This document shows, in pieces, positions 1 through 64,000 of a stretch of 64,000 nt of DNA (position 1 is the stretch's first letter; every line of letters starts with the position of its first letter). A program made the translations under genes and the position numbers. The notes beneath the pieces were generated by a model that did no database searches, was not told the origin of the DNA, and saw nothing but the letters and a program-made list of their open reading frames with translations. The stretch spans positions 3,071,511 to 3,135,510 of the forward strand of contig CP129490.1 in assembly GCA_030584085.1 (NCBI GenBank), written 5' to 3'. The stretch comes from Melioribacteraceae bacterium. Lineage in GTDB: Bacteria; Bacteroidota; Ignavibacteria; Ignavibacteriales; Melioribacteraceae.

Positions 1-1251
1 TTCGTCCTTTTTAGTTTTATACTGTTCTAATGATTTTTGTGCTTCGGTTCGAAAATCTTCCATAACTTCTCTTCCCTCCTTTTTCTCGGCAAGTCTCTCT
101 TTTAATGTAGGAAGAATTTTCGCTTCTAATAGAATTATAGTTTCATTTTTTGTGTATTCTGTTTCATCATACCCAAAAATGTATCTTAAACCAAAAAACC
201 ACCATGGCAAATCTTTCAATAATGGAATACCTCTTCTAACAAAGGATTCTGCGTTAACAATTAATCCACCTATTGCTGTTTTTTCTCCGTCAAGCATTAA
301 AACTTCTGTGGAAGCGTTTGTTTTATTTATAATTGTAGAAAGTTCTGTGATTGTCGGAGCTGTGCTTCGTTCAGCATTAATTTTTAATAAAATATAGTTT
401 ACACCTTCTTCATCGTATATGTAAGGAGTTATTTGCAAAATTGTTCCGGTTGGAACAAATACATCAATTACGTTGCCGGCAAAATCTCTTTGTTTGATGG
501 AAATATCTTGGCCGATCTGAATTTTTCCCACATTTCCATCACGTACGGTTATTGAAGGTCTAGCAATAATTTCGCCCAAGTTTTCTTCTTCAAAAAATTT
601 AAATACCCCTTCTGCGGTTCCGTCAAACTCGCCCATTGTGTATTCGGATTCCCAGTTCGTTGTAAAGTCCGGTGGAGATTGTTGCTGCTGCGTTGAACTT
701 CCCCCGGTAGCTCCTCCTGTTGAAGTAGATGATTGGTCTTCTAGAAATGATTTAAAGTTTGCTCCTATGTTTAATCCACTTCTGGAAAGTAAAAATTGCC
801 AATTTATTCCGCGTGATCTCATTTCCGTAATATTAGCTTCAAAAAATATTGCTGAAATTTTCACTTCGCGAGAGTCAACGGCAGCATATGTATCAGCCGA
901 TCTTTCAATTTGTGAATCATCTTTTTTCTTGATAATTATTACTTCGGGCTTTTCTTCATAAGTGAGATTATTGTATTGAACAATTATTTTAAAAGCTTGT
1001 TTGAAATGCATGTTCTCAATCTTAATTCCAATCGGATCTGTAAATCCTGCAGTAGAGACTATTCTTTGACCGGTCGATTTTTCGCTAACCTTGTTGAGAA
1101 CTTCTATTGCTTGTTCGAATGGTATTTCTTCAGAAAGTGTAACAAGTTCAGCAGGGTTTTTATAATCACTCAACATTTTCTCAAGATCTTTTTGCCCTAA
1201 AATTGGGACTGACCAGATCATCATCAACAGTATTATAATTAACTTTTTCAT
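1..1251 (-). CDS. pilQ: Type IV pilus secretin, PilQ/GspD family (3' end beyond window)
   Basis: Outer-membrane secretin through which the pilus leaves the cell. The frame is open from an ATG at 1251 to base 1, giving 417 residues with no stop, so the C-terminus is missing. Residues 1-19 look like a signal peptide. Residues about 40-105 form an N-terminal secretin/STN-like domain (PFEQAIEVLNK). Residues about 124-300 and 310-390 carry typical secretin-core sequence: REVKISAIFFEAN, ARPSITVRDG near 231, and MLDGEKTAIGGLI followed by GIPLLKDLP. A Gly/Gln/Ser-rich stretch lies near 178-192. The start codon is one base from the stop of the upstream pilO-like gene, so it is the last visible gene of the pilus operon. 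The family is clear; PilQ rather than GspD is inferred from the neighbours. Confidence 0.9.
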   Translation of the reverse strand, partial: MKKLIIILLMMIWSVPILGQKDLEKMLSDYKNPAELVTLSEEIPFEQAIEVLNKVSEKSTGQRIVSTAGFTDPIGIKIENMHFKQAFKIIVQYNNLTYEEKPEVIIIKKKDDSQIERSADTYAAVDSREVKISAIFFEANITEMRSRGINWQFLLSRSGLNIGANFKSFLEDQSSTSTGGATGGSSTQQQQSPPDFTTNWESEYTMGEFDGTAEGVFKFFEEENLGEIIARPSITVRDGNVGKIQIGQDISIKQRDFAGNVIDVFVPTGTILQITPYIYDEEGVNYILLKINAERSTAPTITELSTIINKTNASTEVLMLDGEKTAIGGLIVNAESFVRRGIPLLKDLPWWFFGLRYIFGYDETEYTKNETIILLEAKILPTLKERLAEKKEGREVMEDFRTEAQKSLEQYKTKKDE

Positions 1252-1252
1252 T

Positions 1253-2137
1253 TTATTTACTCACGTTTTTTTCTACTAAACTTAAACTGACTTTCTCAAT
1301 TATGCCGCCTTTGTTCAAAATAAAATGTACTTGACTATTTTGATAATCGATTTCCGTCAAGTAACCTAGATAAACTTCGTCACCTTCCCAAAGTAAATAA
1401 GTGTTTCCTTTTGCATCTGCTACAAATGCACCTTCAGGTATTAATGCAAGAAGTTGTCCGGTTTGAACATCAAGTAAATTATTGACATTCGGCGGTATTT
1501 CATTTCTTATAAGCGGATAGAATACATCATACAATGGATTTGCCGTCAATCGATTCTCTCTAAGAGTTGATGAAGCAAACCTGTCATTATCCGAAAAATA
1601 AACCGAAGCATCAAATTTGAACGAGACTAAGTAATGTGCAAATCCTTCTTGATCAACATTTACAAAATTGGAAACTGCTACATTCGATACTTTCTTAAGC
1701 TCTTTACTTTGCTCTATTGCATAAATCAGTTTATACAAATCATTGAATGTAGCTGTGCCTTCTACTGCATAAATAAATTTCTTAAAATGTGTTTCACTTT
1801 CTACACTTTTATAAGAAATATTCACAAATGATTGAGGAGAAAATCCGAAACTAACGTTATTCACGAAATCGAAAAATCTGGATTGTCTCAATACAACCGG
1901 GACATTATATTTTCTTAATGAAAGTATTGAATCGAGCTCTGCAGCTCTAGCTTGTAAAGTTAGTAGTTGATCTATCAGATCATCTGTGTTGTACGCATTT
2001 AAATTGATTTCTTTTAGTTTCTCATTCTTATCGTCAATTTTCCCGTTCTGTATAACAAAAGTATATACTCCGCCAATTAGAACAATTACTAAAAGAATTA
2101 CAGCTAACAATATTGTATTTTTTGTTTTACGGTCCAT
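1253..2137 (-). CDS. pilO: PilO-like pilus alignment protein with PilP-like C-terminal part
   Basis: Inner-membrane component linking the PilM/N platform to the secretin. The 294-residue product has one N-terminal transmembrane segment (about 7-29), a coiled coil (about 33-75) and a PilO-like alpha/beta region (about 80-190). Residues 200-290 have short beta strands with a pattern reminiscent of PilP (LLALIPEGAFVADAKG, then GDEVYLGYLTEI), and no separate pilP is present next to it. The start overlaps the end of the PilM-PilN gene by 11 nt, and the next gene starts one base after its stop, so translation is probably coupled. The PilO call rests on order and topology; the PilP-like extension is inference. 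Confidence 0.65.
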   Translation of the reverse strand: MDRKTKNTILLAVILLVIVLIGGVYTFVIQNGKIDDKNEKLKEINLNAYNTDDLIDQLLTLQARAAELDSILSLRKYNVPVVLRQSRFFDFVNNVSFGFSPQSFVNISYKSVESETHFKKFIYAVEGTATFNDLYKLIYAIEQSKELKKVSNVAVSNFVNVDQEGFAHYLVSFKFDASVYFSDNDRFASSTLRENRLTANPLYDVFYPLIRNEIPPNVNNLLDVQTGQLLALIPEGAFVADAKGNTYLLWEGDEVYLGYLTEIDYQNSQVHFILNKGGIIEKVSLSLVEKNVSK

Positions 2138-3713
2138 TCATTACTCCTTGCTGTGACCGTAAATTTTTCCGCGTTTCATCTAAACTAAAAACCATGTTAA
2201 ATGAAAAAGCGTTGCTTTCCCGTAAAGGTTCATATGTAATATTTTCTAAGATTGCTGAGTTATAATAATCGGCAAATTCAGTAAGTACACTTCTTGATAA
2301 TGAATAACCATTTATTCTAATTTGATTTTGTGGGAGGTTTTGAATACTTGTAATCCAGAAATTTCTTCTTCGCTCAACAAAGTCTGATATTTGATCGAAA
2401 GTTTCACCCCAAATTTCAGTTCCGACTGTAGCCGAATCTAGAATTGCTTTAGTAACATCAAATCCGGCAATTTTATCCGATAGCGGATAGATTTGATCCA
2501 TTAACGCCTGGTTTTCTTGTTGCAATCTTGTTAGTCGCGCAATTTCGACGTCAAGCTCTTCCATCTCTCTTTCATTTTCCAAAATCAAAAAAGTAAACAA
2601 GAATGCGGCTAAGAATATAAGCGGCATTAAAGCATAACTTAACCAACCGAACTGAAGTATTTTTTGCGTCTCTACTATATAGCGAGGAAGAATATTTATT
2701 CCTTTGTACTTCTTATCTTGTTCGTCAAAAAATTCAGTTGCTACAGAAAGAGGGATCGCAAAATCGGCTAACTTTGTTTTTGCTTCGGCTGATAAGTTAG
2801 ATGTGTTGAAACCATTAAATTCTAACTCGGTTACGTTTGCTTCGGGGAATGTTCCATAAAAGGATAAAATTAAATTTTCCGATCTATCTTCACCACAAAG
2901 TATCACGTTATCAAGCTGCGGAATTCCGCCGTTTTCCATTTCAAGAAGAATTTTCGAAAAGTAAACATCGTAGGTACTTAAATTCTTGGTACCAATATCT
3001 AATGTTGATCCAATATGTTTAAGTTTACTTCCTTCGAGAAATATTAATTTACTGTATTCTTTCCCTGTATAAATGATAAGTGTATAATCTTCTGGGAAAA
3101 ACTTTACTGCTTTTGCGACATAATAAGCGAGAGAAATATCAGCGCTTTTTATTGTCTGAATTTTATAATTTCTTTTTTTATTGTGTTCTGCCAGTTGTGT
3201 TAGAAGTTCGAGGCAAGGGACATTATTTTCAAAAAATGCGGCTAGTAAGGACTTATCATTAAAAGGAATATAATCAATGACATCAGGTGCAACATAAATA
3301 TTCTTTGATTGCTCGATGTCAGTAGTAATTGCTAAAATTTGTTTATGTTTATCTTTCTCTTTCGGTCCATCATAAATATGATAGTTCATTCCCGGTTCGG
3401 TACCAATAGGGATAAATTTCGCTGAGTTTAGATTTATTCCCTCCAAACCGGATGCAATGTTTCCGATCTCGGCATTAGAAAAACCGCCTTCGCTGGTGTC
3501 CGAAGATCCAAACTCATCAAAACTAAAATCGCCTGAGACACCTTCCATATCGAATGATTGAACATTCTCTTCAGAAGGTGTTGCATCTGCCTTACCGCCG
3601 CCGTTTGCATTTAAGGAAACTGTTCTAAGAATCTTGACACTATCTTTTTCCTTAACAGCGACAACAATTTTAGTATCTGTACCTTCACAATATACGAATA
3701 CAAAAGGTTTCAT
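2127..3713 (-). CDS. PilM-PilN fusion protein of the type IV pilus
   Basis: The 528-residue protein appears to combine two usually separate subunits. Residues 1 to about 345 are a cytoplasmic domain placed where an actin-like PilM is expected. Residues about 355-378 form a single transmembrane helix (LMPLIFLAAFLFTFLIL). It is followed by a coiled coil (EMEELDVEIARLTRLQQEN) and a periplasmic PilN-like domain. Typical PilM is about 350 residues and PilN about 200, so the length fits a fusion. An acidic/Gly-rich stretch near 45-80 looks like a disordered insertion. The gene lies four bases after the pilT-like gene and overlaps pilO. The fusion call depends on topology and context because the PilM half is divergent. 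Confidence 0.65.
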   Translation of the reverse strand: MKPFVFVYCEGTDTKIVVAVKEKDSVKILRTVSLNANGGGKADATPSEENVQSFDMEGVSGDFSFDEFGSSDTSEGGFSNAEIGNIASGLEGINLNSAKFIPIGTEPGMNYHIYDGPKEKDKHKQILAITTDIEQSKNIYVAPDVIDYIPFNDKSLLAAFFENNVPCLELLTQLAEHNKKRNYKIQTIKSADISLAYYVAKAVKFFPEDYTLIIYTGKEYSKLIFLEGSKLKHIGSTLDIGTKNLSTYDVYFSKILLEMENGGIPQLDNVILCGEDRSENLILSFYGTFPEANVTELEFNGFNTSNLSAEAKTKLADFAIPLSVATEFFDEQDKKYKGINILPRYIVETQKILQFGWLSYALMPLIFLAAFLFTFLILENEREMEELDVEIARLTRLQQENQALMDQIYPLSDKIAGFDVTKAILDSATVGTEIWGETFDQISDFVERRRNFWITSIQNLPQNQIRINGYSLSRSVLTEFADYYNSAILENITYEPLRESNAFSFNMVFSLDETRKNLRSQQGVMNGP

Positions 3714-3717
3714 TAAT

Positions 3718-4944
3718 TTAGACTGCCCTCATTAATTGGAGCATTCTTGTTTTATTATTCGAATAAGCAATTGCATTATCTTTCGAAATCTTTCTTTCTT
3801 TGAATAACCTAAGCAAATCTTGTTCCATAGTTACCATGCCTTGAGGTGCACCTTGATTAATCATACCGTAAATTTCACCGGTATTATTGTTTTTTATTGC
3901 AGCTTTTACACTTGGTGTGACGACGAGCACTTCTTTAGCCATAACTCGTTTTCCATCAAGTGTAGGAACAAGTTTTTGAGAAACAACAGAAACTAGAACA
4001 TCCGCCAAACGATTTCTAACGCGTTCTTGTTCGGAAGGATGAACTTCCGCAATTATTCTATCTAACGATTCAACCGCGGAGGAAGTATGCAGTGTAGAGA
4101 AAACTTTATGTCCTGTATCAGTAACTTCCAAAGCAGCCATTATTGTTTCAGGATCTCTCATTTCACCAATCACAATAATATCCGGATCTTGACGTAATGC
4201 TTGTATAACGCCGTCTTTGAAACTTGTAACGTCTCTTCCGACTTCTCTGTGACGAATTAAACATGCATTTGATTTATGAACATACTCAACAGGTGCGGCA
4301 ATAATTACAATATGAGCCGGATCAAATTTGTTATGATAATCAATTATCGAATCTAAAGTTGTTGATTTACCGGAACCGGTTATACCCGTTACTAGTGATA
4401 AGCCGAATTTCATAAAATTGTGACTCATCATTTTGACTGCATATGGATGAAATTCAAGAGAATCAATCGGCCTGATTACAGCCGAAATATAACGCATATT
4501 TAATGCTAGGGTATCCAGATCAAAATAGGAATCAGCTCTGAAACGAAGATCCTTACCCATTTTTGTATGATAAAATGTATAGCTGAAATCTAAATTTCTA
4601 TTTTCAGCAAGAGCTTTTCTCTGATTTTCATTTAATAAACATGATATCAATAATGAGGTTTCATCGGCTGAAAGTTTTGGAAGTTGTTCAACTCTCTTTT
4701 TATCGCCAAATATTCTTAGCCAAACGAGTCCGTTAGTTCCATGCCCGCCGATTTCAACATCGGACGCTTCACGATCAACCATCACAGTCAATATTGCATT
4801 CACATACTTAATTAACTGTAATCTTTTCTCATCGGGTAATTCACTGCTGTGATGAATTATGTATTCAACTCTTTCCGGACCAAAAATGGATTGTGGAATT
4901 GATTGTGTAAAACTCGATAATATTTGTCTGGCATCTTCTAACAA
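3718..4944 (-). CDS. pilT: PilT-like pilus ATPase with altered Asp box
   Basis: Secretion ATPase of the PilT/PilU retraction type, 408 residues. Walker A (GITGSGKSTT, about 186-195), Walker B (DIIVIGEMRDPET, about 255-268) and the His box (STLHTSSA, about 283) are intact, and HREVGRD matches the PilT signature. The Asp box is odd: canonical IEDPIEF is here IAAPVEY (near residue 214), so the Glu-Asp pair is Ala-Ala. Confirmed codon by codon, ATT GCC GCA CCT. The start is a TTG directly after the pilB stop, with GGAG six bases upstream in the end of pilB. It may be a retraction motor, a PilU-like accessory or a partly inactive paralogue. Confidence 0.8.
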   Translation of the reverse strand: MLEDARQILSSFTQSIPQSIFGPERVEYIIHHSSELPDEKRLQLIKYVNAILTVMVDREASDVEIGGHGTNGLVWLRIFGDKKRVEQLPKLSADETSLLISCLLNENQRKALAENRNLDFSYTFYHTKMGKDLRFRADSYFDLDTLALNMRYISAVIRPIDSLEFHPYAVKMMSHNFMKFGLSLVTGITGSGKSTTLDSIIDYHNKFDPAHIVIIAAPVEYVHKSNACLIRHREVGRDVTSFKDGVIQALRQDPDIIVIGEMRDPETIMAALEVTDTGHKVFSTLHTSSAVESLDRIIAEVHPSEQERVRNRLADVLVSVVSQKLVPTLDGKRVMAKEVLVVTPSVKAAIKNNNTGEIYGMINQGAPQGMVTMEQDLLRLFKERKISKDNAIAYSNNKTRMLQLMRAV

Positions 4945-6738
4945 TTAGTCCTCCGTTGTTGCAGCCAATACTTCTTGAATTGAAGTCAATCCTATTCGAA
5001 CTTTTTCAAAACCTGATTCTCTTAAATTCTTTGTACCGTCTTTCTTTGATTGAACTCTTACTTTTTCTTCATCAACTTCTTCGCCTGATCTTACAATAAT
5101 TTCTCTTAATTCTTTTGTGAAATATAATGCTTCATGAATTGCCATTCTGCCTTTATATCCCGTGTTGTTACATTTCGGACAACCGACAGCTTCATAGATT
5201 TCGGCATCTTTCCATTCTTCAATATTTAATCCGGCGGATTTAATAATGTTATCGTCAAGTTGAGTTACTCTTCTTTTACAATCACTACAAAGCTTTCTAA
5301 TAAGACGCTGAGCAACAATCAAGTTGATGGCATAAGCAATTAAGAAAGGTTCTACTCCCATTTTAAATAAACGTGAAATTGCACTTGGTGCATCATTAGT
5401 GTGAAGTGTAGAAAATGTTAAGTGTCCGGTATTTGCTAACTTGATTGCAGTCTCAGCAGTTTCTTTATCACGCATCTCACCAACAAGAACGATGTCGGGA
5501 TCGTGACGAAGTATTGCTCTAATTGCCTGCTCAAAATTCATTTTATGACCGATCTTCAACTGCCGCGCACCTTCAATAACATATTCAACCGGATCTTCAA
5601 CTGTTAGTACGTTTACTTGAGGCGTAACCACTTGATATAAAGCTGCAATTAATGTCGTACTTTTACCTGAACCTGTAGGACCCGTTAAGATAACCATTCC
5701 TTGAGGTTGACGTATAGCTTTTTCGAATGCCGTTTTTCCATACCCTACGAGACCAAGTTTTGAAAGATCTTTTATGACTTTTCTATCATCAAGAATACGA
5801 ATTACAATACTTTCAAATTTGTTTCTTAATTCAGTTCCTACCATCGGAAGAACAGATACTCTATATCGAATTATATGTCCGTCAATTTCTCTTTGAAGAA
5901 ATCCATCTTGAGCTCTCTCTCTTTCAAAACGATCCAACCCTTTTGATCTATCTTTTACAACAGCCATTAATGCTTCGGGAAGTGTGCCTTCTTGGGCATG
6001 CCAGAGCTGCAGTTTGCCGTCAACTCTAAAATGAATTTCGGTTTTTGTGGAAGATTTGGGAACAATATGAATATCCGAAACACCTTTACGAACACCTTCT
6101 ATTAATGCTGCTTCAATAAGATTAATTAAAGCACTTTTATTTATCTCGGCATCTAATTCTTCTTCGTCAAGTTGCGCTTCCTGTTCATCGGATATGTGAA
6201 TTTCTTCATCGGCAGATTCCATCATTTTTAAGAATTCATTTTCCGGTGGAACGAGAATTTCTATAAGTTTATCATAATCGCGTTTGCGTAAATAATTTAT
6301 TTCATATTTCTTGGCATTTAATCCAAATGCAATTTTTGAAAGTGATCTATCGGTTGGATCAACGGCGGCTAAAATAAGTTTATCGCGCTGTCTTTCGTCA
6401 TATTTATAAGGAATAACTCGATGCTCGCGAAGCATAATTTTCATATCTTCATTCTGCGCTTGAATCATCTTACGCATTTCTGCAATTCGTTCTTCGGGCA
6501 AAGCTTCAACATGTAAATTTAATTCTCTGAATGCATAGAGGACTGCAACTTCACGGAAAATAGTATCATGATCAAAATTAAACTCATCAACTAAAATTTG
6601 TGCGAGATTTCTCTTGAGTTTAGCTTGATCACTTGCTTTAATTTTGAGGGCATCTTCTAAAATTTTTGCATCGATGATCCCCTTCTTTAAAAGTAAGTAG
6701 CCAATTTTATCCGTCATTTCAAGTTGTGTATCTAACAT
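4945..6738 (-). CDS. pilB: Type IV pilus extension ATPase PilB/GspE
   Basis: Cytoplasmic hexameric motor that powers pilus polymerisation. The 597-residue product has an N-terminal MshEN-like region (1-170), an acidic linker, then the catalytic core. The core has Walker A GPTGSGKSTT (about 352), an intact Asp box TVEDPVEY, Walker B DIVLVGEMRD (about 418) and His box STLHTND. The zinc tetracysteine is present as CSDC (about 487) and CPKCNNTG (about 520), which is typical of PilB/GspE and absent from PilT. It follows pilC by 14 nt and abuts the pilT-like gene, so it sits in one minus-strand operon. The ATG at 6738 has only a weak upstream ribosome site. Confidence 0.93.
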   Translation of the reverse strand: MLDTQLEMTDKIGYLLLKKGIIDAKILEDALKIKASDQAKLKRNLAQILVDEFNFDHDTIFREVAVLYAFRELNLHVEALPEERIAEMRKMIQAQNEDMKIMLREHRVIPYKYDERQRDKLILAAVDPTDRSLSKIAFGLNAKKYEINYLRKRDYDKLIEILVPPENEFLKMMESADEEIHISDEQEAQLDEEELDAEINKSALINLIEAALIEGVRKGVSDIHIVPKSSTKTEIHFRVDGKLQLWHAQEGTLPEALMAVVKDRSKGLDRFERERAQDGFLQREIDGHIIRYRVSVLPMVGTELRNKFESIVIRILDDRKVIKDLSKLGLVGYGKTAFEKAIRQPQGMVILTGPTGSGKSTTLIAALYQVVTPQVNVLTVEDPVEYVIEGARQLKIGHKMNFEQAIRAILRHDPDIVLVGEMRDKETAETAIKLANTGHLTFSTLHTNDAPSAISRLFKMGVEPFLIAYAINLIVAQRLIRKLCSDCKRRVTQLDDNIIKSAGLNIEEWKDAEIYEAVGCPKCNNTGYKGRMAIHEALYFTKELREIIVRSGEEVDEEKVRVQSKKDGTKNLRESGFEKVRIGLTSIQEVLAATTED

Positions 6739-6752
6739 AATCTATCCATAAT

Positions 6753-8093
6753 TTACATTACTGGTGACTTTGGACTTATGGTTGCTGTTTCTGCCGAGAC
6801 TAATGTTAGTGCAATCATAACAACCATTATTACCATAGCAATAAAAACTTGTATCATCTCAATAACATTTTTTAATCTGAATACCGTTTCGCTTTCATAA
6901 TAGTTTGCGAGCTGCAATGCTGTATTTTTAATTGTACCGGTTTCTTCACCGGAGTGAAATCGATTAATCGCAGTTTCAGTAAAAACCCCGGCTGCTTGAA
7001 ATGCTTCGGTAACTCCCGCGCCCTTTTTAATCATTAAAGGAATCGAAACAGTTTTAATTTGATTTTCAAAATATTTATTACCCGATGCTTCGGCAGCAAT
7101 TCTAATTGGTTCAATACTTTCAGCGGCACCGGTGTAAAGAGTATAAAAGACTCGGCAAAATACTTCTATAGCAGTTTTATGAATTAATGAACCCATTATT
7201 GGAATTTTCATCATATACTGGTCAATCCATAACCGGCCTTTTGGGGTTTTCCCGAAATAAATTAAACCAATTGGTGGTGCGATTGAAAGTATTAAAATAA
7301 GCCACCAGTTTGAAATAAGATAGTCACTCATTACTAAAGTAAATGCGGTCATTGGTGGTAAAGGAATATCAAATTTCACAAATAATTTTGCTGTTTCTGG
7401 AAAAATATATCCAACATAAAAAAGAACAGCAATAAAGAGAACAAAGAGAGTAATGATCGGAGTAATTAATGCACTTCTTAAATTTTTTCTAAACTCCATT
7501 TGTCTTTCGAGAAATTTAGCGGTTGCTCTATATATTTCCGCCATGTTACCACTTTTTGAAGCTAAACCTAACATGTAAGCGGTAAACTTTCCGAATACTC
7601 CTTGATACTTCATAAAAACGGTTTCGCTATCGGAACCTTTTTTCAATTCGTTGTTTATTTGTTTTAATGTTTCTCTCAAAGTCTTATTCTCTAAGTCATT
7701 CATTAAAAGAGTAAGAATTTCAGAGAAAGGCAATTTTTGTTCCAAAAGGTCAGCACTTAGCTTTACGAAAGATACGATTTCCTGTGGAGGTGGTTTTAAA
7801 TTAAAATCGAGTAACTTTTTATTTACCGATATAACTTGATAACCAAGTTTTTGTAATGCACTTATAACTTCAGATTTAGTAAAAGCTCTCTGTTCACCCG
7901 TAATAGGCTTTTCTGTCCCACGTTTAACTTTATACAAGAACGTAGATTTTTTTTCAATTGATTTAATTTTGATCTGATTTTTTTCAGCAAGTGCTTTTAC
8001 TTTCTTTTTGCCTTCAGCGAAAGTGGGCGAGGTCATTGTACCGGTAATAGGTTGACCGTTGGGTTTTATGGCATTGAATCTTAGTTCAATCAT
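6753..8093 (-). CDS. pilC: Type IV pilus inner-membrane platform protein PilC/GspF
   Basis: Polytopic platform on which PilB and PilT act. The 446-residue protein carries two T2SSF domains, about 110-235 and 300-430. Membrane segments are seen at ALITPIITLFVLFIAVLFYVG, near WWLILILSIAPPIGLIYFG and at the C-terminus (VFIAMVIMVVMIALTLV). Residues 1-100 form a soluble N-terminal extension rich in Lys. The second T2SSF domain has the usual GEETGTIKN-like turn. It is separated from the pilin genes by a strong hairpin and starts the machinery part of the operon (pilC, pilB, pilT-like, pilMN, pilO, pilQ). Confidence 0.9.
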   Translation of the reverse strand: MIELRFNAIKPNGQPITGTMTSPTFAEGKKKVKALAEKNQIKIKSIEKKSTFLYKVKRGTEKPITGEQRAFTKSEVISALQKLGYQVISVNKKLLDFNLKPPPQEIVSFVKLSADLLEQKLPFSEILTLLMNDLENKTLRETLKQINNELKKGSDSETVFMKYQGVFGKFTAYMLGLASKSGNMAEIYRATAKFLERQMEFRKNLRSALITPIITLFVLFIAVLFYVGYIFPETAKLFVKFDIPLPPMTAFTLVMSDYLISNWWLILILSIAPPIGLIYFGKTPKGRLWIDQYMMKIPIMGSLIHKTAIEVFCRVFYTLYTGAAESIEPIRIAAEASGNKYFENQIKTVSIPLMIKKGAGVTEAFQAAGVFTETAINRFHSGEETGTIKNTALQLANYYESETVFRLKNVIEMIQVFIAMVIMVVMIALTLVSAETATISPKSPVM

Positions 8094-8117
8094 AACTTTA
8101 AGTCACCTCAATATGAA

Positions 8118-8157
8118 AAAGGCAGGCAAATTAGTTAACCAATATTTGCCTGCCTTT
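8118..8157 (-). terminator. Hairpin terminator or attenuator between the pilins and pilC
   Basis: A perfect 14-bp stem (8118-8131 with 8144-8157, core GGCAGGCAAAT) encloses a 12-nt loop. Read on the minus strand it is followed by a U-run from the A-run at 8116-8120. It lies in the 115-nt gap between the last pilin gene and pilC, so it should end most pilin transcripts and let a fraction read into the assembly genes. Confidence 0.8.
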
Positions 8158-8208
8158 AATTTAAGAAAAAAGTAATCAAAAGTTTCTAAAATATTATTTT
8201 TCTTATTC

Positions 8209-8610
8209 TTATTCCTCTGCCGCAAATGCTGTGGAGATTATTGAATTTGGTCCAACCGTCATAATCACCGTGACCCGATTTCCGTCACTATCGACTTCTG
8301 TACCAGTAGCTGTTAATACAACCGGACCTTGGCCAGAATTTCCAGTTACTGTAATTGCAGCATTCATGTTAGGTGTAGGGTTTAACTGTGCTGGTGGTTC
8401 CCAATTATCAAATGTATTTCCGCCGCCACCAAGAGCAACTGGTTTTCTATAATGCTGTTGTGCTAATGCCGCTATATTAGTTAAATCTGCAACAACTGCA
8501 TCCTGATTTGCTTGCCAACTACTTGCTGTGAAAACGTTGATACCAACTACTACAGCGATACCAACAATGATAACGCCAAGAACGATAAGTAATAATTGTT
8601 GTTGACCCAT
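8209..8610 (-). CDS. Non-canonical type IV prepilin-like protein, copy 1
   Basis: A 133-residue pilin-like protein. It has a two-residue leader, Met-Gly, then QQQ and an uninterrupted hydrophobic helix (LLLIVLGVIIVGIAVVVGINVF). This fits prepilin-peptidase cleavage after Gly2, but the mature protein has Gln at +1 and Leu at +5 where canonical pilins have an N-methylated residue (often Phe) and Glu. After the helix come AALAQQHY, then ALGGGGNTF and a beta-rich tail. It shares its N-terminus and the LGGG..TF..W motif with the adjacent 127-residue paralogue. It has a strong ribosome site (AGGAG, six bases from the ATG) and its own terminator, consistent with a highly expressed structural subunit. 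The pilin role is inferred from topology and position. Confidence 0.75.
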   Translation of the reverse strand: MGQQQLLLIVLGVIIVGIAVVVGINVFTASSWQANQDAVVADLTNIAALAQQHYRKPVALGGGGNTFDNWEPPAQLNPTPNMNAAITVTGNSGQGPVVLTATGTEVDSDGNRVTVIMTVGPNSIISTAFAAEE

Positions 8611-8695
8611 TTGTGACTCCTGTTAATTTGTTTGTGATTATTTGTTTAAGTGATTATAAGAGATTTTCATGCCAATACTTATTTTTGAAATATAT

Positions 8696-9079
8696 TCAAT
8701 TAATTATTTCCACTAGATATGTACTAGGATTAATTTCAATTTGTACTTGTACTGAATCATTGCCTGTCACCACTTCATTCCCTGTCCCAATTAATATAAT
8801 TTGTTGTGCATCAATGCTCTCAATTTTATATGATCCGTTTGCTGTAGAGGTAAGCTCTGCTGGAATTTGCCATCCGGTGAAAGTTCGACTTCCACCCCCG
8901 AGGGCGGTTGGTCTTTGGTAAAATTGTTGAGCCATTGCAGCTAGATTTACTAATTCATTCGTTACATTATTTCTTTTTGCCTCAACAGCATTTGCCTTAA
9001 AGAGATTAATCCCCATAACTATTGCAATACCAACAATAATAACACCTAAAACTATTAAAAGTAACTGCTGTTGACCCAT
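8696..9079 (-). CDS. Non-canonical type IV prepilin-like protein, copy 2
   Basis: A 127-residue paralogue of the downstream 133-residue protein. The first 18 residues are identical (MGQQQLLLIVLGVIIVGI), then AIVMGINLFKANAVEA. The middle motif is AAMAQQFYQRPTALGGGSRTFTGW and the C-terminal half diverges. It also lacks Glu at +5. The two genes are 85 nt apart on the same strand. They may be a major and a minor subunit or alternative pilins. The ATG is preceded by AAGGTAG, weaker than the site of copy 1. No prepilin peptidase gene is in view. Confidence 0.72.
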   Translation of the reverse strand: MGQQQLLLIVLGVIIVGIAIVMGINLFKANAVEAKRNNVTNELVNLAAMAQQFYQRPTALGGGSRTFTGWQIPAELTSTANGSYKIESIDAQQIILIGTGNEVVTGNDSVQVQIEINPSTYLVEIIN

Positions 9080-9457
9080 CTACCTTACTCTTTTTGTGAG
9101 TGAAGATGTTTAAGCAATTTTCTTACCAATCATGCAAATGGAGAATTAATAAAGTAATTTTTACCGTTTTTGTTATAATATTGGTTTTACAAATCAGACG
9201 CAAGAAAATTTTATTAGACCATCAGGAAATTTTCTCAATTATCCGGTAATATTTTCCGGTAAGAATTGCTAAGTTCGATTAAATGCGAATAAAAGAATTA
9301 GCGATTTTATACAGTACATTTAACCGCCGACATTTTTCGGGATTAAACTATTGTTCAGGAATTAAATTTAAGAGAGATGGTTTTAAATAATGATTAGAAG
9401 TAAAACCAATAGAGAGTTTCACCGCAGACGTAAAGTCTGCGGCTACTTAAAAACAAC
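9080..9457. other. 378-nt intergenic region upstream of the pilins
   Basis: No convincing ORF. It must hold the minus-strand promoter for the pilin/pilus operon, but no clear -24/-12 or TTTG/TAnnTTTG promoter was recognised. A direct repeat of CCGGTAA occurs at about 9241-9261 (two copies, 13-nt period), roughly 165 nt upstream of the first pilin. The part at 9324-9446 holds an inverted pair of REP-like sequences, annotated separately. Confidence 0.5.
9324..9446. repeat. Inverted REP-like pair (GTAG hairpin family)
   Basis: At 9422-9446, read on the minus strand, GTAG is followed by stem CCGCAGAC, a 5-nt loop and GTCTGCGG. At 9324-9340 on the plus strand is a degenerate partner, CCGCCGACATTT then TCGG. 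GTAG beside an imperfect hairpin is the signature of REP sequences served by RAYT proteins. The same hairpin, with GTAT, recurs at 15221-15245. It lies just downstream of the aspS stop, so it may also act as an mRNA 3' end. Confidence 0.6.
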
Positions 9458-11224
9458 TTATCTTAATTTGATATGGAGTTCTTTAAGCTGATGTTCATCA
9501 ACCGGTGATGGTGAATTATCCATCAGAGAAGTTGCACTTGCTGTTTTTGGAAACGCCATCACATCTCGAATTGAAGTTTCATTTGCGAGAAGCATCACTA
9601 ATCTGTCAAATCCAAATGCAATTCCACCATGAGGTGGTGCGCCATATTTAAAAGCTCCCATCAAGAATCCGAATTTTTCATTTGCTTCCTCTTCGGAAAT
9701 TCCGAGTGCTTTGAACATAGCAGCTTGAAGATCGGCATTGTGAATTCTGATACTGCCACCGGCGACCTCATTTCCGTTGAGAACTAAATCGTAAGCTCTG
9801 GCTCTAACATCACCGGGATTACTTTTTAGTTTTTCAACATCATCCAAAACGGGCGATGTAAAAGGATGATGCATTGCATAATATCTTTGTGAATCTTCAT
9901 CCCATTCGAACAATGGAAATTCGGTAACCCATAGAAGTTTCCAAACTTCTTCGTTTGGAATTAGATCGAGACGTTTTGCCATTTCTAATCTTAGCGCACC
10001 CATTTGCGAAAGTGTTTTCAATTTTTTACCGGAGAGAATAAATATTAAATCACCCGGTTCAGCTTTCAATGCAGAAATTATATTTTGTTTCTCTTCGTCA
10101 GTAAAGAATTTTGCAACCGGAGCTTCTAATCCATCTTCTTTAACCCTCATCCATATTAAACCACCGGCTCCAAGTTTTTTAACGAAATCAGTTAATACAT
10201 CTAGTTGATTTCTTGTATATTCTCCGCATCCTTTTGCAAGTAATCCAGTTATAATACCATTGTTTTCTAAGGCATCATGAAAAACTCTGAACTCGGAATT
10301 TTTGAAAGTTTCATTCAACGTCACCATTTCTAAGTCAAAACGTAGATCAGGCTTATCGCTTCCATATTTTTCCATCGCTTCGTTGAATGATAATCTTGGT
10401 ATTGGTGTTTCCAGATCATAATCTTTTACTTCTTTTAATAACTTCTTCATCAATCCTTCTACAACTTCGAATATGTCCTCTGTATCAACGAATGACATTT
10501 CAACGTCTATCTGTGTAAATTCTGGTTGACGATCAGCACGTAAATCTTCATCACGGAAGCATTTTACAATTTGAAAATATCTATCAAATCCGGAAACCAT
10601 CAGCAATTGTTTATATGTTTGCGGTGATTGCGGAAGTGCATAAAATTTTCCTTTGTGTACTCTGCTGGGAACGAGAAAATCTCTTGCACCTTCCGGGGTA
10701 CTCTTCATTAGAATTGGTGTCTCGACTTCAACAAAATTTTGTTCGTCGAAATATTTGCGAACACTTTGATACATTCGGTGCCGCAATAGAATATTACTTT
10801 GCATTGATTCGCGTCTTAAATCTAAGTATCGATATTTTAAGCGCAGATCTTCGTTAACATCAACTTTTTCTTTTATCGGAAACGGAGGTGTTTCAGCTTT
10901 ATTGAGAATAATTAATTTGTCAACCATAACATCAACATGACCGGTTGGTAATTTTGGATTATCGGTTTCCGGCGGACGTTTTCTTACTTTACCTTCAATT
11001 GAAATTACAAATTCACTTCTCAATTGAGATGCAAGTTCGTGAGTTTCTTCGTTATATGTCGGTTCGAACACAACTTGTGTAATTCCGTAACGGTCACGCA
11101 AATCAATGAAAATTACACCGCCTAAATCTCTTCTATTATCAACCCAACCATTAAGTACAACATGTTGATCGATGTTTTCCTGACGCAATTCACCGCAAGT
11201 ATGTGTTCTTTTGTTAAACTTCAT
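9458..11224 (-). CDS. aspS: Aspartyl-tRNA synthetase
   Basis: Charges tRNA-Asp in the cytoplasm. The 588-residue length matches bacterial AspRS. An N-terminal OB-fold anticodon domain (about 1-110) is followed by a class II core. Motif 2 is FRDEDLRADRQPEFTQIDVE (about 217-237) and motif 3 is GIAFGFDRLVMLL near the C-terminus. The bacterial GAD insertion lies in between (about 280-420), with MHHPFTSP after it. Whether it also charges tRNA-Asn cannot be read from this window. It is divergent from pdxB across a 91-nt gap and stands alone on its strand. Confidence 0.97.
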   Translation of the reverse strand: MKFNKRTHTCGELRQENIDQHVVLNGWVDNRRDLGGVIFIDLRDRYGITQVVFEPTYNEETHELASQLRSEFVISIEGKVRKRPPETDNPKLPTGHVDVMVDKLIILNKAETPPFPIKEKVDVNEDLRLKYRYLDLRRESMQSNILLRHRMYQSVRKYFDEQNFVEVETPILMKSTPEGARDFLVPSRVHKGKFYALPQSPQTYKQLLMVSGFDRYFQIVKCFRDEDLRADRQPEFTQIDVEMSFVDTEDIFEVVEGLMKKLLKEVKDYDLETPIPRLSFNEAMEKYGSDKPDLRFDLEMVTLNETFKNSEFRVFHDALENNGIITGLLAKGCGEYTRNQLDVLTDFVKKLGAGGLIWMRVKEDGLEAPVAKFFTDEEKQNIISALKAEPGDLIFILSGKKLKTLSQMGALRLEMAKRLDLIPNEEVWKLLWVTEFPLFEWDEDSQRYYAMHHPFTSPVLDDVEKLKSNPGDVRARAYDLVLNGNEVAGGSIRIHNADLQAAMFKALGISEEEANEKFGFLMGAFKYGAPPHGGIAFGFDRLVMLLANETSIRDVMAFPKTASATSLMDNSPSPVDEHQLKELHIKLR

Positions 11225-11315
11225 CTTTTACTCCAATGCTGAAAAATTAGCTTCAAAAATAATTAAATAAGAATGCTCATACAAATTAGATCGCATTTTA
11301 TTTATTTTGGTAACC

Positions 11316-12452
11316 ATGAAAATAGTTGTGGATGAAAATATCGAATTCTGTAAAGAAGCTTTTGAACAATTCGGGGAAGTTTCTTTAACTCACGGACGCA
11401 AGATAACAAATCAACTACTTAAAGATGCATCAATTCTTATTGTGCGATCAATTACTAATGTTAATAAAGAATTATTAAATGGGACGAATGTAAAATTTGT
11501 AGGGACTACTACAATAGGAACCGATCATCTAGATAAGGATTATTTAGAAGAAGCCAATATTAAATTCGCAAGCGCACCTGGATGCAATTCCTTCGCAGTT
11601 ACCGAATATGTTTTAACGACTTTAGCTTATCTTGCAAATCTTCATGATTTCAAGCTCAAGAAAAAGTCAATTGGAATAATCGGTTACGGGAATATCGGGA
11701 AGAAGTTAACTTATTCGGCTAAAGCAATCGGAATGAAAGTATTAGTTAACGATCCACCTTTACTAAGAGAAAATTTTGATTATGATTTTGCTGCACTGGA
11801 AGATGTTCTACAATGCGATATAATTACTTTCCATGTGCCCATGAACAAGACGGGAATTGATAAGACTTTCCATTTACTTGATCATGAAAAAATTAACGGA
11901 TTAAAACCCGGGACAATAGTCATCAACACTTCACGCGGTGGAGTTGTTGATAATAAAGCATTGTTGGACAGAATTGAAAACAAGAATGATATTATTTCAG
12001 TTCTCGACGTTTGGGAAAGCGAACCATTATTGAATCAAAAATTATTGCAACAAGTATTTATCGGGACACCACATATTGCCGGATATTCTTATGAAGGTAA
12101 AGTAAACGGAACAACAATGATTTATAATGAACTTTGTAATTTCTTGAATCAAGAAAAAATGTGGAAACCAAAATTAAAGGAAGTCGAGAATTCCAAGTTA
12201 TTTATTGATAAATCGGATGGCATTGAAAATCTACTTTTCGGAATAACAAAACAAATATATGATATTCAAAAAGATTCAGAATTGCTAAAAGAATTGACCG
12301 AGATTGATAAATCCAAACTAGCCGAAAATTTTGATAAACTTCGCAAGAATTATAATCTAAGACGAGAATTCAATAATTATTTTATTCCTTCTGAAAATCT
12401 TACCCCGAATCAAAAAGACATTTTAGAAAAGCTGCGATTCAATCTAGCGTAA
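11316..12452 (+). CDS. pdxB: Erythronate-4-phosphate dehydrogenase
   Basis: Oxidises 4-phosphoerythronate in the DXP-dependent route to pyridoxal phosphate. The product of 378 residues follows E. coli PdxB closely: KIVVDENIEF at the start, IVRSITNVN, APGCNSFAVTEYV, the NAD-binding GIIGYGNIGKKL, NTSRGGVVDN with the catalytic Arg, DVWESEP with Glu and GTPHIAGYSYEGK with the catalytic His. The PdxB-specific dimerisation domain ends with FDKLRKNYNLRREF. A TTG at 11307 would add three residues, but the ATG at 11316 gives the canonical N-terminus. No other pdx genes are nearby. Confidence 0.93.
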   Translation: MKIVVDENIEFCKEAFEQFGEVSLTHGRKITNQLLKDASILIVRSITNVNKELLNGTNVKFVGTTTIGTDHLDKDYLEEANIKFASAPGCNSFAVTEYVLTTLAYLANLHDFKLKKKSIGIIGYGNIGKKLTYSAKAIGMKVLVNDPPLLRENFDYDFAALEDVLQCDIITFHVPMNKTGIDKTFHLLDHEKINGLKPGTIVINTSRGGVVDNKALLDRIENKNDIISVLDVWESEPLLNQKLLQQVFIGTPHIAGYSYEGKVNGTTMIYNELCNFLNQEKMWKPKLKEVENSKLFIDKSDGIENLLFGITKQIYDIQKDSELLKELTEIDKSKLAENFDKLRKNYNLRREFNNYFIPSENLTPNQKDILEKLRFNLA

Positions 12453-12505
12453 ACTTTCACGACTTCAGAGCAGAGATTTGATGAATCAAATCTATACAAA
12501 ATTAA

Positions 12506-12537
12506 TTTGCTTTTTATTTTTGCTCACCTTATATTTT
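12506..12537 (+). promoter_or_regulatory. Putative Bacteroidota-type promoter for lrp-glnA
   Basis: TTTG at 12506-12509 and TATATTTT at 12530-12537 are separated by 20 nt. This is close to the TTTG-N19-TAnnTTTG pattern known for Bacteroidota primary sigma factor. The -7 box lies 41 nt upstream of the lrp ATG, inside the 126-nt gap after pdxB. It is a match by eye only. Confidence 0.35.
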
Positions 12538-12578
12538 CAGCCATTATTTATAATTTTCCTTAATAATTAAGGTTGATT

Positions 12579-13025
12579 ATGCTTGACGCCGTAGATATTA
12601 AGATTCTCAACATGCTCCAAGAAAACGGAAGAACTAAGAGAAGTGAGCTTGCGGAAGCAGTAGGATTATCACTCCCTTCATTGAGTGATAGACTTAAAAA
12701 ACTTGAAGATCATAAAATTATAGAAGGTTATTACACAAAAATCGATCGCAAATCTTTCGGATTTGATTTGATGGCTTTTATTCTTGTTGTAATGGATTCC
12801 TCAAAAAATTATGAAAAACTTTCAGATAAAGTTTTGAAGACACCGGAAATTTTAGAATGTCATTCAATTCTTGGCGAAGGTTCACACATTATGAAAGCAC
12901 TTGTTAAAGACACAGAATCGCTCGAAAAATTATTGAGCCAAATTCAATCATGGCCTGGTGTTACAAGAACAATCACAAGTTTTGTTTTATCGACAATTAA
13001 AGAAACAACAAAAATCAATATATAG
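12579..13025 (+). CDS. Lrp/AsnC-family transcriptional regulator
   Basis: A 148-residue feast/famine regulator. The N-terminal helix-turn-helix ([42 protein letters not shown], split by eye into HTH helices at about 16-40) is followed by an alpha/beta RAM effector domain (about 65-148). It lies eight bases upstream of glnA, whose ribosome site overlaps its stop codon. A role in controlling glutamine synthetase in response to an amino acid is therefore likely, but the ligand cannot be read from sequence. A TTG at 12573 is an alternative start; the ATG at 12579 was preferred because it begins with the conserved LDxxD. Confidence 0.88.
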
Positions 13026-13033
13026 GAGCATTT

Positions 13034-14458
13034 ATGGGAAACAAAGATGATATTAAAAAAGTCCTTAGTACAGTTAAGGAAAAGAATATAGAGTTCATTG
13101 ATTTTAAGTTTATGGATTTCCCCGGTCAATGGCAGCATTTCACTGTTCCGGTTTCACAATTTAGTGAAGATTCATTTGAAGATGGATATGGATTTGACGG
13201 TTCTTCAATTCGCGGTTGGAAAGTCATTAACGAAAGTGATATGCTGATCATTCCTGATCCAACAACAATGTTCCTTGATGAATTTATTGAAGCTCCTACA
13301 CTAAGTTTAATTTGCGATGTTTATGAACCTTCTACAAAAGAAAAGTATTCAAGATGTCCGCGTAACATTGCACAAAAAGCCGAAGCATATTTAAAATCTA
13401 CTGGATTAGCTGATACGGTTTATTATGGACCCGAAGCTGAGTTTTTTGTTTTTGATGATGTTCGTTTCGAATCAAATCCTAACAGTTCTTTTTATATGGT
13501 TGATTCAGTTGAAGGTAGATGGAATTCAGGTCGTGATGAAGGTCCGAACCTAGCTTACAAACCAAGATATAAAGAAGGATATTTCCCGGTTCCTCCGACT
13601 GATTCATTAATGGATCTAAGAAATGAAATGGTTTTAGCAATGCAAAGAGCGGGCATTCATGTTGAAGCGCAGCATCACGAAGTTGCATCGGGCGGGCAAT
13701 GTGAAATTGATCTTCGTTTTGAACCGATGATAAAAGCAGCCGATCAATTATTGATGTTCAAATACATTGTAAAAAATACTGCTCGAAAATTCGGTAGAAC
13801 AGTTACATACATGCCGAAACCAATAATGGGAGATAACGGAAGCGGAATGCACGTGCATACATCTCTTTGGAAGGATGGTAAACCATTATTTGCCGGAAAC
13901 GGTTATGCCGGATTAAGTGAAATGGCACTTTACTTTATTGGCGGGTTACTCAAACATGCCGCATCAATTTTAGCATTTACAAATCCAACTACAAACTCAT
14001 ACAAAAGATTAGTCCCGGGTTATGAAGCTCCCGTCAACTTAGCGTACTCACAAAGAAACAGAAGTGCCTCAATCAGAATTCCAATGTATTCAAATTCTCC
14101 AAAATCAAAACGAGTAGAGTTTAGATGTCCTGATCCATCCGGTAATCCATATCTTGGTTTCTCCGCAATATTAATGGCTGGTTTGGATGGAATATTAAAT
14201 AGAATTGATCCCGGTGAACCGCTTGATAAAGATATTTACGATATGCCAGCAGAAGAATTAGCAAATGTTCCATCAACACCTGAATCTTTAAGTGCCGCAT
14301 TACGTGCTCTTGAAGATGATCACGAATACTTATTAAAAGGTGATGTGTTTACCGAAGATGTAATTGAGACATGGATAAAATATAAATTTGAAAAAGAAAT
14401 TAAACCAATGGCTCTTCAACCACATCCATATGAGTTTGGTTTATATTACGATTGTTAG
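13034..14458 (+). CDS. glnA: Glutamine synthetase type I (beta type)
   Basis: Makes glutamine from glutamate, ammonia and ATP. The 474-residue length fits GSI. Visible motifs are [30 protein letters not shown] (metal-binding Glu), [10 protein letters not shown], the ATP-site NGSGMHVH and the C-terminal [25 protein letters not shown] contains the Tyr corresponding to the adenylylation site of GSI-beta enzymes, so covalent regulation by an adenylyltransferase is possible. It is co-transcribed with the upstream Lrp gene (8-nt gap, GGAG ribosome site). An 80-bp palindromic element fills the whole gap between its stop and that of the convergent ppa gene. Confidence 0.96.
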
Positions 14459-14465
14459 TATTACA

Positions 14466-14545
14466 AAATCCCCGGGATTTTCGGTTATAATATGATCGAC
14501 ATAAATTTCAGAGTGTCTTTTTTAATGGACAAATCCCGGGGATTT
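14466..14545. repeat. 80-bp REPIN-like element, copy E1
   Basis: Inverted ends AAATCCCCGGGATTT (14466-14480) and AAATCCCGGGGATTT (14531-14545) enclose a 50-nt spacer. The two ends are reverse complements. The ends recur at 55818-55897 and 56530-56610 around a RAYT gene with nearly identical spacing but unrelated spacers. It occupies the convergent glnA/ppa gap and may double as a bidirectional terminator, as a T-run follows. Confidence 0.75.
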
Positions 14546-14547
14546 TT

Positions 14548-15159
14548 TTATTTCATCCAAAATTCTTCTTCATAATCTTTTATTGCCGCTTCTACTACTT
14601 TAAACGCATGTGTAGAATCATAAATTTTTTCAACGTGTGTATGTTTTTCTTCACCCGGGACTTGTTTATAAGTTTCAAAGTAGTGATGCAATCTGTCTTG
14701 AAATGATTTTGGTAAATCGGCGACTTCGTTTACTTCGCTCCAAACATTATCGTTTATAAGTACTGCAATAATTTTATCGTCGGCTTCATCACCGTCAATC
14801 ATTTGAAGTCCACCGACAACCTTTGCACGAAGTATAACTTCCGATTTATTAATCGGGCGTTCACTTATTACACAGATATCTAACGGATCGCCATCAGCAC
14901 GAGCTGATTTCGGTGAAAGTTTATTTACACGTTCACCGCAAAATGTCTGAGGAATAAATCCATACAAAGTCGGCGGAGTTGATGATGTTCTATGCGGTCT
15001 ATCAACACGTAGATAACCCGTTACTTTATCGACTTCGTATTTTACTAAATCGAATGGTGTTATTTCTATATATGCGTTTACTATTTGCGGTGGTTTGGGT
15101 CCGGGATTCAATCCATGCCAAGGATGTGGACGCCAATTAAAGTAACTTTTTTCACTCAT
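14548..15159 (-). CDS. ppa: Inorganic pyrophosphatase, family I
   Basis: Hydrolyses pyrophosphate to phosphate, pulling biosynthetic reactions forward in the cytoplasm. The 203-residue product carries the family I signature: YGFIPQTFCGE, then ARADGDPLDICVISE with the metal-binding aspartates, and EADDKIIAVL. A GGAG ribosome site stands before the ATG at 15159. The gene is monocistronic: its 3' end meets glnA through the E1 element, and a REP-like pair lies in its upstream region. The residue pattern resembles the longer, eukaryote-like branch of the family rather than E. coli Ppa. Confidence 0.93.
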   Translation of the reverse strand: MSEKSYFNWRPHPWHGLNPGPKPPQIVNAYIEITPFDLVKYEVDKVTGYLRVDRPHRTSSTPPTLYGFIPQTFCGERVNKLSPKSARADGDPLDICVISERPINKSEVILRAKVVGGLQMIDGDEADDKIIAVLINDNVWSEVNEVADLPKSFQDRLHHYFETYKQVPGEEKHTHVEKIYDSTHAFKVVEAAIKDYEEEFWMK

Positions 15160-15220
15160 TAATTTTCTCCGTTGTTAGTCGAAAACTAATGAAAATTATC
15201 TGAAATTGTCGGAACTGATT

Positions 15221-15328
15221 GTATCCGCAGACTTTATGTCTGCGGTATTAAAATATACAAGAAATGTTATATTTTTGTGGAATTAGATCTTTCCTTTATA
15301 AAACACGCCGACAAATGTCGGCGGCTAC
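15221..15328. repeat. Inverted REP-like pair (GTAG hairpin family)
   Basis: Plus strand, 15221-15245: GTAT, stem CCGCAGAC, 5-nt loop, GTCTGCGG. Minus strand, 15328-15306: GTAG, then CCGCCGAC, ATTT and GTCGGCG. The first hairpin matches the 9422-9446 copy at all but two positions. Both minus-oriented units are preceded by TAA (TAAGTAG). The pair fills much of the 169-nt gap between ppa and the following secreted-protein gene, whose stop codon abuts the element. Confidence 0.65.
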
Positions 15329-16867
15329 TTATTTTATCACCATCATCTTCTTTGTCTGAGTAAAATCACCGCTTTGCAATCTATAAAAGAAAATTCCGCT
15401 TGGTAGTTCTGACGCATCGAACTCAACTTCATGAGTGCCGACCGGTTTTATTTCATTAACTAAAGTAGCTATTTCGCGACCAAGTATGTCATATACTATT
15501 AAATTTACTTTTGCTGTATTTGCTACTTGATACTTGATTCTGGTGCTTGGGTTAAATGGGTTTGGGTAGTTTTGATATAGAGCAAATTCTGTTGGTGTTT
15601 CTTCATCACGTACCGAGTTTGGATCATCCTTTATTGCAATTAATGTTCTAGTCTGAGACCGGTCAAATGAACTACCGTTTAGCCCAAGGTAAAGTGTTCC
15701 ATCTGATCCGATGGCAGGTGAGCTGTCAAATTCTCTACCTTCCAAATCGTATTTCCAAAGCAGGTTTCCTTCTCTATCCAGTGCGTAAAAATTATTACCA
15801 TCTGTTGAACCCAAATATATATTTCCTTCGGCATCACTTACTAATGGATGATTAATATCAGCGAAAAATACATCTTCGTCAGGATCAAGCTCATATTCCC
15901 AATTTGTTTCACCATTCTGGTTCAAAGAAATAATTAAATTACGATCAATCAATCTTGTAAAAAAAACAATATCCCCATTGAAAAGAATTGTAGGGGCAGA
16001 ATAACTATTATAAACGTAAACTTGAAATTTCCAGTTGATGCTACCAGATTTGTTCAGTGAATATAAATATTGCGGGCTCGGAGAACCTGGGATAGATGCA
16101 TAGAAATAAAGATTATCAGAATTGTCTATCGCTATTTCACCATAATTAGAATTACTAAATCCCATTCTCCAGTTAAGATTGCCTTCCTTATCCGTAGAGT
16201 AAATATAATTTGTTGAGTTTGGTTTATACATAGCGCCGGTATGAAAAAAAAGAGATTCTCCATCGGTAGAAAATGTAACCGGTGATACAATCACTTCACC
16301 AATATCTTTTTGAAGAATTTGCTCTCCCAAATAATTGTAAGCTACTAAAGTATCGCCAATACTACCGTAAACTTCACCATCCTTGCTAATCGAGATATAA
16401 AATATACTCATCACCGGTGTACGCCACTTCAAGTCACCGGACTGAGTCATAGCAAGTAGTTCACCCAAGCCTGTTGTAAAATAAACCGTACCATTGTGGG
16501 CAGCAATTGGTTTAGTTTCATTGTTTATCCAGTCTCCGGTTTCAAATGACCAATTTATTGTACCATCAGAGTTATACGAATAAACTAAATTGCTTTCGCT
16601 TGTATCACTCAATAAGAATGCATGAGTTCCAAAATATAATTTTTCATTATATCCGATTGTTGGTCCCCATAAAATTCCAAGAGGCAAATCGGCTTCCCAA
16701 ATTAGATTTGGTGTTTTCGGTCCAACATATTGCGATCTGCCGGTCGCTTGGGCGTCGCCTCTAAAGGTAGGCCATGGAGAATCCGCCAGTGACGGCCATT
16801 CTATTGTTTCCTGTGGTTGGGCAATGGTTAGACATAAAAACATAAAAATCATGTAAACAATCTTCAT
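15329..16867 (-). CDS. Secreted PQQ-type beta-propeller protein with type IX sorting domain
   Basis: A 512-residue exported protein. It has a signal peptide (1-17, MKIVYMIFMFLCLTIAQ), then PQQ-like propeller blades (repeated L..W.Y/F units such as GTINWSFETG, GDLKWRTPV, GSINWKFQV, GNLLWKYDL). The C-terminal domain of about 85 residues has YPNPFNPSTRI, VYDILGREIATL and FFYRLQSGDFTQTKKMMVIK. That domain is the usual type IX secretion signal in Ignavibacteria-like genomes, so the protein is probably surface-attached or released. Enzyme function is unknown; PQQ-like propellers are often non-enzymatic. Start at the ATG at 16867 with AGGTG upstream; a GTG at 16876 is possible. Confidence 0.85.
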   Translation of the reverse strand: MKIVYMIFMFLCLTIAQPQETIEWPSLADSPWPTFRGDAQATGRSQYVGPKTPNLIWEADLPLGILWGPTIGYNEKLYFGTHAFLLSDTSESNLVYSYNSDGTINWSFETGDWINNETKPIAAHNGTVYFTTGLGELLAMTQSGDLKWRTPVMSIFYISISKDGEVYGSIGDTLVAYNYLGEQILQKDIGEVIVSPVTFSTDGESLFFHTGAMYKPNSTNYIYSTDKEGNLNWRMGFSNSNYGEIAIDNSDNLYFYASIPGSPSPQYLYSLNKSGSINWKFQVYVYNSYSAPTILFNGDIVFFTRLIDRNLIISLNQNGETNWEYELDPDEDVFFADINHPLVSDAEGNIYLGSTDGNNFYALDREGNLLWKYDLEGREFDSSPAIGSDGTLYLGLNGSSFDRSQTRTLIAIKDDPNSVRDEETPTEFALYQNYPNPFNPSTRIKYQVANTAKVNLIVYDILGREIATLVNEIKPVGTHEVEFDASELPSGIFFYRLQSGDFTQTKKMMVIK

Positions 16868-16898
16868 TTTATTCACCTATTATTAAAAGAGTTTTACT

Positions 16899-16924
16899 GG
16901 GCGGTTAATTTAACCGCCCTTTTA
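16899..16924. terminator. Hairpin terminator between the two type IX-secreted genes
   Basis: GGGCGGTTAA (16899-16908) pairs perfectly with TTAACCGCCC (16910-16919), followed by TTTT on the plus strand. It sits between the stop of the 365-residue protein gene (16937) and the start of the next. The T-run is on the plus strand although the flanking genes are minus, so the direction is uncertain. Confidence 0.55.
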
Positions 16925-16936
16925 TTCTTCTTTAAG

Positions 16937-18034
16937 TTACTTAATGAGCAATAGCTTTTTAGCGTTCGTGAAATTACTCGTATTAATTTTATACAAATAA
17001 ACTCCGGCTGGTAAATTACCCGCATCAAATCTTATTGTATATGAGCCTGCCGTTTGTATGGAACTGACCAAATCAGCAACTTCCTCGCCTAGCATATTAA
17101 ATACTTTTATAGAAACAAAATCATTTTTTGCAATTGTGTAATTAATGTTTGTAGATGGATTAAACGGATTTGGATAATTCTGGTGTAATTCATAAGTATG
17201 TTGAGTTTGTTCGTTTCCTGTTTTATAAGCTGCAACCCCTATACTTTTTGTAGCAGTAAAATCTGATTCGGCTGTTCCATTTACAGCAACAATTTTATAA
17301 TAAGCAGTGTTTGGTGAACCAGTAACAAAATCATTATCAGTATAACTAGTTGTATACTTACTAACAGTTTCAATTTTTGAAAAATTACCTGGAGGATTAT
17401 CGCCTGAAACTACACTTCTATAAATTGCATAATTAGTCCAGTAATCTTCTTCGGAAGAATGAGACCACGTAAGATAAGGATGATTGTTGCTTGATGTTAA
17501 ATCGAAACTGTCCGGAGTATAAGGTTCCAGACCTGTTGTTGTATAATCAATGGAAGCGTTTAATCCCCAGATAGTATATGAAGACCCGACTGAAATAGTT
17601 AAAGCTTCGTTCCAGTAAAAATTTCCATTTGCTGTATTGAAGTAAACATCAATATCTGCTGCCGCACTGTATGAACCTGGTAAATCCGAAGTTCGATAAT
17701 CAATGTAAAAGTAGTCGAATGAAAGTCCATCGATTTTAGATGAGCATTTGTATCTTGCTAGGGCTAAATCGTCATCGTATGGTTGTGCTGCATTATAAAA
17801 ATCCCATCCTAATCTGTCATTATACTCAGTATATTTGGTATCACCCAAAAAGGAATTTGAAATCTGATGATTATAATCCCAACATAAGCTGACACGAGAG
17901 AGGGTTATTTCTACTTCTTGAGCATATAAGTTATTACGAATGTGAACTCTAAACTCGGCAGATTCGGAAGCAGAAGTAAAGTGGTTCACCCCCCCCCATA
18001 AAAATATAAATAGAATAAATAGAAGCTTTTTCAT
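16937..18034 (-). CDS. Secreted protein with type IX sorting domain and possible phase-variable G tract
   Basis: A 365-residue exported protein. The signal peptide (about 1-22) is encoded across a run of nine G. A middle region around 175-265 looks like a fibronectin type III or Ig-like module (LTWSHSSEEDYWTNYAIYRS, then TSYTDNDFVTGSPNTAYYKIVAVNG). The C-terminal sorting domain has YPNPFNPSTNINY, VFNMLGEEVADLV and GVYLYKINTSNFTNAKKLLLIK. Residues 25-170 match nothing I recognise. AGGAG precedes the ATG. A single-base change in the G tract would frameshift the signal peptide and silence the gene. Confidence 0.82.
   Translation of the reverse strand: MKKLLFILFIFLWGGVNHFTSASESAEFRVHIRNNLYAQEVEITLSRVSLCWDYNHQISNSFLGDTKYTEYNDRLGWDFYNAAQPYDDDLALARYKCSSKIDGLSFDYFYIDYRTSDLPGSYSAAADIDVYFNTANGNFYWNEALTISVGSSYTIWGLNASIDYTTTGLEPYTPDSFDLTSSNNHPYLTWSHSSEEDYWTNYAIYRSVVSGDNPPGNFSKIETVSKYTTSYTDNDFVTGSPNTAYYKIVAVNGTAESDFTATKSIGVAAYKTGNEQTQHTYELHQNYPNPFNPSTNINYTIAKNDFVSIKVFNMLGEEVADLVSSIQTAGSYTIRFDAGNLPAGVYLYKINTSNFTNAKKLLLIK
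17989..17997 (-). repeat. Nine-G homopolymer in the signal-peptide codons
   Basis: Nine C on the plus strand, nine G on the coding strand, spanning codons for Trp-Gly-Gly-Val. It is about 37 bases into the gene, where slipped-strand mispairing would shut off the whole product. Long G tracts are conspicuous in this AT-rich sequence. Confidence 0.9.
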
Positions 18035-18246
18035 TATTTAACTCCTTAAATTAATATTAAAATTAAACGCCGGCAAATGCAATTTGTGATTTTAATACCT
18101 CAGTGTCAAGTTAAATTTTAATCTCTTTCAATATTTTTTATTTATTTCTCAGTCATTGTTTTAGACTTTATTTAAACTCAGTAGAAATACGTAGAAAAAA
18201 GCCATAAGGTCTTTTAATAAGCGAGCAGGGATTCTCACTTTACAAA

Positions 18247-19677
18247 TCAAATAATTATTTCACCCGTCCGCATATTGCGCGGGAATTGACTTTTGAGTCC
18301 GTCAGGAAAAGATATTGCCGTACCGAATGCAAAACCCCGGCTTTCAATTAATTTTTGACCTTCACCATCAAACGAACGCTTGATTGTTCCACCGGTTAAA
18401 TAATTTTTTAAGTCATCGGTATCATCTAAATCAATTTTATTTTTTGTGATGTGAGGTGCAAAGTAACGAGCACCGAGTGAATGGAAATGTGCTGTATCAT
18501 TTTTATCTACCAGACCGAATGGAGTTCCGATGCGATGAAATACGCTTAGATCATCAGCTTCCCAGCTTTTGTGAAGGAAGAAAATATCATTACCTCTAAA
18601 TAAATATTGATGCTCTTGGAAATATTCAAATTCAATTCCGTAATGATCACACAAACCAAATAAATATTTTTCAATCTTCTTACTTCTTGCAGAAATCATT
18701 TCGCGATCACGCGGTTTAATTTCTGCTTTTCTGTTCGCGATTGTTGAATCGATTTTTCGAAGCTTTGCTACAAAAAATCCTTCAGAGTTTATTTCCCAAG
18801 GAATAATTCTTCTTGTTTTATTTAACTCGGAAGAAAACTGATTTCCGTTATAACTTGTAAATCCCTCATGCGATTTAACGGGCAATTCAATTACTTCCAA
18901 TTCAACTGGATAATTTTGTAAAACTTTGTTTATGATAAATTCGTTTTCTTCAACTGTCATCGTACAAGTTGAGTAAACAATCTCAGCACCGACTTTTGCC
19001 ATTTTAATAGCGCTGATTAACATTCGCAATTGTAAATTTGCAATTTTATCAACTTGATTTGTGTTCCACCAATTACTTACTTCACCTTTTTTTTGAACAA
19101 TGCCGAGTGCGCTGCATGGTGCATCAACTAAAATCTTGTCAAAGTAATTCTCAAAAACTTTACTGAGTAGTTCACCTTTGAATTTTATTACACCGATATT
19201 CACAAAGTTGAGTTTATCCAGATTAAAGACCAATCCTTTTATTCTGTTTACATTAGGTTCATTTGCATAAAGTGTTCCTCGATTATTCATCACCTCTGCA
19301 AGCTGAGTTGTCTTTGATCCTGGTGCGGCTGCAAGATCAAGAACTTTATCGTTCTCAGTCGGTTTCAAAACATGCGGCGGAATCATTGACGATAAACTCT
19401 GTATGTAATATTTACCAAGGGCAAATTCTAAAGTCTTCCCTATCATTTGAGTCCCGCTAAGAACTCTGTAAGCTAATGGAACATTTTCAATCTTCTCTAA
19501 CTGTATTCCATAATTTGCAAGTCGAGATAACATATTTTGTTCATCGACAAATGACGAGATTCTTAAGTAAGGGTTGTATTCGCTTTGATGATAGTCTATG
19601 TAATTTTTTAGAAACGTTTCACTAAAAACATCTTTAATGTAAGATGTAATGTTTTCGCTTAACTGAATGTTCTGCAT
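18247..19677 (-). CDS. RsmB/RsmF-type 5-methylcytosine RNA methyltransferase
   Basis: SAM-dependent methyltransferase of the NOL1/NOP2/Sun family, 476 residues, close in length to RsmF (YebU). The SAM-binding motif is VLDLAAAPGSKTTQLAE (about 109-126). The two cysteine motifs are ILVDAPCSALG (about 180-191) and EIVYSTCTM (about 230-239). The C-terminal third (about 290-476) resembles the RsmF extension with a PUA-like part. RsmF targets 16S rRNA C1407; this specificity is only inferred. The gene is one base after a 141-codon gene of unknown function and, through it, follows mazEF on the same strand. Confidence 0.88.
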   Translation of the reverse strand: MQNIQLSENITSYIKDVFSETFLKNYIDYHQSEYNPYLRISSFVDEQNMLSRLANYGIQLEKIENVPLAYRVLSGTQMIGKTLEFALGKYYIQSLSSMIPPHVLKPTENDKVLDLAAAPGSKTTQLAEVMNNRGTLYANEPNVNRIKGLVFNLDKLNFVNIGVIKFKGELLSKVFENYFDKILVDAPCSALGIVQKKGEVSNWWNTNQVDKIANLQLRMLISAIKMAKVGAEIVYSTCTMTVEENEFIINKVLQNYPVELEVIELPVKSHEGFTSYNGNQFSSELNKTRRIIPWEINSEGFFVAKLRKIDSTIANRKAEIKPRDREMISARSKKIEKYLFGLCDHYGIEFEYFQEHQYLFRGNDIFFLHKSWEADDLSVFHRIGTPFGLVDKNDTAHFHSLGARYFAPHITKNKIDLDDTDDLKNYLTGGTIKRSFDGEGQKLIESRGFAFGTAISFPDGLKSQFPRNMRTGEIII

Positions 19678-19678
19678 T

Positions 19679-20104
19679 TTAATGTCGTTTTAGATTGAGT
19701 GAATTGAATATATAATTTGATATTTCGGGAAATGATTTTGAATCCGGGAATGTTGATTTGAATTCCTTCTTAATTTGTTCAAGAAGTTCATCTAAATATT
19801 TTTCATACGATTTGACAACCGATTTAATTTCATTTACATCAATCGGACAATTAATATATTTCGGCTTAGTTCTATTTGAATAAAGAATAAATTTTGCTTT
19901 ATAAATATCGTCTACTTTTAATTCTTCATTTCCATGTTCATCAAGTATTTCATAAGTGCCGAATAATTCCGAGCCCAATACCAAAACTTTTTGTGGAAGT
20001 ATAATTTTTTCTGTTTTTCCGGATGAAAGAAAATCATCAGGGAAAGAATTAATTTTTCCTTTATTATTTGTTACCCACTCTTTTGCAAATTCTTTTTCTT
20101 TCAT
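19679..20104 (-). CDS. Unknown 141-residue protein between mazF and the methyltransferase gene
   Basis: Not recognised. The product is charged, soluble and without signal peptide or membrane segment. The N-terminal half has short beta strands (KIILPQKVLVLGSELFGTYEILDE, then YKAKFILYSNRTKPKYI). The C-terminal half is helical (EIKSVVKSYEKYLDELLEQIKKEF). It starts 12 nt after mazF and ends one base before the methyltransferase ATG, so all three are probably on one transcript. It could be a third component of the toxin module or an unrelated protein. Confidence 0.7.
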   Translation of the reverse strand: MKEKEFAKEWVTNNKGKINSFPDDFLSSGKTEKIILPQKVLVLGSELFGTYEILDEHGNEELKVDDIYKAKFILYSNRTKPKYINCPIDVNEIKSVVKSYEKYLDELLEQIKKEFKSTFPDSKSFPEISNYIFNSLNLKRH

Positions 20105-20115
20105 AAAAATTTTAT

Positions 20116-20478
20116 TTATTTACTAAATAATAGCGCTTCTAACTTTGCCATAACTTCCAACATTGCATCATTTTGCAACTTGGTAATGAATTCAGCATTC
20201 CTGGATTTCCAATCAAGATTTTTAACTTGATCAGATAATATTACTCCGTTAATGCTATCATTGTCAGGAATAAGCACCTCGAATGGGTAATTTTTTCGTT
20301 TACTAGTTATTGGACAGAATACAGCAAGGTTTGTTTTTTCATTATAAATTTTTGGTGAAATGACTAAAGCGGGTCGTCTGCCCTTTTGTTCGCGACCAGT
20401 TTGCGGATCGAAATCTAACCAAACAATTTCTCCCTTACCCGGAATATACTTCTTCACTTTATCTATCGATTTTACCAA
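20116..20478 (-). CDS. mazF: MazF-family endoribonuclease toxin
   Basis: Sequence-specific mRNA interferase, 120 residues. It matches E. coli MazF along its length: GEIVWLDFDPQTGREQKGRRPALVISP, FCPITSK with the catalytic Thr, YPFEVLIPD and DQVKNLDWKSRNAEF. The Arg of RRPALV corresponds to the catalytic arginine, so the toxin looks intact. The start is a TTG overlapping the end of mazE by 7 nt, a coupling arrangement that keeps antitoxin translation ahead of toxin. The cleavage sequence cannot be predicted here. Confidence 0.93.
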   Translation of the reverse strand: MVKSIDKVKKYIPGKGEIVWLDFDPQTGREQKGRRPALVISPKIYNEKTNLAVFCPITSKRKNYPFEVLIPDNDSINGVILSDQVKNLDWKSRNAEFITKLQNDAMLEVMAKLEALLFSK

Positions 20479-20714
20479 ACTTCATTTCCGGTTGACTTTC
20501 CAAATTCTATTTCATCATGAAGATTTAAGCTCTCAATACCATCTATCATTTTCTTTAAAGAGTATTTCTTCTCTTTAATTGGTTCGATTACAAGTCGATT
20601 TTTTTCCAGCTTTAATTCAACAAATTCTTCTTCATAAATCTTTGATTGGAAAGCAAATGCTTTCGGAATACGCAATGCCAAGCTGTTTCCCCACTTTTGA
20701 ATTTTTACTTTCAT
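20472..20714 (-). CDS. mazE: MazE-family antitoxin (AbrB/SpoVT fold)
   Basis: An 80-residue antitoxin and autorepressor. The N-terminal AbrB-like swapped-hairpin domain reads KVKIQKWGNSLALRIPK, the usual MazE signature. The C-terminal tail (about 50-80, acidic and flexible) would wrap around MazF. It is the first gene of the minus-strand unit mazE-mazF-unknown-methyltransferase. The module is divergently placed neither to lgt nor to lipoprotein genes; the next upstream gene also reads minus. Confidence 0.92.
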   Translation of the reverse strand: MKVKIQKWGNSLALRIPKAFAFQSKIYEEEFVELKLEKNRLVIEPIKEKKYSLKKMIDGIESLNLHDEIEFGKSTGNEVW

Positions 20715-20804
20715 AAAAATATTCCCTTAAAGATGTTTCTACAATAAAGATACATTCACCGAGTCAATTTTTCAATTAAAATCGGTTCCACTAATAATTC
20801 GACG

Positions 20805-21959
20805 TTATTTAAGTGACTTGAAATTAATATCAACTTCTTCGGGATTTTCAATCCAATCAGCTATAAAAATATTTGTTTCACGACTTTCCATTCGATCAAT
20901 ATTCCGGTTCGATGCGAAAACAAGTTTCTTGCCGTCGAATGAAAACATTGGGAATGCATCGAAGGTACCTGAGTGTGTAATTTGAGTTAATCCGGTTCCG
21001 TCTATGTTTATCATGAATATGTCGAATAATCTTCCGCCATATTCAAGTGAATGATGATTTGAACAGAATAAGATTCTTTTTCCATCGGGATGAAAAAACG
21101 GAGCCCAATTTGCTCCTGGTAAATCAGTTACTTGCTGAACATTTTTACCGTCAACATCAGCCACAAAGATTTGAAGTTCTTTCGGCTCGACTAAATCTTG
21201 TGCTAGCAATTCTTTGTAATCCGCAGCGGCTTGTCCAACCGGACGACTTGCACGCCAAACAATTTTCTTAGAATCACGAGAAAAGAATGCACCGCCGTCA
21301 TATCCAAGTTCATCTGTTAATTGTAAATATTCACCTGTTTGTAAATCGTATCGCCACAAATCCAAATCACCTGAACGGGTTGATGTAAATATTATATATC
21401 GTCCGTCATGAGAAGCGGTTGCTTCCGCATCGTAACTTTCTCCGCCGATTAACATCTCCAAATCAGTTCCATTTGGATTTGACACATAAATATTATAGCT
21501 GTCATATATCGGCCAGACGTATCTCCCCTCACTAAACATAACCTCTTCGGGGCAAGCCGAATCTGCTTCGTGAGTTGATGCGTAGATAATTCTTCCGTCT
21601 TTTAGAAAATATGAACATGTAGTTCTTCCTAATCCGGTAGAAACACGTTGATAATGATCTCCGTCAGGTAATTTTGAACCATCGGCATTCATTATAAAAA
21701 TTTGGTCGCATCCCTGAAGATTTATTTTATCCCAATCGCTTTGGAATACAAGCTGTTTATCGTCAAAGCTAAAATAGGCTTCGGCGTTGTTTCCACCGTC
21801 GGTAAGTTGAGTAATATTTCGTAAGTGAATTTCGCCGGTGAATCTTAATGAGTCTTGCTCAGACACATATTCACCGGAAGAATTATCAGAACACTGCAAT
21901 AAGAAAAATGAAAGTGATATAGTTATATAAAGAACAACTTTTGTTTTATTGAAAATCAT
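20805..21959 (-). CDS. TolB-like (PD40) beta-propeller lipoprotein
   Basis: A 384-residue lipoprotein. The signal peptide ends in a lipobox (FFLLQC, Cys about 23). The mature part contains WD40-like PD40 blades of the TolB/DPP type: AYFSFDDKQLVFQSDWD, then QIFIMNADGSK, RYIIFTSTRSGDLDLWRYD, GKRILFCSNH and FPMFSFDGKKLVFASNRN. Such propellers bind peptides or act as periplasmic scaffolds; no catalytic triad is seen. It starts 17 nt after the lgt stop, so the lipoprotein may be co-expressed with the enzyme that lipidates it. Confidence 0.8.
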   Translation of the reverse strand: MIFNKTKVVLYITISLSFFLLQCSDNSSGEYVSEQDSLRFTGEIHLRNITQLTDGGNNAEAYFSFDDKQLVFQSDWDKINLQGCDQIFIMNADGSKLPDGDHYQRVSTGLGRTTCSYFLKDGRIIYASTHEADSACPEEVMFSEGRYVWPIYDSYNIYVSNPNGTDLEMLIGGESYDAEATASHDGRYIIFTSTRSGDLDLWRYDLQTGEYLQLTDELGYDGGAFFSRDSKKIVWRASRPVGQAAADYKELLAQDLVEPKELQIFVADVDGKNVQQVTDLPGANWAPFFHPDGKRILFCSNHHSLEYGGRLFDIFMINIDGTGLTQITHSGTFDAFPMFSFDGKKLVFASNRNIDRMESRETNIFIADWIENPEEVDINFKSLK

Positions 21960-21976
21960 ATATTCTCCCGGAAGGA

Positions 21977-22762
21977 TTAATTAACAGAAGTTTTTTGAGG
22001 CCATCTTGTATAAATAAAATAAATACCGGCGACAATTAATGGAATACTCAGCAATTGTCCCATATTCAAAAACATTCCTTCTTCGAAATAGGTTTGATCC
22101 TCTTTTAAGAATTCAATGAAAAATCTAGAACCAAATATCATCAATAAAAATAATCCGAAGATAAAACCATTAGCTAGTTTTTTGTAATTGTTTTTATAAA
22201 GAACAAATAAAAATACAAATGTTATCAAGTAAGCAATCGCTTCATAAAGCTGTGCAGGATGTCTTGGTATGTCGTCAATTTTCGTAAAGACAAATGCCCA
22301 TGCTACATCAGTCGGAAGCCCAATAATTTCTGAGTTAAAAAGATTTCCTAAACGGATGAAAAATGCGGCAAGCGCAACGGTTATAACAATTCTATCCATC
22401 AGCCAAAAATAACTGATGTCTCTTCTTTTTTTAACATAATAATAAATGGCAACTAAAATTCCTACTGCCGCTCCATGACTTGCAAGTCCGCCATGCCAAA
22501 CGGCAATAATTTCAAAAGGATTTTGAAAATAAAAGGAAGGATTATAAAACAAACAATGTCCTAAACGTGCACCCACAACTGTTGCGATTATCATGTACCA
22601 TATTAAATCGGAAAGTTCTTTTTCCGATCTTCCTTCGCGTTTGTAGATCCAAACAAATATCTGGTAACCGATAATAAAAGATAACGCAAATAACAAACCA
22701 TACCATCTTACTGTAAGCGGTCCAATCGAAATGATGTTCGGATTAAAATCCCAAATAATCAA
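21977..22762 (-). CDS. lgt: Prolipoprotein diacylglyceryl transferase
   Basis: Transfers diacylglycerol from phosphatidylglycerol to the lipobox Cys of prolipoproteins in the inner membrane. The 261-residue length and about seven hydrophobic segments are typical. Recognisable motifs are VRWYGLLFALSF, GARLGHCLFYNP, HGGLASHGAAVG (the Lgt signature), RLGNLFNSEIIG and RHPAQLYEA. It sits 11 nt downstream of znuB and 17 nt upstream of the propeller lipoprotein gene, possibly a run-on of the zinc operon. Confidence 0.95.
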   Translation of the reverse strand: MIIWDFNPNIISIGPLTVRWYGLLFALSFIIGYQIFVWIYKREGRSEKELSDLIWYMIIATVVGARLGHCLFYNPSFYFQNPFEIIAVWHGGLASHGAAVGILVAIYYYVKKRRDISYFWLMDRIVITVALAAFFIRLGNLFNSEIIGLPTDVAWAFVFTKIDDIPRHPAQLYEAIAYLITFVFLFVLYKNNYKKLANGFIFGLFLLMIFGSRFFIEFLKEDQTYFEEGMFLNMGQLLSIPLIVAGIYFIYTRWPQKTSVN

Positions 22763-22773
22763 TATTCCCTCAG

Positions 22774-23568
22774 TTACTTCTTACTAAGATATGAAATAAG
22801 GTACCCTATCACAGAAATAAAAATAATAGAGGCTCCAGAAGTTAAATTTAAGTAATATGATATAAATAAACCAAAAATTGTAAATATCAAGCCAAGCAAA
22901 ACAGAAAGTAACATCATTTGTTTTAAGCTTTTGGAATATTTTACCGCAATAGCCGGTGGAATTGACAGCAAAGCAATGACTAAAACAATTCCGACTACTT
23001 TTATAAGCATCACTACAGTTATGGCTATAAGAATTAAAAGAAATAAATAAATTCTTTCAGTATTTAATCCGATGCTTTTAGCAAATTCTTCATCAAATGT
23101 AACCGCTTGAAATTTACCGAAGAAAAAATAAACTGACGTTAAGATGATTAAATTCAATAATATCATTAAAATAAGATCGACTCCGGAAACTAATAGAATA
23201 TTACCAAATAGATATGACATCAAATCCGGTGTATAACCTTCGGATAAATTGATGAAGAAAATGCCGAGTGCCATACCCAAAGCCCAAATAATTCCAATTA
23301 ACATATCCTCGGATTGTTTCTCTTTCCTGCTAATTTTGGCAACAAGAGCTGCTGTAATAATCGAAGCGCCAACCGCTCCAAAAATTGGGTTGAACCCGAG
23401 TAAATAACCAAGTCCGATTCCGCCATAAGTTGAATGAGAAATCCCGCCGGAGATAAAAACAATTTTTTTGACAACAACGTAACTGCCAATGATTCCTGCA
23501 GCAACACTTGCAAGAATACTTGCGGCAATTGCGTTCAGCATAAAATCATATGTAAATATTTCCGGCAT
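22774..23568 (-). CDS. znuB: Zinc ABC transporter permease
   Basis: ABC-3 type inner-membrane permease for Zn or Mn, 264 residues with about eight hydrophobic helices. Characteristic stretches are GGISHSTYGGIGLGYLLG (the cytoplasmic loop that contacts the ATPase), FDEEFAKSIGLN and LLSIPPAIAVKYSKSLKQM. It follows znuC with a one-base gap. The order zur, znuA, znuC, znuB and the Fur-type repressor indicate zinc rather than manganese; the metal is inferred. Confidence 0.92.
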   Translation of the reverse strand: MPEIFTYDFMLNAIAASILASVAAGIIGSYVVVKKIVFISGGISHSTYGGIGLGYLLGFNPIFGAVGASIITAALVAKISRKEKQSEDMLIGIIWALGMALGIFFINLSEGYTPDLMSYLFGNILLVSGVDLILMILLNLIILTSVYFFFGKFQAVTFDEEFAKSIGLNTERIYLFLLILIAITVVMLIKVVGIVLVIALLSIPPAIAVKYSKSLKQMMLLSVLLGLIFTIFGLFISYYLNLTSGASIIFISVIGYLISYLSKK

Positions 23569-23569
23569 A

Positions 23570-24322
23570 TCAGTGATTATGTTCGTCTAAAATTCTGTGG
23601 GGTAATCCATGAGCAATTAAATCAACCGGACATTGATATGTGGCTTCTAACATTTCTCGAGAAATTTCTTTTGAATCATGGAATACTAAATTCTTATTTA
23701 AGCAGGCTATTTTTTCAACATATTGAGAAACAACTCCGATATCATGTGAGATCATTATTATTGTCATATTCTCATTTAGATCGTGTAGAAGTTCATAGAA
23801 ATTTTTCCCGGCTTTGCTATCAACGCTTGCGGTTGGTTCATCTAAGATTAATATTTTAGGATTTACCGATAGAGCACGAGCAATAAGAACTCTCTGTTTC
23901 TGTCCGCCTGACAAGTTACCAATCAACTCATCTTTAAACTCATACATTCCGACTTTTTTTAAACTTTCAGTGGCTGAATTATAATCTTCATTCACAAATC
24001 TTGAAATTAAATTTTGTTTTGATAACCTTCCCATCAAAACAACTTGCATAACAGATATGGGAAAGTCTTTATCAAAATTAAAGAGTTGCGGTACATAACC
24101 GATTGAATGACTCATCTTACTAATTTCTCTACCAAATATTTTCACCGTTCCGCTATTCGGTTTTAATAACCCAACCAGAATTTTAATGAAAGTTGTCTTA
24201 CCTCCGCCATTTGGACCGATGATACCAACAAAATCATTCTCTTCAACTTCAAAGTCGATATCTTCTAAGATTGGTGTTTCGTCATATTTGAAGTAGAGAC
24301 CTTTAACTACGATTGCTTTCAT
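23570..24322 (-). CDS. znuC: Zinc ABC transporter ATPase
   Basis: ATP-binding subunit, 250 residues. Walker A GPNGGGKTTFIK (about 37-48), signature LSGGQKQRVLIARAL (about 138) and Walker B ILILDEPTASVDS (about 158), with a switch His in IMISHD. The C-terminus is His-rich (GLPHRILDEHNH), perhaps metal-sensing. Its start overlaps the znuA stop by 4 nt. Confidence 0.93.
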   Translation of the reverse strand: MKAIVVKGLYFKYDETPILEDIDFEVEENDFVGIIGPNGGGKTTFIKILVGLLKPNSGTVKIFGREISKMSHSIGYVPQLFNFDKDFPISVMQVVLMGRLSKQNLISRFVNEDYNSATESLKKVGMYEFKDELIGNLSGGQKQRVLIARALSVNPKILILDEPTASVDSKAGKNFYELLHDLNENMTIIMISHDIGVVSQYVEKIACLNKNLVFHDSKEISREMLEATYQCPVDLIAHGLPHRILDEHNH

Positions 24323-25158
24323 TTATAGTGCCTTAAAATTATCTCTTTCATTTCGTAAAAATTCTTAAATACATTGGTAGGAAGAGGATTTAATATATCT
24401 AATACAAGATCAAGATCTTGTGCAATAACTTCAGCGGAAGATTTACCATGTTGTGGATCAACAAAAATCACCGATACATTTGAGTTACTAACGATATTCA
24501 TAATTTCTTTCATTTCTTTTGCACTTGCAGATTTACTGCCTTTCTCAATTGAAATTTGTGTAAACCCGAAATCATCCGCAAAATATTCCCAAGAACCATG
24601 ATATGAAAGTATTACTTTGCTGTTAATTTTACTGAAACTCTCTCTTAGTTCATTTTCAATAATATTTAGAGAATCAATAACCATGCTATAGTTATTGTTA
24701 AATTCATCTTGCATTGATGAATCAATATCGATGACGGTCTTTAAAATATTTTCGGAAATAATTCTCAATCTAGCGGGACTTAACCAAATATGTGGATCCG
24801 ACTTTAAATAATCTACATTTTGCGAGAGATCAAAGATTTTTATATTCTTATTTATACCTTTTATTTTTTCCAACCAAACATCTTCAAACTCCATATACTT
24901 ACCGACAGCTAAATAATAATCCGCAACTGAGAGTGATTGGATAAGTTTAGGAGAAGGATCAAAATGATGTGGAGTTGCCCCTTCGGGAATTGAGCAAATT
25001 ACATTAAAATTATCTAGAGTAATTCTTTGTACTAAATCTTTATATGGTGGAATCGTAACGACTATGACTTTCTTCTCATCATCATCGACTTTATGATTGC
25101 ATGATAAGAAAATAAATATGATTAAAATAAAAATTAATTTTTCGCGCAATCGGGACAT
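24319..25158 (-). CDS. znuA: Zinc-binding lipoprotein, ZnuA/SBP family
   Basis: Cluster A-I metal-binding protein, 279 residues. The signal peptide ends at a lipobox (FLSC, Cys about 20), so it is a lipoprotein tethered to the inner membrane facing the periplasm. Metal ligands expected of the family are visible: His in HHFDPSP, SDPHIWLSP, SYHGSWEYF and an acidic residue near VDPQHGKS. The His/Asp-rich loop of proteobacterial ZnuA is absent. The gene overlaps the end of zur by 25 nt, so the repressor and transporter share one message. Confidence 0.9.
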   Translation of the reverse strand: MSRLREKLIFILIIFIFLSCNHKVDDDEKKVIVVTIPPYKDLVQRITLDNFNVICSIPEGATPHHFDPSPKLIQSLSVADYYLAVGKYMEFEDVWLEKIKGINKNIKIFDLSQNVDYLKSDPHIWLSPARLRIISENILKTVIDIDSSMQDEFNNNYSMVIDSLNIIENELRESFSKINSKVILSYHGSWEYFADDFGFTQISIEKGSKSASAKEMKEIMNIVSNSNVSVIFVDPQHGKSSAEVIAQDLDLVLDILNPLPTNVFKNFYEMKEIILRHYK

Positions 25159-25529
25159 CTTCCAATGAACTCCATATAATGATCCAAAATCTTATACTTA
25201 GTTTTCTTATTTATTTCATTGATTATACAGACATTTTTCAATTCTTCAATATTACCACAATCAATACATTTTATAAAATGATGATGATTTTTATCCAATA
25301 CCAAAGAGTACTTGGGTTTACGATCACCAAAATAATGTTCAGCAGCAATACCAATTTCAATAAATAACTTAATTGCACGATACACACTTGAGAAATCAAT
25401 ACTCGAACATTTACTTTGAATTTCATCCAAACTTAGTGGTTTAGTATTCGCTTGTAATACATCTAAAACAGCTTTGCGCGGTTGAGTGAATTTTATCTTA
25501 TTTTCACTAAATATTGTTTTATAATTCAT
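25134..25529 (-). CDS. zur: Fur-family regulator, probable zinc repressor Zur
   Basis: 131-residue metalloregulator. The N-terminal winged helix (FTQPRKAVLDVLQANTKPLSLDEI, recognition helix SSVYRAIKLF) is followed by a dimerisation domain. Two CxxC motifs that bind structural zinc are present (CIDC about 94, CPDC about 127), with HHHF before the first. The zinc specificity is inferred from the downstream znuACB genes. A perfect palindrome 28 bp upstream is a plausible own operator. Confidence 0.88.
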   Translation of the reverse strand: MNYKTIFSENKIKFTQPRKAVLDVLQANTKPLSLDEIQSKCSSIDFSSVYRAIKLFIEIGIAAEHYFGDRKPKYSLVLDKNHHHFIKCIDCGNIEELKNVCIINEINKKTKYKILDHYMEFIGRCPDCAKN

Positions 25530-25556
25530 AGGTAAAATTAATATTGATTAATTCCA

Positions 25557-25575
25557 ATTGCAAATTACTTGCAAT
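25557..25575. promoter_or_regulatory. Candidate Zur operator, perfect 7-5-7 palindrome
   Basis: ATTGCAA, 5 nt (ATTAC), TTGCAAT. A 19-bp perfect inverted repeat of Fur-box size in the 105-bp gap between the divergent zur and LuxR-type regulator genes. It is placed to block the zur-znuACB promoter and possibly the divergent one. Confidence 0.6.
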
Positions 25576-25598
25576 AAGACTTTTTTGTTTTCATTAAC

Positions 25599-25606
25599 TA
25601 TATTTG
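25599..25606 (+). promoter_or_regulatory. Possible -7 box for the LuxR-type regulator gene
   Basis: TATATTTG matches the TAnnTTTG box of Bacteroidota promoters and lies 29 nt upstream of the ATG at 25635. No good TTTG at the expected -33 spacing was found, so support is weak. Confidence 0.28.
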
Positions 25607-25634
25607 TTGAGTTATAAAATTTCGGTCTATTAGT

Positions 25635-26309
25635 ATGATTAAATTAATCATTGCCGATGATCATCAGTTATTCAGACAGGGACTTATTGCTCTGTTGAAT
25701 GAATTTGATGATGTCGAAGTAGTTGGAGAAGCCTGTGATGGTGCAGAGTTAGTTGAATTATTCTTAAAATTACAACCCGATCTTGCAATTGTTGACATAT
25801 CAATGCCCGTGCTTACCGGATACGATGCACTAAACGAAGTACGCAAATTTATACCACGCGCTAAATTTCTCTATTTGTCGATGTACAGCACACCAGAGTA
25901 TGTTCAGTTTACAAGAAAAATTGGCGGGAAAGGGTTGATAGGAAAAAATATTGAACGAAAGGAATTATCTTTTGCGATTAATTCTGTAGTAAATGGTAGA
26001 GAATATTATGGAAAAGAATGGACACAGGAAAAGTTGCAAGAGCTTGAAGATAGTTACCGTAGATCTTCCGACTTGGTAATTGATCCGGATTTATGTTTAA
26101 CGGTTAAGGAAAAAGAAGTATTGTATTATCTTAGTGAAGGTTATTCGACAAAAGAAATTGCAGATCGATTAAATTGCGGAACAAGAACTGTTGAATCTCA
26201 CAGATATAAAATATCAAAAAAAGTCGGGGCTAATTCTTCTGCGCAGTTAATTGCGTTTGCAATAAAATTTGTAAGTGTGCATGAGAGAAAAAAATCGACC
26301 GGAACTTAG
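25635..26309 (+). CDS. NarL/LuxR-type response regulator
   Basis: 224-residue response regulator. The receiver (1-120) has the acidic pair ADDH, the phosphoacceptor Asp in LAIVDISMPVLTG (about 54) and a switch Ser/Thr region. The C-terminal LuxR HTH reads LTVKEKEVLYYLSEGYSTKEIADRLNCGTRTVESHRYKISKK (recognition helix around 185-200). No kinase gene is adjacent. It is divergent from zur, sharing the upstream region with the putative Zur operator, and its 3' end overlaps the convergent ccmB stop by 4 nt. Confidence 0.9.
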   Translation: MIKLIIADDHQLFRQGLIALLNEFDDVEVVGEACDGAELVELFLKLQPDLAIVDISMPVLTGYDALNEVRKFIPRAKFLYLSMYSTPEYVQFTRKIGGKGLIGKNIERKELSFAINSVVNGREYYGKEWTQEKLQELEDSYRRSSDLVIDPDLCLTVKEKEVLYYLSEGYSTKEIADRLNCGTRTVESHRYKISKKVGANSSAQLIAFAIKFVSVHERKKSTGT

Positions 26310-26965
26310 TCTTTCCAAATAAAATCAAAAAGAAGATAAGAAGCAGTTAACATTATTACATCATAACAAACTAACACCGCAATTTCTACAAAAGATTCCT
26401 CTAGTGTATCTCCATCCATCGCAAATTTTGTTAATTCCAATAACGTTAATATAAGTGGAAGTAAAATCGGGAAGGATAAAACCGGGTACAATGTTCCTTT
26501 GGAACTTGCTTTAGAAATTATTGCCGCTATGATTGTAGATGAAACCGCGATTCCTATATTACCGAGAATAAAAGTAACTGAAAACAAAGCGAAGTTATTT
26601 ATTACAAAAGATTCAAACAGTATAAAAAATAAAAATGTTATTGCGATATTCATAAGGAATACGAGAAGTAGGTTAAAAATTAACTTCCCCGAATAAATTG
26701 TAGAAGGTGAGGCAATAAGTTGCAGTGTTAAAGTTGTGCCGCGTTCTTCCTCGGAAACAAACGCTCTTGAAAGACCCGACATTGCCGAGAAAAATATAAC
26801 TACCCACAATAATCCGCCGGTTAAATATTCAGTTATTTTTTCGCTTCCTATTGAAAACAAAATCACGCTTATAGTCACAAGGATAAACATTGCTAATGCG
26901 TTTATTGCATAACGTGTTCTTAATTCTGAATGCCAATCTTTTCTAAATAATGAATACGCTTTCAT
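26306..26965 (-). CDS. ccmB: Heme exporter protein CcmB
   Basis: Membrane subunit of the CcmAB transporter used in cytochrome c maturation system I, 219 residues with about six hydrophobic segments. Typical pieces are WHSELRTRYAINALAMFILV, EEERGTTLTLQL and GTLYPVLSFPILLPLIL. It overlaps ccmA by 4 nt (ATGA). Other ccm genes (ccmC, E, F) are not in the window; in this lineage they usually lie elsewhere, which cannot be checked here. Confidence 0.85.
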   Translation of the reverse strand: MKAYSLFRKDWHSELRTRYAINALAMFILVTISVILFSIGSEKITEYLTGGLLWVVIFFSAMSGLSRAFVSEEERGTTLTLQLIASPSTIYSGKLIFNLLLVFLMNIAITFLFFILFESFVINNFALFSVTFILGNIGIAVSSTIIAAIISKASSKGTLYPVLSFPILLPLILTLLELTKFAMDGDTLEESFVEIAVLVCYDVIMLTASYLLFDFIWKD

Positions 26966-27597
26966 AAAGCCTTGAATTGTTCAACATCAATAACAGAATC
27001 GCAAAGAGACAAATCATTATCTTCATTCGATGCAATTATCACAAGATTTTGTTTACCTTCTTCGGTTATCAGTTTATAAACAGCATCCTTACCGGCATTA
27101 TCTAAGTTGGAAGTCGGTTCATCAAAAATTAGTATTTGAGGTGAATGCTGTAATGCAAAGATGAATTTCATTCTCTGCTTCATCCCAGAAGAATAACCTT
27201 TCAATAAATCCTTTTTTCTATCGGAAAGTTTAAACAAGTCAAAAAGGTTTTCGATTTTTTCTGTATCAACTTTTGCACCTCTAATTTTGGCAAAGTGATA
27301 AAGATTTTCTTCAGCCGAAAATTCATCATATAAAAAAAGATATGGTGAAACAAAACCTAAATAGTCATGAAGTTTTTCGAGCTCAATTTTCTTTTGGTTT
27401 GATTTATGTTCGATCTTACCATTTGAAGGTGATATTAATCCGGCGATAATTTTTGCTAAAGTTGATTTCCCCGATCCGTTGCTTCCGGAAATACCATAAA
27501 CTTTTCCGCTATGCATCTCCAAAGAAATGTTCTTGAAGACTAGTCTGCGTCCGAATATTTTCGTAACATCAATTAGAGATAAAGAATAATTATTCAT
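26962..27597 (-). CDS. ccmA: Heme exporter ATPase CcmA
   Basis: ABC ATPase of about 211 residues. Walker A GSNGSGKSTLAKII (about 34-47), signature YSSGMKQRMKF (about 134-144, a divergent LSGG) and Walker B ILIFDEPTSNLD (about 154-165). An ATG at 27597 is chosen; a TTG 12 nt upstream is possible. The start overlaps the end of the metalloprotease-like gene by 8 nt, so it is translationally coupled to a gene with no known link to cytochrome biogenesis. Confidence 0.85.
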   Translation of the reverse strand: MNNYSLSLIDVTKIFGRRLVFKNISLEMHSGKVYGISGSNGSGKSTLAKIIAGLISPSNGKIEHKSNQKKIELEKLHDYLGFVSPYLFLYDEFSAEENLYHFAKIRGAKVDTEKIENLFDLFKLSDRKKDLLKGYSSGMKQRMKFIFALQHSPQILIFDEPTSNLDNAGKDAVYKLITEEGKQNLVIIASNEDNDLSLCDSVIDVEQFKAL

Positions 27598-29203
27598 TGT
27601 AGATAACAAGCTTTCCTTTTTTTATGATATCGCCGCTCTTTGTAACATAAATATATACTCCGGTTGGTAATTTTTCTCCATTCGATTTCTTTCCATCCCA
27701 TCTCACAACAATTTTATCAGTTGCAAAGATATCCTTTTCATCAGAAAAAACTAAATCCATTGATGTCGTATAAATATTTAGAAACGATTTACCGGAAATA
27801 TCTTTAGAAGTTGGGATATAAAGAAATGCGTGTTTATTATAATTAAATGGTTGCGGAAATGCGAAATCAACTTCTACTCTTTCGGTATTTCCTTCAACTG
27901 CTAACTCATTATTGAAAATAACCGTCTCGCTAAATATTGATTTTTTGTTTGAAGTAATTTTAGACCAATACAAATCATTAATATTTGTTGAACCTTCAGC
28001 ACTATAATTATAAAGATAATAGTTAAATTCTGTCCTTGATGTTGACTGGTAATCATTATTAGTAACTATAGCAACAAGTGTATCAGGCAATCCTCGCGAT
28101 ACATCTACAAATCTTAGATAATTGTTACTAACCGGATTAGAATTCACCATTACCATTTCTGAAGATGGATTGAAATTTATGCTCATTACAGGTTTTATAT
28201 GAGGATAATATTCTGCTTCATCGAAATATTTTCCTCGTTTTGTTCTCGATCCGGTAAAGTAATTCCAAACACCAAATTCTGCAAAATCACTTTTAAAAGA
28301 CCCGCCAAATTCTGCTATTGAATTTGCTATCGATTCTAGAGCTGAATGATTGACTACATTTTCTAATGAACGTTTAATGACGTCATATCCGTATTTTTCT
28401 TTAAGGAAAATATTCCATATCGCTAAATCATATCCACCGCCGTATGTTGCATAAAACGGGGCTTGGGCATTATTGTAATAATTGGGAATGTAGTCGTAGT
28501 AATCGTTAATTGTATCGAATACAAATTCTTCCATACTTGTCGAGAGCATTTCATAGAAGAATGAATCGTTTGAACGATATAAATAACTTCCCACTTGTAT
28601 TGCATGATGAAATTCATGGGCAACAGTTACTTTCGCACCATCAATTCCTTTGGTGTAGTGAATATTAAAATCATTGTCGATTACCATAAAACTTGGGCTA
28701 TTGCTTGTACTCATAAAATCAGTATAACCATAAATCGAACCGAGGTCTTGAATATATACATCATATAAATTATCTCCTCCTTCGCCATTATCGTTTGGTG
28801 GTTCGGGATAACCGAGAAAATCTATCTCAAATTTTTTTGTTGAGTCTAACGCAATTGATAATTCATTTAGATTGTATCCCGGTGCATGAACGCCGGTAGT
28901 ATTATAATGTATTCTAAAATATCCGGATGGTGAGATGATACTCGTTTCAGTCTGTGGCCTCATTTGAAGGAAAGACAAATTATTTTTTTGCTCAGGACTA
29001 AGTTTCTCAAAATTTTCTTTCAATTCATTTACGATGTACATCCCGCATTTAATTGTCTCAACCTTTCCGCTGCTGATTTCATCTGCTGCTTTAGAATAAT
29101 TTATCGACGTAAAAAATTTATGATACAAAGAATCCAAATCTTGTGAAAAGATTGAGGAGGAAATAATACATAGGAACAATATTGTTTGAATAAAATTTTT
29201 CAT
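27590..29203 (-). CDS. Secreted metalloprotease-like protein (HEFHH) with C-terminal sorting-type domain
   Basis: A 537-residue exported protein with an N-terminal signal peptide (about 1-20). A zinc-protease-like motif VAHEFHHAIQVGSY lies near 193-206 and is followed by a further Glu-rich helix (MLSTSMEEFVFD), as in the MXAN_6640-type family. The C-terminal 80 residues look like a FlgD/type IX sorting-type fold (VVRWDGKKSNGEKLPTGVYIYV, ending KKGKLVIYNE) but without the NPFNP motif. Catalytic activity is likely from HExxH, not proven. It overlaps the FG-GAP-like gene by 4 nt. Confidence 0.78.
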   Translation of the reverse strand: MKNFIQTILFLCIISSSIFSQDLDSLYHKFFTSINYSKAADEISSGKVETIKCGMYIVNELKENFEKLSPEQKNNLSFLQMRPQTETSIISPSGYFRIHYNTTGVHAPGYNLNELSIALDSTKKFEIDFLGYPEPPNDNGEGGDNLYDVYIQDLGSIYGYTDFMSTSNSPSFMVIDNDFNIHYTKGIDGAKVTVAHEFHHAIQVGSYLYRSNDSFFYEMLSTSMEEFVFDTINDYYDYIPNYYNNAQAPFYATYGGGYDLAIWNIFLKEKYGYDVIKRSLENVVNHSALESIANSIAEFGGSFKSDFAEFGVWNYFTGSRTKRGKYFDEAEYYPHIKPVMSINFNPSSEMVMVNSNPVSNNYLRFVDVSRGLPDTLVAIVTNNDYQSTSRTEFNYYLYNYSAEGSTNINDLYWSKITSNKKSIFSETVIFNNELAVEGNTERVEVDFAFPQPFNYNKHAFLYIPTSKDISGKSFLNIYTTSMDLVFSDEKDIFATDKIVVRWDGKKSNGEKLPTGVYIYVTKSGDIIKKGKLVIYNE

Positions 29204-31266
29204 TCAATTTTCTTTAGTTCTATCAGATTACTGGTTTTATTTATCATAAACATGTACTTATTTTGCTCATTTATAAATTCAACAATATATGGTCCTTTAT
29301 AAGTAGCAATTTCTTCAATTGACGGAATTTTTCCTGTATTAAGTCTAATCTCTGCTGAATATATTTTGTTATCATCTGTAAAAAACATCGATGCAATATT
29401 ATCTCTTTTTCTAAAAACATTTTGAATATTTTCCAGATCAATAGTGTTATTAAGTTTTATGAAATTATTATTGTAAAATATAAACGTATAACTATTCATC
29501 ACAGTTTTTAATACATATAGAATAATGGGATCGTCTTCATTTCCGAAGCTTTTTACAGCAGTATAAGTTAAAAAAGTAGTGTCGATATTTACAACTCTAT
29601 TATTTGCTAAGGCGACATCTGAACCTTTCAAAAATTCTACCCCTAATTCAAAACTGTAATCTGATATTTTTTTTATATAACCATATTTTTTAGTAGCAGA
29701 AAACATAGCTGTTTTTATATTCTCACTGATGATAGTAGGCTCACTTTTACTGTATCGTATTCCCTTATATTCAAATTCTTCAATGGAAACACTGCCGGAC
29801 TTATCCGTTAAAGTTATAATCGCGGGAAGATTATTTTCCCTATTGTCAATTTTTAGGTCCAATATATTATTTATGGTATAATACTGTCTCGTCCAATAAG
29901 AACCGTCTGTTAAATTTATATTCAGAATCTCGATTAATTTTCTACCTTTTGTGAAGATAATAAGCAATAGCTTTTCGTTGTCTAGAAAAGAAACTTTCAG
30001 ATTGTTGTGTAAATTTTTGAGCTTGAACTCATAATATTTGCTCAAAGCTTCTGTGTATAATTTCAGCGTATTATCGATTGAATCAATTATAGCTAAATTT
30101 AATAAGGAATTTGAATCTTTTCTGAATGCAAATATTCTGCAAGGTAATGCCCCAAGTCGCAAAAAAGTATTCTCAAGTTCACTTATTGAAGTCATCATCG
30201 TAACTTTAGATTCATCAGTAAAAAACGACAACTTAACTTTGCTCCAGCTTGATACATCGAAAGTTGCAACAGAGTTCACTCCTGACAACAAAACTGGTTT
30301 TGATAGCTTACCGTTTTGCATAATAGAAGCAAAAAGTTGCTTGCCTGTTACAGAATTTTTCAGATAAACAATATCTAAATAACCATCATTATTTAAGTCA
30401 ATCAGCTGAAAGTCTTTGACATCATTTTCTTTGATTAAAATTTTGCTTTGTTCAAAAACCGAGATCGAATCGCCCTGAAAAATTTCAATTCCGTTAGCAG
30501 ATGAAAACAGTAAATCTTCAAATCCGTCATAGTTGAAATCGGCTCGGCGAAATCGAGTTAAATTTTTAATTTCTTTAGATAGATTAATTTCAGTAAGCTG
30601 AAAATTTATTTCGTTCCGGATAAGATTTAACGTTCCGTTAAAAATATCGTAATAAACAATATCGGTGTTAAGATCATTATCAAAGTCATAAAATACAGCA
30701 TCTCTAACGAGTCTTCCTTTTACTAGATCAAGTGTTTCGCCATTAAAATCGGTATCGACTAATTTTATTCCATCAAAATTACTTCCGAACACAAGAGCTT
30801 TTTGTGTATTTCGTGAAATAACAAAATTTTCGGGATTATTTTCGAACTTAGTTGATTGGAGTTTGCTGAGCTTCCCTTTTGCATTGATTATAAAAGTACC
30901 AAAAACTTTATCACGCCGAGAAAGAAATCCAATTTCAGTTTCACTTTCACCGACTTTCTTTATTCTGCGTAATAACGAAATTTCAAAAGGAACATTAATT
31001 GAATTAATCTTATAGTCTTGAGTTGATAAATGAACCGTTATGGTTTTGGACGAATTCGCGACGATGTAATCCGGTTCTCGATCACTATCAATGTAAGATG
31101 TAACAAGTGAAGTGGCAGATGAAATTGAATTAAATTGATTTACTTCGCCAAAACCATTTAAATTAATTTGGGAATAAACCAAGGAAGGGAAAACAACAAA
31201 TAGTATAAAAAGCTTAATCTTTTTTGCGTTGTGAAAGGCGGTATTCTCTTCTCTTAAGTGCGTCAT
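29200..31266 (-). CDS. Secreted FG-GAP/VCBS-like repeat protein
   Basis: About 688 residues, exported by an N-terminal hydrophobic signal (KIKLFILFVVFPSLVYSQ). Repeats with the FG-GAP calcium-loop pattern appear: DFDNDLNTDIVYYD, DFNYDGFEDLLFSS, DLNNDGYLDIVYLK. This indicates a beta-propeller. No type IX sorting domain is visible. The ATG at 31266 is used; ATGs further upstream overlap the thioesterase gene more deeply and have poorer signal-peptide topology. Its start lies inside the end of the thioesterase gene (53-nt overlap) and its stop overlaps the metalloprotease-like start. Confidence 0.75.
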   Translation of the reverse strand: MTHLREENTAFHNAKKIKLFILFVVFPSLVYSQINLNGFGEVNQFNSISSATSLVTSYIDSDREPDYIVANSSKTITVHLSTQDYKINSINVPFEISLLRRIKKVGESETEIGFLSRRDKVFGTFIINAKGKLSKLQSTKFENNPENFVISRNTQKALVFGSNFDGIKLVDTDFNGETLDLVKGRLVRDAVFYDFDNDLNTDIVYYDIFNGTLNLIRNEINFQLTEINLSKEIKNLTRFRRADFNYDGFEDLLFSSANGIEIFQGDSISVFEQSKILIKENDVKDFQLIDLNNDGYLDIVYLKNSVTGKQLFASIMQNGKLSKPVLLSGVNSVATFDVSSWSKVKLSFFTDESKVTMMTSISELENTFLRLGALPCRIFAFRKDSNSLLNLAIIDSIDNTLKLYTEALSKYYEFKLKNLHNNLKVSFLDNEKLLLIIFTKGRKLIEILNINLTDGSYWTRQYYTINNILDLKIDNRENNLPAIITLTDKSGSVSIEEFEYKGIRYSKSEPTIISENIKTAMFSATKKYGYIKKISDYSFELGVEFLKGSDVALANNRVVNIDTTFLTYTAVKSFGNEDDPIILYVLKTVMNSYTFIFYNNNFIKLNNTIDLENIQNVFRKRDNIASMFFTDDNKIYSAEIRLNTGKIPSIEEIATYKGPYIVEFINEQNKYMFMINKTSNLIELKKIE

Positions 31267-31693
31267 TATATCGTCTTTTTTCATCCTCTGTTTGAGGAGT
31301 AATCTCAAATGTTTTAACCGGCTTTCCATCGTCATCAACACTTACGAAAGTTAAGAATGCAGTATTGGAATGAATCCTAGTTCCTTCTCTGTGACTTTCG
31401 GTAAAAACTTTTACACCAACTTCCATTGAAGTGTTGAATGCTCTATTAACCGAAGCCATTAAAGTTACAACATTACCGAGTTTAATTGGATGATGAAAAT
31501 CAATTTTATCGACTGATGCGGTGACACAAACTCGATGCGAATGTCTGGCTGCCGATAAAGCCGCGCATATATCAATCCAATGCATTAACTGTCCGCCAAG
31601 CAAATTGCCAAGTTGATTTGTATGATTTGGCAGAACCAGCTCGGTCATAGTAACAACTGATTCGGATACTGTTTTAATTTTATTCTCTTGCAT
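31214..31693 (-). CDS. Acyl-CoA thioesterase, hot-dog fold
   Basis: 159 residues of the YciA/cytosolic acyl-CoA thioesterase type. Recognisable stretch: HTNQLGNLLGGQLMHWID and then ASVDKIDFHHPIKLGNVVTL. Hydrolyses acyl-CoA to free CoA; substrate length unknown. It starts one base into the bamD stop (overlap TAATG), forming a run with bamD upstream and the FG-GAP-like gene downstream. Confidence 0.88.
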   Translation of the reverse strand: MQENKIKTVSESVVTMTELVLPNHTNQLGNLLGGQLMHWIDICAALSAARHSHRVCVTASVDKIDFHHPIKLGNVVTLMASVNRAFNTSMEVGVKVFTESHREGTRIHSNTAFLTFVSVDDDGKPVKTFEITPQTEDEKRRYNDALKRREYRLSQRKKD

Positions 31694-32433
31694 TAGAAGT
31701 TCGCAATTCTTTCTTCAATTTGCTGAATGTCTTTTGCCAAATTATGATCAGGATAACGTGCAAGAAATGTATTAATATCTTTTTTAGCCGAAGAATAATC
31801 TTCTCTGTTTACTTCTAATTGTATTTTCTTATAAAGTGCTGTCGGACCAAATTCTGTATCGTGATAAATTTCCTGCACATCACCATAATATTTTATTGCG
31901 GCTTTGTAATAGTCCATCTTTTCATAAATCACGGCATTATTGTAAAGTTTCTCGGCTAATTTGTGATTCATTTCCTGAATTTTTAATTCAGCTTCTTCAA
32001 CTTTCGGACTTAGCGGGAAATAATCAATAAACGCTTGAAATTCTTCAATTGCTTTCTGGGTATAAGCTTGATCCAAAGGATAAGGAGGTGAAAGCTGATA
32101 ATAAGATTCAGCTAACATGTACTGTGCTTCCGGAACAAATTCACTTGCGGGAATATCTCTTATTAACTTACTGAATTCATATGCGGCTAATAAATACTGT
32201 TCTCTTTTGAAATAAGTTAAACCAAGATAATATTGTGCATCATCATTAACAGCACTGCCCGGATATTGAAGTAAAATTGATTGGAATTCACTTTGTGCTT
32301 CGATATAATCTTCATCTTTGAAAAATTCGAAAGCATATTGGTAATGTTCGTCCGGAGTCATCAATGTCGTGTCTTTACTTCCTGAACAACCAATAATAAA
32401 TATAATTGCGGCTATAGCTAAGAGTAATTTCAT
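31693..32433 (-). CDS. bamD: Outer-membrane assembly lipoprotein BamD-like
   Basis: 246 residues, TPR-rich. Lipobox near the N-terminus (IFIIGC, Cys about 16). Typical BamD repeats: HYQYAFEFFKDEDYIEAQSEFQSILLQYPGS (two TPR helices, shortened here), VNDDAQYYLGLTYFKREQYLLAAYEFSKLI, and AIEEFQAFIDYFPLSP. BamD bridges BamA and other Bam proteins to insert outer-membrane proteins. The adjacent 197-residue exported protein gene lies 74 nt upstream on the same strand. Confidence 0.85.
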   Translation of the reverse strand: MKLLLAIAAIIFIIGCSGSKDTTLMTPDEHYQYAFEFFKDEDYIEAQSEFQSILLQYPGSAVNDDAQYYLGLTYFKREQYLLAAYEFSKLIRDIPASEFVPEAQYMLAESYYQLSPPYPLDQAYTQKAIEEFQAFIDYFPLSPKVEEAELKIQEMNHKLAEKLYNNAVIYEKMDYYKAAIKYYGDVQEIYHDTEFGPTALYKKIQLEVNREDYSSAKKDINTFLARYPDHNLAKDIQQIEERIANF

Positions 32434-32507
32434 AAGTCCAAATATTTAAGAAAAATTAAAAAATGAAAGATAAAAATAAAGAAATTCCTTCTGGCTTCAA
32501 AGAACTG

Positions 32508-33101
32508 TTATTTGCTCCGGACCGTGAATAGAAGGATAATTGTCACAATTACAGCCCCAACTGCAATAACAGGTTCCAGAAGACTCTCGAACAGCGGTTC
32601 ATCAGGTTTTGTTCCATGAGTTATTGCCAAAGTCTGAGCTTCAACTTCACTTATTTCAGAATAAAAAAGAGTGTCGGAGTAAACTGATTCGATCATATCG
32701 GAATGATAAATTTTATCTTTATCACCAAAATTAAAAGTGCCATTAAGCTTCACATTTCTTTCAATTTTAAAATCGCCAAGAAGTCCATTTCTAAAAGGTT
32801 CGGAATAAGATATGGCAATTTCATCCAGAGAAAATTTTACTTTTGCGGCAGAAGAATCATTTGTGAACAATCCTTTTGAGGAAAGGTGATAAATAAATCT
32901 ATTCTCTAAACTTTCATATTCAGTTTGCGAGAAATACTCAAATTGGAATGGCGATACTTCATGAGGTAATTTTCTTAGTAATTGACTTACATTATTTTCA
33001 ATTAAGCTATGTATAATTTCAAGATTTGATTTAGTCTGAGAGAATAAAAGATTAGAAATAGTAAAAAATAATACAATCGATATGACTTTAGTTGTTCTCA
33101 A
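32508..33101 (-). CDS. Unknown exported protein with C-terminal membrane anchor
   Basis: Not recognised. 197 residues with a signal peptide (1-21, ending LLFSQ) and a C-terminal hydrophobic helix (VIAVGAVIVTIILLFTV, about 178-194) ending RSK. The middle region is of mixed beta type (KVKFSLDEIAISYSE). The topology suggests a periplasmic domain anchored at its C-terminus, or a cleaved tail. It lies upstream of bamD on the same strand with a 74-nt gap. Confidence 0.72.
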   Translation of the reverse strand: MRTTKVISIVLFFTISNLLFSQTKSNLEIIHSLIENNVSQLLRKLPHEVSPFQFEYFSQTEYESLENRFIYHLSSKGLFTNDSSAAKVKFSLDEIAISYSEPFRNGLLGDFKIERNVKLNGTFNFGDKDKIYHSDMIESVYSDTLFYSEISEVEAQTLAITHGTKPDEPLFESLLEPVIAVGAVIVTIILLFTVRSK

Positions 33102-33188
33102 ATAATAATTTCTTGAAAATTGTGATAGGAAGTTAAAACTACTTTTCTAAAATAAAAAGTGGAATTACTATTAATATTGAAAGGAATA

Positions 33189-33211
33189 CCCCGAGAGATT
33201 GCCTCTCGGAG
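33189..33211 (-). terminator. Hairpin terminator after htpX
   Basis: CCGAGAG (33191-33197) and CTCTCGG (33203-33209) enclose a 5-nt loop, 13 nt past the htpX stop. The minus-strand downstream sequence is T-rich but not a pure T-run. Confidence 0.55.
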
Positions 33212-33223
33212 TATTAAAAAGAT

Positions 33224-34069
33224 TTATCTTCTACCGGCGGCAATTTCTTGTAAACGTTTTATTCTTTCTTCAACAGGAGGGTGAGTTGAAAAAAGTTTCA
33301 TCATAGATTTTCCGGCGAATGGATTTACTATAAACATATGAGCCGATGATGTGCCGGCATTTCTCATAGGCATTTGCTTATTACTCATTTGTAATTTATT
33401 TAAAGCACCCGCTAATGCAAGAGGCTGACCCGATATTTCGGCACCACCAGCATCTGCCATGAACTCTCTTGATCTTGAAATTGCTAGCTGAATAAGTACA
33501 GCAATAATCGGAGATAAAATCAATAAAACTAAAGATGAAATCGTATCTCCCGAATCTCTGTCTCTCCCGCTGAACATCATTGTATATCCCGCCATTCTAG
33601 CAACGAAAGTAATTGTACCGACCAATGTTGCCGTAATTGTACTAATTAGAATATCTCTATTTTTAATATGCGCAAGCTCGTGTGCTAAAACGCCTTCCAA
33701 TTCTTTCTGATCAAGAATTCTTAAAATGCCAGAAGTTACCGCAACGGCCGCATTGTCGGGATTTCTTCCGGTTGCAAAAGCATTGGGTGTTGGATTATCA
33801 GCTATGTAAACTTTTGGCATTGGTAATTGAGCTTTCTCAGCAAGCATTGCAACACTGTCGTACAAACGAGGATTATTCTCTCTTGTTATTTCCTGTGCTT
33901 TGTACATCTTTAAAACAATTTTATCTGAAAACCAGTAGGCTCCAAAGTTAAGCGCTAATGAAAATACAAACGCAATAATTAATCCGGTTTCCCCGCCTAA
34001 AGCTGAACCAACCAGCAGAAAGAGAACCATCATCAAGGTCATCAAAAATACAGTCTTAACAGAATTCAT
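33224..34069 (-). CDS. htpX: Membrane zinc metalloprotease HtpX
   Basis: Inner-membrane M48 protease for quality control of membrane proteins, about 281 residues. Two N-terminal membrane helices (about 4-45) precede the zinc motif HELAHIKNRD (about 134-143). Then come two more helices and SREFMADAGGA with the third ligand Glu. The C-terminus reads THPPVEERIKRL, as in the family. The ATG at 34069 has AGGAG five bases upstream; an ATG at 34081 would add four residues but has no such site. Confidence 0.94.
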   Translation of the reverse strand: MNSVKTVFLMTLMMVLFLLVGSALGGETGLIIAFVFSLALNFGAYWFSDKIVLKMYKAQEITRENNPRLYDSVAMLAEKAQLPMPKVYIADNPTPNAFATGRNPDNAAVAVTSGILRILDQKELEGVLAHELAHIKNRDILISTITATLVGTITFVARMAGYTMMFSGRDRDSGDTISSLVLLILSPIIAVLIQLAISRSREFMADAGGAEISGQPLALAGALNKLQMSNKQMPMRNAGTSSAHMFIVNPFAGKSMMKLFSTHPPVEERIKRLQEIAAGRR

Positions 34070-34220
34070 TTTACTCCTCATTATTTTATACGAGCAAATT
34101 TAACATAAATATTTTTCACTTTGTTCCTTAAGGATACTTTATCCAATATATCGACCTTTAATTTTACCTTGCCATTCGATTCAATTATAATTAATATCGA
34201 CAGTTAAAATTGAGGAAAAT

Positions 34221-35150
34221 ATGAAGCGTTATCTCGGGATTTTAATTCTTTTTTCAACTTTTTCGATACTTTTTGCACAGAATACTTTTGAATTTTTAAG
34301 ATTGGATATGAGTCCCAGAGCAGCGGCTTTAGGTGGAAGTTATGTTGCAAGTAACGATGATCCGAATGTTATCTTCTATAATCCCTCCGGTATTAATTTC
34401 TTGGAAAACAGACCGGCTTCATTTTCTTTTGTCAAACATTTAGTTGATATAAATTCTGCAAGCTTAACTTACTCACAAGAATTTGATGAAATAGGAAGAT
34501 TTGGAATTGGTGTTCAATATATAAATTACGGTACATTTACCGAAGCCGATGTAAGCGGTAATGAACTTGGTGAATTTAGTGCAAATGAATTCGCATTACT
34601 AATTGGTTACGGAAATGAACTTGATGAAAATTTTTATTACGGTGCGAACGTAAAATTTGTTTATTCGGGTATTGCTGATTATTCCGCAACAGGCGTTGCT
34701 CTTGATTTAGGTTTACATTATGCTTTACCTGATGATGGCTGGAACTTCGGGCTATCTTTTTTGAATATCGGGACTCAACTTTCATCGTATTTTGAGAGCA
34801 AAGAAGATCTTCCTTTAGACATTCGATTCGGTCTTACAAAACAACTTGCTCACACCCCTTTCAAGTTTTACGCTTCATTGAACAGGTTGAATGAAGATTA
34901 TGAAAACTTTGGTGATAGATTTAAACAAGTAACTGTAGGTGCAGAAATTAAATTCAGCAGTCCGCTCAGAATTCGAATTGGTTACGAAAATGAAAAACGT
35001 AAAGAATACAAGGTAGGCAGTTCATCCGGGCTAGCCGGTTTTAATTTGGGATTAGGATTTAAGGTTAGTGATTATACGATTGATTATGCATTTTCATCAA
35101 TGGGTTCGATTGGGGCTTTACATAGATTTGGTGTTTCTACTACCTTTTAA
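34221..35150 (+). CDS. PorV/PorQ-family outer-membrane beta-barrel protein
   Basis: 309 residues, signal peptide 1-19, then FLRLDMSPRAAALGGSYVASNDDPNVIFYNPSGI, which is the N-terminal signature of PorV/PorQ barrels (shortened here to its two halves: residues ~24-40 and ~41-58). The rest is alternating amphipathic strands ending in Phe. In type IX systems PorV shuttles cargo and PorQ tunes processing; which role this copy has cannot be told. GAGGA lies before the ATG. It is monocistronic and overlaps the convergent TPR gene by 11 nt. Confidence 0.75.
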   Translation: MKRYLGILILFSTFSILFAQNTFEFLRLDMSPRAAALGGSYVASNDDPNVIFYNPSGINFLENRPASFSFVKHLVDINSASLTYSQEFDEIGRFGIGVQYINYGTFTEADVSGNELGEFSANEFALLIGYGNELDENFYYGANVKFVYSGIADYSATGVALDLGLHYALPDDGWNFGLSFLNIGTQLSSYFESKEDLPLDIRFGLTKQLAHTPFKFYASLNRLNEDYENFGDRFKQVTVGAEIKFSSPLRIRIGYENEKRKEYKVGSSSGLAGFNLGLGFKVSDYTIDYAFSSMGSIGALHRFGVSTTF

Positions 35151-36321
35151 AAGGCGATTTTAATAATTCTTTTGCTGTTTTGTGTGAATTGTTATATTCA
35201 TCGAGATCTAATACTTCTTCATAATAAAAAATTGCTTTTTTACGATCACCGAGATGGTCATAAATCTTTCCCAATAGAAGTAACGAGACCACATTAAATC
35301 CATCATCTTCCTGATCAAAAGAAATAGATAAATCGGAACATTCTTTATAAAATTTTATTGCTTGATCAAAATCTGCAGCCCGCCAATATTTATCTGCAAT
35401 ATAATATGCTGCTTCTCTTTGTAATTTTTTACCGTAACCAATTTGCTTATTGATACATCGATTATAAATCTCTTCAAACTCTTCTGTTGATTTCGTAATC
35501 TCGGAAACTCGTCTTAACAATCGTGCATAATATTTATGGAATGTGGAGTTGTTAGGAAATTGCTGAATTAATTCCTTAGCAAAATTAAGAGCCGTTGAAT
35601 TATCATCTTCAAATTGATAATACAATGTCATCAAAAAATATTTTGATTCTACTCTTGTGTACTTTCCATTTTTTGATGCGTTAAGCAGTTGTTTTATTCC
35701 TTTTGTGCGATCTCCTTTTGGGAAAAAGAACATAATTGGTTTTAAGAAAGTATATTTTTCGGGAATCACTTCTGCGTAATAATTATAAATCCCGAACCCA
35801 AACTGTACATCAACATTTTTCGGATCAAGCTTGTAGGCTTCATTAACAAGAGGAAGAGCATCTTTACCGTCCGCAGCGGCATCAAGCCATTCTTCTCTGA
35901 TGGAATAAAATCTTCCTCTAAATCCTAAAGCACCCCCTTTGAAAAAAAGTGCATCAACATTATTTGGATTTTTTTCCAAAAGATCATCACAAAAATTGAT
36001 TGTTTCATTCAGTTGATTTACAAACAAATCGTCATATTGCTCATCATCTAAATCAACCATGATCTTCCACCAAGTAATCATAGCAGGGAAGAATTTGACG
36101 AAAGGATGTTTAGGGTTCTCCTTTTTGATTAGACCATAAGTTTCTTGAGCATTTTCAAATTGAAGAGCATAGATTTGATTTATACCTACGTGAACAAGAG
36201 AATCAAATTTGGCAGTCTGAGCAAACCCAATTGTAGAAATGAAAAGTATGCATAAAATAATAACCCACGATTTTAGCCGTGGGTTATTATCATTAAAAAA
36301 ATATTGAATTATTAAATTCAT
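35140..36321 (-). CDS. Exported TPR-repeat protein
   Basis: 393 residues with a signal peptide after a long n-region (WVIILCILFISTIGFAQ, about 19-35). The rest consists of tetratricopeptide helices, for example PNNVDALFFKGGALGFRG, YTRVESKYFLMTLYYQFED and DDGFNVVSLLLLGKIYDHLGD (residues about 128, 222 and 345). Likely a periplasmic scaffold. It lies 6 nt after the lpd stop. A strong hairpin at 36257-36290 falls inside its signal-peptide codons. Confidence 0.8.
   Translation of the reverse strand: MNLIIQYFFNDNNPRLKSWVIILCILFISTIGFAQTAKFDSLVHVGINQIYALQFENAQETYGLIKKENPKHPFVKFFPAMITWWKIMVDLDDEQYDDLFVNQLNETINFCDDLLEKNPNNVDALFFKGGALGFRGRFYSIREEWLDAAADGKDALPLVNEAYKLDPKNVDVQFGFGIYNYYAEVIPEKYTFLKPIMFFFPKGDRTKGIKQLLNASKNGKYTRVESKYFLMTLYYQFEDDNSTALNFAKELIQQFPNNSTFHKYYARLLRRVSEITKSTEEFEEIYNRCINKQIGYGKKLQREAAYYIADKYWRAADFDQAIKFYKECSDLSISFDQEDDGFNVVSLLLLGKIYDHLGDRKKAIFYYEEVLDLDEYNNSHKTAKELLKSPFKR
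36257..36290 (-). terminator. Hairpin within the 5' codons of the TPR gene, likely lpd terminator or attenuator
   Basis: Perfect 13-bp stem (36257-36269 with 36278-36290, core AACCCACG) with an 8-nt loop. On the minus strand it is followed by TTTTATG. It begins 38 nt past the lpd stop and lies inside the start of the next gene's coding region. Confidence 0.6.
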
Positions 36322-36327
36322 AAAAAA

Positions 36328-37740
36328 TTATTTTCGTTTTGGTCTGTAAATATGCGTTGCTTCACCAAAATATGATTCCGCACTTTCCATAACAGTTTCG
36401 GATAAGGTTGGATGCGCATGAATTGTTAACGCAACATCTTTTGCCAATGCCGCCATTTCAACAGCTAATGTACCTTCGGCAATCAATTCACCGGCACCAG
36501 CTCCAACAATTCCCATACCTAATATTCTCTCGGTTTCCGGATCAATAATTAATTTTGTTAAACCATCAAGTCTCTCGAGGGTTTTTGCTCTGCCGCTTGC
36601 AGCCCAAGGAAACTTTGCAACTTCTATCTTTATACCTTTTTCTTTGGCTTCGGTTTCATTTAAACCAACCCACGCTAATTCCGGATCGGTAAATACAACT
36701 GCCGGAATTGCAGCAGGTTCAAATACCACTTTATGTCCGGCAATTACTTCTGCAACAACCTTTCCCTCAGCAGTAGCTTTATGAGCCAACATCGGATTCC
36801 CGACTATATCTCCGACAGCAAAAATGTTCGGGTCATCTGTTCTTCTTTGTGAGTCTACTTTTACAAATCCTTTATCATCCAATTGAATTTTTGTATTCTC
36901 TAATCCCAATCCTTGTGTTACAGGTTTTCTTCCGACCGAAACAAGTACTTTATCAAATGTTTGTTCTTTTTCCTCTACCTTGTCACCTTCAAATGTGACT
37001 TTCAATCCGGATTTGGTTTCTTTAATATCTACAACTTTTGTGTTGAGGTATACATTTTCCATCATTGAGTTAACACGTTTCGAGAGAATAGAAACGAGAT
37101 CACGGTCAGCACCTGGCAATAAACCTGAAGTCATTTCAACAACGATGACTTTACTTCCGAGAGCAGCATAAACTGTTCCGAGTTCAAGTCCGATGTAACC
37201 ACCGCCGACAACCAATAATTTTTTAGGAATATCTTCAATCTCTAAAGCGGTCGTTGAATCTAAAATTCTCTTTGAGCCAATATCCAAACTAGGAACTTTA
37301 GCGGGAACTGAACCTGTAGCAAGAATTGCGTAATCAAAAGTGAGTTCTTCGGTTCCGCCTTCTGCTTTTTCAACTTTTATTTTAGATGAGTTGATAAATG
37401 TTGCAGTACCTTGAATAAAATTTATTTTTCTTTGTTTTATTAGTTGACCTAATCCACCTGTCATATGCGAAATTACTTTATTTTTCCATTCTCGAATTCT
37501 GTTTACATCTATTTCAGGTTTTCCAAATTTGATCCCCCAATGTTCGGCTTCTTTTGTTTCATTTAATAATTTTGCAACATGTAAAAGTGCTTTGGAAGGA
37601 ATACATCCACGCTGTAAACAAACTCCGCCGGCTTTTTCATTTTTATCAATTAATGTTACATCCATTCCTAAATCGGCAGCCATAAATGCAGCCCCGTATC
37701 CACCGGTTCCCGCCCCAATAATTACTATTTTTTTTGACAT
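36328..37740 (-). CDS. lpd: Dihydrolipoamide dehydrogenase (pyruvate dehydrogenase E3)
   Basis: FAD enzyme of about 470 residues that reoxidises the lipoyl groups of the E2 subunit. It has the FAD-binding GAGTGGYGAAF, the redox disulfide GGVCLQRGCIPSKAL (about 40-54), NAD-binding GGGYIGLELG and the catalytic HAHPTLSETVMES (about 440). The start at 37740 has GGAG six bases upstream; a TTG at 37752 is the alternative. It is the third gene of aceE-aceF-lpd. E3 may also serve other lipoyl complexes. Confidence 0.95.
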   Translation of the reverse strand: MSKKIVIIGAGTGGYGAAFMAADLGMDVTLIDKNEKAGGVCLQRGCIPSKALLHVAKLLNETKEAEHWGIKFGKPEIDVNRIREWKNKVISHMTGGLGQLIKQRKINFIQGTATFINSSKIKVEKAEGGTEELTFDYAILATGSVPAKVPSLDIGSKRILDSTTALEIEDIPKKLLVVGGGYIGLELGTVYAALGSKVIVVEMTSGLLPGADRDLVSILSKRVNSMMENVYLNTKVVDIKETKSGLKVTFEGDKVEEKEQTFDKVLVSVGRKPVTQGLGLENTKIQLDDKGFVKVDSQRRTDDPNIFAVGDIVGNPMLAHKATAEGKVVAEVIAGHKVVFEPAAIPAVVFTDPELAWVGLNETEAKEKGIKIEVAKFPWAASGRAKTLERLDGLTKLIIDPETERILGMGIVGAGAGELIAEGTLAVEMAALAKDVALTIHAHPTLSETVMESAESYFGEATHIYRPKRK

Positions 37741-37807
37741 TCTTTTCTCCAAAATTTTTGTCCAATTCAGTTCACCACAGAGAGCTCGAAGGACACAAAG
37801 TTAAATT

Positions 37808-39487
37808 TTATAACAAAATCTTAAATGGGTTTTCTAAGGATTCCACAATCCATCTTAAAAATCTGATTGCATCAGCACCGTCAATTATTCTATGATCATA
37901 CGAAAGTGATAATGGAAGCATTTGTCTTGGTACAAATTCGCCATCTTTATAAACCGGTTCGTAGCTTCCTCTTGATACACCGAGTATTGCAACTTCTGGT
38001 GAATTGACAATTGGTGTAAAATAGGTACCGCCTATTCCGCCAAGATTACTTATAGAGAAGTTCCCTCCTTGCATATCTTCGAGAGCAATTTTCTTATCTC
38101 TCGCTTTACCAGCTATTTCACCAAGTTCAATAGAAAGTTTTGTTATACTTTTTTTGTCGACATCCTTTATTACAGGAACTAACAAACCACGTTCGGTATC
38201 AACAGCAATTCCAATATTAAAATATTTCTTATAAATAATTTCCTTCTTTTCCATATCAATGCTGCAATTGAATTGAGGAAATTGTTTTAAAGCTTCGGCT
38301 ACAATTTTCAATAGAATAGCAGTGACTGTTAGTTTGCCACCGGCATTTTCAACTTGCTTAGAAAATTGCTTTCTAAATTTTTCGAGATCCGTTATATCAG
38401 CTTTATCGAATTGCGTTACATGAGGTATAGTAGCCCAAGCATATGAAAGATGTTCGGCTGTTTTCTTTCTAATGTTGTTCATTGGTTCACGTTCAATTTC
38501 ACCCCATTTTGAAAAATCCGGTAATGTTTCAGATGAGATTCCAATTGCTCCGCCACCTTTGCTTATATTTTCATTCAAATTTTTCGCGAATGATTTCACA
38601 TCTTCAATTGAAATTCTTCCACCCGGTCCTGATCCTCTTACCTGGTGAATATCAATTCCAATTTCCCTGGCAAATCTTCTTATGCTTGGTGATGCCGGTG
38701 CAATTTTTCCCGAAATTTCTTTTTTGAACTGTCTAGCCGAGTGAGTTGAATCTGCTGGAATTTCAACAGCTTTGGAAGATTCAGATCTCTCTTCAGATTT
38801 CTTTTCGACTTTTTCTTCCTTTTTCTCTTCAACCTTTTTTTCCGGTTCAGGGGATTTTTTTATTGCAGATCCAGAAGTTTCTAAAACCAAAACTGTTTCA
38901 CCAACTTTTGCTTTTTGACCTTCTTTAATTTTTACTTCGGTCACTTTACCGCTTCTATCAATCGGCACTTCTACTGTTGCTTTATCGGTTTCAATTTCAA
39001 GAACCGGATCATCTTCATTTATATCATCTCCGACTTTAACCAAAATCGCAGTGACATCAGCACTCTCAATATTTTCACCAAGTTCGGGAAGTTTGAATTC
39101 ATAACTTCCGGTAATTTCTTTTTGTGGTGATTCGGTTTTATTTTCTTTCACTTTTTCTTTTTTCGGTGTTTCATCTTTTTTCGCTTCGGTATTTTTCTCA
39201 CTTGTTTTCGTTTCTTCTTTCTTCGGTGCATCTTCTGATTTTGACTCTCCGGATTTTTCAAGAGTCAAAATTACTTGTCCGACCTTTGCTGTCTCACCGG
39301 CTTTTATATGAACTTTAGTAATTTTTCCGCTAACATCTGATGGGACTTCAACTGTAGCTTTATCTGTTTCAATCTCTAATACAATATCATCAACATTTAT
39401 TACATCACCTTCGGAAACAGTAACATTTACAATGTCAGCGGTTTCAATATTTTCGCCAAGTTCAGGTAATTTAAATTCAATAGCCAT
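37808..39487 (-). CDS. aceF: Dihydrolipoamide acetyltransferase (pyruvate dehydrogenase E2) with two lipoyl domains
   Basis: 559 residues. Two lipoyl domains (about 1-75 and 127-205), each with ETDKATVEVP; the lipoylated Lys is residue 43 in the first. They are joined by Lys/Glu-rich, low-complexity linkers. A subunit-binding domain follows (about 255-295, PSIRRFAREIGIDI, then GSGPGGRI). The catalytic domain ends SLSYDHRIIDGADAIRFLRW with the active-site His. Transfers the acetyl group to CoA. It lies between aceE and lpd (25 nt after aceE). Confidence 0.95.
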   Translation of the reverse strand: MAIEFKLPELGENIETADIVNVTVSEGDVINVDDIVLEIETDKATVEVPSDVSGKITKVHIKAGETAKVGQVILTLEKSGESKSEDAPKKEETKTSEKNTEAKKDETPKKEKVKENKTESPQKEITGSYEFKLPELGENIESADVTAILVKVGDDINEDDPVLEIETDKATVEVPIDRSGKVTEVKIKEGQKAKVGETVLVLETSGSAIKKSPEPEKKVEEKKEEKVEKKSEERSESSKAVEIPADSTHSARQFKKEISGKIAPASPSIRRFAREIGIDIHQVRGSGPGGRISIEDVKSFAKNLNENISKGGGAIGISSETLPDFSKWGEIEREPMNNIRKKTAEHLSYAWATIPHVTQFDKADITDLEKFRKQFSKQVENAGGKLTVTAILLKIVAEALKQFPQFNCSIDMEKKEIIYKKYFNIGIAVDTERGLLVPVIKDVDKKSITKLSIELGEIAGKARDKKIALEDMQGGNFSISNLGGIGGTYFTPIVNSPEVAILGVSRGSYEPVYKDGEFVPRQMLPLSLSYDHRIIDGADAIRFLRWIVESLENPFKILL

Positions 39488-39512
39488 TTCAATTCCTAAG
39501 TTTAATTTTCAA

Positions 39513-42197
39513 TTAAGATTTTGTTGGATTTGGTTTATCAAGATTAATTCCCAAATCCTTAACAGATTTTTTCAGAACATCAGCTTTCAATTTACCGTCT
39601 TGTACTAATGTGTGAAGAGTCGCATATACTATATGTTTTGCATCCACTTCAAAGAAGTCTCTAAGCGATGCACGTCCTTCACTTCTACCAAAACCAAAAG
39701 TTCCAAGCGATGCATATTTTCCGGGCAAGTATCTTGAAATAGCATCTGATAATATTTGGACATAATCAGATGCAGAAACAAACACACCTTTTTCATCATT
39801 TGTAATTTCTTTAATGTAAGGATCCTTAGCTTTTTTAGTTGGATTCATTCTATTGAATCTTTCTGTATCCATTATATCCAAATGGAGTTCTTTATAGCTT
39901 GTAACACTCCAAACATCAACGGCAACAGCATATTGTTTTTCGAGAATCTCCGCTGCTTTTCTTACTTCATTTAGTATTGTACCACTTCCTAATAAATGAG
40001 CTTTTGCTTTTACGGATTTCTTTTTCGATTCACTGAATTTATACATTCCTTTTAATATGCCTTCTTTTGTTGCTGCCTTAGGCATAGTCGGCTGAACGTA
40101 ACTTTCATTCATAACTGTAACGTAGTAGAACAAATCTTCTTGCTTTTCATACATTCTATAAATTCCTTCGCGAATAATGATTGCAAGTTCATAAGCATAA
40201 GCCGGATCATAAGCTTTAAGATTAGGAATTGGATATGCTAAAAGATGACTATTTCCGTCCTGATGCTGTAAACCTTCTCCGGCAAGTGTTGTTCTGCCGG
40301 CAGTAGCTCCAACTAAAAATCCTTTACATCTCATATCGGCTGCAGCCCAAGCCAAATCACCAATTCTCTGGAAACCAAACATTGAATAATAAGTGAAGAA
40401 TGGAATTGTATTAACTCCATGATTAGCATACGATGTTCCGGCCGCAATAAATGAAGACATTGCTCCGGCTTCAGTAATTCCTTCTTCAAGTATTTGACCG
40501 TTCTTTGCCTCTTTATAATAAAGAAGACTGTCACGATCAACCGGTTCGTAAAGTTGACCCCCGTGTGCATAAATACCAATTTGACGGAAGAGAGATTCCA
40601 TTCCGAATGTTCTTGCTTCATCCGGAACAATTGGCACAATTAGTTTACCAACTTCTTTATCCTTCAAAAGTTTAGTGAGAATTCTCACATAAACCATTGT
40701 AGTGGAAACTTCTCTATCATCGGTTCCTTTATAAAATTCTTCAAATAATTCTTCTGATGGAGTTTGGATAGACTGATTTTTTACAACTCTTTTCGGTACA
40801 TAACCGCCAAGTGCTTTTCTTCTTTCTTTCAGATATTTTATTTCTGCGCTGTCTTCGGAAGGACGATAAAACGGAGCTTTTGAAACATCTTCATCAGAAA
40901 TAGGAATACCAAAACGAGTTCTAAATTCTCCGAGTTCTTCTTCGTTTAATTTTTTCTGTTGATGTGTAATATTTTTTCCTTCACCGGCTTCACCTAGTCC
41001 GTATCCTTTAATTGTCTTCGCAAGGATGACCGTCGGCTTTCCGTTATTATTTTCGACGGCGGTTTTATAAGCGGCATAAACTTTTTCGGGATCATGTCCG
41101 CCGCGTTTCATTTTTTGTAATTGTTCATCGGAGAGATCTTTAACTAATTCTTTTAACTCGGGATATTTTCCCCAGAAATTTTCTCTTATGTATGATCCAT
41201 CTTCGACAATATACTTTTGCGATTCACCGTCAATCATTTCATTCATTCGTTTAACCAGTAAACCTGTTTTATCATTTTCAAGAAGCGGATCCCAATCACT
41301 TCCCCAAACAACTTTAATTACATTCCAACCGGCACCACGAAATCCTGCTTCTAATTCCTGAATAATTTTTGAATTACCACGAACCGGTCCGTCTAATCTT
41401 TGTAAGTTGCAGTTAATCACAAAAATCAGATTATCTAATTTTTCACGAACTGCAAGAGAAATTGCACCAAGAGTTTCTGGTTCATCTGTTTCACCGTCGC
41501 CAAGAAATGCCCAAACTTTTGCACCTGTATCTTTCTTAAGTCCGCGATCTTCCAAATATCTATTAAACCTAGCTTGATAAATTGCTTGAATAGGACCAAG
41601 TCCCATTGATACAGTTGGGAATTCCCAAAAATCCGGCATTAGCCAAGGGTGTGGATAAGATGAAAGTCCACCACCGGGTTTTAGTTCTCGTCTAAAATTT
41701 TCTAATTGTTCAACCGATAATCTTCCTTCAAGAAAAGCTCTTGCATAAATTCCGGGTGCGGCATGACCTTGGAAATAGATCATGTCACCTTCGTTATTAT
41801 CATCTTTGCCTCTGAAAAAATGATTGAACCCGATTTCATACAAAGTTGCAGCAGAAGCATATGTTGATATATGTCCGCCTATTCCTGGTTCTTCACGATT
41901 TGCACGGACAACCATTGCCATTGCATTCCAACGAATTAAACTTTTTATTCGGCGTTCAATTTCTCTTCCTCCCGGGAAATGTGGTTGTTGACTTCTAGGG
42001 ATGGTATTGATGTATGGTGTATTTGCAGTGAAAGGTAATTCCACGCCGGATTCATGTGCATATGTATCTAAATCGTGAAGTAATTCTTTTACACGTTCCG
42101 GACCATATGCTTGTAAAATATACTCAAGTGACTCTAACCATTCCTTTCTTTCAATATCTTTAAGATTCTCTGCACCATTGTTTTTGTTATCAGCCAT
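39513..42197 (-). CDS. aceE: Pyruvate dehydrogenase E1, homodimeric type
   Basis: Thiamine-diphosphate enzyme of 894 residues, the full-length AceE rather than the PdhA/PdhB pair. TPP motif FLGDGETDEPE about 230-241, HGAA/HGGH loops (YFQGHAAPGIYARAF, GHISTYASA) and QHQDGNSHLL near 645. It starts the aceE-aceF-lpd operon. A perfect 20-bp palindrome lies about 110 nt upstream of the ATG. No pdhR-like gene was seen. Confidence 0.96.
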   Translation of the reverse strand: MADNKNNGAENLKDIERKEWLESLEYILQAYGPERVKELLHDLDTYAHESGVELPFTANTPYINTIPRSQQPHFPGGREIERRIKSLIRWNAMAMVVRANREEPGIGGHISTYASAATLYEIGFNHFFRGKDDNNEGDMIYFQGHAAPGIYARAFLEGRLSVEQLENFRRELKPGGGLSSYPHPWLMPDFWEFPTVSMGLGPIQAIYQARFNRYLEDRGLKKDTGAKVWAFLGDGETDEPETLGAISLAVREKLDNLIFVINCNLQRLDGPVRGNSKIIQELEAGFRGAGWNVIKVVWGSDWDPLLENDKTGLLVKRMNEMIDGESQKYIVEDGSYIRENFWGKYPELKELVKDLSDEQLQKMKRGGHDPEKVYAAYKTAVENNNGKPTVILAKTIKGYGLGEAGEGKNITHQQKKLNEEELGEFRTRFGIPISDEDVSKAPFYRPSEDSAEIKYLKERRKALGGYVPKRVVKNQSIQTPSEELFEEFYKGTDDREVSTTMVYVRILTKLLKDKEVGKLIVPIVPDEARTFGMESLFRQIGIYAHGGQLYEPVDRDSLLYYKEAKNGQILEEGITEAGAMSSFIAAGTSYANHGVNTIPFFTYYSMFGFQRIGDLAWAAADMRCKGFLVGATAGRTTLAGEGLQHQDGNSHLLAYPIPNLKAYDPAYAYELAIIIREGIYRMYEKQEDLFYYVTVMNESYVQPTMPKAATKEGILKGMYKFSESKKKSVKAKAHLLGSGTILNEVRKAAEILEKQYAVAVDVWSVTSYKELHLDIMDTERFNRMNPTKKAKDPYIKEITNDEKGVFVSASDYVQILSDAISRYLPGKYASLGTFGFGRSEGRASLRDFFEVDAKHIVYATLHTLVQDGKLKADVLKKSVKDLGINLDKPNPTKS

Positions 42198-42305
42198 AAT
42201 TTATCCTTTGAATTTATTCAATTTTCGCAATTTTTAAGAAAATATGACACGCTCTCTTAAATATCGACCAGAAATGTAAGAATATTCTTGATAAAGTTGT
42301 AGTCT

Positions 42306-42325
42306 ATGTAAAGTATACTTTACAT
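42306..42325. promoter_or_regulatory. Perfect 20-bp palindrome, candidate operator upstream of aceE
   Basis: ATGTAAAGTATACTTTACAT, self-complementary over its full length, in the 212-bp gap between the divergent aceE and TPR genes. It is 109 nt from the aceE ATG and 85 nt from the other ATG. The regulator is not known to me. Confidence 0.55.
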
Positions 42326-42409
42326 GATTTATCTATATCAAAAAAAAAGTATAGAATTAGTATAAAATTAATTAACTTGAAATACTAAATAGTGGTGCAC
42401 AAGATTGTA

Positions 42410-43780
42410 ATGGCAATAAAACGAAAGTTTACTACAAAAAAGATTACAGCCTATTCAGTGCTGATTCTAACAATTCTACTAATACTTATAAATCTAAATT
42501 CTCTTGTAAATATTCTAAACTCATTTCTACCAAACAATGACGATATAAAACCTGCTTATGAAAATGAAAAGTTAATTCTAATAGCTAACTTTATTAGTAA
42601 TGAGAATAATTTGAATTTCGATATCAGATTAAAAGAAGCATTTAACCGAGCTTTTTGGTCTTCTAACGTTAGAATTGAAATATTAGATTCAAGCCTCCAA
42701 AGTGAAAATATAAATTCAATGTGGCATCAAGGCAAAATTTATAATGCAACCATTGTTATTGGTGGTAGAGTAGATAAGTATGGTATAAAACCAATGTTGT
42801 TTTTGCCCAAAATCTCACCAGGTAAGTATGATAATGAAGAAGTCCAAGAAGATTTTTATTACAAGTCGGAAATCACAAATGCACTTGCAGCAGTTGAATT
42901 AGGTTTTGTAAAAAATGATGTTTCAGAAAATCTTAAAAACCATGCTCTCCCTATTCTTACACCCCAGTTTGAGTTTTCAGAAATACCATCTTCTGAAAAA
43001 CTTTATAATGAAATTATTATAAAGGATTTGCCCAATTCTCTTATTTATTTAAGTAAGGCTTTATTAGGGATAATAGCTTATCTGGAAAAGGATTTTAGGA
43101 CTGCTGAATATCTTTTGGATGCTGCAATAAAGTTAACTCAAAATTATTTGTTATGGCCACTAAATATCGATAATTTATTTTATTATGCTGGTAAAACAAA
43201 ATTGGAAAGTAAGCAATATGATTTAGCTGAGCATTACTTAAACAATGCTCTTCAATTGACTCGAAGCAAAATTACTCGCCTAAGGTCTTACATCTACTTA
43301 TCACTAATAGAACACAGAAAAAAGAATTTTGAAAAATCCAAGACATATTGTGAGATAGTCTTTTCGGAGAGTATTGAAGATGGCTATTATTTCACAAAAA
43401 GTGATAGATATAGCCTATATCTCTACTATGCAAGAGTATGTTATGATTTGGGAGAATATAAACTAGCAGAAAAATACTTTTCAAAACTGTATGAGGCAAA
43501 AGAAGATACAAGCAAAAGTATGTTCACTGAGCTAAATTTCAAAATTGGTCTCTCTAATTATTTTGAAGAAAGATACGAAGAATCAAAACCTTATATATAT
43601 AGAGCATTTAAAACTGATACAACAAATTCTAAGTTTCTTTATTGGATGGGTATGATCAACGGTATATTTAACAATACTGATAGTTGTTGTTACTATCTAA
43701 GCAAAGCATATATCGCAGAAAATGATTCAGTAGATCGTGCAGATGTCAAAAACTTAATGAGTAAGTTGGGATGTGACTAA
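42410..43780 (+). CDS. Membrane-anchored TPR protein
   Basis: About 456 residues. A single N-terminal transmembrane helix (AYSVLILTILLILINL, about 15-32) is followed by a soluble region, about 50-150, with a TolB-like/nucleotide-independent alpha-beta look (LILIANFISNENNLNFDIRLKEA, shortened). The rest is TPR repeats (ALLGIIAYLEKDFRTAEYLLDAA split by eye, YYAGKTKLESKQYDLAEHYL, YYARVCYDLGEYKLAEKYF). Function unknown. A GTG at 42392 would add six residues; the ATG at 42410 was chosen. Its last 27 nt overlap the 3' end of the convergent mfd gene. Confidence 0.75.
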   Translation: MAIKRKFTTKKITAYSVLILTILLILINLNSLVNILNSFLPNNDDIKPAYENEKLILIANFISNENNLNFDIRLKEAFNRAFWSSNVRIEILDSSLQSENINSMWHQGKIYNATIVIGGRVDKYGIKPMLFLPKISPGKYDNEEVQEDFYYKSEITNALAAVELGFVKNDVSENLKNHALPILTPQFEFSEIPSSEKLYNEIIIKDLPNSLIYLSKALLGIIAYLEKDFRTAEYLLDAAIKLTQNYLLWPLNIDNLFYYAGKTKLESKQYDLAEHYLNNALQLTRSKITRLRSYIYLSLIEHRKKNFEKSKTYCEIVFSESIEDGYYFTKSDRYSLYLYYARVCYDLGEYKLAEKYFSKLYEAKEDTSKSMFTELNFKIGLSNYFEERYEESKPYIYRAFKTDTTNSKFLYWMGMINGIFNNTDSCCYYLSKAYIAENDSVDRADVKNLMSKLGCD

Positions 43781-46700
43781 TTCATTATTCAAGATTTTTT
43801 CTACTTCTTTACAGAATTTAATAACGTATTGAAGAGTATCCGATGGATCGGAATATTTATTTTCCATTTCTAATTTCATTGTATCATTTTTTTGAACGAA
43901 GCGTACATCTTTTGAGTGGACTTCCATAATCCATTTTAGAAAATCCGGAAATTGATTCTTGTAATAATTTTCATACTCTCCTTTAGGAAAAACAAGAGTT
44001 ATTTGCTTACGTTGAATAATAATTCTTTCAAACATTGCATAAGATGCATAATATCTAAGTTTAGCCGCGTTGATAAGGTGTTTGACCATTTTCGGAAATT
44101 TACCGAAGCGATCTTCCATTTCTTCAATTGTTTCGGCAAATTCTTCTTCTTTTAAAACTGAAAAGAGCGCTGTGTAAAAACTGAGTCTATCCGATTGATC
44201 CGGCATATAATTTTTAGGAATTCCGATTTCGAAATATGTGTCAATTTTTGGCTCGGTTCTATCTTTTGGTTTCGGTAAATTTTTAAATACATCTTGGAAT
44301 TCTTCATGCTTAAGTTCTTCAACTGCCGCATCAAGCAATTTCACATACATGTCAAAACCAACGGTATCTATTGTTCCGCTTTGTTCCGTTCCTAATAAAT
44401 TTCCTGCACCGCGAATTTCTAAATCACGCATTGATAAACTGAAACCTTCTCCAAGTTCGGTATATTCTTCAATTGCTTGTAATCGTCTTACAGCATTTTT
44501 CGTGATTGTTTTTAGTGATGGAACAATTAAATAAGCATAAGCTTGTCTATCCGACCTTCCTACTCTTCCACGTAATTGATGAAGTTCGGCAAGTCCGAAT
44601 CTATCAGCTCGATTTATAATAATTGTATTAACATTAGGTATATCGAGTCCGCTTTCAATAATTTTTGTAGCCAACAACATATGATACTTTTTATTCAAGA
44701 AATCATAGATAACTTTTTCGAGTTGTGATGGTTTCATTTGACCATGCGCAATTCCGATTTTTATTTCGGGAATATGTTTTTCAATATATGCGGCAATTTT
44801 ATCTATTGATTGCACTCTATCATGAACAAAATATATTTGTCCGTCTCTTTGAATTTCGCTTAAAACCCATTTACGAATGTTGTCGATGTCAAACTTTTCT
44901 ACTCGTGTGTAAATTGGTTGTCTGTTCGGAGGCGGAGTTGCAATAATTGATAAATCTCTTGCGCCAAGTAAAGATAAATTTAATGTTCGTGGAATCGGAG
45001 TAGCAGTTAATGCGAGCGTATCAACATTTGCACGATAGGTTCTTAACTTCTCTTTTGCCATAACTCCAAAACGATGTTCTTCATCTATTATAAGTAAACC
45101 AAGGTCTTTGAATTTTATATCTTTAGAAAGAAGTCTATGAGTTCCGATAATTACATCAACATTTCCATTTGCAAGTTGCTTAACTGTTTCAGTCTGCTGA
45201 GTCTTTGTTCTAAATCTTGATAAGACTTCAACTTTGACAGGAAATTGGGCTAATCGATCTTTGAATGTATTGAAATGCTGTTCGGTTAATATAGTTGTTG
45301 GAACCAACAACGCAACTTGTTTACCGTCGCTTACGGCTTTGAAAGCAGCACGAACAGCTATTTCTGTTTTACCGAAACCAACATCACCACAGACCAGTCT
45401 ATCCATTGGGTTTACCGATTCCATATCGCCTTTTACTTCATCGGTAACCTTTACTTGATCAACCGTGTCTTCATAAAAGAAAGAAGCTTCCAACTCTTTC
45501 TGCCAAATTGTATCGGGATTAAATTTGTATCCAACTGAAGCTTTTCTTTTAGCGTAGAGTTTTATCAAATCACGCGCGGCATCTTTAATCTTATTTTTAA
45601 CTTTCTTCTTTGCTGCTTTCCATTCATTGCTGCCAAGAACAGAAAGTTTTGGTTCTGCATTATCTTTTGATGAAAACTTTTTAACTAAAGAGAGATAGTT
45701 TAGATTTACATAAACTTTTCCGCCTTCGGCATAAAGAATTTTGATACTTTCTTGTTCCGTTTCACCAATTTTAATAGTCTCCAATCCGGCATAACGACCG
45801 ATTCCAAAAGTTTCGTGAACTACAAAATCGCCAATTTTTAATGAAGCAAATTCCTTTGCACGATTTTTTTTGAATTGTTGTCGCTGAGAAATTTTTGTTC
45901 GATAAGGTTTATTAAAAATCTGGTAATCCGAGAGCACAAGAAACTTTTCTTCTTTACAAACAAAACCGGTTTTTATAGGAAGCACATCAATTTTAATTTT
46001 ACCGGTATCTATCAAATCTCTCAATTCAATTTTGAATTCGGATAGAAGCTCTGTCATTCTTCTTGATTGTAATTCATTTTCAGTAGTTATAGCGATTTCA
46101 AAACCTTTTTTCGCATAATCTGTAAGCAGATTGAACAACAGTTCGAAATTGGAATTGATTAGTTGAGCGTCATTGATTTTGAGATTGTTATAGTTTTCAG
46201 AACTACCAAGTTCATCTTCAATTATCCATCTAGCATTTTTTGAGAAGAGTGATTCTTTACTATCTACGAAAAATTTTTCTGCGATTATTTCATCAGCATT
46301 TTCAATCTCAATTTCACCATCAAACAGTTCTTTTTTAAGTTCTTCATCAAATTCGTCAATAATTTTTTCTTTCGATGGTTGGATTTCATTCTTAAATAAA
46401 TTTTCAATCTCATAAGATGATGCGAATACAATTGCTTCTTTTAAATAGTCTAAAATGTGTGAAGAATTTTCTGCGGAAATATCTTCTAATGAAGAAGCAA
46501 GCGTTACGCACTCAACTCTGTTGGAAGAGCGTTGTGTTTCGGAATCAAAGTATCTAATTGATTCAATAAAATCGCCGTCATATTCCAAACGGCACGGCTG
46601 CTTTTCACTGTATGACCAAAAATCAATTATCGAACCGCGAACCGCGAAGCTTCCGGGTCCGTCGACAAACCTATCTTTATCATAGTTTAGTAAACTGAGA

Positions 46701-47143
46701 TACTCAATCAGTTCATCATAACTGAATTCCGTACCGCTGACAATTTTGGTAGTATTTTTTTCAATTGTTTCTTGAGATGGAAGTGGTGTTTGCAAAATTT
46801 TATAAGTGGAAACAAGAACTAATTTTTCCTTTTGATTAATTTCAGTAATTCTCTCTTGAATGGTTTCTTCATCAAATTTGTCAATCGTAATTACATGCTT
46901 ACCTAACCCGAGAATTGTTAACTCTACATTTGTTTCGTTTACGGATTTAGTATCCGGCAATAATATTAAGACTGATTTTTCTTTTTCAGCAAGTGCGGCA
47001 ATAAAAATTGATTTAACAGAATCCGGGATTGAAGAGATATAGAGTCTGGATTTGTCTTCGGTCAGATTTCTCAAGAGGCCAAAAAAATTCTGAAAACTTT
47101 TTAATTCATTTATTCTATTTATTAAAGCGAATTGATTAGTCAT
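43754..47143 (-). CDS. mfd: Transcription-repair coupling factor
   Basis: Removes RNA polymerase stalled at DNA damage and recruits UvrA, about 1129 residues, the family's usual size. The N-terminal UvrB-homology region is followed by the RNA polymerase-binding domain (FVVHETFGIGRYAGLE, about 440). The translocase has Walker A GDVGFGKTEIA (about 605), IIDEEHRFGV, TATPIPRTL and QLRGRVGRSDRQAYAYL. The C-terminal TRCF domain ends the protein. The start at the ATG at 47143 removes a 24-residue extension from a GTG at 47215 that does not resemble Mfd. Confidence 0.95.
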   Translation of the reverse strand: MTNQFALINRINELKSFQNFFGLLRNLTEDKSRLYISSIPDSVKSIFIAALAEKEKSVLILLPDTKSVNETNVELTILGLGKHVITIDKFDEETIQERITEINQKEKLVLVSTYKILQTPLPSQETIEKNTTKIVSGTEFSYDELIEYLSLLNYDKDRFVDGPGSFAVRGSIIDFWSYSEKQPCRLEYDGDFIESIRYFDSETQRSSNRVECVTLASSLEDISAENSSHILDYLKEAIVFASSYEIENLFKNEIQPSKEKIIDEFDEELKKELFDGEIEIENADEIIAEKFFVDSKESLFSKNARWIIEDELGSSENYNNLKINDAQLINSNFELLFNLLTDYAKKGFEIAITTENELQSRRMTELLSEFKIELRDLIDTGKIKIDVLPIKTGFVCKEEKFLVLSDYQIFNKPYRTKISQRQQFKKNRAKEFASLKIGDFVVHETFGIGRYAGLETIKIGETEQESIKILYAEGGKVYVNLNYLSLVKKFSSKDNAEPKLSVLGSNEWKAAKKKVKNKIKDAARDLIKLYAKRKASVGYKFNPDTIWQKELEASFFYEDTVDQVKVTDEVKGDMESVNPMDRLVCGDVGFGKTEIAVRAAFKAVSDGKQVALLVPTTILTEQHFNTFKDRLAQFPVKVEVLSRFRTKTQQTETVKQLANGNVDVIIGTHRLLSKDIKFKDLGLLIIDEEHRFGVMAKEKLRTYRANVDTLALTATPIPRTLNLSLLGARDLSIIATPPPNRQPIYTRVEKFDIDNIRKWVLSEIQRDGQIYFVHDRVQSIDKIAAYIEKHIPEIKIGIAHGQMKPSQLEKVIYDFLNKKYHMLLATKIIESGLDIPNVNTIIINRADRFGLAELHQLRGRVGRSDRQAYAYLIVPSLKTITKNAVRRLQAIEEYTELGEGFSLSMRDLEIRGAGNLLGTEQSGTIDTVGFDMYVKLLDAAVEELKHEEFQDVFKNLPKPKDRTEPKIDTYFEIGIPKNYMPDQSDRLSFYTALFSVLKEEEFAETIEEMEDRFGKFPKMVKHLINAAKLRYYASYAMFERIIIQRKQITLVFPKGEYENYYKNQFPDFLKWIMEVHSKDVRFVQKNDTMKLEMENKYSDPSDTLQYVIKFCKEVEKILNNELVTSQLTH

Positions 47144-47323
47144 AATTTCAGTCTGAAACGACAACGGATTAAGTATCCATAAATCGATATTTCTAAAAAA
47201 TTTTTTAAAATACACAATACGCCAATCACCTATAGAAGGCGCTGGGAATTGACTTTGTGAAATTAATTAAATTATATGATGAAAAAAATAGCTTTCGGAT
47301 TTAGTGTAATGATATTTAAAGAA

Positions 47324-47533
47324 TCAGCGAATGTTGTGGTGTTGCTCTTTAAAATCAATTATGAGGTCTTCAACCGCACCGTAATTTGAAAACGATAAAT
47401 TCTTTTTACAATAACAGATTCCAAGAAAATAAGATTTTAAAATTACAAAATAGGTGTTATCAAGTTTTTGATACACTTTTATCGATCTATTTCCGACCCG
47501 CTTACCGTAAATAAATTTTAATTCAGATGTCAA
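47324..47533 (-). CDS. Doubtful small ORF, 69 residues
   Basis: Starts at a TTG with no good ribosome site. The predicted product has a beta-strand-like pattern (SIKVYQKLDNTYFVILKSYF) but no recognised domain. Upstream, the frame is open without an ATG back to a TAA at about 47573. It could be a small protein or a remnant; weak evidence. Confidence 0.25.
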   Translation of the reverse strand: MTSELKFIYGKRVGNRSIKVYQKLDNTYFVILKSYFLGICYCKKNLSFSNYGAVEDLIIDFKEQHHNIR

Positions 47534-47919
47534 TTTATATTTAAGAGAATGTTCAAATCGGCGGGGCCAGGATTAACCGACCCCTAGAGAGAAGCAACCA
47601 CCCTCATTCATCGGTTCATTACTTCAAAGAAGAATTACTATGATAGAAAGGGTTGCAAAAAATAAAGCTAAACTTATGATCAAATCCCTCTTTACTTGAT
47701 TCTTGTTTTCGTAACTTTTATCGATTAACATGAGCCCAACTCTGATTATTTTGTAAATAATCACTCGATTCCACTATAATCAATTTGCATACCATTAAAA
47801 TCTTATCTTTTGGAGTTTAGAACGGGGTGAGTTTTTAATAGAGTTGAAACTTTGAAACGAAATAGTTTTTTTCGTTGCACTTTTTGCAACACAAGAACTT
47901 CGGGAATACATGATTACAA
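47534..47919. other. 386-nt intergenic region with a GC-rich, pairing-capable segment
   Basis: No supported gene between the mfd side and the sigma-54 regulator. A locally GC-rich patch (47558-47584) can pair as TCGG with CCGA and GGGG with CCCC in a pseudoknot order. Further on, GCAACC (47594-47599) pairs with GGTTGC (47651-47656), closing a small CTTC-AAA-GAAG hairpin. Two short inverted repeats at 47849-47891 (AACGAAA and TTGCA units) may terminate the regulator operon. Confidence 0.3.
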
Positions 47920-49284
47920 TTACGATTTTTCTATTTCATAACTCTTCATCTTCTTAAAAAGATTTGTACGATCGATACCAAGAGCATTTGCGGTTTCTTG
48001 GATTTTCCATTCATATTCATTTAGTGTTTTTAATATGTAGCGTTTCTCAAATTCTTGCCTAGCTTCCTTAAGAGAATTGAAATTCTTCAACTCAGTATTT
48101 TTTTCTAAGTGACGCAAAATTCCTTCGTCCAATGAATTAATAATATCCTCGAAGGTAATTGTATTCGAGACATTATATATCACTACTTTCTCTATAAGAT
48201 TTTTTAGTTCCCTTACATTGCCGGGCCAATCATAACTTTTAAGCAAGCCAACAGCACGAGCATTAATCCCTTCAATTTTTTTATTATAGTCTTCATTAAA
48301 TTTTTTAATGTAGAATTCAACCAATTTGGGAATATCATCTTTTCTATCTCTCAGCGGAGGTATATTTATTTTGACAACATTTAGTCTGTGAAATAAATCT
48401 TCTCTAAATTTACCTTGCTTAACAAGATCCGGTAAATTTTTATTTGTAGCACATATTACTCTTACATCAACTTTGCGTGGCTTATTGTCACCAATTAATT
48501 CAACTTCAGATTCTTCAACAGCACGCAATAATTTTGATTGTAATCGTAAATCCATATCACCAATTTCATCAAGAAATAATGTACCGCCATCAGCTTGAAT
48601 AAACTTACCTTCGTGGTCGTTTGCTGCACCTGTAAATGATCCTTTCTTATGACCGAAAAATTCACTCTCTAATAATTCAGAAGGAATTGAGGCACAATTT
48701 ATTTTTACATAAGGTTTGTCTCTTCTATCACTTTTTTCATGAAGTGCTCTTGCGATTAACTCTTTACCTGTACCGCTTTCACCGTATATTAGCACTTTAG
48801 CTCGTGTGGGTGCCATATGTTCAACCTTGTGCATAATATCTTCCATCCAAATGCTTTCATACACAATAGAATACTGTTTTGAAATCTCATCTTTCATTCT
48901 AATGTTTTCATCATAAAGAGATTTTATGGAAACGGCATTTTTTATTGTCACTAAAAGTTTATCAGGATCAATTGGCTTTTCTATAAAATCGTAAGCGCCG
49001 TCTTTTAAGGACTGAACCGCAGTTTGAATATCACTCTCACCGGAAATCATAATTATAGGAATGTGAGGATGTTTGGAATGAATGATTGTCAAAAGTTCCA
49101 AACCATCGATCTTAGGCATTTTAATATCAAGAAGAATAGCTTGGAACTGATCAACATTCTCAATTGATTCATATTTGCTCGGATCGTTTAGAGTTGTAAC
49201 TACATAGTTTGTAAGTTCTAGTGTTTTTTTGATTGAAGCCAATAATCCGCTATCGTCATCAATTGCCAGAATTTTTTTGTTCAT
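47920..49284 (-). CDS. Sigma-54-dependent response regulator, NtrC/AtoC type
   Basis: 454 residues. The receiver (1-120) has LAIDDD and AILLDIKMPKIDG with the phosphoacceptor Asp near 54. The AAA+ domain has Walker A YGESGTGKELIARAL (about 171), the sigma-54 loop GSFTGA (Ser in place of the first Ala of GAFTGA) and DGGTLFLDEIGDM. The C-terminal Fis-type HTH reads IQETANALGIDRTNLFKKMKSY. It is downstream of and overlaps the sensor kinase by 26 nt. Targets would have -24/-12 promoters; none was identified in this window. Confidence 0.93.
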   Translation of the reverse strand: MNKKILAIDDDSGLLASIKKTLELTNYVVTTLNDPSKYESIENVDQFQAILLDIKMPKIDGLELLTIIHSKHPHIPIIMISGESDIQTAVQSLKDGAYDFIEKPIDPDKLLVTIKNAVSIKSLYDENIRMKDEISKQYSIVYESIWMEDIMHKVEHMAPTRAKVLIYGESGTGKELIARALHEKSDRRDKPYVKINCASIPSELLESEFFGHKKGSFTGAANDHEGKFIQADGGTLFLDEIGDMDLRLQSKLLRAVEESEVELIGDNKPRKVDVRVICATNKNLPDLVKQGKFREDLFHRLNVVKINIPPLRDRKDDIPKLVEFYIKKFNEDYNKKIEGINARAVGLLKSYDWPGNVRELKNLIEKVVIYNVSNTITFEDIINSLDEGILRHLEKNTELKNFNSLKEARQEFEKRYILKTLNEYEWKIQETANALGIDRTNLFKKMKSYEIEKS

Positions 49285-51685
49285 TATTAATAATTTTTTC
49301 TAGTGGTAAAAATATTTTAAATGTGCTGCCAATACCAAGCTTGGAATAAACTTCTATTTTGCCTTTATGCAAATCAATAATTTTTTTTGCAATCCTTAAT
49401 CCTAATCCGTTACCTGTTGGTTTGGATGTAAAAGTTGTATTAAATACTTTTTTTAATGCACTTTCACTCATCCCCTCTCCGTGATCTGAAATTGTGATCA
49501 TTACCTCTTTACACCGTGTGTCCGGATTCTCATCAATAATTTCTGCACTAATGCTGATTATACCCGAGTGATTCATTGCCTCGATTCCGTTTTCAATTAT
49601 TACTTGAAAAACTTCTTTGATTTGATGGTCATCCGCATAAATATAGATGCTTCTATCTATTTGAACTTCAATTTGAATGCCATTATTTGTGAAGAATGAA
49701 AATGATTTTCTTACATCCTCTATAAGTTCGGCAAGATTTGTGATTTTAAATTTTGGTTTGTCAATATTAGTGAACCGTAAGAAGCCGCGTGTCAAATTAT
49801 TAATTCTATCCAATTCGGCTTTCATCGCGTCAATATCACTTACTACTTCATCCTTTCCGATAAAATTCACTTTTTCTAATCTTAGACCTATTGCTTTAAG
49901 ATTCAACAAGATTGATGATAAAGGTGTTTTAATATCATGTGCAATTTTTTGAATTGATTTAGACCAGACGTCTTTTTCAAATACATCTTTTAATTGGTTA
50001 AATTCTACTTGTGCATAAATTATTGGCTCATGTAAATACTTATTATCCTCAATTAGAATAAACTCTATTATATGATCATTAAGTTTTATCGTTTTCTTAT
50101 TATCCCTAATCTCAGTTAAAAAATCTTCCCTATTTGTATTTATTTCTAATTCTTCAAGTAACTCGTCCAAGGAATTAATATTTATTGCATAATTAAATCT
50201 TGGTGATTTTTGAATTAACCATCCATATGAATCAAAAATTGCAAAAGAATGATTTCTTAGTATTGCGTGTTTTCGTTTAACAAAAAGTTGATAGACATTA
50301 TAAAGAGTCAAGAGAATGAACATCAGTAGAAAATTCAAAATCAATAATAATATGGAGTAAATTGGGAGGGTATTATAGTTCTTATTTTCAATAATGTTGT
50401 AATAACTCATACCTTCCGAAGTGTTGATTAAAATTCCACTTTCGCTTGTTTTATTATTTTTATCTATTGAGATGAAATTCTTTTCATTTATTATGTGCCT
50501 AGAAAATTTTTTCTCCAGCAATAGATCAAATTTATCAGAATACATAAATACTTCATATTCAGAAAACAAATATAATTCTGGTTCTCCGTCATAATTATGA
50601 TCAGAGATATATATCTTATAATCTTTCCCGGCACCTATAGATACTTGCTGCTTTACCTCAAGGTTTTCATCAACTAAAATTAATTTTCCTGAATTCGCAG
50701 CAATAATTGCATAATCCTTCCCACTTATTTTTATTGATTTAATGTCTGCACTAGTGCCAATTATCTCTAAGGTGTTTTTAATAATTAACGAATCATTTAA
50801 TGAATGAACTTTTATTTTTCTCCTTAAGGTAGATGAAAAAGTCTCCATGACAAGAATTGAATTCTTATTATTATGTAAGTAAACTGAATATAAACCGGAT
50901 TTGGGGTATTCACCAAAATTCTTGGGTTTACTGATCAAGTTCAGTTCGGGATCGAACATCAATATCCAATTCGTCATATCGTTAAATTTACCTTCGGGAA
51001 TATTACCTGTTGCTGAACTCACTGAGACAATTACTTGATCAGCATCTTTTTCGGTACTAATTATTTCGTTATAAGTAAAAATGGAGGATACTTTAAATGA
51101 ATTCGAAATTGTTCCGTTGGTTAAATCGTATGAGATAAAAACTCTTGGATGATGAGAATACCCAGCACCAATAAAGAAATAAAGTTCATTTTTTATTTTC
51201 CCAATATAATAACATGCGAGATCCCACATGAGGTTGTTATCTTTTTCACGAGTCAAGATAAATCTTTCTTTTTCGATATAACTCAATGAATGTAAATCAA
51301 TAATTGTTAATAAAAGAGAATCTTTATCCACTGTGAATAAAATTATATCATCTTTTCCATCATCATTAATATCAGTAAAATGATTCCATCGAATGTCTCC
51401 TTTTCCTTTAGCTGAGAATTCTTCAACGAATAAATTTTCATCTATATAGAACAGTACAATAGATCTATTCGAAAAATCTTTATTTCCAAATTCAAACCAT
51501 TCGCTCCTTCCATCTTTATCATAATCGTGCACCACAAACTTATTTTCGGAAGGTGAAAGTTCTCTTTCATTGGCTAATTTTAAATTGAGTGGTAAAACTG
51601 AACTATATAAATAGATTGATATTAAACCGGTTAGAAGAATTGAGATAAGAAATGAAATTATAAAAATATTTTTTCTATTAATCAT
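49259..51685 (-). CDS. Sensor histidine kinase with extracytoplasmic beta-propeller-like sensor
   Basis: 808 residues. A first membrane helix (about 7-30) and a second (ILLLILNFLLMFILLTLY, about 440-458) flank a large extracytoplasmic region with FG-GAP-like loops (HDYDKDGRSEWFEFG, DINDDGKDDIILF, DHNYDGEPELYLF). The cytoplasmic part has a HisKA domain (KIAHDIKTPLSSILLNL with the phosphoacceptor His) and a HATPase (VIIENGIEAM, DHGEGMSESALKK, TGNGLGLRIAKKI). It is operonic with the sigma-54 regulator. The signal sensed is unknown; related folds bind ligands or other proteins. Confidence 0.88.
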   Translation of the reverse strand: MINRKNIFIISFLISILLTGLISIYLYSSVLPLNLKLANERELSPSENKFVVHDYDKDGRSEWFEFGNKDFSNRSIVLFYIDENLFVEEFSAKGKGDIRWNHFTDINDDGKDDIILFTVDKDSLLLTIIDLHSLSYIEKERFILTREKDNNLMWDLACYYIGKIKNELYFFIGAGYSHHPRVFISYDLTNGTISNSFKVSSIFTYNEIISTEKDADQVIVSVSSATGNIPEGKFNDMTNWILMFDPELNLISKPKNFGEYPKSGLYSVYLHNNKNSILVMETFSSTLRRKIKVHSLNDSLIIKNTLEIIGTSADIKSIKISGKDYAIIAANSGKLILVDENLEVKQQVSIGAGKDYKIYISDHNYDGEPELYLFSEYEVFMYSDKFDLLLEKKFSRHIINEKNFISIDKNNKTSESGILINTSEGMSYYNIIENKNYNTLPIYSILLLILNFLLMFILLTLYNVYQLFVKRKHAILRNHSFAIFDSYGWLIQKSPRFNYAININSLDELLEELEINTNREDFLTEIRDNKKTIKLNDHIIEFILIEDNKYLHEPIIYAQVEFNQLKDVFEKDVWSKSIQKIAHDIKTPLSSILLNLKAIGLRLEKVNFIGKDEVVSDIDAMKAELDRINNLTRGFLRFTNIDKPKFKITNLAELIEDVRKSFSFFTNNGIQIEVQIDRSIYIYADDHQIKEVFQVIIENGIEAMNHSGIISISAEIIDENPDTRCKEVMITISDHGEGMSESALKKVFNTTFTSKPTGNGLGLRIAKKIIDLHKGKIEVYSKLGIGSTFKIFLPLEKIINNEQKNSGN

Positions 51686-51901
51686 ATTTGAGTATGAGGT
51701 TTTTCAAACTTTGAAAGTTATATAAGAAATTTAAAAAAGTAAATTTAATTCGTTAGAAAGAATTGACAGCTTAAAAACTAATATATAATATCCCATTTAT
51801 ATGAAGTATTATATTTAGTTGGATTCAAAGCATCGCTATTTCAATCGCGACATTTTTATGTTATTTTTATAATTCACTTCAACAAATTGAACGGTAAATA
51901 T

Positions 51902-54382
51902 ATGCCGAATCTGAAAGCACCAAAACCCGCTGAACTAAGACCCGAAGAATTGAAATGGACTTGTGATCCCGATGTATTTGAATTCGAATCAACTACAAAA
52001 GTAAAACCCATTGAAGGAATTGTTGGACAAGAGCGAGCTGTTAAAGCACTCAAACTTGGTGTTGATATTGAAAGTCCCGGCTATAATATATTTGTAACCG
52101 GACTCTCCGGCACCGGAAAAATGTATACTATTAAATCTATGCTTGAAACCATTTCGCCTGAGTGCTCAAGTCTGAAAGATTATGCTTACGTAAACAATTT
52201 TGAAGATGTTGATCGCCCCAAACTATTAGTCTTTGAAGCAGGAAAAGCATGTAAGTTTAGAAAAGATTTGATCGATTCAATTAAATATTTACAAGAACAC
52301 ATTCCTCAAGCGCTGGAAAGTGAATCTTTTGTGGAACTCAAAAAAAATGTTATCTCTCGTTATACAGAACAGCAGCAAAAGATGATGAACGAATTTGAAG
52401 CAAGTTTAAACAAGGATGGCTTAACACTTGGTCAAATTAAAGTTGGTGAAGTTCCTCGTCCCGAAATACTTGCCGTAATTGATAAACAACCGATTATGGT
52501 TCAACAGTTGGATGAGTTGGTAAAAGAAGAAAAAATCACTAAAGAAAAAGCCGACGAACTTTTTCAAAAATACACAGAGAATCAACAAGGCTTACAAACT
52601 TTGTTCAAGAATAGTCTAAAGCTCAGTCAAGAACTTCGAGAAGCAATGTTAAAATTGGAAGTAAATGAAGTCGATCATCTCATTAAAGCAGTAATCGGGC
52701 ATTTGAAATCTGTTTATAAAGATCAAAGTGTAATTGAGTATTTAGAAAAAGTTAAAGCCAATATTTTTGCAAATCTTGAAGTCTTCAAAGGTGCAAGACC
52801 TGCTCAAGAAAAATCTGAAGAAGGTTTTATTGTCGATTATCTCAAAGATTATGAAGTAAACATTATACTCGATAATTCAAACACAAAAAAATGTCCGGTA
52901 TTTATCGAAACATCACCCTCATACAGCAATCTTTTTGGAACGATTGAAAAATTTAGTGACGGGCAAGGCGGTTGGTATGCGGATTTTACAAGAATAAAGG
53001 GAGGTTCTTTACTAAGAGCTGATGGTGGATATATTGTAATAAATGCAATGGATGCATGCAGTGAACCCGGCGTTTGGAAAGCCTTAAAACGAGTATTGTT
53101 ATATGGCAAATTAGAAATACAAGATATTGCAAATCTATACCAATTCTCACCAAGTATAATTAAACCGGAACCGATTGAGATGAATGTTAAAGTAATTCTT
53201 GTCGGTAATAATTATATCTATTCCGTTCTTACAAGCTACGAAGATGACTTCAACAAAATTTTTAAAATAAAAGCCGAGTTTGATTACGAAATGAAATTAA
53301 CTGACACGGCTTTAAACGAATATGCTAGAATTGTTAAAAAATTAATTGAGAATGAAAAGCTGCTTGAGTTCGACAAGGGTGCAATAGCAAAAATTGCCGA
53401 GTACGGCGCACGTTATGCCGGTGATCAGAAAAAGCTCACGACTCGGTTTGCATATATAACTGATCTTGCTCGCGAAGCTAGTTTTTGGGCAAAAGATAAC
53501 GGCGATAAATTTGTTACCGCATATCATGTTAACCATGCATACGAATCGGCAAAAGAAAGACATAGCTTGTATGAATCAAAAGTAACTGAGATGATAACCG
53601 AAGGTTCAATTTTAATTGACACAAAGGGTGAAAGAATTGGTCAATTAAACGGTTTAGCAGTTTATGGGAACGGACTATATTCATTCGGTAAACCAACACG
53701 TTTAACCGCATCGGTATCACTCGGTAATGGAAGTATAATAAATGTTGAACGTGAAGCCGGATTAAGCGGAAGTACACACAACAAAGGTGTACTTGTAATT
53801 AGCGGATATTTCAAAGAGACATTTGGGAATAAAGTTCCGCTTTCATTTAATGCAAGTCTAGTTTTTGAACAAGGATACGGAACAATAGACGGAGACAGTG
53901 CATCAATAACGGAAATCTGCGTTTTACTTTCTTGTCTTTCTGAAATTCCACTCAAACAATCAATAGCAATAACCGGATCGGTTAATCAAAAAGGCGATAT
54001 TCAGCCTATCGGTGGCGTGAATGAAAAAATTGAAGGGTTCTTTGAAATCTGTAAGAAGTCCGGTTTCAATAAAAAGCAAGGCGTAATTATTCCGATACAA
54101 AACGTAAAAGACTTAATGCTGAATGATGAAGTTGTGAAAGCCGTTGCAGAAAAACAATTTCATATTTATCCAGTTCAGAGAGTTGAAGAAGCAATCGAAA
54201 TTCTAACAGGAGTTAAAGCCGGAAAGAAAAATCAACGCGGAAGCTATGAAACAAACTCCGTTTTTGGAAAAGTTGAAAAGAAATTAGTAAAAATGTATCA
54301 CCTCGCAAGACCGAAACAACAAAATAAGAATAACAATACAGCAGCAAATCAAACAAAGAAAAGTAAAAAGGGCAAAAAGTGA
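51902..54382 (+). CDS. Lon-like ATP-dependent protease (AAA_32/LonB type)
   Basis: About 826 residues. The AAA part has IVGQERAVKALKLGVDI, Walker A GLSGTGKMYTIKSM (about 64-77), a coiled insertion and ADGGYIVINAMD. The C-terminal Lon proteolytic domain has IDGDSASITE with the catalytic Ser and GGVNEKIEGFF with the catalytic Lys. The protein lacks the Lon N-terminal substrate domain, as expected for this soluble family. The ATG at 51902 is used; a TTG at 51887 is the alternative. The C-terminus is Lys/Asn-rich. Its stop overlaps the pyk start. Confidence 0.9.
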   Translation: MPNLKAPKPAELRPEELKWTCDPDVFEFESTTKVKPIEGIVGQERAVKALKLGVDIESPGYNIFVTGLSGTGKMYTIKSMLETISPECSSLKDYAYVNNFEDVDRPKLLVFEAGKACKFRKDLIDSIKYLQEHIPQALESESFVELKKNVISRYTEQQQKMMNEFEASLNKDGLTLGQIKVGEVPRPEILAVIDKQPIMVQQLDELVKEEKITKEKADELFQKYTENQQGLQTLFKNSLKLSQELREAMLKLEVNEVDHLIKAVIGHLKSVYKDQSVIEYLEKVKANIFANLEVFKGARPAQEKSEEGFIVDYLKDYEVNIILDNSNTKKCPVFIETSPSYSNLFGTIEKFSDGQGGWYADFTRIKGGSLLRADGGYIVINAMDACSEPGVWKALKRVLLYGKLEIQDIANLYQFSPSIIKPEPIEMNVKVILVGNNYIYSVLTSYEDDFNKIFKIKAEFDYEMKLTDTALNEYARIVKKLIENEKLLEFDKGAIAKIAEYGARYAGDQKKLTTRFAYITDLAREASFWAKDNGDKFVTAYHVNHAYESAKERHSLYESKVTEMITEGSILIDTKGERIGQLNGLAVYGNGLYSFGKPTRLTASVSLGNGSIINVEREAGLSGSTHNKGVLVISGYFKETFGNKVPLSFNASLVFEQGYGTIDGDSASITEICVLLSCLSEIPLKQSIAITGSVNQKGDIQPIGGVNEKIEGFFEICKKSGFNKKQGVIIPIQNVKDLMLNDEVVKAVAEKQFHIYPVQRVEEAIEILTGVKAGKKNQRGSYETNSVFGKVEKKLVKMYHLARPKQQNKNNNTAANQTKKSKKGKK

Positions 54383-55806
54383 TCGGAGCTTTAGCTAAAA
54401 CAAAAATTCTCGCAACAATTGGTCCGGCAACGGATTCAGAAGAACAACTAGCAAAATTAATTTATGTCGGTGTTGATGCATTTCGACTTAATTTCTCGCA
54501 TGGCAGTTATGATTACTTTGACAAAGTATTGAGTAAAATTCATAATGTTAGAACGGAAATGTCGTTACCGATTCCGGTACTTCAAGATTTACAAGGCCCA
54601 AAAATTCGTACTGGTGATTTAGCTGAACCTGAAATTGAGTTGCTAGCCGGAAAATCAATTGAAATTACTTCGGATGAAATTATCGGGACGAGTAATATGA
54701 TTTCAACTTCATACAAAGAATTACTTGAGGATGCGGAAATTGGAAATACAATTCTTATCGATGACGGTTTAATAAATCTTCAAATAGTGAAAAAGAAAAA
54801 TGATCATTTAGTTTGTGAAGTTATTGAAGGTGGCGTTTTAAAACCTCGAAAAGGTATGAATTTACCGGGAATGAATTTGAGTACTCCATCTTTGACTGAA
54901 AAAGATATCGAAGATCTAGTGTTCGGTTTAAATCACAAAATAAGTTATATCGCATTATCTTTTGTAAGGAAACCGGAAGATATTATACGACTAAAAGATT
55001 GGTTAAAAAGTAACAACAACGAAACTCCCGTAATTGCAAAAATTGAAAAAAAAGAAGCCGTCGATAATTTTTCGGATATATTAAAAGTTGCCGATGGAAT
55101 AATGGTTGCCCGCGGTGACCTCGGTGTCGAAATGCCCCCTCAAGATGTTCCGATAATTCAGAAGCAAATTATCCGCGAATGTAATTCTGTTGGCAAACTT
55201 GTTATAACCGCAACACAAATGTTCGAATCCATGGTGAACAATCCGGTCCCGACTAGAGCTGAAGCTTCCGATGTTGCAAATGCTGTTTGGGATGGAACGG
55301 ATGTGGTAATGTTAAGCGCCGAAACTTCAATAGGTAAATATCCCATTGAAGCTGTAAGAATTATGAATAATATTCTGCATAAAACTGAAGCCACAAGAAA
55401 TTTCAGATGTAATGCTCAATACTCTGTTCCGGAAAACTTAGCTGATAATCTTTTTGATTCAGTCGGACTTGCGGTTGCTAACATTGCTGAACAAGTAAAG
55501 GCAGCATGCATTGTTGTATTTACTAATTGTGGCAGAAAAGCTCGGGTAATTTCTAAATTTAAACCTGTCTCTCCTATTATCGCAATATCAAATAATTTCG
55601 ATACGCTTAATAATCTGAATCTCCATTGGGGAATTTTCCCATATTTCATGGAAGATTTTTCTGAGGAAGATGCTGCCATTGAAAAAGCTACAAGTATCAT
55701 TAAAGAAAAATCATTTGTAAAAAATGGAGATGTTGTTATTTTTACTTCCGGAGCACCTTATACAGAAAAAGGCAGAAAAAGCTGGTTGAGATTTGTTGTG
55801 ATTTAA
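54379..55806 (+). CDS. pyk: Pyruvate kinase
   Basis: Last step of glycolysis, phosphoenolpyruvate to pyruvate with ATP, 475 residues. Recognised: TKILATIGPATDS, VLQDLQGPKIRTGDL, IAKIEKKEAVDNF, DGIMVARGDLGVEMP and the C-terminal domain (VFTNCGRKARVISKFKP). The start is a GTG overlapping the stop of the Lon-like gene by 4 nt, and no better start lies nearby. Pyk produces the substrate of the aceE-aceF-lpd complex encoded elsewhere in the window. Confidence 0.94.
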   Translation: MIGALAKTKILATIGPATDSEEQLAKLIYVGVDAFRLNFSHGSYDYFDKVLSKIHNVRTEMSLPIPVLQDLQGPKIRTGDLAEPEIELLAGKSIEITSDEIIGTSNMISTSYKELLEDAEIGNTILIDDGLINLQIVKKKNDHLVCEVIEGGVLKPRKGMNLPGMNLSTPSLTEKDIEDLVFGLNHKISYIALSFVRKPEDIIRLKDWLKSNNNETPVIAKIEKKEAVDNFSDILKVADGIMVARGDLGVEMPPQDVPIIQKQIIRECNSVGKLVITATQMFESMVNNPVPTRAEASDVANAVWDGTDVVMLSAETSIGKYPIEAVRIMNNILHKTEATRNFRCNAQYSVPENLADNLFDSVGLAVANIAEQVKAACIVVFTNCGRKARVISKFKPVSPIIAISNNFDTLNNLNLHWGIFPYFMEDFSEEDAAIEKATSIIKEKSFVKNGDVVIFTSGAPYTEKGRKSWLRFVVI

Positions 55807-55817
55807 TTTCTTTGTAC

Positions 55818-55897
55818 AAATCCCCGGGATTTACCCGGTAATTTTGATAATTTCAAATAGTATCTAATTTATTCTATCCGGAAAATCCCGGGGATTT
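55818..55897. repeat. 80-bp REPIN-like element, copy E2
   Basis: AAATCCCCGGGATTT (55818-55832) and AAATCCCGGGGATTT (55883-55897) around a 50-nt spacer. It begins 11 nt after the pyk stop and ends 51 nt before the RAYT start. The ends are reverse complements and match those at E1 and E3; the spacer does not. Confidence 0.75.
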
Positions 55898-55948
55898 TTC
55901 TCATTTAATTTCCATTCCTCATAGATTGATAAATTCAAAGAGTCAAAA

Positions 55949-56509
55949 ATGCCGTACCGTGATACAAAATTTTTTAATGATTGTTATTATCATGTTTACA
56001 ATCGTGGCGTAAATCATTCTAATATATTTCTTGCAAAGCGGAACTATTATTTCTTCCTTGAAAAAGTAAACCAATATTTATCACCTTATACAGAAATTGT
56101 CGCTTACTGTCTAATGCCGAATCATTTCCATTTATTAATACTTGTTCAAAGAGAAGAAGAGGTTTTAACAGCATTAAAAAAATTATTTCTCAGTTATTCT
56201 AAATCGTTTAATAAAGAAACAAATAGAAGCGGACCTCTTTTTGAAGGAAGGTATAAATCAAAATTAGTACCGGATAATGATTATCTCTTACACTTAACAA
56301 GATACATTCATTTGAATCCGGTCAGAGCAAAGCTCGTTAGCGAACCTGATGAATGGAAGTTTTCAAGTTATACTGATTATATAAAGCCAAGTGAGATATC
56401 TTTTGTTAGTAAAAATATTATTTTAAAACAGGTCAAAGATTATCGATCTTTTGTAAAGAGTTATCAAGAATTTGATAAAGAGAAATTGGCTGAGTTATTA
56501 TTTGGTTGA
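55949..56509 (+). CDS. RAYT, REP-associated tyrosine transposase (Y1/HUH)
   Basis: 186 residues of the IS200/IS605-like Y1 transposase family, branch associated with REP elements. The HUH motif is NHFHLLI (His59 and His61). The conserved Tyr-containing helix is RYIHLNPVRA (Tyr about 119). RAYTs nick and rejoin single-stranded DNA at REP hairpins but are usually single-copy, domesticated genes. It lies between the E2 and E3 elements, both with the same ends, which is the usual arrangement for a cognate RAYT. No transposase-type terminal repeats of its own were seen. Confidence 0.9.
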   Translation: MPYRDTKFFNDCYYHVYNRGVNHSNIFLAKRNYYFFLEKVNQYLSPYTEIVAYCLMPNHFHLLILVQREEEVLTALKKLFLSYSKSFNKETNRSGPLFEGRYKSKLVPDNDYLLHLTRYIHLNPVRAKLVSEPDEWKFSSYTDYIKPSEISFVSKNIILKQVKDYRSFVKSYQEFDKEKLAELLFG

Positions 56510-56529
56510 GTAACTCGGGGAGTTTATGT

Positions 56530-56610
56530 AAATCCCCGGGATTAGTCTATTTAATTTAGTTAAGCAATGGTTTGGGATTTACGTCTTATTTTTGAAAATC
56601 CCGGGGATAC
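56530..56610. repeat. 81-bp REPIN-like element, copy E3
   Basis: AAATCCCCGGGATT (56530-56543) and AAATCCCGGGGAT (56596-56608), 81 bp in total with a 51-nt spacer unrelated to E1 and E2. It starts 21 nt after the RAYT stop and ends 6 nt before the next ATG, so it probably overlaps that gene's ribosome site. Confidence 0.72.
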
Positions 56611-56616
56611 ATTGAA

Positions 56617-57624
56617 ATGAAAGAAGCTAACTGGTGGGAAACTCAAGAAAACGGAAAAATTCTTTGCACACTTTGTCCGCGTTATTGCACAATTGGAGTT
56701 GGGCAAAAAGGGTTCTGTTTCATTCGAGAAAATATTGACGGAAAACTATATTCAACGGGATACGGAAGACCTACCGGTTTTGCTGTTGATCCGATTGAGA
56801 AAAAGCCACTGAGTCATTTTTATCCCGGGACTGATGTATTGAGTTTCGGGACAGCGGGTTGTAATCTTGGTTGCAAGTTCTGTCAGAACTGGACTATTAG
56901 TAAATCAAAATATGATGACCTTCATTCGCTTGAAGCATCACCTGAAGATGTAATCAAAATTGCGAAAAAATATAAAACTCCTTCGATAGCTTTTACCTAT
57001 AATGACCCGACAATCTTTGGTGAATATGTTATCGACATTTCAAAACTTGCTCGTGAGGAAGGGATAAATTCAGTCATGGTTACTGCGGGTTATATTGATA
57101 AAGAAGCTCGCAAAGATGTTTACAAATATATTGATGCGGCAAATGTAGATTTGAAAGCTTTCACGGAACAGTTTTATCACAAAATTACTTTCTCGCATCT
57201 CAATGATGTCCTCGATACTCTTTTTTGGCTTAAAAATGAAACAGATATCTGGTTTGAAATAACGACCCTGTTAATTCCAGATGAAAACGATTCCCCCGAA
57301 GAAATACAACAAATGTGCGATTGGATATTAGAAAACCTTGGAGATGAAATTCCACTTCACTTTACAGCATTTCATCCTGATTTTAAAATGTTGGATAAAA
57401 CAAGAACTCCGGCTTCAACTTTAAAAATGGCAAGAAACATAGCAATTAAGAGTGGGATAAAATATGTATATGTCGGCAACGTGCATAATTTAGATGGACA
57501 AACAACTTACTGCCCAAACTGCAATGAACCGCTTATTATTAGAGATTGGCATTCGGTCATCGATAATAAACTAAAATATGGTAAATGTTGGAAGTGTAAT
57601 AATCAAATTGCAGGAAAGTTCTAA
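56617..57624 (+). CDS. AmmeMemoRadiSam-type radical SAM protein
   Basis: 335 residues. Radical SAM cluster CNLGCKFC (Cys82, 86, 89). An N-terminal Cys-rich stretch (CTLCPRYC, then GFCFIREN) and a C-terminal zinc ribbon (CPNC, then CWKC) frame the core, as in the family named after AMMECR1, Memo and a radical SAM. The reaction is not established. Neither AMMECR1 nor Memo is nearby. The ATG is 6 nt from the end of the E3 element and no clear ribosome site remains between them. Confidence 0.88.
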   Translation: MKEANWWETQENGKILCTLCPRYCTIGVGQKGFCFIRENIDGKLYSTGYGRPTGFAVDPIEKKPLSHFYPGTDVLSFGTAGCNLGCKFCQNWTISKSKYDDLHSLEASPEDVIKIAKKYKTPSIAFTYNDPTIFGEYVIDISKLAREEGINSVMVTAGYIDKEARKDVYKYIDAANVDLKAFTEQFYHKITFSHLNDVLDTLFWLKNETDIWFEITTLLIPDENDSPEEIQQMCDWILENLGDEIPLHFTAFHPDFKMLDKTRTPASTLKMARNIAIKSGIKYVYVGNVHNLDGQTTYCPNCNEPLIIRDWHSVIDNKLKYGKCWKCNNQIAGKF

Positions 57625-57628
57625 TTAG

Positions 57629-57667
57629 AAAAACCCGGGATTTTGAAAATCCCGGATTTTTGTTTTT
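57629..57667 (+). terminator. Hairpin terminator of the radical SAM gene (E4-like half-element)
   Basis: A near-perfect 16-bp inverted repeat, 57629-57644 with 57646-57661, one mismatch, core CCCGGGATTTT. A T-rich tail follows. It begins 5 nt after the stop codon. The core sequence is that of the REPIN-like family ends collapsed without a spacer. Confidence 0.75.
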
Positions 57668-57824
57668 GCTAACTTGAATACGCTTTCAAAGATCATATAA
57701 ATATTGTTTTAGATTTTTCTTCCACAATAACCAATTCAATTAATCATCTTCAATCATTTCCTCCATTATATTTTTATTAATATCTTTGACTCAATGTTTA
57801 ATAAATATAATACTTGAGGAACCA

Positions 57825-59279
57825 ATGCATCGCATTATATTGATCATATTAATTACAACTCTTTCTTTTGCGCAATCCGATTTTATAAAATCAGAAAACC
57901 TAATGAATACAGTTGAATATCTTGCAAGTGAAGAACTTGAAGGAAGACTTGGCGGAAGCGAAGGTTATTATAAAGCGGCAGTGTTTATGGCTAATGAATT
58001 CAGCAAAATTGGTCTGCAACCGTTTCAAGGTAAATCATATTTTCAAAAATTTAATGTTGAGTACAATGAAATCCTCCCTCCATGCTCGCTTAATCTAATT
58101 GAAGATGATAAAATTGTAAAGGAATATAAACTTGGTGATGATTATGTGTTCCGCGGTTTCACCGGTTCGGGAGATATTAAAGGTGAAGTTGTTTTTGCCG
58201 GTTATGGAATTTCATCCCAAGAAATTGGTTATGATGATTATAATGGAATCGATGTAACGGATAAAATTGTAATGGTGTTTAAAGAAAATCCGAGATGGAA
58301 AATAGAAGATAAAAATTGGCCGGAAGGAACACCCAGACCAAAATCTAAAGTTGCGGCAGATAAAGGTGCCAAAGCAATTTTGTTTGTATCATTTCCAAAT
58401 GATGAAATTCCGAGAGCACCAATAGGAAGTGTTTTACACGGAAGCGGTGAACAAAATGTAAGTTTCCCTCAACTCCACGTTGATCTTCATGTAGCTGATG
58501 ATCTTTTCAAGAATTCGGACTATACTCTTGTTGAACTTCAGACAAAAATTGATAACGAGAAAAAACCTCATTCGGTTGAATTAAATTCGGAAGTACAAAT
58601 TGTTGTTAATGCAAAATATGAAAAGGAAAAAGAGACTGTAAACATAATTGGCATTCTTCCGGGCAGTGATGAACAATTAAAAAATGAATATGTAATGCTT
58701 GGTGCGCATCTTGATCACGTCGGACAGCAAGGAAAAGAAATATTTTTTCCCGGTGCGAATGATAACGCATCAGGTTCGGCTGCAGTACTTGAAATTGCAA
58801 GAGCATTTACGGCTCAAGAAATTAAACCGAATCGATCGATTATATTTGCGTTATTTTCTAATGAGGAATCGGGATTGGAAGGTGCACAGTATTTAGCCGA
58901 TAATCTTCCCGTGGATAAAGAGAAAGTTGTTGCAATGTTAAACATGGATTGTGTTGGTCACGGCGACAGTATTCAACTTGGTAACGGTAAGAGTGCTCCT
59001 AATTTATGGAACTTAGCTCGTGAACTTGATAAACAAAATTCAAAATTAACAGTCGATGCAACTTGGTCCGGCGGTGGTGCTGATGCAACGCCTTTTCATA
59101 ACATTGGAATACCGAGTTTATATTTTGTAACAAGATTCAGTTATACTCACCTACATTCTCAAAGTGATAAACCGGAAACATTAAATCCTATTGTGTTTGA
59201 AGAGATTACCAAACTTGCTTTTCAAACTTTGAGTGAAATTACTGATGGAAATTATAACAGAGAAACGATAGTTAATTAG
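57825..59279 (+). CDS. Exported M28-family zinc aminopeptidase with PA domain
   Basis: About 484 residues; signal peptide 1-17 (ILIITTLSFAQ). A protease-associated domain (about 110-225) is followed by the M28 catalytic core: GAHLDHVG (zinc His), NDNASGSAAVLE, NEESGLEGAQYLA and NMDCVGHGD, the Glu-Glu pair and Asp ligands being in place. Removes N-terminal residues from peptides, probably in the periplasm or outside. GAGGA precedes the ATG at 57825; a start at 57786 lacks such a site. Its 3' end meets the convergent lipoprotein gene. Confidence 0.92.
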   Translation: MHRIILIILITTLSFAQSDFIKSENLMNTVEYLASEELEGRLGGSEGYYKAAVFMANEFSKIGLQPFQGKSYFQKFNVEYNEILPPCSLNLIEDDKIVKEYKLGDDYVFRGFTGSGDIKGEVVFAGYGISSQEIGYDDYNGIDVTDKIVMVFKENPRWKIEDKNWPEGTPRPKSKVAADKGAKAILFVSFPNDEIPRAPIGSVLHGSGEQNVSFPQLHVDLHVADDLFKNSDYTLVELQTKIDNEKKPHSVELNSEVQIVVNAKYEKEKETVNIIGILPGSDEQLKNEYVMLGAHLDHVGQQGKEIFFPGANDNASGSAAVLEIARAFTAQEIKPNRSIIFALFSNEESGLEGAQYLADNLPVDKEKVVAMLNMDCVGHGDSIQLGNGKSAPNLWNLARELDKQNSKLTVDATWSGGGADATPFHNIGIPSLYFVTRFSYTHLHSQSDKPETLNPIVFEEITKLAFQTLSEITDGNYNRETIVN

Positions 59280-59347
59280 CTGTTTTTTTCTGGGAGAGAT
59301 TCATAACATCCGGAAGAGGGTTTGATTAAAATATCAATGTAAGCAGC

Positions 59348-60652
59348 TTAATAATTTTTCCCAACAATTATTTTTGCTTCGTTTAATGTACTGCCAACAC
59401 AAAAGATCGTGTTGTTGATCATGAATATCCACGTATATGTAGTTTTATCCGATGTGATTTGTCCACTATAGTCCATCCACTCTATTCCATTGTTTAGATA
59501 AACAGCATCAAAAGCACCAACTGCTGCAGTTACACCATTTTGATGATTGTAATCGATCCGCCAGACGTAGTAATTGGTACTATAAGCTTGTGAATAGAGA
59601 TCCGATTTCAATTGAAATATGCCACCACCTCCGAAATAAACATGATTGGGTGTTATTATTGATACTGTGTTAGCTGAGTAGATTTGTTGAATAGAAAGTG
59701 CAGACCACTCGTTACCGTCAAATTCAATTGCTAGAACTGGTGGCACTAAGCCAGTTCCTACACCTATAATAAAATCATCACTATAACCGTCTAAATCTTT
59801 TACATTCACTTCACTGTTATCGCTGTAGACTAATGTTGCCTTTGCACCATCCCAATGAACTACATCACCACGTATATTTCCAAAATACAAATTGCTACTG
59901 TTCGTGCCCCAAATTGATGAATAAGGTCGATTATCAAATAGAACTTGATCCAATGGAAAAGATTGATTACCACTTGTGAATCCATCAACACGGTTCCATT
60001 CATTACCATCAAAATTATAAACAGCGCCGCCGGCACTCCAAATATCATTTGCTGAAAAGCCGTGGATAGCAACACCGCCGCCAAATTGACTAAAAATACT
60101 CCATTCTGTTCCATCCCAATGAATAACCCCATATGAAGTATCATTGACACGAACACCTCCTACAGCATATACATTATTTTCATCACTTCCCCAAACATCA
60201 TAAAGCACGCTGTTCCATTCACCTATCGAATACTCTTCCCAGGTGTAATTAAAAGCAGTTGCTTCAAGTGTTGCTGCATAAGCTATGCTGCTCGTGTCTT
60301 TTCTTGCTCCGGAGGTGTCTCTTCTTACTGCATAATAACTGTATTCAGTGTTAAGCTGTAAATCATTTCCGCTGTTATCGTCAACAATTGTTGTATCTGT
60401 TATTGTTATTGGGTATTCTGCTACAAGGTACCCAGTACTATTTTCTGTTCTGTATAACTCAACAAATGATTTTGTATTGTTTTTAGTTGAAGTCACATTA
60501 ACGACAATACTTATGTGTGTAACGTCGATAATAGATACTTCAAGTGTATCATTAATTACCGTTGGCGGAGGTGGTGGATCAGGGGGTGCAACCGGTGGAT
60601 CTTCTTTGCATGCCAGAATCAAAAAAGTCAACAAAAGTATAAGCTTATTCAT
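59348..60652 (-). CDS. Lipoprotein with FnIII-like and beta-propeller-like parts, paralogue A
   Basis: 434 residues. Lipobox near residue 15 (LILAC), a Pro-rich linker (PPVAPPDPPPPP), an FnIII-like domain (about 35-130) and a beta-propeller-like region beginning FNYTWEEYSIGEWNSVLYDVWG. The propeller region is paralogous to the next lipoprotein: shared TWE..S/T.GE, LYDV, IHW.G.EW and SIWGT-type motifs. Function unknown; perhaps a surface-binding protein. The upstream region contains a small palindrome and a hairpin. Confidence 0.75.
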   Translation of the reverse strand: MNKLILLLTFLILACKEDPPVAPPDPPPPPTVINDTLEVSIIDVTHISIVVNVTSTKNNTKSFVELYRTENSTGYLVAEYPITITDTTIVDDNSGNDLQLNTEYSYYAVRRDTSGARKDTSSIAYAATLEATAFNYTWEEYSIGEWNSVLYDVWGSDENNVYAVGGVRVNDTSYGVIHWDGTEWSIFSQFGGGVAIHGFSANDIWSAGGAVYNFDGNEWNRVDGFTSGNQSFPLDQVLFDNRPYSSIWGTNSSNLYFGNIRGDVVHWDGAKATLVYSDNSEVNVKDLDGYSDDFIIGVGTGLVPPVLAIEFDGNEWSALSIQQIYSANTVSIITPNHVYFGGGGIFQLKSDLYSQAYSTNYYVWRIDYNHQNGVTAAVGAFDAVYLNNGIEWMDYSGQITSDKTTYTWIFMINNTIFCVGSTLNEAKIIVGKNY

Positions 60653-60720
60653 TTTTACCTCTTCTTAAACCTATTTTTGTAATAAGTTATTATCTTTCAT
60701 AACAACAAACAAAAAGGCGT

Positions 60721-60737
60721 ATTTCACGTTGTGAAAT
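60721..60737. promoter_or_regulatory. Palindrome ATTTCAC-GTT-GTGAAAT, possible operator
   Basis: A perfect 7-3-7 inverted repeat, 69 nt upstream of the 434-residue lipoprotein ATG. No regulator is known. Confidence 0.3.
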
Positions 60738-60766
60738 AATTTCGCTTGCCTGATGTTTGTTTTTAA

Positions 60767-60797
60767 GGAAGAGAGAGTGCTGCAACACTCCTCTTCC
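60767..60797. terminator. Hairpin between the two paralogous lipoprotein genes
   Basis: GGAAGAGAGAGTG pairs with CACTCCTCTTCC (one bulged A) around a 6-nt loop, 45 nt past the 366-residue gene's stop. The flanking T-run is on the plus strand, so function on the minus strand is uncertain. Confidence 0.45.
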
Positions 60798-60841
60798 GCT
60801 TTTAATCTCCTGGCGGGCTATGATTATTTATTAACATTCTT

Positions 60842-61942
60842 TCACCTTTTACCAAGCACTATTATTGCTTCTCTGTCTCTGTAACCCACGCTAACTATTA
60901 TATCTCCCTTGATATTTACAGAACTATATCGTCCTACAATATAAGGAAGTTCTTCTTCCATATAATGTTTCCAGGTATTACCGTTATAATGAGATAATAA
61001 ACCGTTTGACCCACTTACTACTATATCATTATATCCTATTCCCCTAATTCTATCTTTATAATATGTTGGAAAGTTTGTTTCCTTTTGCCAGGCTCTTTCA
61101 GGATTATTTGCCATATAAAGTCCGTCCCCACCCAAATAATATTTTTTGCCGGGTATGAACCAAATACTGCTTAAGCTCCAGGGTAATTCTGTTGCTGTAA
61201 GTTTGTCAGCAGTGTTATCCACTATTTTTATCAGTGAATAACCATTGTTTTGATATTTATCTGATGCTATACATAATATTTCTACTTCACCATTATTTGT
61301 ATTTATACTCCCATATATGTCTTGTATATTCAACTCCGTTCCGCTTTCTATTTTTAACCATCTATTTCCATTGTAATGAACTATTGTTCCTCTATCACCA
61401 GCAAAGTATAAATCATTAACTGACGTACCCCAAATATGTTTTACACTTCCGTCATCATCACTCAAAATCCCCATTTCCCATAAATGGTAAAGCTTCCAAT
61501 CATCACCCTCAGGTAAGTATGGTAATCCACTAGAAAAGACTATATTACCATCTGGTAAAACATAAATACCATACAATGGTGCGATTGTTTGATTGCCTTT
61601 ATATTCAACAATAATTTTTTTTAATTCCCATTCACTCCCAGCCCAATGAATTGCATTATAAGGATACGGGTCAATTGTTCCGGTTGAATCATACATATAT
61701 ATTTCTCCAACCGCCCAAATGTTATTCTCATCTATTATCGCTACGTCATAGAGTACACTGCTGCTTTGCTCTCCGAATGTGAAAGTTTCCCAAGTAAAGT
61801 TGTGGCTTGTTGTGTCCGGTTTATTATCTCCATCGCCGTCTGGGGGTTCTGTTGTATTGCATGCTCCGAGGACAAAGGCAAAAATCAAAAGGAAAAAGTA
61901 GATTAATGCCGGATGTGTTTTTGAGTTAAATATAGTTTTCAT
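60842..61942 (-). CDS. Lipoprotein with beta-propeller-like region, paralogue B
   Basis: 366 residues. Signal peptide with lipobox (VLGAC, Cys about 28), short linker, then FTWETFTFGEQSSSVLYDV followed by blade-like repeats (HWAGSEWELKKI, HYNGNRWLKIES, HYNGNTWKHYM) of about 40-60 residues. Resembles the propeller part of the adjacent 434-residue protein but has no FnIII domain. The two probably arose by tandem duplication. Function unknown. Confidence 0.75.
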   Translation of the reverse strand: MKTIFNSKTHPALIYFFLLIFAFVLGACNTTEPPDGDGDNKPDTTSHNFTWETFTFGEQSSSVLYDVAIIDENNIWAVGEIYMYDSTGTIDPYPYNAIHWAGSEWELKKIIVEYKGNQTIAPLYGIYVLPDGNIVFSSGLPYLPEGDDWKLYHLWEMGILSDDDGSVKHIWGTSVNDLYFAGDRGTIVHYNGNRWLKIESGTELNIQDIYGSINTNNGEVEILCIASDKYQNNGYSLIKIVDNTADKLTATELPWSLSSIWFIPGKKYYLGGDGLYMANNPERAWQKETNFPTYYKDRIRGIGYNDIVVSGSNGLLSHYNGNTWKHYMEEELPYIVGRYSSVNIKGDIIVSVGYRDREAIIVLGKR

Positions 61943-62241
61943 TTTTCCGCCTAAATTTTAATTGCTTTTGTTCCGCTCAAGCTGATGACTTGCTTGAGGC
62001 TGCTTTCAATAATTCAAATTAAGTAATTATGTTTTTTATTGCATTACATACATTACCATCAATATTTATTGTCGAAGAGCGTCTTCTCAGTAGCTGCGAA
62101 AAAAGTTGTTATCTGATTATAATATAAACTGGGATTTAGTTAAAGTAAATCCGTAGAACTACGGAGGACAAGAATGTTAGGTTTTTATTCGTGCAGTAGT
62201 GGCAACAAAAATTTTTAAAACCACGAATACACGAATAGTTT
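61943..62241. other. 299-nt intergenic region with a small palindrome
   Basis: No ORF supported. TCCGTAG-AA-CTACGGA at 62150-62165 is a perfect 7-bp palindrome, possibly another REP-like unit. CTCAAG and CTTGAG can pair at about 61977-62001. The tail near 62221-62240 (ACGAATACACGAATAG) looks like a short direct repeat. No promoter recognised. Confidence 0.35.
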
Positions 62242-63174
62242 TTAATTCAAAAATTCTTTCGAACCGACAAATACTTTATTGAACAAATCATTTTTGCTTC
62301 CGTTAAAGTATGAATCGGGATTTAATGAGGAATTGACAATCAAATTATTTTCTTTCTTGTAGCCGAATACTTCAATTTGGCTATCGTCATTCATGATGAT
62401 TGTCAATTTGAATTGAGGTAAAGGTAATTCAGATTTATTTACATCTAAAAATTCATTTCCGTTTATACTTGCAAGTTGTCGTAATTTCACTGATGTCTTT
62501 GCCGAATCAACAGCCGCACCGTTTGAAAATTGCCAGTTGTCATTAACCTTCACAAGCTGATAAGAACTATCCGTCGGATAAGAAAATGAAATACTCTTCC
62601 AATTATTTACATCACCTTTGATTACAGTTGCATCTCTAAAGGAATCTCTATTTTGATTGAATGTCATACTAAGAAATCCGTCGACTTCATAAACATCTGT
62701 ATCGTTTGCTATGCGGACAAATGTTTTCATTGCTCTCGGCTGCTGAAATGTAAATTTGCCGATCACCAAATCAAGTGTTTTGCTTGAACCTTCATAAACT
62801 TCGACTCTTGTTGCGGAGGTATCGACTTCAAAATCAACCCAACTGCTCTCCCCTCTTCCGGCTAATCTTTCCGGTTTTAGATTTACAAGTTGGTTAAGAA
62901 TATCATCAATTTTTCTTTGAGGAACCAAAGCCGATTTATCGTTACTTAATTCCACCTTCCATTTATCTACTTCTTGGTATAACTTAATTTTATCAGTATC
63001 TGCTTGTCTCGGATAAATAATAATTTGCGAAACTTTGGAAGTATCAATAGAAACTAATTCCGTTCTGAATGATCTTTCATTGGATCCTTGATCGGTTAAG
63101 AATATGATTGCTGCAATGATCAGCAATACAAGAAATGCAAGTCCCAGCTTTTTGTTTGATAACACACTAATCAT
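62242..63174 (-). CDS. DUF4340 domain protein
   Basis: 310 residues. One N-terminal membrane helix (about 10-28, LGLAFLVLLIIAAIIFL) followed by a beta-rich DUF4340 region: QIIIYPRQADTDKIKLYQEVDKW (shortened here to its first part), FQQPRAMKTFVRIANDTDVYEVDGFL and a weaker repeat of the same pattern. DUF4340 proteins typically sit next to GldG-like ABC auxiliary proteins, as here. It overlaps the GldG-like gene by 8 nt. A function in membrane or cell-surface transport is inferred from context only. Confidence 0.8.
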   Translation of the reverse strand: MISVLSNKKLGLAFLVLLIIAAIIFLTDQGSNERSFRTELVSIDTSKVSQIIIYPRQADTDKIKLYQEVDKWKVELSNDKSALVPQRKIDDILNQLVNLKPERLAGRGESSWVDFEVDTSATRVEVYEGSSKTLDLVIGKFTFQQPRAMKTFVRIANDTDVYEVDGFLSMTFNQNRDSFRDATVIKGDVNNWKSISFSYPTDSSYQLVKVNDNWQFSNGAAVDSAKTSVKLRQLASINGNEFLDVNKSELPLPQFKLTIIMNDDSQIEVFGYKKENNLIVNSSLNPDSYFNGSKNDLFNKVFVGSKEFLN

Positions 63175-64000
63175 AATCTACGTTCATCAATTTGGTTTTC
63201 AATTTTCGTTTTATTTGGAATCTGTAAACTCCGTAAAGAATAATGGCAAATATCGGCAGTAAGAAGTTGAGATATTTTAATAATGCTTTCGTACCGTCTT
63301 CAAGTGTAGGATCAATCGGTCTTCCGGTAACACCCTTCGTTCTAAGTTGAATTAGTCCGGTATCATCGGCAAGCCAATCGACTGCGTTAACAAAAAGATT
63401 TACGTTATCTTCGTTAAGTCTCTGTTGATTTTGTCCGCTTCCGTTTATAATAAAATCACCGTCACCGAATACAATCATTCTTCCGATGTCATTTTCAACT
63501 GCGACAGCTACAACTAGATTAGACTGATTAAAATTGGTTTGATTCCATTCTCTTGATATATCAAAAAATGTGTTTGAGTTTTCCGTTCCGGATTTTTCCG
63601 AAGTAAATGCAATAGGCGTAATTCCAATTGCCGTGTCTTGCGGATTAAAAATAATCGGACTTGCGAACGGGAATAAAACTTGCTCAAGTCCTTCTGTAAT
63701 CGGATGTTCATTGAAATTTGTTATTATCGGTAAATATGGGAATCTTACCGGTGTATTCATAACAAAACCGCCTTGTTCTTGGCGAACCATAATTTGACTG
63801 CTGTTTACATCAATGATAAGTTTATTTTCAATTGTAATTCCTTTTTGAGCAAGCCAATCTTCTAAACCTGTGTAAACTTCCACTCCTCGTGCATTTTGTA
63901 AATCACCTTCAACTCTGTTTAAGGCAAGTAATAATCTTCCACCGTTATTTATATAATTATCTAATTGCGTTAAGTGCGATTGCGGGATTGTATCTTTCGG
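63167..64000 (-). CDS. GldG-like ABC transporter auxiliary protein (5' end beyond window)
   Basis: 278 residues visible, N-terminus missing. The frame is open to base 64000 (PKDTIPQSHLTQLDNYINNG, then GRLLLALNRVEGD). A conserved ABC_transp_aux stretch is seen (VVAVAVENDIGRMIVFGDGDFIING). A C-terminal membrane helix (YLNFLLPIFAIILYGVYRFQI) lies before the end. Such proteins accompany gliding or unclassified ABC exporters. Translational coupling to the DUF4340 gene is likely. Confidence 0.82.
   Translation of the reverse strand, partial: PKDTIPQSHLTQLDNYINNGGRLLLALNRVEGDLQNARGVEVYTGLEDWLAQKGITIENKLIIDVNSSQIMVRQEQGGFVMNTPVRFPYLPIITNFNEHPITEGLEQVLFPFASPIIFNPQDTAIGITPIAFTSEKSGTENSNTFFDISREWNQTNFNQSNLVVAVAVENDIGRMIVFGDGDFIINGSGQNQQRLNEDNVNLFVNAVDWLADDTGLIQLRTKGVTGRPIDPTLEDGTKALLKYLNFLLPIFAIILYGVYRFQIKRKLKTKLMNVDYD

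Follow-up and report, generated by a model that had tools for sequence, protein, structure and literature searches.

Analysis of the window (the whole 64,000-nucleotide stretch of DNA) and of related genomes showed a family of elements of limited size, with arms more conserved than interiors, and a RAYT gene at the junction of two of them. Presence and absence of parts of this arrangement between genomes, one inversion, and RAYT-palindrome pairs elsewhere were also seen. A RAYT with its cognate REPIN-like elements is the best explanation and probably the right one, supported in the main because the family is dispersed and size-limited, the RAYT is genuine, and related RAYTs have palindromes of their own. 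The chief weakness of this reading is that element-bearing relatives lack this RAYT, whose role is a predicted one. The initial annotation had proposed a REPIN/RAYT pair; its dispersed, size-limited inverted-repeat elements around a genuine RAYT were recovered, while the copy number, the related interiors and the RAYT-less relatives depart from it.

We infer that the RAYT binds and cuts the 15-bp arms and moved the copies. An HUH/Y1 transposase would recognise the AT-edged, GC-cored 15-bp hairpin arms and the adjoining (N)TC in single-stranded DNA, and would disperse non-autonomous 80-bp elements to intergenic spaces, often near stop codons. These elements have inverted arms at both ends, inner ends that differ and an interior confined in length. 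The RAYT gene itself may have been inserted at a two-element junction, or lost there in one lineage (G142) by arm-to-arm exchange. The genome that holds the window (G000; 3.74 Mb, one contig) was compared with three relatives of its genus, namely G140 (same species, 80% complete), G141, and G142 (99% complete).

The RAYT gene and the elements beside it

The features mapped in the window were as follows:
14466..14545, no strand: E1, 80-bp element of the E2/E3 family, between convergent genes
55818..55897, no strand: E2, 80-bp element; left arm 55818-55832, interior of 50 nt, right arm 55883-55897
55883..56544, plus strand: RAYT-holding segment, limited by the inner arms of E2 and E3; a single arm instead in G142
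55949..56509, plus strand: RAYT gene, 186 aa, intact open reading frame; HUH residues H59/H61 and catalytic-type Y119
56530..56610, no strand: E3, 81-bp element; right arm degenerate at its two outermost bases
57629..57661, no strand: short hairpin (similar stem, 3-nt loop), downstream of a radical-SAM gene

E2 consists of AAATCCCCGGGATTT, 50 nt and AAATCCCGGGGATTT, with perfect 15-bp arms, and E3 of AAATCCCCGGGATTA, 51 nt and AAATCCCGGGGATAC, with arms 1 and 2 mismatches from the family arm. The arms of both elements read AAATCCCCGGGATT(T/A), with the inverted arm at the far end, and each arm is a near-palindrome about one central base. The initial annotation was right in the sequence and coordinates of E2, E3 and the intact RAYT gene between them and in spacers of 50-51 nt; the statement that one end is the reverse complement of the other is exact for E2 and only nearly so for E3. 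A 14-mer search allowing up to 2 mismatches gave 15 matches in the 64-kb window, with near-palindromic sites scored on both strands; the shuffle mean was 0.51, and 0 of 100 shuffles reached 15. The hairpin at 57629-57661 is probably a short relative of the E1-E3 family, or a terminator. A search of 55700-56800 for Rfam RNAs gave no credible match (best E 0.14, far below gathering).

On its sequence and modelled fold, the gene product is predicted to be a RAYT, an HUH/Y1 transposase of the TnpA-REP kind, in agreement with the initial annotation. It matched PF01797 with 33.4 bits (cut-off 23), and H59, H61 and Y119 were invariant in 18 sequences. The AlphaFold2 model had a mean pLDDT of 89.3, with low confidence for residues 175-183. 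Foldseek placed 4er8, a REP-associated tyrosine transposase bound to a REP hairpin, as the closest fold (E 1.7e-8), with IS608/ISDra2 behind (best 1.2e-4). A profile search also matched 4er8 (E 6.9e-10) and, as in Foldseek, put TnpA-REP before IS200 TnpA. Against NCBIfam NF047646 the RAYT scored 66 bits, below the cut-off of 80, which is a database threshold and not a biological trait; all 18 sequences matched this model at E 0.001. The motifs of the protein are NHFH, FE and YIHLNP, with FQ replacing FE in five close relatives, and by these motifs the protein resembles subclass 2.1 (TIRYT).

Copy number, size and ends of the element family

The arms of the family are 15 bp long, of the type AAAT- or AAAA-CCCCGGGATTT, mostly of the same type at both ends, and enclose an interior of 49-53 nt. 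Exact AATCCCCGGGAT occurred at 18 sites in G000 (reversed control 0), and the exact paired-arm pattern gave 7 forward matches (control 0). Long elements were listed from regions fetched around 15-mer matches with up to 2 mismatches, keeping arm pairs at a pitch of 60-72 with up to 4 mismatches over both arms. The list held 14 elements in G000, 17 in G142, at least 7 in G141 and 5 in G140, at least 43 in total; degenerate copies were missed because only pairs passing the mismatch and pitch filter were kept. About a dozen copies, 14 long ones in the case of G000, is a small number for REPs or REPINs. Dozens of mostly intergenic copies, polymorphic between strains, had been anticipated; the intergenic placement held (1 of 43 elements overlaps an ORF of at least 80 aa), the number did not, and copy polymorphism was seen between species and not within, the sample for the species being two genomes, one of them 80% complete.

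Whether the 60-72 filter makes the size look fixed was checked by scanning pitches of 15-139 in the same regions. Arm pairs with up to 4 mismatches were found at pitch 18 (9), 22 (1), 64-68 (43) and 133-138 (3), with none between, and long forms stood only at 64-68. The three pairs at 133-138 were taken for arms paired across neighbouring elements.

Of the 164 genomes available for the order, 3 had the exact paired pattern, and these belong to the genus of G000. A broader exact pattern searched in an 84,980-species collection gave 16 stretches, all in Melioribacter roseus, Ignavibacteria or Ignavibacteriales records, and exact arm pairs were found only in one genus among the 164 genomes and this collection. 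A phage origin of the elements was rejected, with 0 exact matches in viral contigs.

The elements have two unlike ends. On the inner side, 76 of 86 arms are followed by (N)TC, with the TC either adjoining the arm or one base away. With orthologs counted separately, 33 of the 43 elements combine an [AGC]TC end and a TTC/TC end; in the remaining 10 one end is unclassed, and no element has the same type twice. The first base past the arm is complementary to its counterpart at the other end at a frequency of 0.03 (37 elements), where 0.35 was expected (z -4.5). The TC-type pairing and the non-complementary first inner base therefore give the element two unlike ends and a direction. The ends lack GTAG/GGAG, as originally noted, and have the (N)TC in its stead. 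An interior hairpin kept by compensatory pairing was rejected, mirrored positions being complementary at 0.38 against 0.41 in shuffled halves.

The spacers had been called unrelated, which is correct for E2 and E3, whose interiors are not alike, and incorrect for the family, in which many interiors are related. Five G142 copies with GTCAGA-type starts have interior identities of 76-98%, and 98% is reached at non-orthologous G142 loci (e.g. C16:28033 and C36:20694). Most ortholog pairs had their best interior match in the same orientation. In 14 cross-species ortholog pairs the arms were 94.5% identical on average and the interiors 67.5%; the ends are therefore held or renewed while the interior drifts. 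The earlier description of a fixed size with conserved ends only was accurate as to the narrow pitch and the better-kept arms, and too strict as to interiors, which are often related, and as to the conserved (N)TC next to the arms. Two elements of G000 at 731399 and 734614 (L094 1900-1980 and 5115-5195), 3.2 kb apart, have identical interiors and similar right flanks. The 150-aa ORF between the G000 elements at 2469210 and 2469762 was considered as a transposase and rejected; by eye it is unlike one, and it was not among the Y1 matches.

The gene setting was counted with mechanical ORFs of at least 80 aa, orthologs being counted separately. The neighbouring ORFs are convergent for 20 of the 43 elements, tandem for 16 and divergent for 4, with 3 unclassed. 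That the elements are bidirectional transcription terminators, their stems alike by common origin or selection and any mobility ancient or absent, is quite improbable. Such a role would suit the convergent setting of 20 out of 40 classifiable copies, with both ORF ends no more than 10 nt away in 11 of them. It would also suit the consensus terminator scan of 55700-56800, where 3 terminator-like sites were found, all within E2 (shuffles 0.6), and the short hairpins described below at sites where G142 has a long element. It is opposed by the pitch of the long forms, the unlike inner ends, the near-identical interiors at unrelated loci, and the 4 of 40 classifiable copies between divergent genes, which represent two loci, one of them present in three genomes. 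The finding named in the initial annotation as refuting the REPIN/RAYT pair, namely occurrence only next to strong genes as terminators of variable spacing, or in no more than three copies, was not obtained, with 14 long copies at a confined pitch and two divergent loci.

The RAYT locus in relatives, inversion and short forms

In G142 the gap between pyk and the radical-SAM gene contains three arms and two interiors and no RAYT. The tandem elements (C41:151967-152114; L154 1968-2115) have one arm in common, with arm pitches of 67 and 66. By place and interior, the first is the ortholog of E3 and the second the ortholog of E2. The interiors of E3 and E2 resemble those of their orthologs with z of 4.0 and 4.3 (crossed pairs 1.9 and 1.2), and by interior the ortholog of E2 ranked 1 of 42 and that of E3 2 of 42. 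The RAYT of G000 therefore occupies the place of the common middle arm of G142. Either the RAYT arrived at a shared arm in G000, or G142 lost it by joining the two inner arms.

At the same site the matching contig of G141 starts, and G140 gave no match. In 19 other genomes of the family (those with a pyk match reaching at least position 1370 and a radical-SAM match starting on the same contig), the gap measured 36-324 bp in 17, 698 bp in G105 and 2,038 bp in G124, and no RAYT match was found inside it. A RAYT between pyk and the radical-SAM gene is lineage-specific, because 0 of these 19 genomes have a match there. The gap of G105 (C185 ~14750-15270; L295) has two small ORFs, which by eye presumably resemble HicB and HicA. 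The gap of G124 (C236; L302 268-2066) holds other ORFs, which by eye we take to resemble a DNA methyltransferase, a helix-turn-helix regulator and a broken restriction gene. Just past the radical-SAM gene of G124 there is a RAYT remnant without the HUH half, with AACCTTCGAGG hairpins on both sides. In G083, of another genus, the gap holds an element with AAAAGCCCAACTTTT arms (C98:29559-29652; L297), which is an independent arrival at the same spot. In several genera, this site seems to receive insertions.

G142 (99% complete, 17 long copies) and G140 (5) gave no match to this RAYT. G141, with at least 7 long copies, has two weaker RAYT matches (37% and 28% identity), and no family arms were found in their loci; for all three, gaps in the assemblies may be the cause. 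The 37% match was rejected as the mobiliser, its locus having no arm with up to 3 mismatches. The claim that a RAYT is flanked by its cognate family thus stood for the arrangement in G000 and for like arrangements with other arms in relatives, and is weakened by G140, G141 and G142, which carry elements without this RAYT.

The elements may have been moved by another agent, either a lost or unknown transposase or repeat recombination, with the RAYT merely inserted into a tandem element pair, and this is considered unlikely. The absence of a match in G142, the richest genome, and the lineage-specific presence of the RAYT at the pyk site favour another mobiliser. Against it, same-clade RAYTs in other genera are bracketed by their own palindromes, a second size-limited family surrounds a RAYT in genus g2, and no arm comes closer than 3 mismatches in the 3.3-kb locus of any of the four remaining Y1 genes of G000.

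Relative to its right flank, the element at G000 2715516 has opposite orientations in the two genomes of the species. It stands at the same place in G140, with an interior that exactly matches the G000 interior once reverse-complemented; the right flanks are 99.6% identical over 1,686 bp, and the left flanks match for ~41 bp beside the element (by eye). The G141 copy is oriented as in G000 when judged against a left flank common to G141 and G140, with an interior identity of 84% in inverted comparison. The other four G000-G140 element pairs were not inverted. The inversion could have come from hairpin template switching, or from excision and re-insertion. This element, and near-palindromic arms ~66 bp apart, would also fit paired binding sites or an invertible switch, served by a host DNA-binding protein or a site-specific recombinase unrelated to the RAYT. 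Such a system is highly improbable, since a promoter switch would hardly be expected between convergent gene ends, where half of the classifiable copies are found, and re-insertion or template switching can equally give the inversion.

Matching sites were searched for five of seven G142 loci; C14 and C15 had no clean answer. G141, which aligns with both flanks of the element at G142 C19:59452, lacks the element there. G000 carries short hairpins of similar stem at the places corresponding to G142 C34:34189 (matched by both flanks) and C26:39911 (by one flank), and short forms also occur elsewhere, e.g. at window positions 57629-57661; either the short or the long form may be the ancestral one. 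A more elaborate version of the RAYT reading, regarded as doubtful, is that this branch of RAYTs targets terminator-like hairpins, opens them into elements of set length (from pitch 18 to 64-68), spreads them along gene ends, and excises and re-inserts them in place with a flip. The arm sequence would arise anew from lineage to lineage, with no change in arm length, in element length or in the difference between the ends.

RAYT-palindrome pairs in other genera and known systems

The left and right flanks of RAYT loci of the order were compared (30 loci given, 4 without a motif hit, 26 used). The mean common identical stretch was 20.5 nt, against 9.5 between different loci. A proportion of the loci (6 of 26) share up to 11 nt, a length reached by 20% of control pairs, and among the longest common stretches, two (L060 and L063) are not plain palindromes. 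When nine RAYT loci were inspected by eye, seven had a like palindrome on both sides (G029, G035, G040, G082, G083, G113 and G125), and two had one on one side only (G114 and G134). The flanking palindrome of G035 occurred in exact form only twice, both times beside the RAYT.

A second family, AAAAGCCCAACTTTT...AAAAGTTGGGCTTTT, had 22 elements in 6 of 164 genomes and four genera. Its size was 92-97 bp in 21 elements and 88 bp in one, in a search that allowed 70-100. G083, whose RAYT is 48% identical to that of G000, has 12 copies, 3 of them around its RAYT, and G082 has 6 copies, some of which contain further arms inside. Different arms surround the RAYTs of different genera; the arm sequence therefore shifts with lineage while the architecture is kept, in at least two genera.

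Inverted repeats AACCTTCGAGG...CCTCGAAGGTT form a further RAYT-palindrome pair. They lie on both sides of the G124 RAYT remnant (L302 3240-3310 and 3650-3710), and similar AACCTTCAAGGTT stretches are common to both RAYT flanks in G086 and G068; repeats of this kind also adjoin two G142 elements (L141 ~2100-2250, and the right flank of C36:20694). A short hairpin, AAAAGCCCAACTT, was tried as a sequence tied to the 10 genomes with the closest RAYTs; 5 of the 9 genomes with the hairpin were among them (Fisher p 3e-5), and the association was given little weight, because the pattern had been picked from the RAYT flanks of those genomes.

The REPIN/RAYT paper of 2011 is reportedly by Bertels and Rainey, and the TIRtron paper of 2013 by Di Nocera and colleagues. 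In the former (PMC3116915, 2011), REPIN ends are inverted and the interior is less conserved with its length kept, at 71 bp between ends for GI compared with 64-68 here, and compensatory changes are reported in the interiors. The present elements are alike in having conserved inverted ends, a length-kept interior, mostly intergenic positions and a RAYT alongside. They differ from that account in having (N)TC on the inner side of the arms and no GTAG/GGAG, in having about a dozen copies and not hundreds, and in having interior halves without excess complementarity and first inner bases that differ between the ends. The importance of GTAG itself differs among tested RAYTs, according to PMC8266576. 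The TIRtron/TIRYT account (PMC3733652, 2013) likewise has a RAYT-like gene with flanking inverted repeats unrelated to GTAG REPs, and dispersed, moderately abundant repeats that are often dimers. Its GGGGWSAS motif, shared there by some TIRs only, is lacking here, where the arm is GGGGATTT, and, unlike TIRtrons as described there, the arms here end size-limited elements with an interior.

For TnpA-Y1 subclass 2.1, which includes 20 of 26 described TIRYTs, Quentin et al. 2018 (PMC6006769) report that no REP-like sequences were found, and give the motifs NHVH or NH[YF]H, W[EQ] or FQ, and YIELNP or Y[IV]HLNP. NHFH and YIHLNP of the present RAYT fit these motifs and FE nearly fits FQ/W[EQ], whereas its 186 aa differ from the median of 238 aa with a C-terminal HTH-like extension given in that paper. 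Bacteroidetes subclass 2.6 is similar in its atypical non-GTAG structures and different in having WQ and YIH[QN]NP, as reported in the same paper (PMC6006769). The system is a REPIN-like, TIRtron-like variant, because it would work like a RAYT/REPIN pair and is not a GTAG REP family.

The pairing of a RAYT with REPINs is of a known kind. No literature on this RAYT/element system was found by title and abstract start among open-licence papers, nor was a description found in them of its ends, its transposase branch or an element flipped in place. The movement of REP elements by RAYTs is unsettled, and a motif-similar subclass has been reported without REPs. Here the same pair of elements is seen at one locus with the RAYT and without it, and arm/protein pairs of like architecture differ between two genera; arm recognition, length limits, unlike ends and inversion are therefore testable on small single-stranded substrates.

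A CCGCAGACgTAAAGTCTGCGG-like palindrome occurs in inverted copies at window positions 9421-9446 and 15221-15246. Palindromes like it also adjoin the G142 elements at C15:28738 and C36:20694, and they are probably another REP-like family.
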